Below, piece by piece: positions 1 to 64,000 of a stretch of DNA of 64,000 nucleotides (position 1 is its first letter; each line of letters starts with the position of its first letter). Location of the stretch: NCBI GenBank assembly GCA_030272585.1, contig BSYQ01000007.1, positions 3,166,001 to 3,230,000 on the forward strand, in the 5' to 3' direction. Source of the DNA: Bryopsis sp. KO-2023. Taxonomy: Eukaryota; Chlorophyta; Ulvophyceae; Bryopsidales; Bryopsidaceae. A program made the position numbers and the translations under genes. The notes beneath the pieces were generated by a model. That model did not search any database, was not told the DNA's origin, and was given only the letters and a program-made list of their open reading frames with translations.

Positions 1-1696
1 GAGCGTGAAGAATCAACTTCTCCTGAGCCTGAGGACTCAGCCTTTGGGATGCCGCTGCCGAAGAAATCAGTAAAGCAGTTGGCTGCATCATGGCCGCCAC
101 TGGACCAGAGCTTCGCGGTAGGAATGGTTGGGGCAGGAACCTCAACAATACCGGCTCCTCCAGCAGTACAGGTCGAGGAGGGTGAAATTGTTGCTGCAGA
201 AGCACCACCATGCACTGCAGTGGACAGCGCACCAGACGCTGATTTCACATTCCCTCAATTGATACCTCCAAGTACAAGAGCTCAGCCTGGAGTACGCATC
301 TCAGAACCCGACTCTGCCGATGGATCACGTAGACCCACACGAACTAACCCAAGAGTTCTCTCCTCAGCAGAAGTGTTATATCAAATTGACCTTGAGCGTG
401 CTAAGGCACAGGTCAGAGAAGAGAAAGGAAAAGAACCTATGCAGATTCCCACACGTACTGGAAGATTGGGACTTGGGTTAAGTGCTTTGGGAGCAAGGGT
501 AGAAAATAATCCCTTTGCTGCACTTGGTTCATATGAGTCTACTGGTGGACCCAGTCGAGTTCCTCGCATGCGAGGTAACTTTGGAGACCCTGGTGATGAC
601 GACCCAGATGATGATGGCGGTGATGATTACCGCGACAGACGAAACCGCCCACCTTCCCGCATTCCAGGTGCGCCTGATGGCGGAGGAGGTGGTGGCGGCG
701 GGGGAGATGGTGGAGGCGGTGGACCTCCCGGTGGACCTCCTGATGGAGGTGGAGGTGGAGGTGGCGCTGGATCAGCAGGGCCAGGACCTCCTAGGCAAGG
801 ACAGTGGTTGCCTAGCACCGTCAAGTTGCAAATGCCTCGCGCATTTAACGGAAGTGGAGAACCAAAAGCCCGTAAATGGCAAGTGCTCATGACGCGGTAC
901 TTGAGAACCTGCGGAGTGCATGAAGCACAGTGGCAGTCGATTATGGCCACTAACCTTTATGGAGCTGCCTCGGATTGGTTAACGATGCAAGAGTTGAAAA
1001 TTCACCGAGGGGAAAGACCACCCTTCCGTGACTGGATGGACTTCATGGATGGCTTAGCTACAGCTTTCGAATTCTCTAGTGATCGAGATGAAGCGTGGCG
1101 TGACCTCCATAAACTCAAGCAGACTGGAACCGTGAAACAATTCGTTAAAGAGTTTCAGCGGTTAGTTTTGAGGATTCCAGACCTCGAAGAGGATCACCAG
1201 TATTTGCTCTTCGTGGATGGACTTAAAAGTGAAGTTCAGAAGTTAGTCGCAGCAACGGTACCTCGAGAAAGTCGAGGCCGCCATCATATCCGCCGAACGA
1301 TTGGAAGCCCTTGGAGTTGGAACACAAGGCCAAGGAGGGCAAACCAATCAGAAAAAGAAAGGAGTCTGGCGTGGTGGAAGAAAGAAGAAAGGCCAGAATC
1401 AGGGTCAGCAGCAGCAGAACCCCACACCACCAGCCCAAGCACCACCACAAGCTGCCGCAGGGGTGCAACAGCAGCAGCAACAGCAACAAGGACGGGGAGG
1501 AGGACGTGGTGGTGGTGGACGTGGACGCGGTGGTGGTAACCGTGGAAGAGGACAAGCCAATCAGGGAAGACAGAACCCCCAGGGGGGAGGGGGATATAAT
1601 TGTTATCTTTGTGGAAAGAAGGGTCACCCTGTGAGGCAATGTCCTAGATTGGAGGAGGTGAAAAACCTCCCCGATGTAAAAAAAATGTTAAACTGA
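1..1696 (+). CDS. gag: Chromovirus Gag, one frame break
   Basis: Gag forms the retrotransposon particle and binds its RNA. The frame is open from base 1; the first ATG inside the window is at 49. An acidic and glycine-rich linker (bases about 590-780) precedes a Retrotrans_gag-like capsid region (about 830-1255, with WLTM, FRDWMDF and VKQFVKEFQRLV). Near 1255-1265 the coding frame moves by one base, after which a Q/G/R-rich tail leads to a zinc knuckle CYLCGKKGHPVRQC (CX2CX4HX4C, about 1600-1643) and a stop at 1694-1696. The break looks like a simple indel, because the capsid and nucleocapsid halves lie in different frames with no natural stop between them. It may disable this copy or be a sequence error. 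Confidence 0.8.
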
Positions 1697-4600
1697 CCGC
1701 CAGGCAGGAAACTGCTTCGTCTGAGCCTGGCCGACGCAAACGTCGTAAGCGAAACAGAGTTCGTAGGCGGCGTAGGAAGCATAGATCAAAAGTAGGTGCC
1801 TCGAAAAAGGTTTGTACTCACAGCGGAAAACCTGGGGCGCGGACTAGTACACCGCGTGAAGAGAGAACAGAGACACTCTCCACATCTACCCAATCGGCAC
1901 ATGACAACTGCGATTGGAAAAATGAACAGAAGGAAAGCACACCGGATGAGATGGACGCGCCTCATGCGTCATCTGCATCTCTTCCCTCTGTTAGTGAATC
2001 TGTGGGCTCATTGGAGTCGCAGAGTAGTCTACAGGAGTCCCTGCCTGCAGACGTAGACGATAGTGGGTCAGAAACAACCCAGCGGTCTACCACAGAGCGA
2101 GTTAATGTGTCAGAAGTTCGATCAACTTCGTCAACCAAGGGTGACACATGCCCTCTGTTAAAAATTCAAGAAGTGCCTGTGAGAGGGTACGAAGTAAAAG
2201 CACGGATCAAGACCACGGACCTTTATGCATTCATTGATTGTGGAAGTACCGCAAACTATATCAATGATAAGGTAGCGCGTGATCTCGGGTTGTCGATTAC
2301 ACCAAGCTCAAAGAGAGCAATGTTGGCAAACGGAGATATTAAAGAACTGGCTGGCAGCTGTAACAACCTCCGAGTAAAGATAGGAGGGCTGAAGTGCAAA
2401 ATGAAAGCGGATCTGTTCCCAGACCTTGGTTATGACCTAATATTGGGCATGCCTTGGTTGCAGAAAGAAAACCCCCGCATAGACTTTCAGCAAAATGAGA
2501 TTTCAGTTTGCAAAAACAGCCAAGTGTTTCATCTCCCGTTGCGTCATCCAACCCAAGAGAGTATTGAACCTGAACGAAAAGTACAGTCGATACTGCAAGA
2601 AGTGCCAGTGACTGAGTGTTCAGCTAAGAGAATGATGCGTCATCTCAAAACAGAGACAGCATTCATGGTTGTAGTGCAAGAGTCTGAAGAAAAAGCTTTA
2701 GGCCAACATGAATTGCCTGACGCAATAGAGCGAACACAGCCATTCAACACTGAGGATGAGATTGGCAAACTTATTCGTTCAGACACCCCTGCCGAAATTA
2801 AAAAGGTGGTAGAAACACACCGTGGTGTGTTCCCTCGTGATTTACCCCCAGGGATCCCTCCGAAGAGAAAAGGTCATGAGTTCAAGATAGACCTGGAGGA
2901 TCCAACACCTATCCATCGTCCAATATACAAGCTTTCACCAGCAGAGCTGGATGAAGTGAAAGCACAAGTGGACTACCTTCTGGAACAGAAGAAAATCAAA
3001 CCATCCGAGTCCCCTTGGGGCGCGCCAATCCTATTTGTACCGAAAAAGGATGGAGGCTTAAGGATGTGTGTGGATTACAGGTGGATCAATAAGGTGACGG
3101 TGAAAAACCGATATCCTTTACCCCTGCCAGAAGAATTGATGGATAGAGTGTTCAAAGCCAAAGTGTTCTCGAAGTTAGATCTGCGATCAGGCTACTGGCA
3201 ATTTCCAGTAAGGCCATCTGATACAGATAAAACAGCGTTCCGCACGAGATACGGTCACTTTGAGTTTTTGGTAGCGCCTTTTGGGCTAACCAATTGCCCA
3301 GCGCAATTCCAAACTCTAGTGCAAGACCTACTCGCAGAGTTTTTAGATGATTTTGTTGTTGTCTTTATCGATGACATACTCATCTTCTCTGAAAATATGG
3401 AACAGCATGCCGAACACTTAGAGAAAGTCCTGTCGCGACTAGCAGAATATCAGCTTTTTGCTAAGGCAAGTAAAAGTGAGCTGGCTGTCGCAACAGTAGA
3501 CTATCTTGGCTACCGCATTAGCGGAAGTGGGTTAAAACCACAGGAACAAAAAGTGAAGGCAGTGAAGGAGTGGAAGGAACTACAGAGTGTTAGCGATGTA
3601 CGTAGTTTCCTTGGAATGGTTTCATACTACAGGAAATTCATTCCCCAGTTTGCACATGTTGCTGGACCACTCCATGACTTAGTGAAAAAAGACCATCCCT
3701 GGAGATGGGGACAGGTTGAGCGTGGCGCATTCAATGAACTGAAAAAGCGTTTAAGTCAAGCTCCCGTCCTTATTTTTCCAGATGCGTCACTGCCTTACAC
3801 TGTGATCACTGATGCGTCGAATGAGGCCATCGGTGCCGTGTTAACACAGGATCACGGAGAGGGGCTACAGCCAATAGCTTACCTCTCACGTAGATTCAAG
3901 CCTGCCGAGCTTAACTATGCACCATACGACAAAGAGTTGTGTGCAATATGTTATGCGATGGTGCAGTGGAGACATTATCTAGAAGGTTGTGCGGGTGGAG
4001 TAACAGTGTTCACTGACCACCAACCTCTGACACATATTCTGTCGCAGAGGAACCTTTCTAGAACCCAAGCAAGATGGCTTGAGGCGGGGTACCTGACTTC
4101 GATCAACCCCAAGATCTCCTATATCAAAGGCAAGGCTAATGTGTTAGCAGATGCTCTCTCCCGCAGTGTTCCTAAGCCCGTGGAAACTGCGATGAACATT
4201 TCCACTTGGCAAGTGCATCAAGCAAGCCAAGATGAGTGGAAACAAGCCCTCCAAGCTGATAACTCCTTGGTGAAGATATTGCGGAAGCTTGAGAGTGGCG
4301 AGGAAGTTGAGGGATATTTCCTCAGAGAGGGAATACTCTGGACGGTCCCAAAGAGAGGATTAGTCGAGAAAGTGGTGGTTCCTAAAGGCCAGCGCAATAA
4401 GATTATGAAGGAGTGCCATGAGACACCTTCAGCAGGCCATACAGGACCAGCGCGAACAGGAGAAATCCTAGCGCGGCGATATTGGTGGAAGGGGTGGATG
4501 AATGAGTTGAAGGCATTTGTGCGCGAATGCCCTGTGTGCCAACAAATAAAGGCTGACACACAGAAGCCTATGGGCTTACTTCAACCCCTGCCAATACCTG

Positions 4601-5691
4601 AGCGGAAGTGGGAGCAGATTACCACTGACTTGGTGACAGATCTACCAGCATCCAATGGGTTTAGTGCTGTAGCTGTCTTTGTCGATAGACTTACCAAGTT
4701 TGTGCATTTCGCCCCATGTACTAAAGAGATTACCGCTGCAGGATACGCCCAACTTTTTATCGAACATGTTTACCGCAACCATGGCCTACCTAAAGTGATT
4801 GTGTCTGATAGAGACCCTCGCTTTACCAGCAAGTTCTGGCAGACGCTTTTTAAAGCTCTGGGTACAGAGATTCGTATGAGTACAGCTTACCACCCTCAGA
4901 CGGATGGGCAGAGTGAGGTTACCATACGTACTCTGGAAAATTTTCTAAGGCCATATGCTGAGAGGTATCCCCATAAGTGGGTTGAGTATTTACCTACAGC
5001 AGAGTTTGCAGCAAACAATGCAGTGAATGCGAGTACAGGGTTCGCACCTGCATACTTGATGTATGGGTACCATCCAGAAACACCAAATATTGGTGGGACG
5101 GCAACGCAATTTCAAGTGGAAGCAGTTAAGACTATGGTAGCACGGATGGCACAGGACTTAGATACCGCAAAAGCATATTACTCTAGAGCACAACACAGAA
5201 TGTGTGTGAGTGCAAACAAGAAGAGGAAAGATATTGCTTTTGAGAAAGGGGATAAAGTCCTGATAAAAAGCCGTTTTATTCCGTTGGCTGCTTTGAACAA
5301 AGTGAGTCCCAAACTGCGCCGTCGATTTGTGGGTCCCTTTGAAATTGTGGAGAAAATATCAAAGGTGGCTTACAGAGTTCAACTTCCGGAAACATGGCTC
5401 ATCCACCCAGTGTTTCATGTTTCTAAGTTCAAGCGTTATCACGCCTCGAGTGATAACAGCAGGCAGATACAACCTCCAGAAGGAGAGTTGATTGGTAGCG
5501 AAGTAGAGTATGAGGTCGAAAATATCCTAAGGGCTAGAGGTAAACGCAATCGTGAATACCTAGTGCTGTGGAAAGGATATGATCTACTTGACGCTACTTG
5601 GGAACCTGAAGCTAATCTGGTTAACGCACCAGATATACTTCGCGCATTTAAAGAGAAAGAAAGAAAAGAGTTGCAGAAAGGAAGAGAATAG
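1651..5691 (+). CDS. pol: Chromovirus Pol polyprotein (PR-RT-RH-IN-chromodomain)
   Basis: The frame is open from 1651 and overlaps the gag end by 46 bases; the first ATG is at 1951. Domains in order: retropepsin with FIDCGSTANYI (Cys in place of the usual Ser/Thr after the Asp) and DLILGMPWL; reverse transcriptase with FSKLDLRSGYWQ, APFGLTNCPAQFQ and catalytic VFIDDILIF; RNase H starting at YTVITDASNEAIGAVL; integrase with an HHCC zinc finger (HETPSAGH...CPVCQQ) and the DDE triad (TTDLV, VSDRDPRF, DGQSE); a GPY/F-type module (RRRFVGPFEIVEKI); then a chromodomain from SEVEYEVENIL to YLVLWKGYD and ATWEPE. All catalytic residues appear present and no stop breaks the frame. The 5' end carries a basic R/K-rich stretch (1741-1795). 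Confidence 0.92.
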   Translation, partial: GGGEKPPRCKKNVKLTARQETASSEPGRRKRRKRNRVRRRRRKHRSKVGASKKVCTHSGKPGARTSTPREERTETLSTSTQSAHDNCDWKNEQKESTPDEMDAPHASSASLPSVSESVGSLESQSSLQESLPADVDDSGSETTQRSTTERVNVSEVRSTSSTKGDTCPLLKIQEVPVRGYEVKARIKTTDLYAFIDCGSTANYINDKVARDLGLSITPSSKRAMLANGDIKELAGSCNNLRVKIGGLKCKMKADLFPDLGYDLILGMPWLQKENPRIDFQQNEISVCKNSQVFHLPLRHPTQESIEPERKVQSILQEVPVTECSAKRMMRHLKTETAFMVVVQESEEKALGQHELPDAIERTQPFNTEDEIGKLIRSDTPAEIKKVVETHRGVFPRDLPPGIPPKRKGHEFKIDLEDPTPIHRPIYKLSPAELDEVKAQVDYLLEQKKIKPSESPWGAPILFVPKKDGGLRMCVDYRWINKVTVKNRYPLPLPEELMDRVFKAKVFSKLDLRSGYWQFPVRPSDTDKTAFRTRYGHFEFLVAPFGLTNCPAQFQTLVQDLLAEFLDDFVVVFIDDILIFSENMEQHAEHLEKVLSRLAEYQLFAKASKSELAVATVDYLGYRISGSGLKPQEQKVKAVKEWKELQSVSDVRSFLGMVSYYRKFIPQFAHVAGPLHDLVKKDHPWRWGQVERGAFNELKKRLSQAPVLIFPDASLPYTVITDASNEAIGAVLTQDHGEGLQPIAYLSRRFKPAELNYAPYDKELCAICYAMVQWRHYLEGCAGGVTVFTDHQPLTHILSQRNLSRTQARWLEAGYLTSINPKISYIKGKANVLADALSRSVPKPVETAMNISTWQVHQASQDEWKQALQADNSLVKILRKLESGEEVEGYFLREGILWTVPKRGLVEKVVVPKGQRNKIMKECHETPSAGHTGPARTGEILARRYWWKGWMNELKAFVRECPVCQQIKADTQKPMGLLQPLPIPERKWEQITTDLVTDLPASNGFSAVAVFVDRLTKFVHFAPCTKEITAAGYAQLFIEHVYRNHGLPKVIVSDRDPRFTSKFWQTLFKALGTEIRMSTAYHPQTDGQSEVTIRTLENFLRPYAERYPHKWVEYLPTAEFAANNAVNASTGFAPAYLMYGYHPETPNIGGTATQFQVEAVKTMVARMAQDLDTAKAYYSRAQHRMCVSANKKRKDIAFEKGDKVLIKSRFIPLAALNKVSPKLRRRFVGPFEIVEKISKVAYRVQLPETWLIHPVFHVSKFKRYHASSDNSRQIQPPEGELIGSEVEYEVENILRARGKRNREYLVLWKGYDLLDATWEPEANLVNAPDILRAFKEKERKELQKGRE
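1678..1731 (+). other. Candidate -1 frameshift signal between gag and pol
   Basis: Eight A residues at 1678-1685 give the slippery heptamer A AAA AAA in the gag frame, 10 bases before the gag stop. A minus-one slip enters the pol frame, which is open from 1651. A perfect 7-bp inverted repeat (GCCAGGC at 1699-1705, GCCTGGC at 1725-1731) follows 14 bases downstream and could form a stimulatory stem. The spacer is longer than the usual 5-9 bases, so the fit is good but not ideal. Confidence 0.5.
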
Positions 5692-5701
5692 GGAAGCAGA
5701 G

Positions 5702-6137
5702 TGTTTGATGGCTAGGGTGGAACTCCTTATAGCAAGGGGGCGCGAAAAAGGATACCTTAGAAAAACTCTGTCGACTTCCAAACCAACTCTTAACTTTAAT
5801 GCGTTAGGTGCCTAAGTTATTTGGCTGGCGCAGTAAGTGTAGCTTCAGTAGTACTTTAGAAACCGGGCAAACGATGTCACATTCGAGATAGTGTGGTTGT
5901 TCCGAGAAAACCCCTATCAAGTGACGTGTTGAGGTGGTCTTGACGAGACTCCAACCGAGCGAAACGTTGGTGTCTCACCCCAATAACTCAACGAGGAAAG
6001 TGTACGAGTCACCCAGCCTTATAAGCGCAGCCCTCGAACCATTTTGCCCTAGTGTTTGTGTAAACGGAGCGAGCTCCTGAGTGAAAAAGAGTCTAAAGAC
6101 GCACAAACCGTTGTTATTTCTTTCTTTCCGACAAACA
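5702..6137 (+). repeat. Chromovirus 3' LTR with polypurine tract and TATA box
   Basis: The 436-bp segment starts TGTTTG and ends CAAACA, a perfect 6-bp inverted terminus. A purine tract (about 5681-5701, ending GGGAAGCAGAG) lies directly upstream, as expected for plus-strand priming. TTATAAG at 6019-6025 is a plausible promoter TATA box about 115 bases before the LTR end. The pol stop is 10 bases upstream. The partner 5' LTR is outside the window, so identity and target duplication cannot be checked. Confidence 0.75.
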
Positions 6138-6139
6138 TA

Positions 6140-7954
6140 ATGGCTGCCGACACACCCGCCGCAATTATTGCGAGGTTGGAAGCGGAGGTAGCTCAAAAAG
6201 AAGAGGAGCTGCAGCACTTTACGTCGACCGCAGAGGAAGTGCTGCAGAACAATGAGGCCTTAACCCGGCAGCTCTCAGAGTTGAGTGACCGGACGAAAGC
6301 AGCTGAGGCTGCGAAGGAGGCAGCGGAGAAAGCCAAGGAAAAGGCAGAGGCGGAAAGGAAAGAAGCGGAGGACAAGACTAAGGTCTTGGAAGAAAAATTG
6401 GAAGCCATGAAGCTGAAGAAGCAGCGGTTCCAATCTCACATGATGGCTAACCATCGTGAGAATGACCTCCGCAAGCAAGCTCTCGGGGGAATGGTGGATC
6501 GATTTACCGCGGTAGAGGAAACGCTGCAGCGAGCTGTAGCAACCGCGTGGAGTGCAGCAGCCAACAACCTTGAGAAGGAATTGGCAGAACAAGAGCTGCA
6601 GATCGATTTGCTGGGAGAGTCCCTCAGAGACGGCTCTGAAAAACTTCAAGTGCAGAGCGAAACAACGGACAAGATGCTGCGTTTGAACCCGGCGGTACCA
6701 GCACCACGGGTACGCGAAGAACTGGATCGCCAAGTCCAAGTTCTGTTGTCAAACGCAACACTTGATCTGGAACCGTCCAAGGACGATGATGCGGGAGGCT
6801 CAAGCAAGGGCAAGGGGAAAGGGAAAAACAAACGTCCAAGCTCGCCGTGTAGGGATGAAGATCCACACGGAAAGAGAAGGCGAGAGGACGGTGACGATGA
6901 AGGTGGTGAGCCACCGAGGGATCGTATGCCTGGAGATGCAGCAAGAGCCAACTTGTTACTCAAGTTAAAGGCTGCCGCATTAAAAACTCCAGCACCCTCA
7001 CAACCAGCACCAACAGTTCAGACTCCCGGAGATGAGGCTACCGCAATAGCACCGGGGGAGGACTTATTCGACATGCGAGAGGAGGAGCTTTTGGACTTGG
7101 ATTTTAACGAAGAAATTGACTTCGGCAGTCCACCTCCTAGGCTCGAAGGTCCTAGTTCTGAACTGGAGGACGGGGAAATAAGGAATGATGAAGGGCCAAG
7201 CCAGGTGACAGAGGTTCAGCGTGCGGTCCATCCACCGTTGGAGTTAGCTCCAACAGAAGCAGCACTTCGGGCTTTCCGAGAAAAGGTTAAGCTCAGAAGA
7301 CTAAAGGCGGCTGCTCAAGACAAAGTGGATGCTGCACCCAGCGAAGTGAACCTGTCACGGGAGGATATCGAGGAGGCTTGCAACCCCATCACTGCGTCAG
7401 AGAAATGGCCGAAGGTCCAATATACGAACCCCAGGGACCGAGCCTTGCAAAATTACCGCGGCAACCGGCACTTTCACGAGTTGCCCATGTGCATTTGGTG
7501 CGGGAGAAGCCCAATGCAAGCAAGTGCTCAGCGGCTGACGCAGAAGAAGTATTCCGTCCTTCCTTGTGGGTATCACCTCGTGTGTGATGCTCATTGGTTG
7601 GCATACTCGATGCTGGGGCGCATCGTCACGGCGGTCCAAAAAGTCGCGGAAGTGGACAACAAGTCCATCGCCACCGTCTCCCCATTCTCTCTACCTGCCC
7701 ATATGTTGAAGCTGACACGCTCGACGTTCGAAGAAATCCCTCCGTTCCCAGCTGAGCACGAGAAGTTGCCACACTGCAACATGTGTGTGAAGCGGCAGCT
7801 CAAGGTGTCCGGCATCACAAGGGATCTGCCATTCCTTAAGTCCAAGAGGGTGGCTGCCGCATTTGATCCCTGTGTCCGGTATCGTGCAGTACAGCAAGCG
7901 CATGCGCAGGAGCAGCGTGCTATTCAGCAAGCGCAAGCGCAGGAACAGCGTTAA
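6140..7954 (+). CDS. Unknown ORF of element X: coiled coil plus RING-like Zn pattern
   Basis: Starting at the ATG at 6140, this encodes 604 residues. The first 120 or so are rich in E, K, A and L with heptad character (coiled coil). A basic stretch (KGKGKGKNKRPSS) and a long acidic/proline region follow. From about residue 445 there is a C/H array: CIWC, then LPCGYHLVCDAHW, then HCNMC near residue 547. The spacing CX2C-X22-CX2HX2CX2H-X~65-CX2C resembles a cross-brace RING finger, with a longer last loop than usual. The C-terminus repeats QAHAQEQR/QAQAQEQR. The ATG lies two bases after the chromovirus LTR, so the true protein may be longer and cut by that insertion. It may be a Gag-like or accessory protein of element X, or a host gene remnant. 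No function is assigned. Confidence 0.6.
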   Translation: MAADTPAAIIARLEAEVAQKEEELQHFTSTAEEVLQNNEALTRQLSELSDRTKAAEAAKEAAEKAKEKAEAERKEAEDKTKVLEEKLEAMKLKKQRFQSHMMANHRENDLRKQALGGMVDRFTAVEETLQRAVATAWSAAANNLEKELAEQELQIDLLGESLRDGSEKLQVQSETTDKMLRLNPAVPAPRVREELDRQVQVLLSNATLDLEPSKDDDAGGSSKGKGKGKNKRPSSPCRDEDPHGKRRREDGDDEGGEPPRDRMPGDAARANLLLKLKAAALKTPAPSQPAPTVQTPGDEATAIAPGEDLFDMREEELLDLDFNEEIDFGSPPPRLEGPSSELEDGEIRNDEGPSQVTEVQRAVHPPLELAPTEAALRAFREKVKLRRLKAAAQDKVDAAPSEVNLSREDIEEACNPITASEKWPKVQYTNPRDRALQNYRGNRHFHELPMCIWCGRSPMQASAQRLTQKKYSVLPCGYHLVCDAHWLAYSMLGRIVTAVQKVAEVDNKSIATVSPFSLPAHMLKLTRSTFEEIPPFPAEHEKLPHCNMCVKRQLKVSGITRDLPFLKSKRVAAAFDPCVRYRAVQQAHAQEQRAIQQAQAQEQR

Positions 7955-8148
7955 GGAGGAGGGAAAAGAGTTATCATCGACCAAGTGTGTGCGTGCAGCA
8001 GCTGTCAGAGACGTCAGAGCAAGAGACAGGTCCAAGACAGTTGGGTGTGGGTATGGGAGTGGGTGAGTTTTGTGTTTGTATTTTTGTGTTTTTGTTTTTC
8101 TTTGTGTTTTGGTGTGCGTGGGCGCCCACTTTTTGCGGGGGGGGCGTA
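7955..8148 (+). other. Non-coding stretch with purine tract and T/G-rich run
   Basis: After the element X ORF stop there is a purine tract (7953-7971), a T/G-rich stretch and a G run (8137-8144) just before the proposed LTR. Either purine run could serve as a polypurine tract. No gene is seen. Confidence 0.4.
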
Positions 8149-8574
8149 TGTTAGTCTTTTAGCGCTATACGAGGTAGTTTGGGATAGAGCCGAGGGTGGC
8201 TGACGCATGTGGGTTCACGAGTAAGACAGATTAGACCCAGAGTTTGGGGCATGCGTCAGCGTACTACACTTAGGGGTACTTAAGAGGCCCACTCGTTGTT
8301 TTGACATTCTTATTCACCTTACTTTGTAAGAACTCGGGATTCGTGGGATTGGTGTGTTCCCGCTTGTGTGTGTGTTTGTGTGTGTGTGTGTTAAGTGTTT
8401 GCCTGACGCAATCACTTCCCAACCCAAGTGCTCTAGTAGCGTTCACAACCGCGCTAGCTAGAGAGTTGTCTAAACCAACAAACCCCACAAGTATACTTGC
8501 GTTAGCCAGCAAGTTATCACGAATCCAATCAACACAGCCGACCACTATTGCGTCACCCACAAGCTTCACTATCA
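8149..8574 (+). repeat. Proposed 3' LTR of element X
   Basis: The segment begins TGTTAG after a G-run and ends TATCA exactly where the minus-strand Gypsy-A pol frame is cut after its LGR motif; the junction itself creates that frame's stop codon. GTACTTAAGAGG near 8276 is TATA-like, and a (GT)n microsatellite lies at about 8365-8392. The termini are only TG...CA, so the LTR call rests mainly on the sharp right boundary and layout. Confidence 0.45.
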
Positions 8575-9534
8575 CCTCCCTAGTGTTATGGCATACATCT
8601 TTTCCTCTGATACAAACCTGCCCATTTTGACACTGGCCTGCAGCTCTTTTTCTACCTTTTCTGAGGTTTTACCATCTGCTAACTGCACCTCAGTCAGTAC
8701 CTCAGCAGCTTCTGTCTGAATGCCATTTTCAAGCAACCAATCTTTTGAAACAAAATTGTCAGTTGCCCCACTATCTATCAATATTCGAGAAAAACAACCT
8801 GCCACAGTTCCTGTGGTCTTCAACATCCCTTGAGTCCCCCCATGGACTCCTCTCAACTTCAAAAGTGGGGGTTCATCTAAGCTATGTCCTTGAAAGCAAA
8901 CTTCATTAGGTCTGCCCAGCTCAGATTCCTCTCTCACTGAAAACGAGTCTGCAGTGTCTGCCCTCAGATCACTGTCAGCACTCACATGCACAGAAAACTC
9001 ATGCAGGTCAGGTGTGGCCCCGCCTGGCCCTGCACCTCCTGCCTCAGGGACCTGAGAGGTGGTGGTTCCACTCGACCGACCAGCCTCCTCATTCCCGGAA
9101 ACCTCCTTCAAAATTCCTGCAGATGCTACTGCCCCTGCAGCAGCACCCACTAATTCATCCACTGACCTACTTGCAGGAGACTCTGCCTCCAGCAGAGTAC
9201 CCGCCAATTCATCCACTGACCTACTTGCAGGAGACTCTGCCTCTAACAGAGTACCCGCCAATTCATCCACTGACCTACTTGCAGGAGACTCTGCCTCCAA
9301 CAGAGTACCCGCCAATTCATCCACTGACCTACTTGCAGGAGACTCTGCCTCCAACAGAGTACCCGCCAATTCAACGTTTTCCAAACGACCGACCTTCCCT
9401 TTCGGTGTGGCTTCACAAGGCACACCACCTGCCGGGTTCTGCTTCCCTGAAACAGATGCTACCCTCCCCATGGTAGCCTCCTTGTGTGGGTGGCTACGCC
9501 GGCCCTCCCACACTCCTCTTCTGTCCTCCTTCAC
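8575..9534 (-). pseudogene. pol: Gypsy-A Pol N-terminus (linker and aspartic protease), truncated
   Basis: The frame stays open upstream through the gag stop (to at least 9590), in the minus-one frame relative to gag, so 9534 (a GTG) is not a natural start. It encodes a long linker with four 18-residue repeats, an acidic region, then retropepsin: RILIDSGATDNFVSKDWL with the catalytic DSGA and, at the end, YAITLGR, the usual start of the LGRxFL block. Element X cuts it there; the final stop is made by the junction. The protease is therefore incomplete and RT-IN are missing in the window. Confidence 0.8.
9152..9373 (-). repeat. 54-bp tandem repeat (four units) in the Gypsy-A linker
   Basis: Four near-identical 54-bp units encode 18-residue repeats such as ELAGTLLEAESPASRSVD between Gag and protease. 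Unit starts are spaced exactly 54 bases (9152, 9206, 9260, 9314). The nested element at 11500-20679 carries a diverged three-unit version, so copy number has changed since they separated. Confidence 0.9.
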
Positions 9535-9575
9535 CTTTTCATTCCGGCCAAGGGACTCTCCAGCCCTTGACCTCT

Positions 9576-10769
9576 TTAGTTTTCCGAGCAGTCAGCGGCG
9601 AAGTGGCCTTTCTTGCCACACCTGTAACAATCAACATGTGCTGCTGATCTGCCCATATCCATTCTGCTCCTCCTGTCTGAGGAACCCTCTCCAGTTCCTG
9701 CTCGTCTCTGCCTCTGGTGTCTGCGAGGACTGCCACTGCGTCCCCTGCTTTTATTGCGACTGTAACTGCGATCACCACCGCGACTGCCGCTGCGACCTCT
9801 ACTGCCGCTGCGACCTTCCCTGACATCAAACCCCACGCGGTTACGCTGGAGGCCATCAACCTCCATGCGATCACCTAAGTGTGGTGCCTGACGCTGCGGG
9901 TGGTACCTGTCGCGTTCGGTGTTATACCTTCCTCGACTGCTGCTGCGACCTCTGCTCTGGGATCTGCCTCTGCTGAACGACCTGCCACGACTCTTCGATC
10001 TGTCCCTGCGCGACCTTGCACGTCTGCTGCTGGGACTGCGATCTCTGTGGTAGTTTTCAAGAGGACCTTCCCAGGTCGCCGCCAGCGCGATCGCTCTTTC
10101 GAGGGTGTTGGGATCTTCCGTCTCAACCTTCGTCCGCAGACGCTCATGCAGACCCTCCATGAACCTGAAGAGCTTTTCCCCAGGATTGCTGTCATGAATC
10201 TGCAGCGTGAGCCTGCGAAACTTGTGTACATACTCAGCAACCGAAAGTCGCCCCTGACGCAACCGAGACCACTCTCTCCTGAAGTCACGGTTCTCGTTCA
10301 CCTTGCCAAACTCCTGTCTCAGCTGTTCAACCAAAACAACAAGTGTCTGAGGCAGTTCCTGGTGGCCTGCAAGAGCAGCCTCATATCTGCCTCTCCACCA
10401 AGTTCCTGCAGCTCCCCTGAGTGATCCTGCAGCCACTAGAACCTGCTGCTCTACATCCCTTGTGCCTGTCACATCAAAATATGTCTGTAAGTGCACCTGC
10501 CACTCATTCAGTGGGATATCACCAGGGTCACCATACCAAGCATCTGGTGTCTTTGCTCTGGCCTTGCCCAGTGCTGCTGGAGCCTGTGGCTGAGGCAACC
10601 TTTCTGCCACAGCCTGCTGCACAACATCATTCATCTGATGGTTGACATTTGCAGCAACATTCCTCAGATGAAGGACTTCATTCTGCAGATCTGTTATCAT
10701 CTGCCTCATTGCCTGCAGATCGAAAGGATCTGGGGCTGGTACCCCCATCTGCTCCTCCCCGCCTGACAT
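9576..10769 (-). CDS. gag: Gypsy-A Gag with RS-rich tail and zinc knuckle
   Basis: ATG at 10769; 397 residues. A short N-terminal helix (MRQMITDLQNEVLHLR) leads into a Retrotrans_gag-like capsid domain (AKTPDAWYGDPGDIPLNEW, AGTWWRGRYEA, RRLTLQIHDSNPGEKLFRFMEGL). Next comes an unusually long Arg/Ser-dipeptide region (about residues 235-375) and a CCHC knuckle CYRCGKKGHFAADC at the C-terminus. It forms the particle and packages RNA. The reading frame is intact. The last codons GAA AAC before the stop lie in GGAAAAC (9579-9585, minus strand), which could allow a slip into pol. Confidence 0.88.
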   Translation of the reverse strand: MSGGEEQMGVPAPDPFDLQAMRQMITDLQNEVLHLRNVAANVNHQMNDVVQQAVAERLPQPQAPAALGKARAKTPDAWYGDPGDIPLNEWQVHLQTYFDVTGTRDVEQQVLVAAGSLRGAAGTWWRGRYEAALAGHQELPQTLVVLVEQLRQEFGKVNENRDFRREWSRLRQGRLSVAEYVHKFRRLTLQIHDSNPGEKLFRFMEGLHERLRTKVETEDPNTLERAIALAATWEGPLENYHRDRSPSSRRARSRRDRSKSRGRSFSRGRSQSRGRSSSRGRYNTERDRYHPQRQAPHLGDRMEVDGLQRNRVGFDVREGRSGSRGRSGSRGGDRSYSRNKSRGRSGSPRRHQRQRRAGTGEGSSDRRSRMDMGRSAAHVDCYRCGKKGHFAADCSEN

Positions 10770-11139
10770 TCCTTCTGCGCCTCAGCTCGTTTTGTTCACG
10801 CCTCTCCTGCGTTGCCCTCTGCAATCTGTAGATAGGACACTCAGGATCAGAACAATCGTAGTATCTGATGACGTTACCACTGCGTTCTGCCTTTCTGTGG
10901 CCGTGAGGAGGCGCTCTGAGAGGAGGTGGTGGCACCACTGCCAACGGGTGTCTCACTGGACCCAGAACCTGCACCGGTCTGGGTAACCTGTAAGGAGCTG
11001 GAACCCAGTCCCCTGCGAAAGTAAACAGATCAGGTGGCAGGTTTCCCTGAAACTCTGCCTCACCCTGAATCACAGTTTCCCCGTCTGTTTCTACCTCACT
11101 TTCACTACTTCTCACTGCTACAGGTCTACCAAAACTCAT
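10678..11139 (-). CDS. Gypsy-A small ORF upstream of gag, CX4C protein
   Basis: 153 residues from the ATG at 11139, overlapping the gag start in another frame. It has an acidic N-terminus (SSESEVETDGETV), a proline-rich middle and a segment NVIRYYDCSDPECPIYRL with a CX4C pair, followed by a charged R/E-rich helix. The CX4C block resembles the neighbouring ORF at 11167-11490 (WIYSVTCRNPNCLLL). The function is unknown. It may be an accessory or N-terminal Gag-like protein, or a decayed duplicate. Confidence 0.5.
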   Translation of the reverse strand: MSFGRPVAVRSSESEVETDGETVIQGEAEFQGNLPPDLFTFAGDWVPAPYRLPRPVQVLGPVRHPLAVVPPPPLRAPPHGHRKAERSGNVIRYYDCSDPECPIYRLQRATQERREQNELRRRRNVRRGGADGGTSPRSFRSAGNEADDNRSAE

Positions 11140-11166
11140 ATAACAACCAGAGTCAGAAGATCTCTT

Positions 11167-11487
11167 TTACAGGTTGCTAGTTCTGATCCTTTCCTTCTCA
11201 AGCCACTCTAACAAAAGAAGGCAGTTCGGATTCCTACAAGTAACAGAATATATCCAAGTACCCTGACGAAACACCCAATAATGATCGTGCGCGGGAGCAA
11301 ACACTGAACTCTCCCCCACCTGACTCAGTGGTTCCTGCACCCTGTTTTCCCTGATAGGTCCTGCTCTGAAAACAAAGGCAGGTAAAGTCCGAGTCTGATC
11401 TGGGTGATTCTCACTAGGAAACCCGTCAGACGACACTTCCTCTTCGTCAGAACTAACAACTGTAAAACCTGAGCCCACACTGCTCAT
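11167..11487 (-). CDS. Gypsy-A first ORF, second CX4C protein
   Basis: 106 residues from the ATG at 11487. Acidic start (VVSSDEEEVSSD), then a conserved-looking aromatic segment HDHYWVFRQGTWIYSV leading to CRNPNC (CX4C) and a Leu-rich helix. The nested LTR element is inserted 12 bases upstream of this ATG, separating it from its own leader and promoter. The paralogy with the next ORF is judged from the shared Y-x-C-x4-C-x-hydrophobic pattern only. Confidence 0.5.
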   Translation of the reverse strand: MSSVGSGFTVVSSDEEEVSSDGFPSENHPDQTRTLPAFVFRAGPIRENRVQEPLSQVGESSVFAPAHDHYWVFRQGTWIYSVTCRNPNCLLLLEWLEKERIRTSNL

Positions 11488-11499
11488 CAACTGCCAACC

Positions 11500-12149
11500 T
11501 GTAGTGATTCGGCAGAATCAAAGGCGATTCAGGCAGACCTGCAGGCTTGCAGACTGGCAGTGATTGGGCTGACAGATTAGGCTGCAGGTTGACTGCTATG
11601 ATTCTGCAGAAGCAGGAATGGTTCAGGTCCTTCAGACCTGCAGACTAAAGGACTGGTAGTCAGCAGATTGGCAGACTGACGAAGTGGCAGAGTAGTCGGG
11701 CTGACAGGGTTGCTGATGGCAGACAGGTGCTGGCAGCGTTGCAGAACGTGGGCTGCAGAGCTGGCAGGCACAAGGTTCTAGAAGGTCTTAGGTGGCAGAC
11801 TCAGGACCGCAGTACCGTGCAAGGTGTCTGAGGCTGCATGTCATGAAAGGGGACTGAAAGGAACTTGGTAGTTTGATGGTCTGCAACACTGATGCAGACT
11901 GATGTTATGGCTTAGGATCAGTTTGGATCAGGGTTGGAAGAAACGGTATAAGTTGTTGGGGCTTGGACATTCTTGTAACTTAACCTAACCTTAGTTTGGA
12001 ACCTGATCTCGCCCTTGAACCTTGCTAGGTTCAAGTGTCTCTCCCATGGTCGTTCAATAGAACGGCAGTTCAGACTGGCAGACCGGCAGGGTCGCAGTCT
12101 TCAGTGTATTGAAGCAGAAAAAGCGATCTGCAGGGGCAGATTCGTTACA
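11500..12149 (+). repeat. Left LTR of the LARD-like element
   Basis: 650 bp, TGTAGTGATT to TTCGTTACA. It matches the copy at 20030-20679 with an exact offset of 8530 bases and no difference found by eye. GGTATAAG near 11945 is a plausible TATA box. CAACC lies immediately to its left. Confidence 0.95.
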
Positions 12150-12150
12150 T

Positions 12151-12162
12151 TGGTTTCGGAGC
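12151..12162 (+). other. Primer-binding site of the LARD-like element
   Basis: TGGTTTCGGAGC lies one base after the left LTR. A site starting TGG at this place is complementary to a tRNA 3'-CCA end. The same 12 bases occur next to the Gypsy-A and Gypsy-B LTRs. The tRNA would end GCTCCGAAACCA; I did not identify which one. Confidence 0.75.
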
Positions 12163-15100
12163 AGGCTTGTGACAAGATCACAAACGAGTCTGGCAGGCTG
12201 CAGAGGCAGCAGTGTGCGCGGCAGTCGTGCAGTGAGAAGGCGCAGAGGCGCAGGACACTAGCAGGCAGACAGCACAGTGCGAATCAGAGGTTTGCAAGGC
12301 AGACAGACGCCATTGCTTTGCAGAGTTGCAGTGATCGATTGGAGTGTTTGAGTGTGCTGTGTGGAGGAAAGTCGCTGAATCAGCGTCAGGAGTAGAATGG
12401 GCGCAGTGTGTGTAAAAACACTGCGGCAGACAGATTTCGCAGAAGTGATGTGTAGAGCGCAGGGCAATACATTGGAGTATGTAGAAGCGCAGCTTACACA
12501 CAGGCGCGCAGCATTGTCAAGCGCAGCACGACTATGCAGCGTCGCAGGAGACGTTGGGTGGCGCAGCATTTGGAGGATTGCGTCGCAGGTGTAGAACTGC
12601 ACAGCAGATCCAGGAATGCGCAGCAGATCCAGGATTGCGCCGCAGATGCAGAGTTGTACCGCAGATGTGGAATTACGCTGTTGATACAAGGTTGCGCAGC
12701 GAATATGGAAATGTACCGCGTGCAGGATTGCGTCGCAGACAGAACGTGCGCAGGTTTTGCTGGAAGTGCGCAGCGAATGTTGGCACTGCGTAAGTGGATG
12801 ATGTGACGCGCAGCAGCCACAGGAAAGCGCTGCACATGCGAAATTGCACTGCAGACGACAGAGTTACGCTGCGTGCAGCGGATTGCAATGTCGATGGGAC
12901 ATTTCGCGCAGATGCAGGCTGGGCAGCCTATGCAGGATGCAGGGACTGCGCAGTGTTTATGGAACTGTGCAGCTCTTGATGGAAGTTCGCAGACGATGTT
13001 GGGAATGCGTGTCGATTGAAGGAACAGCTGATGCAGGGATCGCGCAGCTGACGCAGGAACGCGCAGCTCTGTGCAAGGTCAGCACAAGGTGCAGGATCTG
13101 ATGGACTTGCACAGAACGTGGCAGGTTGTATGCGAGAGTGAGAATTGCGCAGCACACATTAAGTTGCTGCGACCAGGAAGAGTTGCAGTGTACGCAGTGA
13201 GTGCGACTGATGCAGGCATCGCTTAACTGACTCAGGTTGAGCGCAGGTTGAGCGTAGGTTGAGCGCAGACGTGAGATGCAAGAGTGTTACGTGCTTGCAG
13301 AGTTACATTTGAGTGATCTGATCATTTCGTTGGTTGATAGAAGTGACTTTAGAAGTAGTGAGCTTCAGATTGATTTCAGGATCAGGTGATCTATGATCTT
13401 CTGATTGCAGTACACATTCTGGAAAAGATGTTTGATCACTTTATAAAGGATTTCAGAGTTGCAGTCAAATTTTCAGGCTGAAGTGAGGGAGATGTTCTGA
13501 AAGGCTTTGATTGATTACAAGTCAGTGGTGAAAATTCTGGAAAGAGTCTTTGAGACCAGGCAGATTTTTCAGGAAGTTTTGATATATTCTTTCAAAAGTC
13601 TGGTGTTGATATTTGACAGCTTTATTGATCAGAAGTTAGGATTTTTCTGATCAGAAGTTCCTCCTTGTTTGCTTGGATTTGTGCGTCTTTAGTGGAGAGT
13701 TATCCTTGGCTCAGTTGGATTGAGCAGTAGTGGTTGACTCATCATTTCAGAGTATGGAAGATTGCAGTGGAAAAATTCTTGGTTTCAGTGGCAGGTCAGG
13801 TCAGCTCTGATGTGATTGTGCATACATATTTTGGATGTTTGTACATCAGGGTCACTTGCCACATTAAGGCTGATTGTGATTGTGGGAACATTTACAGGTG
13901 TTTCAGTGATTGCACAATAGCTTGAGGGAATTTTTCAGAGTCGTTTCTGAACTTGAAATAAGAAGAACTGCAGATCAGAACTTGTTTAGAGTTGCTTGCA
14001 GAAAGCTAAGGCATCTTTCAGTTCTTCTATTGATCGGTGGAGGTATAGTGTTTGTGTTTCTGTTGAAGGGTTGTCTAGTCTTTTTCTTGATGAACCCTAT
14101 GGTATTTTGCTCTGATTTCTGAATAGACCAGTGGCAGGTTATTCTCAGAAGAATGTCAATGACATGAAGTTTTCGTTCTATAATAGACTAGTGGCAGATT
14201 ATTTCCTGTTGTTTGGTGGGACAAGTGACAGAATATCAGTCTTTTTATAGATCAGTGGCAGATCATTTTCTGTTGTTGGCAGGGCAGATATTAGGTGTGT
14301 TGGCAAGGTATTTTTCTGTGGCAGCCTTGCTTGGCAGGTCAGAAAAAGATGTAGATTTTTGAAGGGACCAATAGGTCCATGGAACTCTTCTTTATCAGGC
14401 TGAGTGATAGTGGTGAATTGAAGAAATGTTTTGGTACAGCAATAGCTGGTCTTTTCTTCTAGTATGGGTGTTCTGAAATAGGACATCTTCTATTTTCCGC
14501 TAGCAGAAAAATTTCAGTCAGATACTTTGATATGAGGGCAGATTATTTTTATTGAAGGATGTCCCCTTATTGAGCAGAAAACAGTTGCTGGTTATTAGAG
14601 AATTTTCTGGAAGGGAACAATACTCAATTGTGGTAGTATTGTTAGAGACTGAATTTTCAAAGGTAGTCTAGGGAATTCTGGAAATTAAGCTGTTTGAAAA
14701 TACAGATTGTCTTTCAAAGAGAAAAGTAATCAGATGGGGAGGATGAAGTGATAAAGCAGCCACATCCTACCCATTGATTAAGAGGGTATTTTCATTGGTT
14801 GATGGCAGCATTTTCTCGGTACTTAGGTTTTTATTTCAACAAGACTTTGGTGGTAGCAGAGTTGGTTGAAGAAGCTTGGTCTTAGAGAAAAGGAATTTCT
14901 GGTTACACTCTTGGTTATTTGTCTTTGAGGTGTTGGAAAATAAGTTTTCAGGTTATATCCCATTCTGAAAGTTTACTTAGGTTTCCAGAAAAATTTCAGG
15001 ACAGTTATTGAATCAGCAGTAGTACTCTTGAGGCAGAGAAAAAGTGCAGAAGTCTATAGGGCAGATGGCTGAACAAAAGAGAAGTTTTCTTTGCTTGTTT

Positions 15101-15704
15101 GGTATAGTTCTGTTCTTCCTTTTTCATTTGGATAAAGAGTGGTTGCTGATTTTCAAAGGGAGTATATTTCTGACAGTTATTTTGGTAGAGTTTCTATCTT
15201 GTTGGAAGCAGAAAGTATATTAGTGATATGCTGGAGTCACCTGAAGTTTTCATGCATTCTTTACACAAAAAAAAAAAAAAAAAAAAAACTGTGGCAGATT
15301 TTTGTGTTTGGACTGCCAAAATATACTTAGTGGTTTGTTGTGACAAAGGAAAGAGGTGCACTCAGTAATTTGCTGATTTGTTAAAGTAAAAACAGGAGGA
15401 AAAAGAAGGAAAGTGAAATGTGGCAGATTTTATATCCTTGTGCAACCACATTATAGTTAGGTGCTTTTTACGAGAAGAGTACAAGTTGAAAAGAGAAAAC
15501 AAAGGAAAGAGTTTAAGGTGATAGCACCTGGTGGTGCTTATGGGTTGTGAAGTGAGAAAAGGAGAGCAAGACTTGCAGATATCTCTTGCAGATGAAAAGC
15601 CATGTGTAGCTACATCTGAGGAGATGGTGCATGAGTGGAGTGCCATGGGAAGCATACACTCATGTAGGACAACTGAGCGGGGAAGCTAACATCAGCATCC
15701 CTCA
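12163..15704 (+). other. Non-coding interior of the LARD-like element, left part
   Basis: About 12165-13300 is rich in scattered GCGCAG/TGCAG motifs, like the Gypsy-A leader at 20680-21090. From about 13300 it becomes A/T-richer and shows no long frame; a run of 22 A lies at 15267-15288. Short open frames here look like chance. No gene is supported. Confidence 0.7.
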
Positions 15705-16525
15705 AGAAAGTTGCTCAGCCCCAAGTTTTCGCGGGGATGGAAGTCCAGGGAGGACTTGCAGGAGTGAGAAAAGAGGCGAAGGAGGACAGAAGTGGAGTGT
15801 GAGAAGGCCGGCGTAGCCACTCACACAGGGTGTTACCTCGGGGGAGGGTAGCCTATGGGCGCGGAGTCCATTCCGTAGTTGGAGTGCCGGTGCAGCCGCA
15901 ACACGGAGAAGTAAGTCTGGAGGATGGAATTTCTGCAGGTGGTGGTCCGGGCAAGGACACTGGTGCAGGAAATTCTGGAGGCCTTGAGGAGAAGGTGAGC
16001 AGTGCTGCAGGTGGCCCGCTAGGCGACGAGGGGGACGGTCCCCCAGGGGACTTGCAGACTGCGCAGTTAACGAATTGGCGGGCACTCTGATGGAGGCAGA
16101 GTCTCTCGCAAGTAGGTCAGTGGATGAATTGGCGAGCACTCTGATGGAGGCAGAGTCTCTCGCAAGTAGGTCAGTGGATGAATTGGCGGGTACTCTGATG
16201 GGGGCAGAGTCTCTCGCAAGTAGGTCAGTGGATGAATTAGTAGGTGCTGACGCAGGGGCAGCAGCATCTGCTGGAATTTTGAAGGAGGTTTCAGGGAATG
16301 AGGAGGCTGGTCGGCCGAGTGGAGCCACCACCTCTCAGGTCTCGGAGGCAGGGGGTGTAGGGCCATGTGGGGTCGCACCTGACCTGCATGATTTTTCAGT
16401 GTATGTCGATTCTGATGGTGTTCTGCAGGCACATCAGACTTGATTTGGTGAGCGAGAAGTTATGGGCTGGGTAGACCTAATGAAGTCTACTTTCAAGGAC
16501 ATAGTCCAAACTTCGTTCTATGGAA
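15705..16525 (+). pseudogene. Relic of Gypsy-A gag-pol linker inside the LARD-like element
   Basis: This stretch parallels the minus-strand Gypsy-A segment at about 8880-9565: the same order of sequence, including three 54-bp units (about 16080-16240; translation of the type LMEAESLASRSVDELA), an acidic segment and the AGACCTAATGAAGTCTAC block. It stops before the protease DSGA motif. Only 16075-16443 stays open as a frame. It shows the non-autonomous element derives from a Gypsy-A relative. It cannot make Gag or protease. Confidence 0.8.
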
Positions 16526-19500
16526 GTGAAGTGTACATGCCAGGCAGGCCGTGTGCGGCGTGCGGCTGAAATGAGAATACATGCCAGGCAGATTGTGTAC
16601 GGCGTGCGATTGATGTTTTGAGAAGGAACTGAACTTTTTATTGTCGGTGATTTCATGACGTGGAGAAAAATCGTTTATACGATAGGCGTGGATGTAGAAT
16701 CAGAATAGCTACATCTCGTCTATAAACTAGAAGCTAGCTGGGATTCTGAAGTTGGCTGGAGAAATTTTCAGTGGATGCAGTACCATGTGAGCTGCATCTA
16801 AGAAAAATGAGAAGGTTAGGAAGGAATGTAGTTGAGTCGAAGGAAAATACAATGATCTTTTCTAGGAGTTGCAGAGTATGCAAGACCTCAGCCCTCGAGG
16901 AAAGAAGATCAGAATATTGGTTCAGAAAAATATTTGATGCATTATGAGATTTGTCTTCGTGGTGTTAGTATTTGCTGCCACTTGAAGATGGCTGATTAAA
17001 AGGGCAGATACAGAAACCTACAGAAGAGCTTTCATTTCAGTTTTGTTTATGGAAATTAGTTTGGCAAATCAGTGGCAGAATTACAACATTTGAAAGGCTT
17101 GAAAATAAGAGATTTGGGCTCTATTTCAGACTGCAGATGGAGTTGCAGTTTTTGCTTGAAAGGAGGACTCTGATTTCTATTTTACAGGTCCATAGACTGG
17201 TTGTTGAGCTGAAAATTTTCTGAGGGAAATTCAGGGTTCTCTGTGAAAGATATGGTTGTGTCAAACTGCATCAGAGATAGCAATTTTCAGTGACAGAAGT
17301 TGGTATTGTTGCAGTCACTTTTGGACTTAATTGGCAGTGACTGAAATCTGGAAAATGCTTTATTTTTGATTCAATACATTAGACTGGTTTGAGTTGCAGA
17401 TTTTCAGGAGATCAAGAACGAAAATCAGGAGTGAAGTGTATATTTCTGATTCCTTTGAGAAGTCCATAGATCCATGGAGCAGGATTAGTTCAAATATTAT
17501 TGTGAGAAATATAAAGCTCAGAAGGAAAAGCAAAAGGATTTTCAGTTTCTGAAGATCTATCTCTGATTTGGTGTTTGAATCAGTGGAAATCAACAGAGTT
17601 GAAGAAAAGAAAAGAATAGATCTCTCAGATTTTCATTCAGGATTCAGATTTTCAGGTGGAGTTCTTCTTGAGTTTGTTTGCAGTGGTTAGACATGAAGTA
17701 TCATGAGTTGGTAGCTCTTTTATTTCATGACGATGTACTAGTAAACACAATGGGCTAGTGTTTGAACTTGATGCATAGATAGCATGATGTCAAAGATCAG
17801 GAGCTGAAGGTTATGACATTTTATGGTCAGGTTCAGCTTTACATACAAAGAAACAAAAGGGACAGTGAAAATTTTTGCAGGAGATCTGGAAATTTGTTAT
17901 GGGCAGTTGGTACATTGCAGGTGCAGAACCTGTTAGCTGCAGGAACACTTTGCAGGGCTGCAAAATTTTCTGTGTTTTCTTTCTTTTCTATTTCTTTTCT
18001 AGTCAATGAATCAGAAATAGCTTTGATCTTTGTTGGTGTATATTGTGTGAGGACAAAATATATCAGAAAGGTTGAGAACTGAACATTTGGTTACAATCTG
18101 GGGCAGCAGATTATTCTGACTTTGGCAGAGCAAATTCAGGCCTTCAGTTTTTCAGGCTTGTTTTCTGAAGTAGTTTGTTCAGTTGTTTGGGGTTATTTTG
18201 GCTGCTCCAAACAGCTCAACTTTCTGTAGCTGGTACAGTGATATGGTTTTGCATGGTTGCATGGTTTTGCTTGAGGACAAGCTCCATTTCAGATGGGGAG
18301 GGGGCCTCGGTTGAACCGATGCGTTTCGTTTTTGTTTTTTCCAAAATTGCATTCATTTCAGTAGGTGTTGCAAAGAGACACACATTTTCATCAGGGTTTC
18401 TGAGAAAAGGAAGAGGTTGTTAGTAATACTCTTTCAGAGCTGATGGGAATTCATGGATAGTGTTTGCAATATCTTGGTGGTCAGTAAATATGTGTTTTCA
18501 GTTCTACTATTCTTGCAGAGTGGATTGAGGAACTAAGCATAGTTCACTACTTTAGGACGATGCAGAATTAAACATTTGCAGTCTTAGCAAGGGTGTTTCT
18601 GGTGGACTGAAATATTATGGTTCACGACACATATTTTGCTGTGGATTTAGTTGGTTTGGAATTTACAGAAGTTTGCATGACCATTGATTGAATCAGTTAG
18701 ATTGATGCTTACTTGAGGTTATTGAATTTCAGAAAGTACATTGGTATGGATTCTTTCAGCACTCAGTTGTGGGATATTTATTTGAGCAGCAGAGTTAAAA
18801 AGAAAAAGGAAATATCACTGAGTGAAGTCTTGTTGGTTGAAAGAAAGGGTTGATTTCATTAAGTCAGGATAGGTCAAGTGGAATTTCTGGGTTTCCATAT
18901 GTTTTGATTTGTATAGATTCGTATATGGGAAAACCGAAGAAGACATAGAGGAATTCGGGAACAATTAATGCAATCAATCTGTAGGTACTCTGAACATTCA
19001 TGACTCAGGAGAGAGGAAGCAAGAACAGGAGGGAGCATGCTTCAGCAAAAATTGATGAGCAAGCTCACCTCTTCATTAGAGAAGATCTGGAGACTTGTTG
19101 TTGCAAGATCCTATCGCTCGCTTTTCATTGCTATGCGGAAGGCTAACTTGATGGAGACATGTGGCAGCTCACTATGCAGCAAGGAGCTTCAACTCTGAGG
19201 AGCTGCTGGAGTGACTGGTGATCTCTTGGTTTTCAAAAGGTTGGAAACTTCTTTATGGGAGACAGAACTTCAGTCATTCAACCTTCTTCTTTACTCCAAG
19301 ACAGTTTGCATATTGTGAAAGTGGTATTTTGCTGAGTTGCAAATTTTGGCAGCAACAGTTTGTAGAGTTCTGGATTGTGGCAGTACCAGTTTGCTGGGTT
19401 GCAGACTGTGGCAGTAGTTGCAGAGAATTTGCAGATTGTGGTAGTGGCAGTTTGCAGGTTTTCAATATGCAAATGTTGCTTTTGAAATTATGGGGCAACA

Positions 19501-20029
19501 TGAAGTTTCAGAAGTTTGGGTAGTTGCAAAATATTTGGTGTCTTTCTTTCATCATTGGAAAATGACATTTGAGCAGAAAAGTGAATTGCTGAGACTCTGA
19601 AAGCTGCAGCAGATTTTTGCTATTTTTCTGTTGGATTTTCTTATGGTCAAAATAAAAATCTGTTGAGTTAACAGGCTGCAGATAAAGGAATTGAGTTTTG
19701 TTCAGTAGCACATTACAATTCCGAAAGAGAAGTTCATTCGGTTTTCTTGTTTGTGTTATTGGGATTTTCCTGAGCAGTTTTCTAGGCAATTCAAAGGTAT
19801 ACATCAGAATGTTGAGAAAGAGGCTATACTTTATTTTGCAATTTTTCGAAAAGATATTTTCAGTGGTCAGTCCTTCCAAAAGGTGTTTGGCAGTTGGCGA
19901 GATGGGATAGCAACTTTTCAAACTGAACTTTGAGGCAGAAGTTTCTTTGGGTGTTTGAAATCCAAGGGACAAGGTTGTTATCGTTCTCTTAGGGCAGTAA
20001 GGGACTACTGCCAACTAGATGGGGAGGAA
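16526..20029 (+). other. Non-coding interior of the LARD-like element, right part, with polypurine tract
   Basis: A/T-rich sequence with repeated GGCAG and TTTTCAG words and no convincing frame. The last bases before the LTR, AGATGGGGAGGAA (20017-20029), form a purine-rich tract suited to plus-strand priming. Confidence 0.7.
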
Positions 20030-20679
20030 TGTAGTGATTCGGCAGAATCAAAGGCGATTCAGGCAGACCTGCAGGCTTGCAGACTGGCAGTGATTGGGCT
20101 GACAGATTAGGCTGCAGGTTGACTGCTATGATTCTGCAGAAGCAGGAATGGTTCAGGTCCTTCAGACCTGCAGACTAAAGGACTGGTAGTCAGCAGATTG
20201 GCAGACTGACGAAGTGGCAGAGTAGTCGGGCTGACAGGGTTGCTGATGGCAGACAGGTGCTGGCAGCGTTGCAGAACGTGGGCTGCAGAGCTGGCAGGCA
20301 CAAGGTTCTAGAAGGTCTTAGGTGGCAGACTCAGGACCGCAGTACCGTGCAAGGTGTCTGAGGCTGCATGTCATGAAAGGGGACTGAAAGGAACTTGGTA
20401 GTTTGATGGTCTGCAACACTGATGCAGACTGATGTTATGGCTTAGGATCAGTTTGGATCAGGGTTGGAAGAAACGGTATAAGTTGTTGGGGCTTGGACAT
20501 TCTTGTAACTTAACCTAACCTTAGTTTGGAACCTGATCTCGCCCTTGAACCTTGCTAGGTTCAAGTGTCTCTCCCATGGTCGTTCAATAGAACGGCAGTT
20601 CAGACTGGCAGACCGGCAGGGTCGCAGTCTTCAGTGTATTGAAGCAGAAAAAGCGATCTGCAGGGGCAGATTCGTTACA
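20030..20679 (+). repeat. Right LTR of the LARD-like element
   Basis: 650 bp, identical by eye to 11500-12149, preceded by the polypurine tract and followed by the target duplication CAACC (20680-20684). The TATA-like GGTATAAG is at about 20475. Confidence 0.95.
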
Positions 20680-21096
20680 CAACCCTAGTTCCGCTACGCA
20701 AACTCTAACACTTCAGGCCGCGCAAATCTGCGTCTGTGCCCCCTTGCTGCTGCGCAAAACCTGCGCCTGCAAAACTCTACCACTCAAGGCTGCGCAAATC
20801 TGCGTCTGTGCCCGCACTGAACTGTGCCCCTTACTGCTGCGCAAAACCTGCGCCTGACAACGTTCTATGCTAGGCAACGCCTGCAAACTCTACTATAACC
20901 TTGCGTATAAACGACCTCTGTGCAGCACTGCGCCTACACAAAACTGTGCGAAAGCTGCGCCAACTATGCCTGCACTCAGCGCTACCCTGCGCCCTGATCG
21001 ATTCTGTAAAAACCTTGCGCCTGAAAACTCTGCGCCTGCTGCTTCACCAGCACTCTCTGCCTCTCCCAAGATCACTTGTGATCTTGCCACAAGAAT
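20680..21096 (-). other. Gypsy-A 5' leader
   Basis: On the minus strand this lies between the primer-binding site and the insertion point and is rich in GCGCAG words (for example around 20740-20850). It resembles the leader of the LARD-like element, including the bases just after the primer-binding site (CTTGTGRCAAGATCAC). No gene is supported. Confidence 0.6.
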
Positions 21097-21108
21097 GCTC
21101 CGAAACCA
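21097..21108 (-). other. Gypsy-A primer-binding site
   Basis: On the minus strand TGGTTTCGGAGC lies one base after the LTR end (GTTGCA), the same sequence and spacing as in the LARD-like element. Confidence 0.75.
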
Positions 21109-21109
21109 A

Positions 21110-21459
21110 TGCAACGGCTGCGACTCTGCAAGTCTGCCAGCCAAGCTGAAGGTGAAACAAAAGGGAGACCAAGGTGCAAAGCACTCCAAACAAGGTTAAA
21201 GCTAGGTTAAAACCAAGTGTATCAATACCCTAGAGGCGCTGCCCAAATACCCTGCTGCAGCACCTCTGACAAGACCTGATCCCCTGATCAGACAACTACT
21301 GAGCTGACACAGTGAACCCATCACTGTATCAGGTCAGATCACAGAATGTTCTGAGCTGCCAGTTCAGCAGGGACACCTGCTGAGCTGCCAGCTCGCCAAC
21401 CTACAGTCAGATCTCCTGATTCAGGGCCCAGCAGGCTCTGAATCAGGCGATTCACTACA
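21110..21459 (-). repeat. Gypsy-A LTR
   Basis: On the minus strand it starts TGTAGTGAATC (21459 leftward) and ends GTTGCA at 21110, about 350 bp. Start and end resemble the LARD-like LTR (TGTAGTGATTC...GTTACA). It may serve as 5' LTR of Gypsy-A and as 3' LTR of an upstream element, because an integrase C-terminus ends 75 bases before it. Confidence 0.7.
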
Positions 21460-21533
21460 CCATCTGATCCAAATCACTTCTATTTTACACGCTTCAACTG
21501 CGCATAGACTCCGAGGTAGCAAAGAACAACCAC

Positions 21534-21794
21534 TCATTGGATATAAGGAAGCAAGAAATCACAATGGAAAACTTGCTCCTGGTGCGGCCGCTGAACTCGA
21601 CGCACCACACAACGATGCGCCGATAACACTTGCACCACTTCATCGGGCCCAATCCAGCAGTATGGCCGTAATTTCTGACCCACCTGACGTCCACGTCCAT
21701 GATTCTTCACCCACACCCAATCGCCAACCTGGTAACTGTGCAACAGTTTAGGTTGTTTCGCCGCACGGCGAGCGCGATTGGCGCGCATAGTCTG
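21534..21794 (-). pseudogene. Ty3/Gypsy integrase C-terminal fragment
   Basis: The minus-strand frame reads through MRANRARRAAKQPK, GDWVWVKNHGRG, YCWIGPDEVVQVL and VFHCDFLLPYIQ before a stop at 21534. The GDxVWV...GPxxV pattern is the SH3-like end of Gypsy integrases. It is cut on the right by LINE1-A at about 21795-21825. It may be the 3' end of a Gypsy-A copy sharing the LTR at 21110-21459, or an unrelated Gypsy. The remaining pol is absent. Confidence 0.65.
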
Positions 21795-21814
21795 AAAAAT
21801 TTCGCGCTGAAAAT

Positions 21815-22891
21815 TTTCGCGCTGAAAAATTTCGTGTATTTGGAGTGTGGTGTTTTGCCGGTCACGTTTTATTTGTACCGGAACGCGTTGAAGTTTTGGA
21901 ATCGCCTGATGCAATTGCCGGCGACGCATCCCACGCGGGCGATGCTGTTCTGGTTGCGTGGTCAGCCGGATTCTCGGCGTTCTTGGTGGGTCCAGTTTCG
22001 TGATATGGTGAGACGCTTTGTTCCACAGTTCGATGGGTTTGTGGAGGTGGACGTGGCGACCTGGGCGCTTGCCTATAAGGCAGATATTGTGGGTCAGTTG
22101 CGTTCTCGACATCCGCGTATCGTGGCGTATTACAATCGGTTCAAACCGACGTTTTGTTACACGAAGGCGCTGTCTTCTTTTACGGATTTGGGTTTGCGTA
22201 CGACTTGGGTGCGTTTTCGGGCTCGTCTTCACGGTTTGGAGATCGATGCTGTGGACTTGAGTGATAGAGACGTGCCTTTGAACGAGAGGTATTGTCCGTT
22301 TTGTTTGGCCGCTGGGGTTTCGACGCCTGAAAACGAGGTGCATTTTCTTTTTGCTTGTCCGCTTTATGTGCGGTTGCGTGTGAACTCGGTCGTGGAAGAG
22401 AGTCGTGGCTCTCTGTTTCGTTTGTTTAATTGTCCGGGGCAGGTTCGTGTGGCTGTTTATATTCGCCGGGCGCTCGCCTTGCGTAGGGAGTGGTTGGACG
22501 CTCGTTCGTAGTGGGCTTGTAGCGACTGGTGGTGTTTGTTTTTCGTTGTTCTGGATGTTTCGTTTGATGGGGAAGTTGGTGTTCTTTGTTGTTTGCTTTG
22601 TTTGTTGGGCGCTCGCTCTGGGTTTCTGAGTTGGAAGCGACCGATTCTTGTGTTTGGTTTTATGTTTTGACGTTTGGGCTCTTTCTTGAGTTTCGATTGG
22701 GGATTTCTGGTTTCAGCGACGTTGGCACTTTTTTGTTTTAGGAGATTTTGTTCATTTAGGAGTTGATTACATTCAGAGGCTTTTGCCTTGCTTCGAACGT
22801 TGGGACACAATTCACTCATGTATGTCGTTGCAACAGGGCGGTTTGCCCTACGCAACTTGTAATTCTGTTTCTGTTTCTGTTTCTGTTTCAG
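21815..22891 (+). mobile_element. LINE1-A, 5'-truncated, (TTTCTG)n tail
   Basis: A 3' LINE1 fragment starts within ORF2 and runs through the stop at 22509-22511, the roughly 350-base 3' UTR, the terminal hairpin and a TCTGTT-type tail (22861-22889). The right flank is minus-strand DIRS ORF3 sequence, the left flank Gypsy integrase. The 5' joint carries three near-copies of a TTTCGCGCTGAAAA word (21790-21830). Confidence 0.85.
21828..22511 (+). pseudogene. LINE1-A ORF2 C-terminal fragment with CCHC finger
   Basis: Open frame matching the last 228 residues or so of LINE1 ORF2: NFVYLECGVLPVTFYLYRN, WVQFRDMVRRF, then a zinc-finger segment CPFCLAAG...EVHFLFACPLY (CX2C-X12-H-X4-C, zf-RVT-like) and the end REWLDARS. 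EN and RT are missing, so no activity is expected. Confidence 0.8.
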
Positions 22892-22985
22892 CACCGCCAC
22901 TCCTGTTCCTGAGCGTCGGAATGCGCGGAAGTCTTCCCCACGACACGGAACCAAAAAGAAAATTCGCCTCTTTGTTCGCGTTAAG

Positions 22986-23069
22986 AAACAGAAACAGAAA
23001 TTACATGTTGCGAAGGGCCAATCCGCCCTGTTGCAACCACATACAATGTCTCAGCCATGTCCAAAAGAG
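22986..23069 (-). mobile_element. LINE2 3'-tip insertion (84 bp) with target duplication
   Basis: Only the last 84 bases of LINE2 are present: tail (TTTCTG)n, hairpin and a little 3' UTR, in minus orientation. GCGTTAAG flanks both sides (22978-22985 and 23070-23077), and the uninterrupted sequence exists in the intact DIRS-1 copy. Confidence 0.85.
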
Positions 23070-23101
23070 GCGTTAAGAGGACTTTGCCACACTGTTGGAA
23101 C

Positions 23102-25894
23102 AAGGATACAAGGATACAAGGATACAAGGATTACAAGTTGCGTAGGGCAAACCGCCCTGTTGCAACGACATACATGAGTGAATCGTGTCCCAACGTTCGA
23201 AGCAAGGCAAAAGCCTCTGAATGTAATCAACTCCTAAATGAACAAAATCTCCTAAAACAAAAAAGTTCCAACGTCTCTGAAACCAGAAATCCCCAATCGA
23301 AACTCAAGAAAGAGCCCAAACGTCAAAACATAAAACCAAACACAAGAATCGGTCGCTTCCAACTCAGAAACCCGGAGCGAGCGCCCAACAAACAAAGCAA
23401 ACAACGAAGAACACCAACTTCCCCATCAAACGAAACATCCAGAACAACGAAAAACAAACACCACCAGTCGCTACAAGCCCACTACGAACGAGCGTCCAAC
23501 CACTCCCTACGCAAGGCGAGCGCCCGGCGAATATAAACAGCCACACGAACCTGCCCCGGACAATTAAACAAACGAAACAGAGAGCCACGACTCTCTTCCA
23601 CGACCGAGTTCACACGCAACCGCACATAAAGCGGACAAGCAAAAAGAAAATGCACCTCGTTTTCAGGCGTCGAAACCCCAGCGGCCAAACAAAACGGACA
23701 ATACCTCTCGTTCAAAGGCACGTCTCTATCACTCAAGTCCACAGCATCGATCTCCAAACCGTGAAGACGAGCCCGAAAACGCACCCAAGTCGTACGCAAA
23801 CCCAAATCCGTAAAAGAAGACAGCGCCTTCGTGTAACAAAACGTCGGTTTGAACCGATTGTAATACGCCACGATACGCGGATGTCGGGAACGCAATTGAC
23901 CCACAATATCTGCCTTATAGGCACGCGCCCAGGTCGCCACGTCCACCTCCACAAACCCATCGAACTGTGGAACAAAGCGTCTCACCATATCACGAAACTG
24001 AACCCACCAAGAACGCCGAGAATCCGGCTGACCACGCAACCAGAACAGCATCGCCCGCGTGGGATGCGTCGCCGGCAATTGCATCAGGCGATTCCAAAAC
24101 TTCAACGCGTTCCGGTACAAATAAAACGTGACCGGCAAAACACCACACTCCAAATACACGAAATTCTTCAGCGCCCTCGTCGGAAGACGTAGCACCGATT
24201 TTAGGTAACGCACCAACAGATCGTTCAGCTCCCGCTTGTGCGGCTGAGTCAGAAAGAACACCCAAACCGGCGCAGCATACTGCACCTTCCCCAAAACGTA
24301 CATCTTGAAGAGAGCCACCAGAGTCCGTGGATCCCTCAAACCGATCTCAAACGCCCTCGCACGCAAACGCCCAACAGCCACGTTGCCCGCACACAACACC
24401 TTTGAAATATGCTCCCGAAACACGTTGACGTCCCCAGGCCCATCGTAAAACACCACACCCAAATACTTGAGCGTGCGCTGCAACGGCACATCGTGTCCAC
24501 CAAACGAAACCGAAGTACGCGACCCCGGGTTCACCGCAAGCACCTCCGTCTTCTCATGGTTCGTCTTGATATGCCAGGCTTGCTCAAACCGAAGCGTCAA
24601 GTCGCCCACCGCCTGCACACCTTCCTCATCACGCAAAGGCACCAGAGTGTCGTCCGCAAAGATCATCGCGACGATCTTCACCAGGGCAAAAACAACTCGT
24701 TCCAAGTCCAGTCGCTCCAAGAGAAGAGGAAAGTTATCATGGTAACAAGTATACAACAGAGGACTGAAAGGGCAGCCTTGTCGCACACCACGGCGCATCT
24801 CAAACGAGCGCGAACAGCCACGAGTCCCCCTAACCACCGCCGAGGAGTTCTGATACATGTACCTCACAAGTTCAATCAGCCAAGGATGCAGGCCCATACG
24901 TCGCAAGTGCAACCACAAGCGATCGTGATGCACACTGTCGTAAGCTTTCGCCAAATCCATCGACAGCAAAAACAACAAGTTCCCAGTCTTCTTCGCCCAG
25001 AAAATGAGACCCCACGCCAGCAAAATCCAAGTCACCGTTTCACAGCCCCTCCGAAAACCGGCCTGAGTGGGATGACGAACAGGGTCCAACACAGGTGCGA
25101 CGCGCTCCATCAACGTATAAACAAACAGTTTGTACCACACCGTACAGAGCATGATCGGACGATAACGAATGGGATCCGAACGATGTCCACGGTTCTTGTA
25201 AATGGGGCGCACCATACCAAACAGCCAGCTCCGAGGAACACGTCTCTCGCGAAGGCATCGATTAAAGAGAGCGAGCAGCAACGGAAGCCAAGCCTCCTGC
25301 AACCCCTGTCCCTTGAAGAACGCCGGCGTCCACGAATCCGCACCAGCACACGTCCCCAGTTTCAACTTTCTCACCGCCTGCTTGACCTCCACGTCAGTAA
25401 AAGGCGTCACAAGGTCGTCACGTCCCAACACATCGCTCCTGATATCAACATGAGGCTCTGGATCATCCGTATCAAGAGAGGAGGCCTCGAAAAACTCCGT
25501 AAAGTGCTTGTGCCAATCGTCCAAAGTTACAGCATCAGAAGCACGCTTCTGCCTCGGAAACAAAGTGGAGTGAAAACGTTTGGAATCCTCCTTGAAGAGG
25601 CGCTGCATATAGTCACCATATCCCAGGTCGAACTGACGCTTCTCTCGAGCCAAAACAGCAAAATAGCGATTCCTCAATCTCCTCGCATCAACAGCCAGAT
25701 CAGGCGATTCGGGTCGCCGCAAATATGCCCTCCAAGCACGCCGGTACTCACGCAAAGCATCGATACACGCCTGATTATACCAAGGCTGCCGAGAAACGCG
25801 CCGAGCTGGAACAGATGAAGAGCGCTTCACCAACTGGGTAGTCACCACAGCCGAAACCGAACGAGCAACACAATCCACCGATGCTCCCGAATCG
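23102..25894 (-). mobile_element. LINE1-B, 5'-truncated, (CCTTGTAT)n tail
   Basis: Minus-strand LINE1 copy beginning just inside ORF2 after the endonuclease, inserted in DIRS ORF3. TTGGAAC flanks both ends (23095-23101 and 25897-25903). The tail is an 8-bp CCTTGTAT-type repeat at the left end. Confidence 0.9.
23482..25894 (-). CDS. LINE1-B ORF2 (RT and CCHC), endonuclease missing
   Basis: About 800 codons are open from the truncation point to REWLDARS. RT blocks in order: WTPAFFKGQG, RPIYKNRG and YRPIMLCTVWYK, QAGFRRG, MDLAKAYDSVHHDRLW, RRGVRQGCPFSPLLYT, catalytic MIFADDTLV, LAVNPGS, LKYLGVVFYDG, then the C-terminal zinc finger. It lacks the N-terminal apurinic-type endonuclease, so it cannot start target-primed reverse transcription alone. 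A few residues differ from the other copies (FALVK for FDLVK, EQAWH for EQDWH, TQPHK for TQQHK). Confidence 0.85.
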
Positions 25895-25903
25895 TTTTGG
25901 AAC

Positions 25904-26510
25904 GGGATCCCTAGTTGTTTCCTCGTGCCCAAACTTGCAAAACTGTTCCATTGTTTCCAAACATTGCGAAACCAAAATCATCGTTCGCTCCAGACCGATG
26001 TCAATGATTTGGTCGCTCCAATAAACCAAAAAACCAACGGGTTACCATCCTGGCAAACCAGTCCCCGTCTTGAAAACGCTCCAGCGCCAATAGCTCGCGC
26101 CTGGAGGTGTTTGCCCTCCGAATCTCCCGGGCAGGATCGTCGCCGCATTGGGATTCAGAACTGTGATCAAAGTCCCCTCCGCCATCAGTTCTTGGTGCCA
26201 CCAGCGGTCCAACCAACGTGGCACCAACAGCAGGCACGGGAGGGAGTGCTCCAGAAGATGCTTCACGACTTCAGGAACGTTCTCGATGGGAGGGAACACC
26301 CAGTTCCTCTCCGCCCACAGACGTAGCATTTTGCTCGAGAACGACGAGGCTGACGAGGCATCACGAATGACGTCACGGTTGACTTCCAGATAGGTCAATT
26401 CGAGGGGGTTCTCCCACGCGCCAAGTGACCCCAGAAAGGTCGACGAAAAAACGAAACCAAGGCGCACCAAGAGCGCAACAAACGAATCAAGCAGAAACCC
26501 TCTAAAAACA
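25904..26510 (-). pseudogene. DIRS-like RT C-terminus and ORF3 start, diverged
   Basis: The minus frame 26470-26042 includes AERNWVFPPIENVPEVVKHL, PRWLDRWWHQELMAEGT and YWRWSVFKTG, matching the end of DIRS-1 RT-RNase H. Its N-terminal part (GAWENPLELTYLEVNRDV) does not match the DIRS-1 copies in this window and may be a sister family or a rearrangement. The following ORF3 start is cut by LINE1-B. Confidence 0.65.
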
Positions 26511-27725
26511 TGTCTTCAACGTCAGTTGAAAAGTTTATGCGGCAGTTGGGCACAGGGCGGGTAGTTTCGTGGTTGTGGTACTTGGCTTAGCTGTACTCGT
26601 TTGAGTGGTCAGGATTTGATGGGCGTATTCGGTGGTTCTGGTGCTGCCAGGGTGGCAGTCAGACATTTAGTTTGTGCGGTTCTGATTGCAGCATTACAAT
26701 GTACAGCACAGCACCGCTGTACGACTGTAGTGCTGCACAGCACGGATATAAGCGGGCCATTTGTTTTGCTATTCACTTTTCTGCTCTTCGAGCAGCCCAG
26801 CAATTCGTTTGCTGGCTCCTTGTAAGGAGATCTCAGTGTGTGGAGCGACACTCTCTAGAAGAGGCTCGTCAACACGCATAACACCGACCTGATCGCGACC
26901 TGGGGCAATACATCGGCGAAATCGTGAAGGGGTCGTTTGTGAACGGCCGTATCGACAGTTCGCAGCTACTGTCTTGCTCAAGCCAACGTCCACAGCGCCT
27001 GCTGTTCGCTCCAAGCGCTGTGCTGCGCCAAACCCATGCTCTGGAGCGCCAAGTGATGGGGCCCGCAAGCTAGGGTTTGTACTGCTCGACCTGCGTGCTG
27101 TGAGGAAACGGCACTACAGGATTACAAGCAGACAAGGGCGCTCACCAAGAAATGGGGGAACTAAAACAGAACATGACAGAGCCTATGGGAGAGGATCTGT
27201 TCACAAGGACACAAGGGTTCGAGGACCTGTCGGCACAGTGGACAGCATTGAAAGTACGGCGAAACGTGAGTCAGTGGAGACGGATTGGAACGTCTAATGA
27301 GGTACTGCGAATCATATCAGGGGGTGTCAAAGTGCGGTTTGACGGTACACCACGAACGCAGCAGTTCGGTGGTTCTTTTCTTAAGTCAGAAACGCAAAGA
27401 AAAGAATGGAGGGAAATCAGAAAGGATTATCTAGAGAAGGGTGCGATCAGCATCGTGGATAATCCTGATAAATCGGCTCATGTCAGCCGATCATTTTTGG
27501 TACCCAAAAAGGATGAATTTGGGAATAGAACTGGGCAGCGTCTGATAATAGACTTGAGGCCTTTAAATGCACAGGTGTTGCCCTACCCTGTGCATTACGA
27601 GGATTTGCGCTCGTTGCCTCATATGCTGCGCCAGAACGATTTTTTGATTAAGTTCGATTTGAAGGACGCCTTTTTTCACGTCGGGATTCATCCAGATCAT
27701 AAGAAATTCTTTCAATTCGAAAGAA
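26511..27725 (+). mobile_element. DIRS-1 copy, 5' part only
   Basis: Starts TGTCTTCAACG and carries the A repeat (26511-26787, TATA-like GGATATAAG), a gag remnant lacking its start codon, and the first third of RT. It stops at TTCAATTCGAA where LINE1-C begins. The rest of this copy is not found in the window. Confidence 0.8.
27152..27725 (+). pseudogene. DIRS-1 RT N-terminal fragment
   Basis: From ATG 27152 (MGELKQNMTEPMGEDLF) the frame matches the intact RT ORF at 59571-61658 through FDLKDAFFHVGIHPDHKKFF, which contains the first catalytic Asp, and is then cut by LINE1-C. The catalytic YLDD block and RNase H are absent. Confidence 0.85.
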
Positions 27726-27883
27726 TTCCTGTCCTTTCACGGTTCATCACGCTAGTGACAGCCACTGCAGGGGGTTGTCACGATTGGACTGGGCATTGTG
27801 GGTACCTGTCACACGTTCGCTCAGGGGTGTCGCACCTGTTACACGGGTGTCGCCCTGTAGTACTGTGGTGTGGAACAGGTGTA

Positions 27884-28022
27884 CGCTTGCAGGGTGTAAG
27901 CTTGCAGGGTGTAAGCTTGCAGGGTGTAAGCTTGCAGGGTGTAAGCTTGCAGGGAGTAAGCTTGCAGGGTGTAAGCTTGCAGGGTGTAAGCTTGCACGGT
28001 ATATACTTGCAAGTAAGCTTGC
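27884..28022 (+). repeat. 15-bp tandem repeat in LINE1-C 5' UTR
   Basis: Units of the type GTAAGCTTGCAGGGT, about eight copies with the last ones diverged, each containing a HindIII site. The same array is in LINE1-J (44840-44980), and a variant is in LINE2 (40725-40812, minus). Confidence 0.9.
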
Positions 28023-28196
28023 AGCCGTTTATACTTGCTGAAGTATAAACTTGCTTGGACCGTGGAACGTCATCTGGGGGTGTGGAACTCCATTGCTCTC
28101 GGCTGCAAGGGGTGTAGAACAGGCACGATTGCGTCAGCCAGCTCGTTTATTTTTCGTACGGCTCTACGCCTTTGGCGAAATCGTGAGGGCAGTGAT

Positions 28197-31100
28197 ATGG
28201 GGGATGGACCTGAGGACCAGGGGACCAGTATGGAGGGGGTTCAGCGTCCTAAGCGCCGGGCGGACTCAGACCCCCGAACTGACGCAGCAGCCTGCCCGTC
28301 TATTGACGTGAGGGATCCGGCGTTCACCTTTTTGCATGAGCGCGTTGATGCACAGACTGATTCGGTGCGTGTGATCAAGGACCTCCAGGCGTGTGTTAAA
28401 AAAATGGTGGTTACGCTGATGCGTCTCGATTCGGTTCCGGAGAAACTGGAGTCCATGCAGGAATCGATGATTTCTCGAATCCAGAGCCTGGAGGCTCGTG
28501 TGGAGAAATGTGAAGTTGACCTCGCTCAACGTGTTGTGGCTTTGGAGGCCAAGGTGAAGTCATTTGAGCAGGCTGGCCCTCCTGCGGACGTGCGACGTAC
28601 TATTGGTGGTCTGGAGGATCGCTTGTCTCTTGCAGTTGATTCTATCAGTCAGTTGGAGAAGAAATCGAATCTCCTGTTTGTTGGTGTACCTGATTCGGAG
28701 GCTGAACGGGGTCCTGCCCTGCGCGACACAGTTGTTGGCATCTTGGATCGGCTTCAGGACGAGCTGATGGATTCCTCGACAGAGCGGTATTCCTCTCACG
28801 TCGCGTTCGTGACTCGTCTTGGTCGTTTCCGGGCTGGTGCTCGTCCGCGGCCTCTACTGGTGCGGTTTAAGACCGATCTGATTCCATTGGCGTTGTGGGG
28901 AATGAAGAAGGACATCCGTTTGGCCATCTCTGCCGTTGTTTTGCTTGGGGATTTCAATGGGCATACGGGCACCGAGGTGGACGGGGAGGATGTTGGGTTT
29001 CAGGAGAGATCCAATTGTGATCGCTCTGCTGTTAGTTGGAATGGTCGTCGTCTCTTGTCTTTGTGTCAGGCTGCTGGTGTGCGTATTTTCAATGGCCGTG
29101 TTCGTGGGGATTTGATTGGGGAGTGTACGTTTCGGCAACAGGGTGTTTGGAGTCTTTTGGACTATGTCGTGGGCAGTGAGTCTATTTTGTCGGATTGGGA
29201 CGTTTCTTTGTTTGTGGAGCCCGATCCGCCGTTGCACATTTCGGATCACAGGGCTGTTGTTTTGACTGTTGCGTTTTCTCAGGTGTGGGATCAGGCTGTG
29301 GATCGTGGAAGGTATCGTATGGCGGCACGGGATCAGCAGCGATTGGCTCGGTTTTTGCGATGCAATCGTGATTCTTTGCTTTCAGGAATCGATTCGGGAG
29401 CATCGGTGGATTGTGTTGCTCGTTCGGTTTCGGCTGTGGTGACTACCCAGTTGGTGAAGCGCTCTTCATCTGTTCCAGCTCGGCGCGTTTCTCGGCAGCC
29501 TTGGTATAATCAGGCGTGTATCGATGCTTTGCGTGAGTACCGGCGTGCTTGGAGGGCATATTTGCGGCGACCCGAATCGCCTGATCTGGCTGTTGATGCG
29601 AGGAGATTGAGGAATCGCTATTTTGCTGTTTTGGCTCGAGAGAAGCGTCAGTTCGACCTGGGATATGGTGACTATATGCAGCGCCTCTTCAAGGAGGATT
29701 CCAAACGTTTTCACTCCACTTTGTTTCCGAGGCAGAAGCGTGCTTCTGATGCTGTAACTTTGGACGATTGGCACAAGCACTTTACGGAGTTTTTCGAGGC
29801 CTCCTCTCTTGATACGGATGATCCAGAGCCTCATGTTGATATCAGGAGCGATGTGTTGGGACGTGACGACCTTGTGACGCCTTTTACTGACGTGGAGGTC
29901 AAGCAGGCGGTGAGAAAGTTGAAACTGGGGACGTGTGCTGGTGCGGATTCGTGGACGCCGGCGTTCTTCAAGGGACAGGGGTTGCAGGAGGCTTGGCTTC
30001 CGTTGCTGCTCGCTCTCTTTAATCGATGCCTTCGCGAGAGACGTGTTCCTCGGAGCTGGCTGTTTGGTATGGTGCGCCCCATTTACAAGAACCGTGGACA
30101 TCGTTCGGATCCCATTCGTTATCGTCCGATCATGCTCTGTACGGTGTGGTACAAACTGTTTGTTTATACGTTGATGGAGCGCGTCGCACCTGTGTTGGAC
30201 CCTGTTCGTCATCCCACTCAGGCCGGTTTTCGGAGGGGCTGTGAAACGGTGACTTGGATTTTGCTGGCGTGGGGTCTCATTTTCTGGGCGAAGAAGACTG
30301 GGAACTTGTTGTTTTTGCTGTCGATGGATTTGGCGAAAGCTTACGACAGTGTGCATCACGATCGCTTGTGGTTGCACTTGCGACGTATGGGCCTGCATCC
30401 TTGGCTGATTGAACTTGTGAGGTACATGTATCAGAACTCCTCGGCGGTGGTTAGGGGGACTCGTGGCTGTTCGCGCTCGTTTGAGATGCGCCGTGGTGTG
30501 CGACAAGGCTGCCCTTTCAGTCCTCTGTTGTATACTTGTTACCATGATAACTTTCCTCTTCTCTTGGAGCGACTGGACTTGGAACGAGTTGTTTTTGACC
30601 TGGTGAAGATCGTCGCGATGATCTTTGCGGACGACACTCTGGTGCCTTTGCGTGATGAGGAAGGTGTGCAGGCGGTGGGCGACTTGACGCTTCGGTTTGA
30701 GCAAGACTGGCATATCAAGACGAACCATGAGAAGACGGAGGTGCTTGCGGTGAACCCGGGGTCGCGTACTTCGGTTTCGTTTGGTGGACACGATGTGCCG
30801 TTGCAGCGCACGCTCAAGTATTTGGGTGTGGTGTTTTACGATGGGCCTGGGGACGTCAACGTGTTTCGGGAGCATATTTCAAAGGTGTTGTGTGCGGGCA
30901 ACGTGGCTGTTGGGCGTTTGCGTGCGAGGGCGTTTGAGATCGGTTTGAGGGATCCACGGACTCTGGTGGCTCTCTTCAAGATGTACGTTTTGGGGAAGGT
31001 GCAGTATGCTGCGCCGGTTTGGGTGTTCTTTCTGACTCAGCAGCACAAGCGGGAGCTGAACGATCTGTTGGTGCGTTACCTAAAATCGGTGCTACGTCTT

Positions 31101-31802
31101 CCGACGAGGGCGCTGAAGAATTTCGTGTATTTGGAGTGTGGTGTTTTGCCGGTCACGTTTTATTTGTACCGGAACGCGTTGAAGTTTTGGAATCGCCTGA
31201 TGCAATTGCCGGCGACGCATCCCACGCGGGCGATGCTGTTCTGGTTGCGTGGTCAGCCGGATTCTCGGCGTTCTTGGTGGGTTCAGTTTCGTGATATGGT
31301 GAGACGCTTTGTTCCACAGTTCGATGGGTTTGTGGAGGTGGACGTGGCGACCTGGGCGCGTGCCTATAAGGCAGATATTGTGGGTCAGCTGCGTTCCCGA
31401 CATCCGCGTATCGTGGCGTATTATAATCGGTTCAAACCGACGTTTTGTTACACGAACGCGTTGTCTTCTTTTACGGATTTGGGTTTGCGTACGACTTGGG
31501 TGCGTTTTCGGGCTCGTCTTCACGGTTTGGAGATCGATGCTGTGGACTTGAGTGATAGAGACGTGCCTTTGAACGAGAGGTATTGTCCGTTTTGTTTGGC
31601 CGCTGGGGTTTCGACGCCTGAAAACGAGGTGCATTTTCTTTTTGCTTGTCCGCTTTATGTGCGGTTGCGTGTGAACTCGGTCGTGGAAGAGAGTCGTGGC
31701 TCTCTATTTCGTTTGTTTAATTGTCCGGGGCAGGTTCGTGTGGCTGTTTATATTCGCCGGGCGCTCGCCTTGCGTAGGGAGTGGTTGGACGCTCGTTCGT
31801 AG
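28197..31802 (+). CDS. LINE1-C fused ORF1-ORF2 protein
   Basis: From the ATG at 28197 (MGDGPEDQG) one frame of 1201 codons runs to the normal ORF2 end. Residues 1 to about 245 are ORF1 (coiled coil, then an L1-ORF1-like RRM segment SNLLFVGVPDSE). Near 28932 ORF1 LAISA joins ORF2 VVLLGDFNGHTG in frame, through a deletion of about 843 bases relative to LINE1-J that removes the ORF1 C-terminus, the UAG and the endonuclease N-terminus. EN residues GDFN and SDHR remain, and the whole RT (MDLAKAYDSV, FADD) and CCHC finger are intact. EN activity is unlikely without its first catalytic segments. Confidence 0.85.
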   Translation: MGDGPEDQGTSMEGVQRPKRRADSDPRTDAAACPSIDVRDPAFTFLHERVDAQTDSVRVIKDLQACVKKMVVTLMRLDSVPEKLESMQESMISRIQSLEARVEKCEVDLAQRVVALEAKVKSFEQAGPPADVRRTIGGLEDRLSLAVDSISQLEKKSNLLFVGVPDSEAERGPALRDTVVGILDRLQDELMDSSTERYSSHVAFVTRLGRFRAGARPRPLLVRFKTDLIPLALWGMKKDIRLAISAVVLLGDFNGHTGTEVDGEDVGFQERSNCDRSAVSWNGRRLLSLCQAAGVRIFNGRVRGDLIGECTFRQQGVWSLLDYVVGSESILSDWDVSLFVEPDPPLHISDHRAVVLTVAFSQVWDQAVDRGRYRMAARDQQRLARFLRCNRDSLLSGIDSGASVDCVARSVSAVVTTQLVKRSSSVPARRVSRQPWYNQACIDALREYRRAWRAYLRRPESPDLAVDARRLRNRYFAVLAREKRQFDLGYGDYMQRLFKEDSKRFHSTLFPRQKRASDAVTLDDWHKHFTEFFEASSLDTDDPEPHVDIRSDVLGRDDLVTPFTDVEVKQAVRKLKLGTCAGADSWTPAFFKGQGLQEAWLPLLLALFNRCLRERRVPRSWLFGMVRPIYKNRGHRSDPIRYRPIMLCTVWYKLFVYTLMERVAPVLDPVRHPTQAGFRRGCETVTWILLAWGLIFWAKKTGNLLFLLSMDLAKAYDSVHHDRLWLHLRRMGLHPWLIELVRYMYQNSSAVVRGTRGCSRSFEMRRGVRQGCPFSPLLYTCYHDNFPLLLERLDLERVVFDLVKIVAMIFADDTLVPLRDEEGVQAVGDLTLRFEQDWHIKTNHEKTEVLAVNPGSRTSVSFGGHDVPLQRTLKYLGVVFYDGPGDVNVFREHISKVLCAGNVAVGRLRARAFEIGLRDPRTLVALFKMYVLGKVQYAAPVWVFFLTQQHKRELNDLLVRYLKSVLRLPTRALKNFVYLECGVLPVTFYLYRNALKFWNRLMQLPATHPTRAMLFWLRGQPDSRRSWWVQFRDMVRRFVPQFDGFVEVDVATWARAYKADIVGQLRSRHPRIVAYYNRFKPTFCYTNALSSFTDLGLRTTWVRFRARLHGLEIDAVDLSDRDVPLNERYCPFCLAAGVSTPENEVHFLFACPLYVRLRVNSVVEESRGSLFRLFNCPGQVRVAVYIRRALALRREWLDARS

Positions 31803-32175
31803 TGGGCTTGTAGCGACTGGTGGTGTTTGTTTTTCGTTGTTCTGGATGTTTCGTTTGATGGGGAAGTTGGTGTTCTTCGTTGTTTGCTTTGTTTGTTGGG
31901 CGCTCGCTCCGGGTTTCTGAGTTGGAAGCGACCGATTCTTGTGTTTGGTTTTATGTTTTGACGTTTGGGCTCTTTCTTGAGTTTCGATTGGGGATTTCTG
32001 GTTTCAGAGACGTTGGAACTTTTTTGTTTTAGGAGATTTTGTTCATTTAGGAGTTGATTACATTCAGAGGCTTTTGCCTTGCTTCGAACGTTGGGACACG
32101 ATTCACTCATGTATGTCGTTGCAACAGGGCGGTTTGCCCTACGCAACTTGTAATCCTTGTATCCTTGTATCCTTT

Positions 32176-33371
32176 CGGATGTACGTTTTGGGGAAGGTGC
32201 AGTATGCTGCGCCGGTTTGGGTGTTCTTTCTGACTCAGCAGCACAAGCGGGAGCTGAACGATCTGTTGGTGCGTTACCTAAAATCGGTGCTACGTCTTCC
32301 GACGAGGGCGCTGAAGAATTTCGTGTATTTGGAGTGTGGTGTTTTGCCGGTCACGTTTTATTTGTACCGGAACGCGTTGAAGTTTTGGAATCGCCTGATG
32401 CAATTGCCGGCGACGCATCCCACGCGGGCGATGCTGTTCTGGTTGCGTGGTCAGCCGGATTCTCGGCGTTCTTGGTGGGTTCAGTTTCGTGATATGGTGA
32501 GACGCTTTGTTCCACAGTTCGATGGGTTTGTGGAGGTGGACGTGGCGACCTGGGCGCGTGCCTATAAGGCAGATATTGTGGGTCAATTGCGTTCCCGACA
32601 TCCGCGTATCGTGGCGTATTATAATCGGTTCAAACCGACGTTTTGTTACACGAACGCGTTGTCTTCTTTTACGGATTTGGGTTTGCGTACGACTTGGGTG
32701 CGTTTTCGGGCTCGTCTTCACGGTTTGGCGATCGATGCTGTGGACTTGAGTGATAGAGACGTGCCTTTGAACGAGAGGTATTGTCCGTTTTGTTTGGCCG
32801 CTGGGGTTTCGACGCCTGAAAACGAGGTGCATTTTCTTTTTGCTTGTCCGCTTTATGTGCGGTTGCGTGTGAACTCGGTCGTGGAAGAGAGTCGTGGCTC
32901 TCTCTTTCGTTTGTTTAATTGTCCGGGGCAGGTTCGTGTGGCTGTTTATATTCGCCGGGCGCTCGCCTTGCGTAGGGAGTGGTTGGACGCTCGTTCGTAG
33001 TGGGCTTGTAGCGACTGGTGGTGTTTGTTTTTCGTTGTTCTGGATGTTTCGTTTGATGGGGAAGTTGGTGTTCTTCGTTGTTTGCTTTGTTTGTTGGGCG
33101 CTCGCTCCGGGTTTCTGAGTTGGAAGCGACCGATTCTTGTGTTTGGTTTTATGTTTTGACGTTTGGGCTCTTTCTTGAGTTTCGATTGGGGATTTCTGGT
33201 TTCAGAGACGTTGGAACTTTTTTGTTTTAGGAGATTTTGTTCATTTAGGAGTTGATTACATTCAGAGGCTTTTGCCTTGCTTCGAACGTTGGGACACGAT
33301 TCACTCATGTATGTCGTTGCAACAGGGCGGTTTGCCCTACGCAACTTGTAATCCTTGTATCCTTGTATCCT
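32176..33371 (+). mobile_element. LINE1-D, 5'-truncated, directly behind LINE1-C
   Basis: Starts at ATGTACGTTTTGG (the MYVLGKVQYAAPVW point of ORF2) right after the LINE1-C tail, with ORF2 end at 32998-33000, 3' UTR, hairpin and CCTTGTAT tail. No DIRS sequence separates C and D, which suggests a template jump or an insertion into the tail. Confidence 0.85.
32177..33000 (+). pseudogene. LINE1-D ORF2 C-terminal fragment
   Basis: About 275 codons from RMYVLGKVQYAAP to REWLDARS including the CCHC finger; catalytic RT blocks are missing. One residue differs in a conserved stretch (HGLAIDAVD where other copies have HGLEIDAVD). Confidence 0.8.
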
Positions 33372-33372
33372 T

Positions 33373-33530
33373 CGCAACATGTAATTTCTGTTTCTGTTTC
33401 TGTTTCAAAACAAATCAACTCAGAAGGACCAATAAAACAACGAACCCCAACAATCGAACTGCTGGCGTCTTGCACATCCAAAAACGAAACTGATGCATCC
33501 AAAGACTTCCGTACCATAACCCCAACACCC
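33373..33530. mobile_element. Two LINE2 scraps: 3' tip (+) and endonuclease piece (-)
   Basis: 33373-33406 is the very end of LINE2 (CGCAACATGTAAT and TTTCTG repeats, plus strand). 33407-33530 read on the minus strand gives GGVGVMVRKSLDASVSFL and GVRCFIGPSEL, which aligns with the LINE1 endonuclease segment GGVAVLVRNTVEAHVSFL. Both are too short to act. Confidence 0.65.
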
Positions 33531-33532
33531 CC

Positions 33533-33688
33533 AGAAACAAGGAAACAAGGAAACAAGGATTACAAGTTGCGTAGGGCAAACCGCCCTGTTGCAACGACAT
33601 AAATGAGTGAATCGTGTCCCAACGTTCGAAGCAAGGCAAAAGCCTCTGAATGTAATCAACTCCTAAATGAACAAAAACTCCTAAAACA
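33533..33688 (-). mobile_element. LINE1-E, 3' tip with (CCTTGTTT)n tail
   Basis: About 155 bases of LINE1 3' UTR plus hairpin in minus orientation. The tail unit differs from other copies (AAACAAGG on the plus strand), a third tail type for the same family. It ends against the LINE2 tail at 33689. Confidence 0.8.
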
Positions 33689-33818
33689 GAAACAGAAACA
33701 GAAACAGAAATTACATGTTGCGAAGGGCCAATCCGCCCTGTTGCAACCACATACAATGTCTCAGCCATGTCCAAAAGTCCACAGAAGATGAAGTCTCCAA
33801 TAAAACCCCAGTACAATC

Positions 33819-36756
33819 AGAAACAGAAACAGAAACAGAATTACAAGTTGCGTAGGGCAAACCGCCCTGTTGCAACGACATACATGAGTGAATTGTGTCC
33901 CAACGTTCGAAGCAAGGCAAAAGCCTCTGAATGTAATCAACTCCTAAATGAACAAAATCTCCTAAAACAAAAAAGTTCCAACGTCGCTGAAACCAGAAAT
34001 CCCCAATCGAAACTCAAGAAAGAGCCCAAACGTCAAAACATAAAACCAAACACAAGAATCGGTCGCTTCCAACTCAGAAACCCAGAGCGAGCGCCCAACA
34101 AACAAAGCAAACAACAAAGAACACCAACTTCCCCATCAAACGAAACATCCAGAACAACGAAAAACAAACACCACCAGTCGCGACAAGCCCACTACGAACG
34201 AGCGTCCAACCACTCCCTACGCAAGGCGAGCGCCCGGCGAATATAAACAGCCACACGAACCTGCCCCGGACAATTAAACAAACGAAACAGAGAGCCACGA
34301 CTCTCTTCCACGACCGAGTTCACACGCAACCGCACATAAAGCGGACAAGCAAAAAGAAAATGCACCTCGTTTTCAGGCGTCGAAACCCCAGCGGCCAAAC
34401 AAAACGGACAATACCTCTCGTTCAAAGGCACGTCTCTATCACTCAAGTCCACAGCATCGATCTCCAAACCGTGAAGACGAGCCCGAAAACGCACCCAAGT
34501 CGTACGCAAACCCAAATCCGTAAAAGAAGACAGCGCCTTCGTGTAACAAAACGTCGGTTTGAACCGATTGTAATACACCACGATACGCGGATGTCGAGAA
34601 CGCAACTGACCCACAATATCTGCCTTATAGGCACGCGCCCAGGTCGCCACGTCCACCTCCACAAACCCATCGAACTGTGGAACAAAGCGTCTCACCATAT
34701 CACGAAACTGGACCCACCAAGAACGCCGAGAATCCGGCTGACCACGCAACCAGAACAGCATCGCCCGCGTGGGATGCGTCGCCGGCAATTGCATCAGGCG
34801 ATTCCAAAACTTCAACGCGTTCCGGTACAAATAAAACGTGACCGGCAAAACACCACACTCCAAATACACGAAATTCTTCAGCGCCCTCGTCGGAAGACGT
34901 AGCACCGATTTTAGGTAACGCACCAACAGATCGTTCAGCTCCCGCTTGTGCTGCTGAGTCAGAAAGAACACCCAAACCGGCGCAGCATACTGCACCTTCC
35001 CCAAAACGTACATCTTGAAGAGAGCCACCAGAGTCCGTGGATCCCTCAAACCGATCTCAAACGCCCTCGCACGCAAACGCCCAACAGCCACGTTGCCCGC
35101 ACACAACACCTTTGAAATATGCTCCCGAAACACGTTGACGTCCCCAGGCCCATCGTAAAACACCACACCCAAATACTTGAGCGTGCGCTGCAACGGCACA
35201 TCGTGTCCACCAAACGAAACCGAAGTACGCGACCCCGGGTTCACCGCAAGCACCTCCGTCTTCTCATGGTTCGTCTTGATATGCCAGTCTTGCTCAAACC
35301 GAAGCGTCAAGTCGCCCACCGCCTGCACACCTTCCTCATCACGCAAAGGCACCAGAGTGTCGTCCGCAAAGATCATCGCGACGATCTTCACCAGGTCAAA
35401 AACAACTCGTTCCAAGTCCAGTCGCTCCAAGAGAAGAGGAAAGTTATCATGGTAACAAGTATACAACAGAGGACTGAAAGGGCAGCCTTGTCGCACACCA
35501 CGGCGCATCTCAAACGAGCGCGAACAGCCACGAGTCCCCCTAACCACCGCCGAGGAGTTCTGATACATGTACCTCACAAGTTCAATCAGCCAAGGATGCA
35601 GGCCCATACGTCGCAAGTGCAACCACAAGCGATCGTGATGCACACTGTCGTAAGCTTTCGCCAAATCTATCGACAGCAAAAACAACAAGTTCCCAGTCTT
35701 CTTCGCCCAGAAAATGAGACCCCACGCCAGCAAAATCCAAGTCACCGTTTCACAGCCCCTCCGAAAACCGGCCTGAGTGGGATGACGAACAGGGTCCAAC
35801 ACAGGTGCGACGCGCTCCATCAACGTATAAACAAACAGTTTGTACCACACCGTACAGAGCATGATCGGACGATAACGAATGGGATCCGAACGATGTCCAC
35901 GGTTCTTGTAAATGGGGCGCACCATACCAAACAGCCAGCTCCGAGGAACACGTCTCTCGCGAAGGCATCGATTAAAGAGAGCGAGCAGCAACGGAAGCCA
36001 AGCCTCCTGCAACCCCTGTCCCTTGAAGAACGCCGGCGTCCACGAATCCGCACCAGCACACGTCCCCAGTTTCAACTTTCTCACCGCCTGCTTGACCTCC
36101 ACGTCAGTAAAAGGCGTCACAAGGTCGTCACGTCCCAACACATCGCTCCTGATATCAACATGAGGCTCTGGATCATCCGTATCAAGAGAGGAGGCCTCGA
36201 AAAACTCCGTAAAGTGCTTGTGCCAATCGTCCAAAGTTACAGCATCAGAAGCACGCTTCTGCCTCGGAAACAAAGTGGAGTGAAAACGTTTGGAATCCTC
36301 CTTGAAGAGGCGCTGCATATAGTCACCATATCCCAGGTCGAACTGACGCTTCTCTCGAGCCAAAACAGCAAAATAGCGATTCCTCAATCTCCTCGCATCA
36401 ACAGCCAGATCAGGCGATTCGGGTCGCCGCAAATATGCCCTCCAAGCACGCCGGTACTCACGCAAAGCATCGATACACGCCTGATTATACCAAGGCTGCC
36501 GAGAAACGCGCCGAGCTGGAACAGATGAAGAGCGCTTCACCAACTGGGTAGTCACCACAGCCGAAACCGAACGAGCAACACAATCCACCGATGCTCCCGA
36601 ATCGATTCCTGAAAGCAAAGAATCACGATTGCATCGCAAAAACCGAGCCAATCGCTGCTGATCCCGTGCCGCCATACGATACCTTCCACGATCCACAGCC
36701 TGATCCCACACCTGAGAAAACGCAACAGTCAAAACAACAGCCCTGTGATCCGAAAT
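33819..36756 (-). mobile_element. LINE1-G, 5'-truncated in the endonuclease
   Basis: Minus-strand LINE1 with TTTCTG tail (33819-33841), hairpin, 3' UTR and ORF2 back to the EN motif SDHR. The right neighbour (36757 onward) and left neighbour (33818 leftward) are both LINE2 3' UTR, as expected for an insertion inside LINE2. The target duplication is weak (AATCA-like). Confidence 0.85.
34192..36756 (-). CDS. LINE1-G ORF2 (end of EN, full RT, CCHC)
   Basis: About 855 codons are open from ISDHRAVVLTVAFSQVWDQ to REWLDARS. All RT motifs are present (QAGFRRG, IDLAKAYDSV, GVRQGCPFSPLL, FADD) and the CPFC...H...C finger is complete. Only the last EN block (SDHR, the catalytic Asp-His) remains. The frame also runs a few codons into flanking LINE2 sequence, which is not part of the gene. 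Confidence 0.85.
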   Translation of the reverse strand: MSDHRAVVLTVAFSQVWDQAVDRGRYRMAARDQQRLARFLRCNRDSLLSGIDSGASVDCVARSVSAVVTTQLVKRSSSVPARRVSRQPWYNQACIDALREYRRAWRAYLRRPESPDLAVDARRLRNRYFAVLAREKRQFDLGYGDYMQRLFKEDSKRFHSTLFPRQKRASDAVTLDDWHKHFTEFFEASSLDTDDPEPHVDIRSDVLGRDDLVTPFTDVEVKQAVRKLKLGTCAGADSWTPAFFKGQGLQEAWLPLLLALFNRCLRERRVPRSWLFGMVRPIYKNRGHRSDPIRYRPIMLCTVWYKLFVYTLMERVAPVLDPVRHPTQAGFRRGCETVTWILLAWGLIFWAKKTGNLLFLLSIDLAKAYDSVHHDRLWLHLRRMGLHPWLIELVRYMYQNSSAVVRGTRGCSRSFEMRRGVRQGCPFSPLLYTCYHDNFPLLLERLDLERVVFDLVKIVAMIFADDTLVPLRDEEGVQAVGDLTLRFEQDWHIKTNHEKTEVLAVNPGSRTSVSFGGHDVPLQRTLKYLGVVFYDGPGDVNVFREHISKVLCAGNVAVGRLRARAFEIGLRDPRTLVALFKMYVLGKVQYAAPVWVFFLTQQHKRELNDLLVRYLKSVLRLPTRALKNFVYLECGVLPVTFYLYRNALKFWNRLMQLPATHPTRAMLFWLRGQPDSRRSWWVQFRDMVRRFVPQFDGFVEVDVATWARAYKADIVGQLRSRHPRIVVYYNRFKPTFCYTKALSSFTDLGLRTTWVRFRARLHGLEIDAVDLSDRDVPLNERYCPFCLAAGVSTPENEVHFLFACPLYVRLRVNSVVEESRGSLFRLFNCPGQVRVAVYIRRALALRREWLDARS

Positions 36757-37287
36757 CAACGAGAGACCCATCACTAAGGAATCAATGGATCAGAAAGTAT
36801 TGCCAAAAAACGTTCCCAAGAAAAAGAAACCCGGAACACCAAGCAACAACCAAAAGGAGAGCGAAAACTACTGTGAAACGCCCACCACAAACGACCAACA
36901 AACAAAACGAAACAAACAAACACAAAACAAACAAACAAAAACCACGTCACGGCTGAGCCTCAAGCCACTGAGCTCGAAAATCCAACGCCCGACGAAGGTA
37001 AACAGCCACCCGATACTGACCCGGCAAATTGAACAAACGACGCAACGAAAACCCCGATTCAGACACAACCGATCCCACACGCAAACCAGAATACAACGGA
37101 CAAAAGAACAGGAAATGCCGCTCGTTCTCAGCCGTCCTGTTGCCTTGCGACAAACAATAAGGACAGAAACGCTCGTGCAAAGGCACATCCCTCCGTAGCA
37201 GATCCGCCACGTCGATCTCCAAACCGTGCAAACGCGCACGAAAACGCACCCACACCGTCCGCAGCCCCACATCCTCGAAAGAAGACA
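36757..37287 (-). pseudogene. LINE2 ORF2 C-terminus and 3' UTR
   Basis: Minus frame 37287-36947 reads SSFEDVGLRTVWVRFRARLHGLEIDVADLL, then a CCHC finger (CPYCLSQG...ERHFLFFCPLY) and FRAQWLEAQP before the stop. It aligns throughout with LINE1 but is clearly diverged, so LINE2 is a sister family. 36757-36946 is A-rich 3' UTR cut by LINE1-G. Confidence 0.8.
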
Positions 37288-38237
37288 AGGATACAAGGAT
37301 ACAAGGATTACAAGTTGCGTAGGGCAAACCGCCCTGTTGCAACGACATACATGAGTGAATCGTGTCCCAACGTTCGAAGCAAGGCAAAAGCCTCTGAATG
37401 TAATCAACTCCTAAATGAACAAAATCTCCTAAAACAAAAAAGTTCCAACGTCTCTGAAACCAGAAATCCCCAATCGAAACTCAAGAAAGAGCCCAAACGT
37501 CAAAACATAAAACCAAACACAAGAATCGGTCGCTTCCAACTCAGAAACCCGGAGCGAGCGCCCAACAAACAAAGCAAACAACGAAGAACACCAACTTCCC
37601 CATCAAACGAAACATCCAGAACAACGAAAAACAAACACCACCAGTCGCTACAAGCCCACTACGAACGAGCGTCCAACCACTCCCTACGCAAGGCGAGCGC
37701 CCGGCGAATATAAACAGCCACACGAACCTGCCCCGGACAATTAAACAAACGAAATAGAGAGCCACGACTCTCTTCCACGACCGAGTTCACACGCAACCGC
37801 ACATAAAGCGGACAAGCAAAAAGAAAATGCACCTCGTTTTCAGGCGTCGAAACCCCAGCGGCCAAACAAAACGGACAATACCTCTCGTTCAAAGGCACGT
37901 CTCTATCACTCAAGTCCACAGCATCGATCTCCAAACCGTGAAGACGAGCCCGAAAACGCACCCAAGTCGTACGCAAACCCAAATCCGTAAAAGAAGACAA
38001 CGCGTTCGTGTAACAAAACGTCGGTTTGAACCGATTATAATACGCCACGATACGCGGATGTCGGGAACGCAATTGACCCACAATATCTGCCTTATAGGCA
38101 CGCGCCCAGGTCGCCACGTCCACCTCCACAAACCCATCGAACTGTGGAACAAAGCGTCTCACCATATCACGAAACTGAACCCACCAAGAACGCCGAGAAT
38201 CCGGCTGACCACGCAACCAGAACAGCATCGCCCGCGT
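37288..38237 (-). mobile_element. LINE1-H, 5'-truncated, with target duplication
   Basis: Minus-strand LINE1 3' copy with CCTTGTAT tail at the left end. AAAGAAGAC is found on both sides (just before 37288 and from 38238), and LINE2 coding sequence ...YSRALSSF / SSFEDVGL... continues across it. It carries about 190 codons of the ORF2 end (38228-37659), without RT motifs. Confidence 0.88.
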
Positions 38238-38434
38238 GGGAAAGAAGACAGCGCTCTCGAGTAGCCGAACACCGGCTTGAACACGTTGTAAAACGCAACA
38301 ATACGAGGATGTCCCGAACGAAGACGAGCCACAATGTCCGCCTTATACGCCGCGGTCCACGACGCAAGGTCCACTTCTCCAGATCCATCGAATCCAGGAG
38401 CAAATCGGCGCACCATATCCTTGAACAAAACCCA
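38238..38434 (-). pseudogene. LINE2 ORF2 middle piece
   Basis: Minus frame reads WVLFKDMVRRFAPGFDG, EVDLASWTAAYKADIVARL and AFYNVFKPVFGYSRALSSF, aligning with LINE1 WVQFRDMVRRFVPQFDG and downstream. It lies between the H and I insertions and joins LINE2 pieces on both sides. Confidence 0.8.
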
Positions 38435-39047
38435 GACGTGCCTTTGAACGAGAGGTATTGTCCGTTTTGTTTGGCCGCTGGGGTTTCGACGCCTGAAAAC
38501 GAGGTGCATTTTCTTTTTGCTTGTCCGCTTTATGTGCGGTTGCGTGTGAACTCGGTCGTGGAAGAGAGTCGTGGCTCTCTATTTCGTTTGTTTAATTGTC
38601 CGGGGCAGGTTCGTGTGGCTGTTTATATTCGCCGGGCGCTCGCCTTGCGTAGGGAGTGGTTGGACGCTCGTTCGTAGTGGGCTTGTAGCGACTGGTGGTG
38701 TTTGTTTTTCGTTGTTCTGGATGTTTCGTTTGATGGGGAAGTTGGTGTTCTTCGTTGTTTGCTTTGTTTGTTGGGCGCTCGCTCCGGGTTTCTGAGTTGG
38801 AAGCGACCGATTCTTGTGTTTGGTTTTATGTTTTGACGTTTGGGCTCTTTCTTGAGTTTCGATTGGGATTTCTGGTTTCAGAGACGTTGGAACTTTTTTG
38901 TTTTAGGAGATTTTGTTCATTTAGGAGTTGATTACATTCAGAGGCTTTTGCCTTGCTTCGAACGTTGGGACACGATTCACTCATGTATGTCGTTGCAACA
39001 GGGCGGTTTGCCCTACGCAACTTGTAATCCTTGTATCCTTGTATCCT
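38435..39047 (+). mobile_element. LINE1-I, short 3' copy, with target duplication
   Basis: Plus-strand LINE1 from the DVPLNERYCPFC point of ORF2 to the CCTTGTAT tail (ORF2 stop at 38675-38677). CAAAACCCA flanks it on the left (ending about 38433) and right (39049-39057). It is opposite in orientation to LINE1-H and its LINE2 host. Confidence 0.88.
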
Positions 39048-39163
39048 TGCAAAACCCACCAAGAGCGCTGAGAGACCGTGGCTTCCGATTGGAGCCAAAC
39101 GAAAAAGTTCCAACGTCTCTGAAACCAGAAATCCCCAATCGAAACTCAAGAAAGAGCCCAAAC
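39048..39163 (-). pseudogene. LINE2 ORF2 piece joined to a LINE1 3'-UTR filler
   Basis: 39048-39103 on the minus strand encodes VWLQSEATVSQRSWWVL, continuing the LINE2 piece at 38434. 39104-39163 is 60 bases identical in type to the LINE1 3' UTR (minus), and the LINE2 endonuclease start follows. The filler sits exactly at the LINE2 deletion joint. Confidence 0.7.
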
Positions 39164-39387
39164 GAAACCAGAAACCAGAAACCCCCAGACCGTCGACGTA
39201 CCCCCTGACGTGACCGTAACAAAACAGAAAAATCCGAAAACCGTTCATAAAACGCCTCATCCCCAATCTCTTGCAAAAACAAAATATCAACCTGGTCTAA
39301 AACATCTTCGAAAAAACAACCCTTCCAATCAGCCGCCGCCCGGACATTCCAAGTCCCCACCCTCAGGAACACCGAACGGCGGCACCC
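39164..39387 (-). pseudogene. LINE2 ORF2 start (endonuclease), truncated
   Basis: In the same frame as ORF1 and directly after its TAG (39388-39390): FLRVGTWNVRAAADWKG, DQVDILFLQEIGDEAFYERF and RRRSGG, the first catalytic blocks (N of TWN, E of QEIG) of an apurinic-type LINE endonuclease. There is no ATG between the stop and TWN. It is cut at the deletion joint near 39163. Confidence 0.8.
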
Positions 39388-40602
39388 CTAGTTACCACCC
39401 GAGGTGGAAACCAACGCCATAGACGAACCTGGTGGTGGCATGGAAGAAGCGGGAGCCGGCGCAGAATGACGAGCGCGAACAGGGCCATAAACAAGGTCAT
39501 TGAGAGCGCTCTGGTCCATAAAGAGAGAACGCCAACGTGTGTCCTGTGCCAGCAAACCAACGGGCAGTGGTGCACCCGAGACCGGAACCACGAACAATTT
39601 CTCCTCAGCGAAAAAAGCCCGTGATATCCTCGAATTCGCCTTGCGCGACTCATCCCAAGCAAGGTGATGCACAGGCATCAACTCCCGACGCAGTTGAAGC
39701 TGACGCTGAGTCAAGTCCCTCCTGACCACCAACCCAGAAGGAAGGCCGTGACCAGATTGCACCAACATCTTGATGTCCCTACGGCTCTCCCACAGACGTT
39801 CGGCCGCAAGGTCCAACTTGAAGCGCACGAGCACCATTCGTGCACGGCCAGAAGTGGACGATCCCAATCGCGACACAAACGAGACTTGGGAGGACCAAGA
39901 GTCCGTCGTCACTGCAGTCTCGTCCTGTAACTCCCGTTGAAGGTTGTCCAACAAAGTTTTGATCGATTCCCGCAACGCAGGTCCACGTTCCCCAGGGCCT
40001 TCCTCAATGCCCGCAAAGATCAGATTCTTCCGCTTCGACTGTTTGGCCACCTCATCCGCAAGAGAACTCAGGCGGTCATCCAAGGTACCAATGGCCCGTT
40101 TCACCTCTTCCGTAGAGCCAGCATCCGGGGGGGATTGTTCTAATTTGTCGAGACGAGCCTCCAAAGCCTGAAAACGGCTATCAGTAGTGTGCCGCAACTG
40201 ATTGAGATCCGTCACACACTCATTCACCTGCGACGTCAACCGCTCCAGGTTCGCAATACCTCGCACCAGCGAAACCAATACCTTTTGAATCCCCACCAAG
40301 CTCTCACGCAAGTATTCACCATTCAGAGGCCTCGTGGAAACATTGGATTGTAAGAATGCAACATCCTCATCATCCAAACACAAGCCGGAGCGGCTACGGG
40401 GCCGCGGGGTACCCGGTAAGGAACCGCCATCAGCAGCAGGCGCATCAGCAGCCCGACGCTTATCACGTGCGATCCCTTCCATATCGCCAGCAGCTGTCTC
40501 ACGAGATGCACCTTCCAGCGACAGAACAGGCCTGCCACCATGCTGAATGAGAGCCTCACGCACACGACGCTGACCCTCTGAAGCGTCCTGAGATCCGGAC
40601 AT
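39388..40602 (-). CDS. LINE2 ORF1 protein
   Basis: ATG at 40602 (MSGSQDASEGQ), 404 residues, intact. A basic/proline N-terminus with an NLS-like DKRRAAD is followed by a long coiled coil (ESLVGIQKVLVSLVRGIANL, RFQALEARLDKLEQ, IGTLDDRLSSLADEV) and an L1-ORF1-type RRM segment RKNLIFAGIEEGPGERGPAL, then a basic C-terminal domain (RRDLTQRQLQLRRELMPVHHL). Family role: RNA-binding trimer of L1-type LINEs. It aligns along its length with LINE1 ORF1 (45153-46316). Confidence 0.85.
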   Translation of the reverse strand: MSGSQDASEGQRRVREALIQHGGRPVLSLEGASRETAAGDMEGIARDKRRAADAPAADGGSLPGTPRPRSRSGLCLDDEDVAFLQSNVSTRPLNGEYLRESLVGIQKVLVSLVRGIANLERLTSQVNECVTDLNQLRHTTDSRFQALEARLDKLEQSPPDAGSTEEVKRAIGTLDDRLSSLADEVAKQSKRKNLIFAGIEEGPGERGPALRESIKTLLDNLQRELQDETAVTTDSWSSQVSFVSRLGSSTSGRARMVLVRFKLDLAAERLWESRRDIKMLVQSGHGLPSGLVVRRDLTQRQLQLRRELMPVHHLAWDESRKANSRISRAFFAEEKLFVVPVSGAPLPVGLLAQDTRWRSLFMDQSALNDLVYGPVRARHSAPAPASSMPPPGSSMALVSTSGGN

Positions 40603-40724
40603 ATCACTCCAAAAACGGTGAAGAACGCCAAACGAAAAGATGGTGACCAGAACGCCCGTGAATGTCCAATGCAAGGAAAGTCGTCAGCAAGGATATACCC
40701 CGAGCAAGGATACACCCTGCAAGT

Positions 40725-40812
40725 AAAACCAGCTGCAAGGTTACACCCTGCAAGGTTACACCCTGCAAGGTTACACCCTGCAAGCTTATACCCTGCAAGC
40801 TTACACCCTGCT
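40725..40812 (-). repeat. 15-bp repeats in LINE2 5' UTR
   Basis: About five units on the minus strand of the type GTAACCTTGCAGGGT and GTAAGCTTGCAGGGT, the same unit as in the LINE1 5' UTR. LINE2 otherwise differs strongly from LINE1, so this is a shared regulatory-looking element. Confidence 0.85.
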
Positions 40813-40817
40813 CGGCG

Positions 40818-41541
40818 CCGTTTGGAATCGGCAGGGGCGTTCGTCAGGGCTGTCCGTTCAGTCCGCTGCTTTTCACGTTATATCATGACAACTTGCCGCG
40901 GCTGCTGGAGGGGGCGCAGGTTAGCCACATCGTTCTGGGTTTGGCGATCATTGTGGCGCTCATCTTTGCGGACGACACGCTGGTGCCGTGCTCGTCTGTG
41001 GAGGATGTCTCGGCTGTTGGTGATGTGCTGGGGCAGTATGAGCACGATTGGGGAGTGAAGACGAATCTGGAGAAGACGGAAGGGATGGTGGTGAATGCGC
41101 GGGGGCTCACGACTGTGTCTCTCAACGGTGTGGATGTGGAGCTGCAATCGACGATGAAATATTTGGGAGTTTTCTTCAAGGATGGTCCGGGCAACGTGAA
41201 CGTGTTTGGAAATCATATCGACAGGACTCTGCAAAACGGACAGGCGGCGGTGGGGCGCTTGTTGGCTCGATCCGGGGATCTGGGGCTTCGCGATCCGAAG
41301 ACGCTTCTGTCTCTGTTTCGCATGTATGTTTTGGGGAAGGTTCAGTATGCGGCGCCAGTTTGGTGCTTCTTCTTGACTCAGGCGCACAAGGATGCGTTCA
41401 ACGGTTTGCAGATTCGTTTTCTGAAGCGGGTGTTGCGGCTTCCCGTGAGGACGCTTCGCAATGTGGTGTATTTGGAGATGGGTGCTCTGCCGATCCTCTA
41501 CTACTTCAACAAGAACGCGGTTCGGTTTTGGAATCGTATGA
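40818..41541 (+). pseudogene. LINE2 RT fragment, plus strand
   Basis: Reads FGIGRGVRQGCPFSPLLFTLYHDN, catalytic ALIFADDTLV, VVNARGLTTVSLNG, MKYLGVFFKDGPG, MYVLGKVQYAAPVWCFF and VRFWNRM, then is cut by the DIRS end at 41542. It lies head to head with the minus-strand LINE2 5' UTR (junction about 40815). Upstream RT and EN are missing. Confidence 0.82.
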
Positions 41542-42239
41542 TTTATGACGGAAAATCGTTGGGGCAGTCCCACCCAAGAACACAGACACACATGAACACT
41601 AGATAATAAAATACAACATCTTAAAATAAAAACCAGAATTGTCCCAATAAACACAGCCATTGTTTTGATAGAATCATTTTGCCTTCTCAAAGAAGAATAT
41701 CCCAGTTTGGCTTTTCGGAGCCAGAGAGCGACAAAAACCCATAAAATCCATAAAAACCCATTTATCCAAACTTCCTAATGTAATTCAAAAAGCCGATAGA
41801 CCGGGCGGGTGGGTGGGAGAGCAGAAAAGTGAATAGCAAAACAAATGGCCCGCTTATATCCTTGCTGTGCAGCACTACAGTCGTACAGCGGTGCTGTGCT
41901 GTGCATTGTAATGCTGCAATCAGAACCGCACAAACTAAATGTCTGACTGCCACCCTGGCAGCACCAGAACCACCGAATACGCACATCAAATCCTGACCAC
42001 TCAAACGAGTACAGCTAAGCCAAGTACCTCCACAATCACGAAACTACCCGCCCTGTGCCCAACTGCCGCATAAACTTTTCAACTGACGTTGAAGACATTT
42101 ATGACGGAAAATCGTTGGGGCAGTCCCACCCAAGAACACAGACACACATGAACACTAGATAATAAAATACAACATCTTAAAATAAAAACCAGAATTGTCC
42201 CAATAAACACAGCCATTGTTTTGATAGAATCATTTTGCC
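41542..42239 (-). repeat. B1-A2-B2 terminal block of the minus DIRS-1 element
   Basis: The B repeat (about 142 bp, ending CCGTCATAAA on the minus strand) occurs twice: 42239-42098 and about 41683-41542. The second is preceded by a full A repeat starting TGTCTTCAACG at 42097 and a 134-bp spacer. The block is the same as 62558-63312, so it is a fixed part of the element, not a chance tandem. Confidence 0.85.
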
Positions 42240-42551
42240 CCATAACCATCGATGCGCGTGATGGGGGCAGGGAGTCCTCGCTCACCAGCACAGCGGAAGA
42301 TGCCTTCGATCCCGCGAACAAGCGGGGGCCCAAGGGGTCTGCAGGCGCCGTCAAGTCCACGTTCGGTTAAGCCACCTGGAAGAACCCGCTCCAATGAACC
42401 CGAACGTGGACCCTCTACCTGGGATGTCCGTATTGACTGCTGCTGTAGCCCCTCCCTCAGAGCTGGTAGCTCATCCAATCGCCAGAGGCATAATTCTAGA
42501 AAACGTGGGTCACGAGAGCCTCATTGCTTTCCCGCACATGGCCTCCTTGTT

Positions 42552-43198
42552 TTATTGTTTCCTCCTATTACCAAGAATGCCTCGCCGGGCAAATGCCATC
42601 GATAGCAGAAACATTAAAATGCACAACAACACGTCGTGCCACACCTCGATAGTGGTATCATCGGTCAGAGCTGCCAAATACCTCCAGTATGGCTGCCGGG
42701 AACGCGTGGAGTCCATCCTCCGTTGCAGTTGCATGTTCACCCGGTCAGCAGCCCATTGACCATCGACGTGATTATCAGCAAGTTGTACCCAAAAGAGCCA
42801 CATCAGGCTCGATATCGAATAAAATGTGGAGGTGGCGCTGCTGGACTTCAGAGTGCCACTGGACTTGAACGTATCAGCAGAAACCAGCACCGCCCCTCCT
42901 GTTCCTGAGCGTCGGAATGCTCCAAAGTCTTCCCCACGATACGGAACCAAAATTTTTGCCTCTTTCTTCTCGTTAAGAGGACTTTGCCACACTGTTGGAA
43001 CGGGATCCCCAGTTGTTTCCTCGTGCCCAAACGTGCAAAACTGTTCCATTGTTTCCAACCACTGTATGTCGTTGCAACAGGGCGGTTTGCCCTCCGCAAC
43101 TTGTAATTCTGTTTCTGTTTCTGTTTCAACCACTGCGAAAGCAAAATCACCTGTCGCTCCAGATCGATGTCGATGATTTTGTCGCACCAATAAACCAA
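42552..43198 (-). pseudogene. DIRS-1 ORF3, interrupted by a LINE tip
   Basis: Matches ORF3 at 61671-62246: DKIIDIDLERQVILLSQWL, LVPYRGEDFGAFRRSG, SRQPYWRYLAALTDDTTIEV and a hydrophobic C-terminal helix (LLCILMFLLSMAFARR). The LINE1 tip at 43065-43126 breaks the frame. Confidence 0.7.
43065..43126 (+). mobile_element. LINE1 3'-tip insertion of 62 bp with target duplication
   Basis: Contains only the terminal hairpin and TTTCTG tail. CAACCACTG is present on both sides (43056-43064, 43127-43135); the intact DIRS-1 copy has it once. Confidence 0.88.
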
Positions 43199-43210
43199 AA
43201 AACCAACAGG

Positions 43211-43982
43211 TTACCATCCTGGCAAACCCGTCTTGAAAACGCTCCAGCGCCAATAGCTCGCGCCTGGAGGTGTTTGCCCTCCGAATCTCCCGGGCAGGAT
43301 CGTCGCCGCATTGGGATTCAGAACTGTGATCAGAGTTGCCTCAGCCATCAGGTCTTGATGCCACCATCGGTCCAACCAACGTGGCACCAACAGCAGGCAT
43401 GGGAGGGAGTGCTCCAGAAGGTGCTTCACTACTTCTGGAACGTTCTCGATGGGAGGGAACACCCAGTTCCTCTCCGCCCTCCACAGGTCCAAGCTCTGAT
43501 TCATGCAATTCGTCCCCTCCGTCCCTGGCTCGCGATCCAGACTGTTGAATCTCCCAAGCTGTCGTGTACCCAACGAGGCAAAGCGGTCAATCGTCAGATG
43601 AAACCGCTCCTGCAGCTTCTCGAAGATCTTCGGGTTCAACCTGTACTCTTGCTTCTCCGAAAGCCGCGACAGCGCATCGGGGTACACGTTCTGAGCGCTG
43701 GGAATCCACTCCACTTGGAACTCAATGTTCATGGCTTCCAATAGCCAATAGAGCCGCTTGTACTCCTGGAACAACGGACTTGAACGCGAACATTGACTCC
43801 GTAATATGGCAGCAATCACCTGACTGTCGGTGATGCACTTCAAACGTCGATCCCTGATCTTGTCTTTGAAGGCCTTGACTGCCAAACCCACTGCTTGCAG
43901 CTCTCGTAGGTTTATATGCTCTTCCCCCGTCCAGAATCCTGCCGCCAAAGCCATCGGTGGGGCGTCCTACGAATCCTTCTTA
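43211..43982 (-). pseudogene. DIRS-1 RNase H and C-terminal part (minus copy)
   Basis: Reads MALAAGFWTGEEHINLRELQAVGLAV, CITDSQVIAAIL and VEWIPSAQNVYPDALSRL (RNase H) and the AERNWVFPP...PRWLDRWWH tail. A TAG near 43962 replaces a Glu codon of the intact copy, so this copy is dead even without its insertions. Confidence 0.8.
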
Positions 43983-43997
43983 TGGATCTTCAGAGAC

Positions 43998-44560
43998 ATT
44001 CTCAGAACGTTTTCCTGATTCTCAGAACGTTTTCCTGATTCTCAGAACGTTTTCCTGATTCTCAGAACGTTTTCCTGATTCTCAGAACGTTTTCCTGATT
44101 CTCAGAACGTTTTCCTGATTCTCAGAACGTTTTCCTGATTCTCAGAACGTTTTCCTGATTCTCAGAACGTTTTCCTGATTCTCAGAACGTTTTCCTGATT
44201 CTCAGAACGTTTTCCTGATTCTCAGAACGTTTTCCTGATTCTCAGAACGTTTTCCTGATTCTCAGAACGTTTTCCTGATTCTCAGAACGTTTTCCTGATT
44301 CTCAGAACGTTTTCCTGATTCTCAGAACGTTTTCCTGATTCTCAGAACGTTTTCCTGATTCTCAGAACGTTTTCCTGATTCTCAGAACGTTTTCCTGATT
44401 CTCAGAACGTTTTCCTGATTCTCAGAACGTTTTCCTGATTCTCAGAACGTTTTCCTGATTCTCAGAACGTTTTCCTGATTCTCAGAACGTTTTCCTGATT
44501 CTCAGAACGTTCTCCTTCGGCTCAGATCGCTTCCCTTAGGCTCTGCTCGCCTCTGGCTCG
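43998..44560 (+). repeat. 20-bp tandem array at the LINE1-J 5' end
   Basis: Unit CTCAGAACGTTTTCCTGATT: 25 identical copies in register from 44001 to 44500, then two or three decayed units (CTCAGAACGTTCTCCTTCGG and onward). The target duplication proves it belongs to the LINE. It resembles promoter monomer arrays of some mammalian L1s in position. LINE1-C lacks it. Confidence 0.95.
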
Positions 44561-44839
44561 CTGTTTTCGCCTTCTCTGGCGCTGATTTCCCTTCTGGATC
44601 ATTCCTTTTTCGCTTGGGCCTGTGGGAGCTGCTGTGGGAGGTGTTGTGCTGTGTTGTGGGATCACTGGGATTCGAGCGCCTGACCTGTCCTTTCACGGTT
44701 CATCACGCTAGTGACAGCCACTGCAGGGGGTTGTCACGATTGGACTGGGCATTGTGGGTACCTGTCACACGTTCGCTCAGGGGTGTCGCACCTGTTACAC
44801 GGGTGTCGCCCTGTAGTACTGTGGTGTGGAACAGGTGTA

Positions 44840-44985
44840 CGCTTGCAGGGTGTAAGCTTGCAGGGTGTAAGCTTGCAGGGTGTAAGCTTGCAGGGTGTAA
44901 GCTTGCAGGGAGTAAGCTTGCAGGGTGTAAGCTTGCAGGGTGTAAGCTTGCACGGTATATACTTGCAAGTAAGCTTGCAGCCGTT
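44840..44985 (+). repeat. 15-bp tandem array in LINE1-J 5' UTR
   Basis: About eight GTAAGCTTGCAGGGT-type units, the last ones diverging to GTATATACTTGCA, 170-300 bases before the ORF1 ATG. Identical in arrangement to LINE1-C. Confidence 0.9.
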
Positions 44986-45152
44986 TATACTTGCTGAAGT
45001 ATAAACTTGCTTGGACCGTGGAACGTCATCTGGGGGTGTGGAACTCCATTGCTCTCGGCTGCAAGGGGTGTAGAACAGGCACGATTGCGTCAGCCAGCTC
45101 GTTTATTTTTCGTACGGCTCTACGCCTTTGGCGAAATCGTGAGGGCAGTGAT

Positions 45153-46316
45153 ATGGGGGATGGACCTGAGGACCAGGGGACCAGTATGGAGGGGGTTCAG
45201 CGTCCTAAGCGCCGGGCGGACTCAGACCCCCGAACTGACGCAGCAGCCTGCCCGTCTATTGACGTGAGGGATCCGGCGTTCACCTTTTTGCATGAGCGCG
45301 TTGATGCACAGACTGATTCGGTGCGTGTGATCAAGGACCTCCAGGCGTGTGTTAAAAAAATGGTGGTTACGCTGATGCGTCTCGATTCGGTTCCGGAGAA
45401 ACTGGAGTCCATGCAGGAATCGATGATTTCTCGAATCCAGAGCCTGGAGGCTCGTGTGGAGAAATGTGAAGTTGACCTCGCTCAACGTGTTGTGGCTTTG
45501 GAGGCCAAGGTGAAGTCATTTGAGCAGGCTGGCCCTCCTGCGGACGTGCGACGTACTATTGGTGGTCTGGAGGATCGCTTGTCTCTTGCAGTTGATTCTA
45601 TCAGTCAGTTGGAGAAGAAATCGAATCTCCTGTTTGTTGGTGTACCTGATTCGGAGGCTGAACGGGGTCCTGCCCTGCGCGACACAGTTGTTGGCATCTT
45701 GGATCGGCTTCAGGACGAGCTGATGGATTCCTCGACAGAGCGGTATTCCTCTCACGTCGCGTTCGTGACTCGTCTTGGTCGTTTCCGGGCTGGTGCTCGT
45801 CCGCGGCCTCTACTGGTGCGGTTTAAGACCGATCTGATTCCATTGGCGTTGTGGGGAATGAAGAAGGACATCCGTTTGGCCATCTCTGCTGGCAGCTTGG
45901 CTGGTGTTCCTGCCGGTTTTGGCCTTCGACACGATCTGACGGCTCGTCAGCGAGCGATTCGCCAACAGTTGATGCCGATTCACCAGTTGGCGTTCAAGGA
46001 GAAGGATCGCCCTGACGCTCGTCTTGAGAGGGCGTTCTTCGATGATGAGCGTCTTTTTGTGGTGCCCAAGGTTGGCAGGCCACTCCCGGTCACGATCGAT
46101 GGCCCGGATACCAGGTGGAGGGGTATGTTCGTGGATATGGCGGCTCTGACCGACATTCTTTTTGGGCCTGTGGGTGGACATCATGGTGGTCCTCCTCACC
46201 AGAACGGTTCTGCTCCATCGGGTTCGCGTGCTCATCAGGGACCTGTTGGTTCTGAGTTGGTTCCTTTTTCTCCAGCGCTTCAGATGGGTGGTGATCCCAT
46301 CACGATCGATGAATAG
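45153..46316 (+). CDS. LINE1 ORF1 protein
   Basis: ATG at 45153 (MGDGPEDQG); 387 residues, intact. An N-terminal charged region, then a coiled coil (LESMQESMISRIQSLEARV, LEDRLSLAVDSISQLEKK), an RRM-like segment NLLFVGVPDSEAERGPALRDTV, and a basic C-terminal domain (RHDLTARQRAIRQQLMPIHQL, ERAFFDDERLFVV). This is the layout of L1 ORF1 RNA-binding proteins. Frames starting further upstream use non-ATG codons in the repeat array and are not preferred. The stop is TAG at 46314-46316, in the same frame as ORF2. Confidence 0.88.
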   Translation: MGDGPEDQGTSMEGVQRPKRRADSDPRTDAAACPSIDVRDPAFTFLHERVDAQTDSVRVIKDLQACVKKMVVTLMRLDSVPEKLESMQESMISRIQSLEARVEKCEVDLAQRVVALEAKVKSFEQAGPPADVRRTIGGLEDRLSLAVDSISQLEKKSNLLFVGVPDSEAERGPALRDTVVGILDRLQDELMDSSTERYSSHVAFVTRLGRFRAGARPRPLLVRFKTDLIPLALWGMKKDIRLAISAGSLAGVPAGFGLRHDLTARQRAIRQQLMPIHQLAFKEKDRPDARLERAFFDDERLFVVPKVGRPLPVTIDGPDTRWRGMFVDMAALTDILFGPVGGHHGGPPHQNGSAPSGSRAHQGPVGSELVPFSPALQMGGDPITIDE

Positions 46317-49300
46317 GGGTGCGGCCGACCGATATTCCTTCGTCTCGGAACGTGGAATCTTCGGTCGGCAACTGTGGGGAAGATGGCCTGTTTGATTGAA
46401 TTGCTAGATAGAATCGATGTTTTGGTTTTGCAGGAGATTGGGGATACTGGGTTGCTTTCAAACTTGCCTCATTTTACGGCACATTTTTTGGAGAGGGATG
46501 CACGTAGACGATCGGGGGGGGTGGCTGTCTTGGTCCGCAATACTGTTGAGGCGCACGTTTCTTTTTTGCAAGACGCCTATATTGGTAGTTCTGTGATTGC
46601 TTTTTCTTTGGTTTTTGGTTCGTTTTCTTTGACCGTTTTTGGTGTTTATCTGCCTAGTCCGAGTTCTTCTTACTCCGATCAGAGTGTTTGGGACGATTTG
46701 GAGTCGGCTGTTTTGTCACGTCGTTCTGGAAACGTTGTTTTGCTTGGGGATTTCAATGGGCATACGGGCACCGAGGTGGACGGGGAGGATGTTGGGTTTC
46801 AGGAGAGATCCAATTGTGATCGCTCTGCTGTTAGTTGGAATGGTCGTCGTCTCTTGTCGTTGTGTCAGGCTGCTGGTGTGCGTATTTTCAATGGCCGTGT
46901 TCGTGGGGATTTGATTGGGGAGTGTACGTTTCGGCAACAGGGTGTTTGGAGTCTTTTGGACTATGTCGTGGGCAGTGAGTCTATTTTGTCGGATTGGGAC
47001 GTTTCTTTGTTTGTGGAGCCCGATCCGCCGTTGCACATTTCGGATCACAGGGCTGTTGTTTTGACTGTTGCGTTTTCTCAGGTGTGGGATCAGGCTGTGG
47101 ATCGTGGAAGGTATCGTATGGCGGCACGGGATCAGCAGCGATTGGCTCGGTTTTTGCGATGCAATCGTGATTCTTTGCTTTCAGGAATCGATTCGGGAGC
47201 ATCGGTGGATTGTGTTGCTCGTTCGGTTTCGGCTGTGGTGACTACCCAGTTGGTGAAGCGCTCTTCATCTGTTCCAGCTCGGCGCGTTTCTCGGCAGCCT
47301 TGGTATAATCAGGCGTGTATCGATGCTTTGCGTGAGTACCGGCGTGCTTGGAGGGCATATTTGCGGCGACCCGAATCGCCTGATCTGGCTGTTGATGCGA
47401 GGAGATTGAGGAATCGCTATTTTGCTGTTTTGGCTCGAGAGAAGCGTCAGTTCGACCTGGGATATGGTGACTATATGCAGCGCCTCTTCAAGGAGGATTC
47501 CAAACGTTTTCACTCCACTTTGTTTCCGAGGCAGAAGCGTGCTTCTGATGCTGTAACTTTGGACGATTGGCACAAGCACTTTACGGAGTTTTTCGAGGCC
47601 TCCTCTCTTGATACGGATGATCCAGAGCCTCATGTTGATATCAGGAGCGATGTGTTGGGACGTGACGACCTTGTGACGCCTTTTACTGACGTGGAGGTCA
47701 AGCAGGCGGTGAGAAAGTTGAAACTGGGGACGTGTGCTGGTGCGGATTCGTGGACGCCGGCGTTCTTCAAGGGACAGGGGTTGCAGGAGGCTTGGCTTCC
47801 GTTGCTGCTCGCTCTCTTTAATCGATGCCTTCGCGAGAGACGTGTTCCTCGGAGCTGGCTGTTTGGTATGGTGCGCCCCATTTACAAGAACCGTGGACAT
47901 CGTTCGGATCCCATTCGTTATCGTCCGATCATGCTCTGTACGGTGTGGTACAAACTGTTTGTTTATACGTTGATGGAGCGCGTCGCACCTGTGTTGGACC
48001 CTGTTCGTCATCCCACTCAGGCCGGTTTTCGGAGGGGCTGTGAAACGGTGACTTGGATTTTGCTGGCGTGGGGTCTCATTTTCTGGGCGAAGAAGACTGG
48101 GAACTTGTTGTTTTTGCTGTCGATGGATTTGGCGAAAGCTTACGACAGTGTGCATCACGATCGCTTGTGGTTGCACTTGCGACGTATGGGCCTGCATCCT
48201 TGGCTGATTGAACTTGTGAGGTACATGTATCAGAACTCCTCGGCGGTGGTTAGGGGGACTCGTGGCTGTTCGCGCTCGTTTGAGATGCGCCGTGGTGTGC
48301 GACAAGGCTGCCCTTTCAGTCCTCTGTTGTATACTTGTTACCATGATAACTTTCCTCTTCTCTTGGAGCGACTGGACTTGGAACGAGTTGTTTTTGACCT
48401 GGTGAAGATCGTCGCGATGATCTTTGCGGACGACACTCTGGTGCCTTTGCGTGATGAGGAAGGTGTGCAGGCGGTGGGCGACTTGACGCTTCGGTTTGAG
48501 CAAGACTGGCATATCAAGACGAACCATGAGAAGACGGAGGTGCTTGCGGTGAACCCGGGGTCGCGTACTTCGGTTTCGTTTGGTGGACACGATGTGCCGT
48601 TGCAGCGCACGCTCAAGTATTTGGGTGTGGTGTTTTACGATGGGCCTGGGGACGTCAACGTGTTTCGGGAGCATATTTCAAAGGTGTTGTGTGCGGGCAA
48701 CGTGGCTGTTGGGCGTTTGCGTGCGAGGGCGTTTGAGATCGGTTTGAGGGATCCACGGACTCTGGTGGCTCTCTTCAAGATGTACGTTTTGGGGAAGGTG
48801 CAGTATGCTGCGCCGGTTTGGGTGTTCTTTCTGACTCAGCAGCACAAGCGGGATACAAGGATACAAGGATTACAAGCGGGAGCTGAACGATCTGTTGGTG
48901 CGTTACCTAAAATCGGTGCTACGTCTTCCGACGAGGGCGCTGAAGAATTTCGTGTATTTGGAGTGTGGTGTTTTGCCGGTCACGTTTTATTTGTACCGGA
49001 ACGCGTTGAAGTTTTGGAATCGCCTGATGCAATTGCCGGCGACGCATCCCACGCGGGCGATGCTGTTCTGGTTGCGTGGTCAGCCGGATTCTCGGCGTTC
49101 TTGGTGGGTTCAGTTTCGTGATATGGTGAGACGCTTTGTTCCACAGTTCGATGGGTTTGTGGAGGTGGACGTGGCGACCTGGGCGCGTGCCTATAAGGCA
49201 GATATTGTGGGTCAATTGCGTTCCCGACATCCGCGTATCGTGGCGTATTATAATCGGTTCAAACCGACGTTTTGTTACACGAACGCGTTGTCTTCTTTTA

Positions 49301-49629
49301 CGGATTTGGGTTTGCGTACGACTTGGGTGCGTTTTCGGGCTCGTCTTCACGGTTTGGAGATCGATGCTGTGGACTTGAGTGATAGAGACGTGCCTTTGAA
49401 CGAGAGGTATTGTCCGTTTTGTTTGGCCGCTGGGGTTTCGACGCCTGAAAACGAGGTGCATTTTCTTTTTGCTTGTCCGCTTTATGTGCGGTTGCGTGTG
49501 AACTCGGTCGTGGAAGAGAGTCGTGGCTCTCTATTTCGTTTGTTTAATTGTCCGGGGCAGGTTCGTGTGGCTGTTTATATTCGCCGGGCGCTCGCCTTGC
49601 GTAGGGAGTGGTTGGACGCTCGTTCGTAG
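46317..49629 (+). pseudogene. LINE1-J ORF2 (endonuclease, RT, CCHC), broken by a micro-insertion
   Basis: The frame is open right after the ORF1 TAG; no ATG precedes the first EN block RLGTWNLRS (about 46341-46367), the first being at 46383. EN: TWN, LQEIGD, LLGDFNGHTG, SDHR. RT: WTPAFFKGQG, RPIYKNRG, QAGFRRG, MDLAKAYDSV, GVRQGCPFSPLL, FADD (about 48422-48433), LKYLGV. At 48853-48880 a 19-bp LINE tail plus a 9-bp duplication shifts the frame; the original frame resumes at 48881 and continues through the CCHC finger to REWLDARS. Without that event ORF2 would be about 1094 codons and complete. Confidence 0.88.
48853..48871 (-). mobile_element. 19-bp LINE tail insertion with 9-bp duplication
   Basis: The insert is two-odd units of the CCTTGTAT tail (minus orientation), flanked by ACAAGCGGG at 48844-48852 and 48872-48880; other LINE1 copies have ACAAGCGGG once. 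This looks like target-primed insertion that copied only the tail. Confidence 0.85.
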
Positions 49630-49944
49630 TGGGCTTGTAGCGACTGGTGGTGTTTGTTTTTCGTTGTTCTGGATGTTTCGTTTGATGGGGAAGTTGGTGT
49701 TCTTCGTTGTTTGCTTTGTTTGTTGGGCGCTCGCTCCGGGTTTCTGAGTTGGAAGCGACCGATTCTTGTGTTTGGTTTTATGTTTTGACGTTTGGGCTCT
49801 TTCTTGAGTTTCGATTGGGGATTTCTGGTTTCAGAGACGTTGGAACTTTTTTGTTTTAGGAGATTTTGTTCATTTAGGAGTTGATTACATTCAGAGGCTT
49901 TTGCCTTGCTTCGAACGTTGGGACACGATTCACTCATGTATGTC

Positions 49945-49974
49945 GTTGCAACAGGGCGGTTTGCCCTACGCAAC
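49945..49974 (+). other. LINE 3'-terminal hairpin (example in LINE1-J)
   Basis: Outer stem GTTGC/GCAAC (49945-49949 with 49970-49974) and inner stem GGGC/GCCC (49954-49957 with 49963-49966) with a five-base loop, six bases before the tandem tail. It is kept in every LINE1 copy and, with changed loops, in LINE2. Confidence 0.75.
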
Positions 49975-50015
49975 TTGTAATCCTTGTATCCTTGTATCCT
50001 TGGATCTTCAGAGAC

Positions 50016-51452
50016 GCTCCCCATCCCGTCAAGCTGGCATCCACCGCGAGGTCTCCCGAATGAGGTGGCCGCCATATGCACATCGTGGTCTTCTCGGGAG
50101 ACAGCTGCTCCCAATACCGCAGTGCTGCGATGGCAGGCCGTGAAACCTGCACTCTGGTGCTCCAGTTCTTCTTGCCTTTGAGACAATCGTACAGGTGGCG
50201 CAGCCAGAACCTCGTTCCTTTGATTGCGGGGGCGCATGACTGAGCGAAACCCAGAAAAGAGGCCAGCTTCCTCCGGGGCAGGTTCGTGTGGCTGTTTATA
50301 TTCGCCGGGCGCTCGCCTTGCGTAGGGAGTGGTTGGACGCTCGTTCGTAGTGGGCTTGTCGCGACTGGTGGTGTTTGTTTTTCGTTGTTCTGGATGTTTC
50401 GTTTGATGGGGAAGTTGGTGTTCTTTGTTGTTTGCTTTGTTTGTTGGGCGCTCGCTCTGGGTTTCTGAGTTGAGAGCGACCGATTCTTGTGTTTGGTTTT
50501 ATGTTTTGACGTTTGGGCTCTTTCTTGAGTTTCGATTGGGGATTTCTGGTTTCAGCGACGTTGGAACTTTTTTGTTTTAGGAGATTTTGTTCATTTAGGA
50601 GTTGATTACATTCAGCGGCTTTTGCCTTGCTTCGAACGTTGGGACACAATTCACTCATGTATGTCGTTGCAACAGGGCGGTTTGCCCTACGCAACTTGTA
50701 ATTCTGTTTCTGTTTCCAGCTTCCTGGCCGGTATGCGGCGACCACTCCTGAGGATCTGCAGTCTCAGGGTAAGAGCATGTTTTCGAAGGCGCTCCAGCCT
50801 GTGTGGTGGGAGCACAAACAACGCTGCCTTGCTGTCAACGAGGAACCCCAAATGTTGCAGCTTCTGGCAGGGATCCCACACACACTTGGAGTCCTTCCAC
50901 GATATCCCCATCTGATCGAATATTCCTCTGATGATTCGACCAAAAATTCTCAACTCTGCAGCCGAGGAATGCATGCAGAGAAAATCATCCAAGTACCACG
51001 TCAATCTCACTCTCTTCTCGTTTCTATAACGCTTCCAGTACTCGTACAAAAAATCGTTTGTTCCCTCTTTTTTCATTTCTTTTATCATCCCTGGGTTTCT
51101 CAAAAACCTGACCAAATTCTTAATCAAATCACAATAAATTTTAGGCGAACCCCTGAATCCAAACGGCAACACCTCGCATTGGAAACGTTCACCATCCACT
51201 TCGAATTGAAAGAATTTCTTATGATCTGGATGAATCCCGACGTGAAAAAAGGCGTCCTTCAAATCGAACTTAATCAAAAAATCGTTCTGGCGCAGCATAT
51301 GAGGCAACGAGCGCAAATCCTCGTAATGCACAGGGTAGGGCAACACCTGTGCATTTAAAGGCCTCAAGTCTATTATCAGACGCTGCCCAGTTCTATTCCC
51401 AAATTCATCCTTTTTGGGTACCAAAAATGATCGGCTGACATGAGCCGATTTA
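50016..51452 (-). pseudogene. DIRS-1 RT and RNase H pieces of the minus copy
   Basis: 51424-50726 reads VPKKDEFGNRTGQRLIIDLRP, FDLKDAFFHVGIHPDHKKFF, PFGFRGSPKIYCDLI, catalytic WYLDDFLCMHSS and QHLGFLVDS. After LINE1-K, 50262-50016 reads FLGFAQSCAPAIKGTRFWL and LAVDASLTGWGASLKI (RNase H start). Residues match the intact copy; it is broken only by insertions here. Confidence 0.82.
50273..50715 (+). mobile_element. LINE1-K, 443-bp 3' copy with target duplication
   Basis: Begins in the last ORF2 codons (GGGCAGGTTCGTGTGG) and runs to the TTTCTG tail. CCAGCTTCCT lies on both sides (50263-50272, 50716-50725). Confidence 0.9.
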
Positions 51453-52010
51453 TGTCTTCAACGTCAGTTGAAAAGTTTATGCGGCAGTTGGGCACAGGGC
51501 GGGTAGTTTCGTGATTGTGGAGGTACTTGGCTTAGCTGTACTCGTTTGAGTGGTCAGGATTTGATGTGCGTATTCGGTGGTTCTGGTGCTGCCAGGGTGG
51601 CAGTCAGACATTTAGTTTGTGCGGTTCTGATTGCAGCATTACAATGCACAGCACAGCACCGCTGTACGACTGTAGTGCTGCACAGCAAGGATATAAGCGG
51701 GCCATTTGTTTTGCTATTCACTTTTCTGCTCTCCCACCCACCCGCCCGGTCTATCGGCTTTTTGAATTACATTAGGAAGTTTGGATAAATGGGTTTTTAT
51801 GGATTTTATGGGTTTTTGTCGCTCTCTGGCTCCGAAAAGCCAAACTGGGATATTCTTCTTTGAGAAGGTAAAAAATGATTCTATCAAAACAATGGCTGTG
51901 TTTATTGGGACAATTCTGGTTTTTATTTTAAGATGTTGTATTTTATTATCTAGTGTTCATGTGTGTCTGTGTTCTTGGGTGGGACTGCCCCAACGATTTT
52001 CCGTCATAAA
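51453..52010 (+). mobile_element. Solo split-repeat unit (A-spacer-B), no target duplication
   Basis: 558 bp starting TGTCTTCAACG and ending CCGTCATAAA: A repeat, 134-bp spacer, B repeat, no ORFs. It sits in DIRS-1 RT in opposite orientation. The intact copy shows the empty site as GATTTA/TCAGG, so no bases were duplicated. It is likely the recombination remnant (solo) of an element, or a short non-autonomous relative. Confidence 0.85.
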
Positions 52011-52690
52011 TCAGGATTATCCACGATGCTGATCGCACCCTTCTCTAGATAATCCTTTCTGATTTCCCTCCATTCTTTTCTTTGAGTTTCAGACTTAAGA
52101 AAAGAACCACCGAACTGCTGGGTTCGTGGTGTACCGTCAAATCGCACTTTGACACCCCCTGATATGATTCGCAGTACCTCTTGCGATGTACCAATTCTCC
52201 GCCACTGACCCCCATTCCGTCGTACTTTCAACGCCGTCCACTGTGCCGACAGGTCCTCCAGTCCCTGTGTCGTCGAGTCCAGGTCATCTCCCATGGACCC
52301 TGTCGTCCTGTTTTCGTTCCTCTTTTCCTTGGTGAGCGCCCTCGTCTGCTTTTGATCCTGTATTGCCGTTTCTTCACAGCACGCGGATCAGGCAGTACAA
52401 ACCCTAGCTTTTGGCCCCATCACTTGGCGCACCAGAGCAGGGTAATGGCGCAGCACAGCGCTGGGAGCGAACAGCAGGCACCGTGGACGTGGTTTTAGGC
52501 GGGACCGCAGCTGTGAATTGTCGATATGACCGTTCAAAAACGACCCCTTCCCGAATTCGCCGATGTAGTGCCCCAGGCTGCGACCAGGTGAGTGTTGTGC
52601 GTGTTGACGATCCTCTTCCAGAGAGTGTCGCTCCACACACTGAGATCTCCTTACAAGGAGCCAGCAAAAGGTTGCTGGGCTGCTCGAAGA
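52011..52690 (-). pseudogene. DIRS-1 RT start and decayed gag of the minus copy
   Basis: From ATG 52294: MGDDLDSTTQGLEDLSAQW and RKDYLEKGAISIVDNPD, cut by the solo unit. Upstream, 52690-52390 resembles the gag start of DIRS-2 (ERHSLEEDRQHAQH...RDLGHY-like) but without its ATG and with a stop. Confidence 0.7.
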
Positions 52691-52967
52691 GCAGAAAAGT
52701 GAATAGCAAAACAAATGGCCCGCTTATATCCTTGCTGTGCAGCACTACAGTCGTACAGCGGTGCTGTGCTGTGCATTGTAATGCTGCAATCAGAACCGCA
52801 CAAACTAAATGTCTGACTGCCACCCTGGCAGCACCAGAACCACCGAATACGCACATCAAATCCTGACCACTCAAACGAGTACAGCTAAGCCAAGTACCTC
52901 CACAATCACGAAACTACCCGCCCTGTGCCCAACTGCCGCATAAACTTTTCAACTGACGTTGAAGACA

Positions 52968-53254
52968 TGCATTCCATCCCAAACATAGCGAGCAGCGAGT
53001 CGTTCCTCAGTTAAAGCACGATTACTATGTCCCAGATCATCATGTGCTTTCTTTAACAGAGCAGGGGCGTATTGCTTAGGAATCATCAAACGCCAGGTGC
53101 CGACTTTGGACAATTTGAGCAAACGACCCTCCTGAATACGAAATTGCGGGCGAACCTCTTCCACGCGAGTATCCAACAGCCATCCGTCCACCTCATTAGT
53201 GGTCAGCAAACGCCACACAGGACCGGTATACGCATCAGTCAACAGCGAAGCCAG
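52968..53254 (-). pseudogene. Gypsy-B integrase N-terminus, truncated
   Basis: Reads LASLLTDAYTGPVWRLL, RIQEGRLLKLSKVGTWRLMIP and LLKKAHDDLGHSNRALTEERL, the HX4H half of the integrase zinc-binding domain, and stops at the DIRS junction (YVWDGM). The C-C half and DDE core are gone. Confidence 0.75.
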
Positions 53255-53264
53255 CCATGGCGTA

Positions 53265-53351
53265 TGTATGTCGTATGTATTCACTCATGTATGTCGTTGC
53301 AACAGGGCGGTTTGCCCTACGCAACTTGTAATTCTGTTTCTGTTTCTGTTT
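53265..53351 (+). mobile_element. LINE1 3'-tip insertion of 87 bp with target duplication
   Basis: Hairpin plus TTTCTG tail with about 30 extra bases of TATGTCG-like sequence at the 5' joint. CCATGGCGTA is at 53255-53264 and 53352-53361. It splits the RT-RNase H/integrase frame of Gypsy-B. Confidence 0.85.
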
Positions 53352-54833
53352 CCATGGCGTAGGAATAGGAGAAGGCGAGGTCAAATCCACTGCAGCCGCA
53401 TCATGAGAAGCGGCAGAACGCTTTCCTGCGAAATACTCATAGCGAGACAGCACATCGGCCAGGACATTGTGCGCACCAGCAATGTGCTCCACAGAAAAAG
53501 GACAGATACACAAAGATTGTATATCATCCAGTCGCCGTAATACAAACGGCGAATGATTCTCAGGATTAAAAATCCCAAGAACAGCTTTATTATCGGTGAA
53601 AACCGAAAAAGGACGGTCGACTAAAAAAGGCTGAAAAGCAGCCACTGCTTTGCAAAAACCATCTAATTCCGCATGATTGCTAGAGGACCACGAACGGGAG
53701 TTTATCGAACTCCAAAACTGAATGATTCGTTCGCCCTGCAGTAAAACAGCCCCATGCCCAACACTGGAAGAGTCTAGAAAAATTTTCATCGGCTCCTTAG
53801 AGGCGTGGTCAAAAAAATCTAAGCCCCAGAGTTTATTAGTCAACGAAGAAACCAACGACTGCCACAAAGAACGAAAATCATCAGTTTGAAAAGCCACTGG
53901 ATCAGCCGATCGAAAACACTTCAGTGGTGCAACTGTGCGATGCAAAAAAGGGTGAAAACTCGCTAATCCATTCATCAACCCAAAGAAACCGCGCAAATCA
54001 AATTTGTTTTGAGGAAGAGGAAGATCCTCGATTTTATTAAGCGTTTGAGGATCCATTTTGAAACCAGCGGAACTCACATGCACGCCAAGAAAAAAGATAG
54101 AAGAACTAAAAAACTCACACTTTTCGAGTTGGAGACTCCAGCCATCCTTGTGGAGTTCATCCAGTAAAATGTCCAGCGCGACACGATGCGTCGCCAGATC
54201 GTCAGTGGCTAACGCCAGGTCGTCAACATATGCATGCAGTTCGACTCCTGGCGGTAGCTTGGTTCGCACTTTCGCCAAAGTAAAGTGCATAGCACGCATA
54301 TAGTAATGCATGCTATTGTGATAGCCTTCTTTTAGCCTTGTCATCACATAATTTTGACCTCCGAACTCAAAACCAAAGTATGTGGCTATTCCATCAGAAA
54401 TAGGAATGCACATAAAGGCAGAGGCTATGTCTAGCTGTGAAAAGACTTTCTTTTTTTGCATTCGTTTCAAAATAGCCCCTCTATCCAGTGGAGGTGAATA
54501 AACTTGCTTAATGCTAGCATTAAGCATCCTGAAATCAAAACAAACCCGCAGTTTTTGACTGCGGGGTTTAGGAACGACGACTAAAGGAGTCATCACCCTA
54601 GGTGTAAAAGACACCTTCTTTACCAGCCCCAAGCTAACCCATTCTGCCACTTCACGTTTCACTACTTCAAAAAAACGCCCAGTCAAATCTCTTTGGCGAA
54701 AGTTAGAAAAAGAATCCGAGGAAATAAAAGGCATGTCCTCAACTGTCTCCTTATTAAATTTCCCGATGGGCTGTGAAAAGAGCTCAGCATATTTTTTTTG
54801 AATGTGTGATAATAACAAACTCTTCACATCCAT
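53352..54833 (-). CDS. pol: Gypsy-B reverse transcriptase-RNase H
   Basis: ATG at 54833, but the frame is open to about 54900 and overlaps the gag-protease ORF in the plus-one frame. RT: VVVPKPRSQKLRVCFDFRML, FSQLDIASAFMCIPI, catalytic HAYVDDLALATDD, KCEFFSSSIFFLGVHVS, LRGFFGLMNGLASFHPF. RNase H: KIFLDSSSVGHGAVLLQ, SNHAELDGFCKAV, VFTDNKAVLG and VEHIAGAHNVLADVLSR. Intact up to the LINE tip, after which codons from the LINE are read. Confidence 0.85.
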
Positions 54834-54867
54834 TTCTGAGTCTTTATTTCCATCATTTATTGCTCCA

Positions 54868-56814
54868 TTAAACGCACCGAATGCGTTTACTGTCCTGATG
54901 AGCTAATTGAATTTGAAATCGAAAATCACCCACCGACAATCCAACCACAGCAGTGCGACTGCCAACGTGAACTGCCCTGCTCGAAGCATTGAAAACCGTT
55001 ACCTTAAGAGGTTTTCCCGCTTCCCATAGCGACGATGATGTGAGGAGGCCGATAGGCATGCGTCCAGAGTCGAAAACAGGGATACTGCGGTCTGCGCGAA
55101 ACGGCAGTATGAAAGTGCGAGAGGCTTTAGATGCGATCACGAAAGAACGACCCACTGGAATAAAAACATTCTCGCCTCGCTGCACTGGTTCCACCACTCC
55201 TCTTTCTGTAGCCTGGATCGTAACTGTAGTGGGTGCAACCTCCTTTGCCTCGACGCCTTTGGTATATGTGTTTTCGCCTCGAACAGCCAAACACTGCACT
55301 GCCGTTTGTCGACTCATCTCGATTAAACCTTTCGCTGGATTAATCCTGCACTCAAATCGCTTCAATAAGTCGTTGCCCACCAGCAGATCATGCGAAACCT
55401 CATCACAAACCATAAACTCATGCAACATGGTTTTCTTTCCCAGGGTCACGTGCATCTCCGCAACTCCTTTCGCCTGCAACGTGGTTTGGTTAAAACAGCG
55501 TATAGCTGAGCGCGCCATGTCAACTTTCAACTCAGACCCAGCTCGCTTCAAGGTGCGGGAGGAGATAATCGATATAGATGCACCAGTGTCGACGAGTCCA
55601 TTCATCGTAACGCGATCATTCAAAACCACTGGGCAGTATAACAGCGAGCTTGCGAAATTGATGCCTGCCGTGTCCATTTCGTCAGCGATGGCGACATTCA
55701 CTATTTCACCTTCCTCTGCCATAGGATCTTCTTCAGCGAAAATATCGTCCTCAAAATACTCGTCAACTTTGTCATCCTTCGTGGCGTCGTCAGTATCCAC
55801 GTGAAATATCCCAGGCTGTTTGTCACCACGACCTCCTTTTGAACGCTGACGAGTGAATGGGCGTGCCTTTTCCCCTCCTTCTCCAGTACCTTGGCTTTTC
55901 ACGAGATAGGTCAAAAACGAACGAAAGCGTTTATCTCGTTTCGCGAAATCAGCAACATAGTGTTTGAGCGTGGAAATAGGCACGCGTCTCAGCGTATCCA
56001 CATGCGACGAAGTTCCTTCCAAAGCCGAAACACTTCCCTTACTCAACTCCAGAGCGTCGATCTCCATAGCATCCTCGACTCCTTTATCACTCAAATTTCC
56101 AGCGAGTAACCAATCCGTTCTTCTGCGAACAACCTGGATGACTTGGTCGAGACTCGTCTGCAGGATATCATATCCCGCTAATGTATTTCGAACATCCGTT
56201 GGCAGTTTGTTTAGTAACAACTGCAGCTTTCTCGATGGAGCCACATGGGGATATTCGTCACAGACAGTCTTGAACCTGCTCGTAAACGCCAACAGGGACT
56301 CCCCTTTTTCTTTCTTCAACGACAAGATCCTTTGTTCTGGACTGAGAATACTCTCCGTTGGAAGGAGATTGTTTAGATTCGCCTTGATAGAATCCCAGCA
56401 CGCAGTCTCTATGCGTTCCTCGTCAGTCAGTCGAATTCTTCGCTCTGGATTGTCTGGGTCCTGAATAAACCACTCTGTAGCCTTCAACGCATTAGTGATC
56501 ATTTTATAGATGGCTCGTCCTTCATGTGTGGTCGGCGCAACGTGCTTAAGAATGACACGTGCTCTCTCCGTGGTCTCTTCCTCTGTGACCTCGGCATACG
56601 GGACGAGCCAGTCTGCCGTCTCCCTTGTCCATTTCGTCACTCTCTGTATCTTTTCAACGTCAGCCATGTCGTGCCTGCGGTCCTTCCTAGGACGCGATAT
56701 GTCCGGAAAAAAAAGGTGTTCGTCAGTTTCAAACCAAGGCGTGTTACGCCACTTAGCTTGCTTGTCGAGGTCTGTCACACTCGACGTGTCTGAGGTAGCA
56801 CGTCCTTGTGCCAA
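54868..56814 (-). CDS. gag: Gypsy-B Gag-protease
   Basis: The frame is open from a stop near 56945; the first ATG is at 56667 (MADVEKIQRV). The upstream part (from a TTG at 56814 and beyond) also looks coding, so a non-ATG start is possible. Gag: RAIYKMITNALKATEWF, LLPTESILSPEQRILSLKKEKGESLLAFTSRFKTV, KLQLLLNKLPTDVRNTL. No zinc knuckle is seen; a basic stretch (RQRSKGGRGDKQ) may bind RNA. Protease: MNGLVDTGASISIIS and SHDLLVGNDLLKRF. A C-terminal beta-rich segment (VFIPVGRSFVIASKASRTFIL...VHVGSRTAVVGL) resembles the post-protease region of some metavirid elements. No internal stop. Confidence 0.82.
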   Translation of the reverse strand: MAQGRATSDTSSVTDLDKQAKWRNTPWFETDEHLFFPDISRPRKDRRHDMADVEKIQRVTKWTRETADWLVPYAEVTEEETTERARVILKHVAPTTHEGRAIYKMITNALKATEWFIQDPDNPERRIRLTDEERIETACWDSIKANLNNLLPTESILSPEQRILSLKKEKGESLLAFTSRFKTVCDEYPHVAPSRKLQLLLNKLPTDVRNTLAGYDILQTSLDQVIQVVRRRTDWLLAGNLSDKGVEDAMEIDALELSKGSVSALEGTSSHVDTLRRVPISTLKHYVADFAKRDKRFRSFLTYLVKSQGTGEGGEKARPFTRQRSKGGRGDKQPGIFHVDTDDATKDDKVDEYFEDDIFAEEDPMAEEGEIVNVAIADEMDTAGINFASSLLYCPVVLNDRVTMNGLVDTGASISIISSRTLKRAGSELKVDMARSAIRCFNQTTLQAKGVAEMHVTLGKKTMLHEFMVCDEVSHDLLVGNDLLKRFECRINPAKGLIEMSRQTAVQCLAVRGENTYTKGVEAKEVAPTTVTIQATERGVVEPVQRGENVFIPVGRSFVIASKASRTFILPFRADRSIPVFDSGRMPIGLLTSSSLWEAGKPLKVTVFNASSRAVHVGSRTAVVGLSVGDFRFQIQLAHQDSKRIRCV

Positions 56815-56969
56815 GTCGTGAGAGCGCGTATCTGCGTCCTCGCTGGTTCGCTGTCCTTTTGCGGTTGCAAACGAGCTATCACTGAAGGATAGCTCGAGGT
56901 CGAGCTCTTCGAGTTCAACGCCTAAGCGAGCCAGCGTGCGAACTTATACGACTGAATAGACCGAAAACA

Positions 56970-56981
56970 GCTCCGAAACCA
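56970..56981 (-). other. Gypsy-B primer-binding site
   Basis: On the minus strand TGGTTTCGGAGC directly follows the LTR end GTTACA. The same core as in Gypsy-A and the LARD-like element. Confidence 0.75.
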
Positions 56982-57131
56982 TGTAACAAACTCGAACGCA
57001 GACTGTCTCAACGCGAACAAACGTTCGCTATCTCTTGTTTACAAGTTTCCCTGTCGAACTTTATACCTTCCCACGACTAATCGAAACTGTCCACAAGATT
57101 CCCTCACTATCGCACTACCCCACGTTACACA
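56982..57131 (-). repeat. Gypsy-B 5' LTR (about 150 bp)
   Basis: On the minus strand it starts TGTGTAAC (57131) and ends GTTACA (56982), giving inverted ends. A TATA box (GGTATAAAG, about 57058-57067) lies inside. The start is chosen from the inverted termini; no second LTR is available to confirm it. Confidence 0.6.
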
Positions 57132-57301
57132 GCACCACTTCCTTTCGTCCACTACTGCCTCATTTCAGTCATCTACCGCTTTGGCGCTCACAGTACGCTT
57201 GGAGATTCCCGTTTTGTTTTGGTGCTGGGTGATTTCAACGCTAGCACTGCGGTTTCCAGTGATGGACCGGACGTTCCTGGATTGCCAGTTCGTGTTTCTA
57301 G
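57132..57301 (+). pseudogene. LINE endonuclease fragment
   Basis: Plus frame reads AHSTLGDSRFVLVLGDFNAST and SSDGPDVPGLPVRVS, aligning with the LINE1 segment VVLLGDFNGHTG...DGEDVGF. It is more diverged than LINE2 and is cut on the right by the solo unit. Confidence 0.55.
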
Positions 57302-57857
57302 TTTATGACGGAAAATCGTTGGGGCAGTCCCACCCAAGAACACGGACACACATGAACACTAGATAATAAAATACAGCATCTTAAAATAAAAACCAGAATT
57401 GTCCCAATAAACACAGCCATTGTTTTGATAGAATCATTTTGCCTTCTCAAAGAAGAATATCCCAGTTTGGCTTTTCGGAGCCAGAGAGCGACAAAAACCC
57501 ATAAAATCCATAAAAAACCATTTATCCAAACTTCCTAATGTAATTCAAAAAGCCGATAGACCGGGCGGGTGGGTGGGAGAGCAGAAAAGTGAATAGCAAA
57601 ACAAATGGCCCGCTTATATCCTTGCTGTGCAGCACTACAGTTGTACAGCGGTGCTGTGCTGTGCATTGTAATGCTGCAATCAGAACCGCACAAACTAAAT
57701 GTCTGACTGCCACCCTGGCAGCACCAGAACCACCGAATACGCACATCAAATCCTGACCACTCAAACGAGTACAGCTAAGCCAAGTACCTCCACAATCACG
57801 AAACTACCCGCCCTGTGCCCAACTGCCGCATAAACTTTTCAACTGACGTTGAAGACA
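57302..57857 (-). mobile_element. Second solo split-repeat unit (A-spacer-B)
   Basis: 556 bp, same organisation as 51453-52010 but minus strand. Its A end (TGTCTTC at 57857 leftward) abuts the start of DIRS-2 (TGGCATCAACG, 57858), head to head. The left flank is a LINE fragment. Confidence 0.85.
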
Positions 57858-57940
57858 TGGCATCAACGTAGTTGATAAGTTTATGCGGCAGTTGGGCTCT
57901 GGGCGGGTAAATTAGTGGCTGTGGAGGTACAGGGCTTAGC

Positions 57941-58807
57941 AGAAACAGAAACAGAATTACAAGTTGCGTAGGGCAAACCGCCCTGTTGCAACGACATACA
58001 TGAGTGAAGCGTGTCCCAACGTTCGAAGCAAGGCAAAAGCCTCTGACTGTAATCAACTCCTAAATGAACAAAATCTCCTAAAACAAAAAAAGATCTCCAA
58101 CGTCTCTGAAACCAGAAATCCCCAATCGAAACTCAAGAAAGAGCCCAAACGTCAAAACATAAAACCAAACACAAGAATCGGTCGCTTCCAACTCAGAAAA
58201 CCAGAGCGAGCGCCCAACAAACAGAGCAAACAACAAAGAACATCAACTTCCCCATCAAACGAAACATCCAGAACAACGAAAAACAAACACCACCAGTCGC
58301 TACAAGCTCACAACGAGCGAGCGTCCAACCACTCCCTACGCAAGGCGAGCGCCCGGCGAATATAAACAGCCACACGAACCTGCCCCGGACAATTAAACAA
58401 ACGAAACAGAGAGCCACGACTCTCTTCCACGACCGAGTTCACACGCAACCGCACATAAAGCGGACAAGCAAAAAGAAAATGCACCTCGTTTTCAGGCGTC
58501 GAAACCCCAGCGGCCAAACAAAACGGACAATACCTCTCGTTCAAAGGCACGTCTCTATCACTCAAGTCCACAGCATCGATCTCCAAACCGTGAAGACGAG
58601 CCCGAAAACGCACCCAAGTCGTACGCAAACCCAAATCCGTAAAAGAAGACAGCGCCTTCGTGTAACAAAACGTCGGTTTGAACCGATTGTAATACGCCAC
58701 GATACGCGGATGTCGAGAACGCAACTGACCCACAATATCTGCCTTATAGGCACGCGCCCAGGTCGCCACGTCCACCTCCACAAACCCATCGAACTGTGGA
58801 AAGGGCT
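57941..58807 (-). mobile_element. LINE1-L, 5'-truncated, 14-bp target duplication
   Basis: Minus-strand LINE1 3' copy with TTTCTG tail at the left, ORF2 C-terminus (58781-58308) and a 3' UTR with more differences than other copies. GTACAGGGCTTAGC lies at 57927-57940 and 58808-58821. Confidence 0.9.
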
Positions 58808-58925
58808 GTACAGGGCTTAGCTGTACTCGTTTGAGTGGTCAGGATTTGATGGATGTATTGCTTGGTTCTGGTGCTGCCAAGTGGCAGTCAGACTCTTGAT
58901 TTGTGGGGCTCTGAACGCAGCATTA

Positions 58926-59205
58926 TGTCTTCAACGTCAGTTGAAAAGTTTATGCGGCAGTTGGGCACAGGGCGGGTAGTTTCGTGATTGTGGAGGTACT
59001 TGGCTTAGCTGTACTCGTTTGAGTGGTCAGGATTTGATGTGCGTATTCGGTGGTTCTGGTGCTGCCAGGGTGGCAGTCAGACATTTAGTTTGTGCGGTTC
59101 TGATTGCAGCATTACAATGCACAGCACAGCACCGCTGTACGACTGTAGTGCTGCACAGCAAGGATATAAGCGGGCCATTTGTTTTGCTATTCACTTTTCT
59201 GCTCT
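58926..59205 (+). repeat. DIRS-1 A1 repeat with TATA box
   Basis: 280 bp from TGTCTTCAACG to TTTTCTGCTCT. GGATATAAGCGGG at about 59161-59173 is a likely promoter element. A palindromic stretch rich in TGCAGCATT, CAGCACAGC and GTGCTGCAC lies just upstream. Confidence 0.85.
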
Positions 59206-59270
59206 TCGAGCAGCCCAGCAATTCGTTTGCTGGCTCCTTGTAAGGAGATCTCAGTGTGTGGAGCGACACT

Positions 59271-59486
59271 CTCTAGAAGAGGCTCGTCAACACGCACAAC
59301 ACCGACCTGATCGCGACCTGGGGCAATACATCGGCGAAATCGTGAAGGGGTTGTTTGTGAACGGCCGTATCGACAGTTCGCAGCTGCTGTCTTGCTCAAG
59401 CCAACGTCCACAACGCCTGCTGTTCGCTCCAAGCGCTGTGCTGCGCCAAAACCATGCTCTGGTGCGCCGAGTGATGTGGCCAGCAA
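59271..59486 (+). pseudogene. DIRS-1 gag remnant without start codon
   Basis: The frame LEEARQHAQHRPDRDLGQYIGEIVKGLF aligns with the start of DIRS-2 ORF1 (MEEELYKALRHLLGRDLGHF), but the ATG is CTA here. After about 30 aligned residues the sequence departs and stops at 59486, so most of gag is missing. The same lesion is present in the 26.5-kb copy. Confidence 0.7.
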
Positions 59487-59570
59487 GCTAGGGTTTTGTA
59501 CTGCTCGACCTGCATGCTGTGCAGAAACAGCAATACAGGATCAGGAGCAGACAAGGGCGCTCACCCAGAA

Positions 59571-61658
59571 ATGGGGGAACTAAAACAGAACATGACAGAG
59601 CCTATGGGAGAGGATCTGTTCACAAGGACACAAGGGTTCGAGGACCTGTCGGCACAGTGGACAGCATTGAAAGTACGGCGAAACGTGAGTCAGTGGAGAC
59701 GGATTGGAACGTCTAATGAGGTACTGCGAATCATTTCGGGGGGTGTCAAAGTGCGGTTTGACGGTACACCACGAACGCAGCAGTTCAGTGGCTCTTTTCT
59801 TACGTCAGAAACGCAAAGAAAAGAATGGAGAGAAATCAGAAAGGATTATCTAGAGAAGGGTGCAATTAGCATCGTGGATAATCCTGATAAATCGGCTCAT
59901 GTCAGCCGATCTTTTTTGGTACCAAAAAAAGATGAATTTGGGAATAGAACTGGGCAGCGTCTGATAATAGACCTGAGGCCTTTAAATGCACAAGTGTTGC
60001 CCTATCCTGTGCATTACGAGGATTTGCGCTCGTTGCCTCATATGCTGCGCCAGAACGATTTTTTGATTAAGTTCGATTTGAAGGACGCCTTTTTTCACGT
60101 CGGGATTCATCCAGATCATAAGAAATTCTTTCAATTCGAAGTGGATGGTGAACGTTTCCAGTGCGAGGTGTCGCCGTTTGGATTCAGGGGTTCGCCTAAA
60201 ATTTATTGTGATTTGATTAAGAATTTGGTCAGGTTTTTGAGAAACCCAGGGATGATAAAAGAAATGAAAAAAGAGGGAACAGATGATTTTTTGTACGAGT
60301 ACTGGAAGCGTTATAGAAACGAGAAGAGAGTGAGATTAACGTGGTACTTGGATGATTTTCTCTGCATGCATTCCTCGGCTGCAGAGTTGAGAATTTTTGG
60401 TCGAATCATCAGAGGAATATTCGATCAGATGGGGATATCGTGGAAGGACTCCAAGTGTGTGTGGGATCCCTGCCAGAAGCTGCAACATTTGGGGTTCCTC
60501 GTGGACAGCCAGGCAGCGTTGTTTGTGCTCCCACCACACAGGCTGGAGCGCCTTCGAAAACATGCTCTTACTTTGAGACTACAGATCCTCAGGAGTGGTC
60601 GCCGCATACCGGCCAGGAAACTGGCCTCTTTTCTGGGTTTCGCCCAGTCATGCGCCCCCGCAATCAAAGGAACGAGGTTCTGGCTGCGCCACCTGTACGA
60701 TTGTCTCAAAGGCAAGAAGAACTGGAGCACCAGAGTGCAGGTTTCACGGCCTGCCATCGCAGCACTACGGTATTGGGAGCAGCTGTCTCCCGAGAAGACG
60801 ACGATGTGCATATGGCGGCCACCTCATTCGGGAGACCTCGCGGTGGATGCCAGCTTGACGGGATGGGGAGCGTCTCTGAAGATCCATGAGAAGGCTTCGG
60901 AGGACGCCCCACCGATGGCTTTGGCGGCAGGATTCTGGACGGGGGAAGAGCATATAAACCTACGAGAGCTGCAAGCAGTGGGTTTGGCAGTCAAGGCCTT
61001 CAAAGACAAGATCAGGGATCGGCGTTTGAAGTGCATCACCGACAGTCAGGTGATTGCTGCCATATTACGGAGTCAATGTTCGCGTTCAAGTCCGTTGTTC
61101 CAGGAGTACAAGCGGCTCTATTGGCTATTGGAAGCCATGAACATTGATTTCCAAGTGGAGTGGATTCCCAGCGCTCAGAACGTGTACCCCGATGCGCTGT
61201 CGCGGCTTTCGGAGAAGCAAGAGTACAGGTTGAACCCGAAGATCTTCGAGAAGCTGCAGGAACGGTTTCATCTGACGATCGACCGCTTTGCCTCGTTGGG
61301 TACACGACAGCTTGGGAGATTCAACAGTCTGGATCGCGAGCCAGGGACGGAGGGGACGAATTGCATGAATCAGAGCTTGGACCTGTGGAGGGCGGAGAGG
61401 AACTGGGTGTTCCCTCCCATCGAGAACGTTCCAGAAGTAGTGAAGCACCTTCTGGAGCACTCCCTCCCATGCCTGCTGTTGGTGCCACGTTGGTTGGACC
61501 GATGGTGGCATCAAGACCTGATGGCTGAGGCAACTCTGATCACAGTTCTGAATCCCAATGCGGCGACGATCCTGCCCGGGAGATTCGGAGGGCAAACACC
61601 TCCAGGCGCGAGCTATTGGCGCTGGAGCGTTTTCAAGACGGGTTTGCCAGGATGGTAA
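59571..61658 (+). CDS. DIRS-1 reverse transcriptase-RNase H
   Basis: ATG at 59571 (MGELKQN), 695 residues, intact. RT: SRSFLVPKKDEFGNRTGQR, IIDLRPLNAQV, FDLKDAFFHVGIHPDHKKFF, SPFGFRGSPKIYCDLI, catalytic TWYLDDFLCMHSS, WDPCQKLQHLGFLVD. RNase H: GDLAVDASLTGWGASLKI, EEHINLRELQAVGLAVKAF, LKCITDSQVIAAIL, PSAQNVYPDALSRL. The C-terminal extension (LTIDRFASLGTRQLGRFNSLD, WVFPPIENVPEVVKHLL, WLDRWWHQDLM) is typical of DIRS-type Pol. The methyltransferase domain known from some DIRS elements is not seen. Confidence 0.9.
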   Translation: MGELKQNMTEPMGEDLFTRTQGFEDLSAQWTALKVRRNVSQWRRIGTSNEVLRIISGGVKVRFDGTPRTQQFSGSFLTSETQRKEWREIRKDYLEKGAISIVDNPDKSAHVSRSFLVPKKDEFGNRTGQRLIIDLRPLNAQVLPYPVHYEDLRSLPHMLRQNDFLIKFDLKDAFFHVGIHPDHKKFFQFEVDGERFQCEVSPFGFRGSPKIYCDLIKNLVRFLRNPGMIKEMKKEGTDDFLYEYWKRYRNEKRVRLTWYLDDFLCMHSSAAELRIFGRIIRGIFDQMGISWKDSKCVWDPCQKLQHLGFLVDSQAALFVLPPHRLERLRKHALTLRLQILRSGRRIPARKLASFLGFAQSCAPAIKGTRFWLRHLYDCLKGKKNWSTRVQVSRPAIAALRYWEQLSPEKTTMCIWRPPHSGDLAVDASLTGWGASLKIHEKASEDAPPMALAAGFWTGEEHINLRELQAVGLAVKAFKDKIRDRRLKCITDSQVIAAILRSQCSRSSPLFQEYKRLYWLLEAMNIDFQVEWIPSAQNVYPDALSRLSEKQEYRLNPKIFEKLQERFHLTIDRFASLGTRQLGRFNSLDREPGTEGTNCMNQSLDLWRAERNWVFPPIENVPEVVKHLLEHSLPCLLLVPRWLDRWWHQDLMAEATLITVLNPNAATILPGRFGGQTPPGASYWRWSVFKTGLPGW

Positions 61659-61670
61659 CCTGTTGGTTTT

Positions 61671-62246
61671 TTGGTTTATTGGTGCGACAAAATCATCGAC
61701 ATCGATCTGGAGCGACAGGTGATTTTGCTTTCGCAGTGGTTGGAAACAATGGAACAGTTTTGCACGTTTGGGCACGAGGCAACAACTGGGGATCCCGTTC
61801 CAACAGTGTGGCAAAGTCCTCTTAACGAGAAGAAAGAGGCAAAAATTTTGGTTCCGTATCGTGGGGAAGACTTTGGAGCATTCCGACGCTCAGGAACAGG
61901 AGGGGCGGTGCTGGTTTCTGCTGATACCTTCAAGTCCAGTGGCACTCTGAAGTCCAGCAGCGCCACCTCCACATTTTATTCGATATCGAGCCTGATGTGG
62001 CTCTTTTGGGTACAACTTGCTGATAATCACGTCGATGGTCAATGGGCTCCTGACCGGGTGCACATGCAACTGCAACGGAGGATGGACTCCACGCGTTCCC
62101 GGCAGCCATACTGGAGGTATTTGGCAGCTCTGACCGATGATACCACTATCGAGGTGTGGCACGACGTGTTGTTGTGCATTTTAATGTTTCTGCTATCAAT
62201 AGCATTTGCCCGGCGAGGCATTCTTGGTAATAGGAGGAAACAATAA
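61671..62246 (+). CDS. DIRS-1 ORF3, unknown, with C-terminal hydrophobic helix
   Basis: 191 codons from a TTG at 61671, or 165 from the first in-frame ATG at 61749, just after the RT stop in another frame. Contains VPYRGEDFGAFRRSGTGGAV, STRSRQPYWRYLAALTDD and a strongly hydrophobic LLCILMFLLSIAFARR near the end, which could be a membrane helix. No tyrosine-recombinase signature (R...HxxR...Y) is visible. A matching frame occurs in the minus copies, which argues against chance. It may be a remnant of a longer third ORF. Confidence 0.5.
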   Translation: MVYWCDKIIDIDLERQVILLSQWLETMEQFCTFGHEATTGDPVPTVWQSPLNEKKEAKILVPYRGEDFGAFRRSGTGGAVLVSADTFKSSGTLKSSSATSTFYSISSLMWLFWVQLADNHVDGQWAPDRVHMQLQRRMDSTRSRQPYWRYLAALTDDTTIEVWHDVLLCILMFLLSIAFARRGILGNRRKQ

Positions 62247-62557
62247 AACAAGGAGGCCATGTGCGGGAAAGCAATCAGGCTCTCGTGGCCCACGTTTTCT
62301 AGAATTATGCCTCTGGCGATTGGATGAGCTACCAGCTCTGAGGGAGGGGCTACAGCAGCAGTCAATACGATATTCCAGGTGGAGGGTCCACGTTCGGGTT
62401 CATTGGAGCGGGTTCTTCAAGGTGGCTTAACCGAACGTGGACTTGACGGCGCCTGCAGACCCCTTGGGCCCCCGCTTGTTCGCGGGATCGAAGGCATCTT
62501 CCGCTGTGCTGGTGAGCGAGGACTCCCTGCCCCCATCACGCGCATCGATGGTTATGG

Positions 62558-62699
62558 GGCAAAATGATTCTATCAAAACAATGGCTGTGTTTATTGGGAC
62601 AATTCTGGTTTTTATTTTAAGATGCTGTATTTTATTATTTAGTGTTCATGTGTGTCCGTGTTCTTGGGTGGGACTGCCCCAACGATTTTCCGTCATAAA
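62558..62699 (+). repeat. DIRS-1 B1 repeat
   Basis: About 142 bp from GGCAAAATGATTC to CCGTCATAAA. Matches B2 at 63171-63312. Confidence 0.85.
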
Positions 62700-63036
62700 T
62701 GTCTTCAACGTCAGTTGAAAAGTTTATGCGGCAGTTGGGCACAGGGCGGGTAGTTTCGTGATTGTGGAGGTACATGTAATTCGCAACATGTAATTTCTGT
62801 TTCTGTTTCTGTTTCTGATTGTGGAGGTACTTGGCTTAGCTGTACTCGTTTGAGTGGTCAGGATTTGATGTGCGTATTCGGTGGTTCTGGTGCTGCCAGG
62901 GTGGCAGTCAGACATTTAGTTTGTGCGGTTCTGATTGCAGCATTACAATGCACAGCACAGCACCGCTGTACGACTGTAGTGCTGCACAGCAAGGATATAA
63001 GCGGGCCATTTGTTTTGCTATTCACTTTTCTGCTCT
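62700..63036 (+). repeat. DIRS-1 A2 repeat carrying a LINE2 tip
   Basis: Starts TGTCTTCAACG directly at the end of B1. Equals A1 after removal of 57 bases (43-bp insert plus 14-bp duplication). Confidence 0.85.
62774..62816 (+). mobile_element. LINE2 3'-tip insertion of 43 bp with 14-bp duplication
   Basis: Only the last bases of LINE2 (CGCAACATGTAAT) and its TTTCTG tail are inserted. GATTGTGGAGGTAC is at 62760-62773 and 62817-62830; A1 has it once. Confidence 0.88.
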
Positions 63037-63170
63037 CCCACCCACCCGCCCGGTCTATCGGCTTTTTGAATTACATTAGGAAGTTTGGATAAATGGGTTT
63101 TTATGGATTTTATGGGTTTTTGTCGCTCTCTGGCTCCGAAAAGCCAAACTGGGATATTCTTCTTTGAGAA

Positions 63171-63312
63171 GGCAAAATGATTCTATCAAAACAATGGCTG
63201 TGTTTATTGGGACAATTCTGGTTTTTATTTTAAGATGCTGTATTTTATTATTTAGTGTTCATGTGTGTCCGTGTTCTTGGGTGGGACTGCCCCAACGATT
63301 TTCCGTCATAAA
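63171..63312 (+). repeat. DIRS-1 B2 repeat, 3' end of the element
   Basis: Second copy of B, ending CCGTCATAAA at 63312 where DIRS-2 sequence resumes. The 134 bp before it (63037-63170) is a spacer also present in the solo units. Confidence 0.85.
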
Positions 63313-63443
63313 CATTTGTAGTGCTGCACAGCACGGATATAAGCAAGCCATTTCGTTTTGTTCTTCACTTTTCTGCTCTTCGAGCATCCCAGCAATTCGT
63401 TTGCTGGCTCCTAGCAGGAGATCTCAGTGTAAAGCGACCCTCT

Positions 63444-64000
63444 ATGGAAGAGGAACTCTACAAAGCACTCCGCCACCTACTTGGACGCGACCTGGGCCAC
63501 TTCGACGACACCTTCGTCAAGAAAGCGTTTGTTGCCGACCCTGAAGATATACCACACCTACCTGCGAATCCTGTACCGCGCCCAGCAGGCTTGCCTATCG
63601 GCGAATATTTCCCTATCGAGAGCACAGTGCAGGGGCTGCGCTTGCTGGACAGTCTCGGACCTGGTGGTTTCGCCTCGGAGCTGAAAACGTGGTCGCCAGT
63701 GGTGTCGGCGAATTTCGACATTGTGGCAGGACAGCTGACGGTGCTGTGCTCACCACACACGCCACCACTTGTTCGACAGGTCTTTGGGCCGTACGCACTG
63801 GCCTCGTACCGCTCTTTGGTACTGGCTGTGGAGTCTTTGGAGGTACTGCGCCTCAAGGCTGACTCATCCGAGAGCCACCCAGGCGCGTGGAAGCTGCTGC
63901 AGGAGAAGATCCGCCTGTCCCACACAGCACGACAATTCAGCGGTACACAAACCGTGGACACCCTGAACTCGCTTTCAGAAGACTACTTGAAGTCGTTGTC
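63444..64000 (+). CDS. DIRS-2 ORF1 (gag-like), open to the right edge
   Basis: ATG at 63444 follows the TATA-like box by about 105 bases; 185 codons run to the window end without a stop. Sequence begins MEEELYKALRHLLGRDLGHF and continues with DTFVKKAFVADPEDIPHL, SLGPGGFASELKTWSPVV, LVRQVFGPYALASYRSLVLAV and HTARQFSGTQTVDTLNSL. Position and the decayed matching piece in DIRS-1 identify it as the first ORF of the DIRS-like elements, probably a Gag analogue. No motif of known function is seen. This copy may be the autonomous form. Confidence 0.7.
   Translation, partial: MEEELYKALRHLLGRDLGHFDDTFVKKAFVADPEDIPHLPANPVPRPAGLPIGEYFPIESTVQGLRLLDSLGPGGFASELKTWSPVVSANFDIVAGQLTVLCSPHTPPLVRQVFGPYALASYRSLVLAVESLEVLRLKADSSESHPGAWKLLQEKIRLSHTARQFSGTQTVDTLNSLSEDYLKSL

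Follow-up and report, generated by a model that had tools for sequence, protein, structure and literature searches.

A LINE with two ORFs needs to produce ORF2 in a small but adequate quantity; how it does so has long been asked and seldom clearly answered. The question is raised anew by a LINE copy in the green alga Bryopsis sp. KO-2023 whose ORF1 and ORF2 lie in one frame, separated only by a UAG. The copy lies in a 64,000-nt stretch of contig BSYQ01000007.1 (positions 3,166,001 to 3,230,000; "the window") and belongs to F1, one of eight L1-like families (F1–F8) that we found in the host genome. From comparison of their sequences we consider it likely that the L1-like LINEs of this host express ORF2 through programmed stop-codon readthrough, which would yield a rare ORF1-ORF2 fusion.

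The sequence-only reading of this locus had described a frame that stays open past the ORF1 stop into the endonuclease, and we confirmed this: 934 codons are open past the TAG in the ORF1 frame, encoding the peptide GCGRPIFLRLGTWNLRS. The first in-frame ATG, as that reading also held, follows the conserved TWN, at 46383 (codon 23 past the stop). A short insertion near 48.85 kb shifts the ORF2 frame in the window copy; a 1094-codon frame is listed for 8 of the 13 junction-bearing F1 loci. Pfam matches to Exo_endo_phos (E 1.4e-11) and RVT_1 (E 5.8e-26) give ORF2 the architecture of an L1-like LINE, an APE-type endonuclease followed by a reverse transcriptase, and a six-family ORF2 profile places human LINE-1 ORF2p (1.6e-63) ahead of R2 (1.1e-37). 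Prokaryotic and viral contigs scanned with the F1 ORF2 contained no relatives. The L1-type ORF1 domain (Pfam name Transposase_22) found no match up to E 10 in a Pfam scan of the F1 and F7 ORF1s, two of the eight families, and we therefore call the elements only "L1-like". The present elements resemble the Zepp-type centromeric LINEs of green algae in being L1-like, in forming one cluster per chromosome and in having a green algal host. LINEs with in-frame ORFs appear to occur in yeast as well.

Table 1. Features of the LINE junctions and copies in the window (positions of the 64,000-nt stretch).
Feature	Position	Strand	Details
15-bp tandem array upstream of ORF1	44834..44967	+	Probably 5′ UTR; array also present at 27878-28011, ahead of the second F1 copy
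ORF1 of LINE (F1)	45153..46316	+	387 codons plus TAG, ATG at 45153; no significant Pfam match
UAG at ORF1/ORF2 junction	46314..46316	+	GAA before, GGG after; type III-like context (classes as in PMC3542737)
Spacer GGGTGCG	46317..46323	+	7 nt, from stop to 9-bp stem
Hairpin	46324..46369	+	Outer arms 46324-46332 / 46361-46369, 9 bp; inner arms 46334-46338 / 46354-46358, 5 bp
ORF2, endonuclease and reverse transcriptase	46317..49629	+	Open to 49118; C-terminal part in another frame, ends with TAG 49627-49629
Second junction, F2 fragment	39335..39390	-	TAG 39390-39388, then homologous hairpin, outer arms 39380-39372 / 39343-39335
F1 copy with natural internal deletion	28035..31802	+	843 nt (3 x 281) gone; 1255-codon frame, listed from TTG

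Among 51 inspected loci, 35 carry an ORF1/ORF2 junction, and every one of the 35 has a single in-frame stop between the ORFs, supporting the earlier proposal that readthrough or a non-AUG restart is the simplest reading; the other 16 (L021, L023-L026, L029, L040, L041, L048 and L052-L058), which are 5′ truncated or hold only part of ORF2, stand outside this count. The TAG and the next 87 nt are identical in all 13 junction-bearing F1 loci, the window copy included, and this identity, combined with recurrence in seven more families, indicates that neither chance nor the decay of one copy accounts for the junction. Of ten genome matches to the F5 junction, nine are full-length, at 100% identity across 150 nt, and one is truncated. 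Between F1 and F2, synonymous sites at the junction are not unusually conserved (5/11 identical synonymous codons after the stop vs 221/511), and another segment reaches the same nucleotide identity as the stretch past the stop (42/60, stop excluded).

ORF1 and ORF2 share a frame in all eight families, for which a one-in-three chance per family would give 1.5e-4 if the families were independent, which they are not. The stop contexts are restricted to UAG-GGG (F1, F2, F4), UAG-GAU (F3, F5), UGA-CUA (F6), UGA-CAG or UGA-CAA (F7) and UGA-CGG (F8). Varied stops lacking a conserved context had been named as evidence that would speak against the sequence-only reading; the stops do vary among families, yet only as UAG-G (five families) or UGA-C (three). 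UAA occurs at none of the eight junctions, vs three of five ORF2 ends (UAA in F4, F5 and F6, TGA in F2, TAG in F1; Fisher one-sided 0.035), or four of six (0.015) on counting the UAA of F7, whose true ORF2 end is uncertain.

Under the restart alternative, ribosomes would terminate after ORF1 yet keep hold of the RNA and begin again at a nearby downstream non-AUG codon, the hairpin helping start-site choice. From the stop to the first endonuclease motif, the 11 representative junctions tabulated contain no in-frame AUG in F1–F6 and F8; W and N are codons 13 and 14 past the stop in F1, F2, F4, F5 and F6, and both are invariant in a six-family alignment that leaves out F4 and F8. Two of the three F7 variants do have an in-frame AUG (codon 39 or 40) upstream of the endonuclease, a possible start. 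Out-of-frame ATGs, the other kind of evidence named beforehand as counting against the sequence-only reading, exist near the stop (e.g., at −5 in F1), yet none of them gives access to the ORF2 frame. There is precedent for restart in the stop-restart coupling of SART1, which involves downstream structure (PMC5972666), and a stem-loop ~14 nt downstream is described as aiding non-AUG starts (PMC3542737). Human L1 initiates ORF2 unconventionally (PMC5972666). The Bryopsis elements resemble SART1 and human L1 in that the ORF2 of a bicistronic transcript would be translated in an unusual way; they differ in that no stop overlaps an ORF2-frame AUG in the 11 tabulated junctions, no usable AUG exists in seven of the eight families, and one frame is common to both ORFs. 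Restart needs no shared frame, yet all eight families have one, and for this reason we favor readthrough; restart also leaves unexplained the absence of UAA and the CUA, CGG and GGG codons past the stop, and we regard it as improbable.

A hairpin begins 5–8 nt past the stop in F1, F2, F6 and F7. In a 50-nt folding window, that of F1 reaches −24.4 kcal/mol (z −3.74), with 1/500 shuffles as stable; the corresponding z values are −1.22 for F2, where the hairpin is weak (60/500 shuffles as stable), −2.35 for F2b, −3.05 for F6 and −5.03, −3.75 and −3.31 for F7a, F7b and F7c. A 111-nt F1 fold is ordinary (z −0.81), and 50-nt windows gave no convincing local hairpin in F3, F4, F5 or F8. Pairing is mostly kept through sequence changes: all 13 F7 pairs are kept across three variants, two with double changes, and 97.6% of cells are paired in F1/F2, whose 14 pairs include two double and two single changes. 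With three distinct sequences in each set, shuffled partners reached these covariation values in 122/500 (F7) and 102/500 (F1/F2) trials. An H-type pseudoknot scan (one representative per family, 60 shuffles) found nothing convincing in F3, F4, F5 or F8: shuffles did as well in 4/60 cases for F4, 6/60 for F7a, 23/60 for F3, 34/60 for F2b, 48/60 for F8 and 57/60 for F1, while F5 gave none and the F6 result (0/60) was carried by its long hairpin stem.

These junctions resemble several published viral readthrough contexts. According to PMC3542737, UAG-GGG, UAG-GGR, UAG-G, UGA-CUA and UGA-CGG are such contexts, UGAC is called leaky, and UGA-CAR is absent from the list given there. Type III readthrough, in which a G or a purine-rich octanucleotide comes after UAG, comprises gammaretroviral UAG-G with a pseudoknot, UAG-GGR in Tombusviridae and, in the rice stripe necrosis benyvirus, UAG-GGG with a compact stem-loop (PMC3542737). 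F1–F5 all have a G directly after UAG (as GGG in F1, F2 and F4), F1 and F2 have 3′ structure near the stop, and the polymerase would again be the minor fusion; unlike type III, the carrier is a LINE rather than a virus or LTR element, a hairpin takes the place of a pseudoknot, none of which was found, and the case is made here from sequence. Type II readthrough, in alphaviruses, tobraviruses and coltiviruses, uses UGA-CUA or UGA-CGG usually with a stem-loop ~8 nt downstream (PMC3542737). Both features are present in F6 (UGA-CUA and a long hairpin), F8 has the codon (UGA-CGG) but no local hairpin, and F7 combines UGA-CAR with a hairpin; here too the carrier is a LINE. Tca2 and SIRE1 likewise have a single in-frame stop between two retroelement ORFs, although they are LTR elements, and Tca2, with a look-alike UGA and a possible pseudoknot, showed no readthrough in yeast, where the junction alone was insufficient (PMC2194720), a direct caution for readthrough here.

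If ORF2 had a transcript of its own, separate or spliced, the shared frame being left over from a once fused gene, there would be a parallel in the promoter activity at the Tca2 gag-pol junction (PMC2194720). The second F1 copy in the window, in which the 843-nt deletion removes the stop codon together with the first part of the endonuclease, leaving a single frame, bears on splicing. The missing stretch has no GT at its start and no AG at its end and so does not look spliced, and we rejected splicing out of the stop. With no AUG from which ORF2 could begin in seven families out of the eight, and an arrangement whose retention in all eight argues for function, we find a separate or spliced transcript highly improbable.

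Readthrough might also reflect the host, which could possess a suppressor tRNA or an inefficient release factor and decode UAG (and UGA) at low frequency throughout its genes, with no special junction signal needed. Host eRF1 has NIKN where the five solved eRF1 sequences listed have NIKS; a first eRF1 candidate, L078, was dropped for its resemblance to the paralogue pelota. In-frame stops occur in exon matches of host genes (10/54 in one set, >30/107 in another), probably where introns were read through. UAG and UAA are reassigned to glutamine in relatives of the Bryopsidales (PMC2984419), and F3, F4, F5 and F8 lack local hairpins, as a general leakiness would allow. Against this, LINE ORF2 frames of >1000 codons reach their ends without UAG, UAG itself ends the F1 ORF2, and host CCT-eta is stop-free over 592 codons, ending with TAA. 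Bryopsis is listed as using the standard code, and its published genes end with all three stops (PMC2984419). General leakiness would make the hairpins and special 3′ codons unnecessary, and we judge it quite improbable; UAG as a plain sense codon is likewise held unlikely, given long ORFs lacking UAG and ORF2s ending in UAG and UAA.

Under programmed readthrough, most ribosomes would stop at the ORF1 UAG (UGA in three families) to give many copies of the ORF1 protein, and a small share would decode the stop as an amino acid, aided by its leaky context and, in four families, by the RNA hairpin just downstream. The resulting low-abundance ORF1-ORF2 fusion would carry the endonuclease and reverse transcriptase and presumably act as the enzyme. 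Readthrough is a strategy familiar chiefly from retroviruses and viruses with RNA genomes. Our search of the literature on LINE and retrotransposon readthrough, which covered titles and abstract openings of the best-ranked papers, most subscription papers being outside reach, found no LINE using it. Eight related families with such junctions make the question open to a simple reporter test.

More tentatively, and we think this rather unlikely, termination in the host may still be mildly leaky, tied to the NIKS-to-NIKN change in eRF1, in a half-way state toward the UAG/UAA-to-glutamine code of its sister orders; the LINEs would exploit this leakiness and would have given a selective reason to keep it, and all L1-like families would depend on readthrough, the first such LINEs known. 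An ambiguous intermediate was proposed for stop reassignment in this clade by Cocquyt et al. 2010 (PMC2984419). The Bryopsis host bears on that reassignment as a standard-code member in which retroelements appear to be built around leaky contexts and eRF1 is altered in its stop-recognition motif.

Family F1, one of eight L1-like LINE families (F1–F8) in the host genome, includes the element studied here, in which a TAG closes ORF1 and the same frame continues into the endonuclease, with the first ATG past the endonuclease TWN block, just as the sequence-only reading had proposed. ORF2 contains endonuclease and reverse transcriptase domains (Exo_endo_phos and RVT_1 in Pfam) and is broken in the window copy by a short insertion near 48.85 kb; a 1094-codon frame is listed for 8 of the 13 junction-bearing F1 loci. 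We term these elements ‘L1-like’ from the match of a six-family ORF2 profile to LINE-1 ORF2p (1.6e-63), an assignment by profile rather than by phylogeny, and no recognised L1 domain was found in ORF1 of the two families scanned. Elsewhere in the window, an F1 copy has lost the stop to an in-frame deletion, a tandem array lies directly upstream of the LINE, and F1-related 3′ ends differ in their terminal short repeats, built of 8-bp CTTGTATC or 6-bp TTCTGT units, which may reflect reverse-transcriptase slippage or target preference.

Features of the window and the host genome (window positions unless marked; G000, host genome; C, contig)
Feature	Location	Strand	Description
ORF1	45153-46313	+	387 codons, then TAG
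ORF1 stop TAG	46314-46316	+	in frame with ORF2
First in-frame ATG past stop	46383	+	downstream of TWN motif
F1 hairpin	46324-46369		9-bp stem plus 5-bp inner stem; starts 8 nt past stop
F1 copy lacking the stop	28035-31802		843-nt in-frame deletion; one 1255-codon frame
Tandem array	43998-44516		20-bp unit x26, 99% matching
F1-related 3′ tails	49974-50006, 22863-22889, 33684-33710		short tandem units
Ty3-like gag end	1676-1696		closing TGA at 1694-1696
F1/F2 LINE blocks	window 27-50 kb; G000 C1 ~5.74-5.77 Mb, C3 ~2.78-2.81 Mb, C6 ~3.37-3.39 Mb		
F1/F2 LINE blocks, further	G000 C7 ~3.19-3.24 Mb, C8 ~2.67-2.70 Mb, C14 ~0.55-0.59 Mb		
eRF1 first exon	G000:C14:2429420-2430100		locus L079

A protein search with the first 261 ORF2 residues gave 68 matches in the host genome (91 Mb in 28 contigs, eukaryotic, including the window). 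From this and related searches we inspected 51 loci (L009–L058 and L065), of which 16 were 5′ truncated or partial and thus uninformative, and 35 retained the ORF1/ORF2 junction (13 in F1, 6 in F2, 1 in F3, 8 in F4, 1 in F5, 2 in F6, 3 in F7 and 1 in F8; family assignment was checked by nucleotide comparison for ten loci). All 35 junctions, compared across copies as the sequence-only reading had suggested, keep ORF1 and the endonuclease separated by a single in-frame stop, with a sense codon there in none, so the arrangement is not that of one odd copy. F8 is represented by a 451-nt piece, in which ORF1 is seen as its last 77 codons and ORF2 shares its frame with a 1183-codon match. A 150-nt DNA query of the F5 junction matched the genome ten times, nine at full length and 100% identity (including L039) and one truncated.

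On several chromosomes the F1 and F2 elements are gathered into a single block spanning tens of kb, and F4 and F5 are dispersed. Green algae have centromeric LINE clusters, which these blocks resemble, and the window may perhaps be a centromere. In a Ty3-like element of the window, the zinc-knuckle gag frame closes at a TGA that directly follows A AAA AAA, and the pol reading frame is −1 relative to gag, as would be expected for −1 ribosomal frameshifting.

The junction reads UAG-GGG in F1, F2 and F4, UAG-GAU in F3 and F5, UGA-CUA in F6, UGA-CAG or UGA-CAA in F7 and UGA-CGG in F8. Among viral readthrough signals, type III contexts include UAG-G, UAG-GGR and UAG-GGG, type II contexts include UGA-CUA and UGA-CGG, UGAC is termed leaky, and CARYYA can act on UGA too (PMC3542737, section 14); F7 has only the CAR portion of the last. 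Varied stops without conserved context had been named as evidence against readthrough: the stop does vary between families, but the context is not lost, only UAG-G or UGA-C being seen. As an internal control, ORF2 ends in UAA in F4, F5 and F6, in UGA in F2 and in UAG in F1, so that UAA is found at 0 of 8 junctions but closes ORF2 in 3 of 5 families (Fisher one-sided 0.035), or in 4 of 6 (0.015) when F7 is counted, where UAA also occurs but the ORF2 ends of its two loci differ and the true end is uncertain. The absence of UAA suggests a non-random choice of junction stop, short of a strict test because the families are related to one another.

Counted from the stop, the first endonuclease motif has its W and N at codons 13 and 14 in F1, F2, F4, F5 and F6, and at codons 15 and 16 in F3, with no in-frame AUG between stop and motif in F1–F6. 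Both residues are invariant in an alignment of six families, whose members F2, F3, F5, F6 and F7 are 53, 35, 31, 25 and 26% identical to F1. F7 is an exception, its motif lying ~118 codons past the stop with an in-frame AUG before it in two of three variants; in F8, LNCN replaces the motif and no AUG occurs in the post-stop stretch fetched. The main rival to readthrough is restart of translation directly past the stop, and the known LINE routes to ORF2 in the available part of PMC5972666, SART1 stop-restart and unconventional L1 restart, are not readthrough. Restart, however, leaves unexplained both the common ORF1/ORF2 frame of all eight families and the choice of stop context, and readthrough of the ORF1 stop is, on sequence grounds, the most likely route to ORF2.

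Hairpins follow the stop in several families. The 50-nt window past the F1 stop folds at −24.4 kcal/mol (z −3.74; 1 of 500 shuffles equally stable), and 50-nt folds at the F2b, F6, F7a, F7b and F7c junctions give z of −2.35, −3.05, −5.03, −3.75 and −3.31; F2 itself folds weakly over 50 nt (−1.22) and more clearly over 70 nt (−2.82). In the F1, F2, F6 and F7 folds pairing starts 5 to 8 nt past the stop. The three F7 variants (F7a and F7b 96% identical overall) retain 13 of 13 pairs with two-sided changes at two, and the F1 and F2 stems differ by two double and two single changes with 97.6% of cells paired, values that shuffled partners reached in 122 of 500 (F7) and 102 of 500 (F1/F2) trials with three distinct sequences each; sliding the partner by 1–3 columns lowers pairing to 15–60%. 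Neither a local hairpin nor a convincing pseudoknot was seen in F3, F4, F5 or F8, and a 111-nt fold around the F1 junction has an ordinary total (z −0.81). Between F1 and F2, synonymous codons past the stop show no excess conservation (5/11 identical vs 221/511 elsewhere); the 20-codon window containing the stop has the top nucleotide identity among 20 windows listed (44/60), but minus the stop it is equalled by another (42/60).

Ten nuclear rbcS matches, none on the contig with photosystem reaction-centre genes, and many LHC matches suggest that the host is an alga of the green lineage. Chain 7 of PDB 6igz, an entry that we take to be Bryopsis corticulans photosystem I, is almost the same as one LHC exon (160/165 residues, 374 bits; next best 278). 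Stop codons of each kind (TAG, TAA, TGA) lie in frame in 10 of 54 chaperonin and more than 30 of 107 LHC matches, and are probably introns read through. Host eRF1 was located exon by exon, every match falling under the family cut-off; its first exon reads TASNIKNRVNR, with NIKN at the stop-recognition motif, and its YLCDNKF motif is standard. At this site NIKSR stands in all five of the solved eRF1 sequences listed (of 20 matched), several of them presumably one human protein. According to the available portions of the sources, the nuclear code of Bryopsidales is the standard one, each of the three stops being seen in Bryopsis genes, and in related orders UAG and UAA encode glutamine, an ambiguous intermediate having been proposed (PMC2984419); altered codes typically accompany eRF1 motif changes, NIKS among those named (PMC5304391), and Paramecium eRF1 has SIKD (PMC12440015).

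The LTR element Tca2, with UGA and a putative pseudoknot, resembles these junctions yet is inactive in yeast in the available text of PMC2194720, a caution for the readthrough reading. Among the best matches of the literature searched, with most subscription papers outside it, we found no report of a LINE using readthrough, so the junctions would represent known recoding signals in an element class for which no such report was seen. Alongside the anatomy, stop contexts and hairpin pairing observed, we infer that the stop is decoded, how often this happens and that the fusion is active: the bulk of ribosomes would terminate at the end of ORF1, yielding abundant ORF1 protein, and a minority would decode the stop to give an ORF1-ORF2 fusion, at a gag/pol-like ratio, by the route that gammaretroviruses take.
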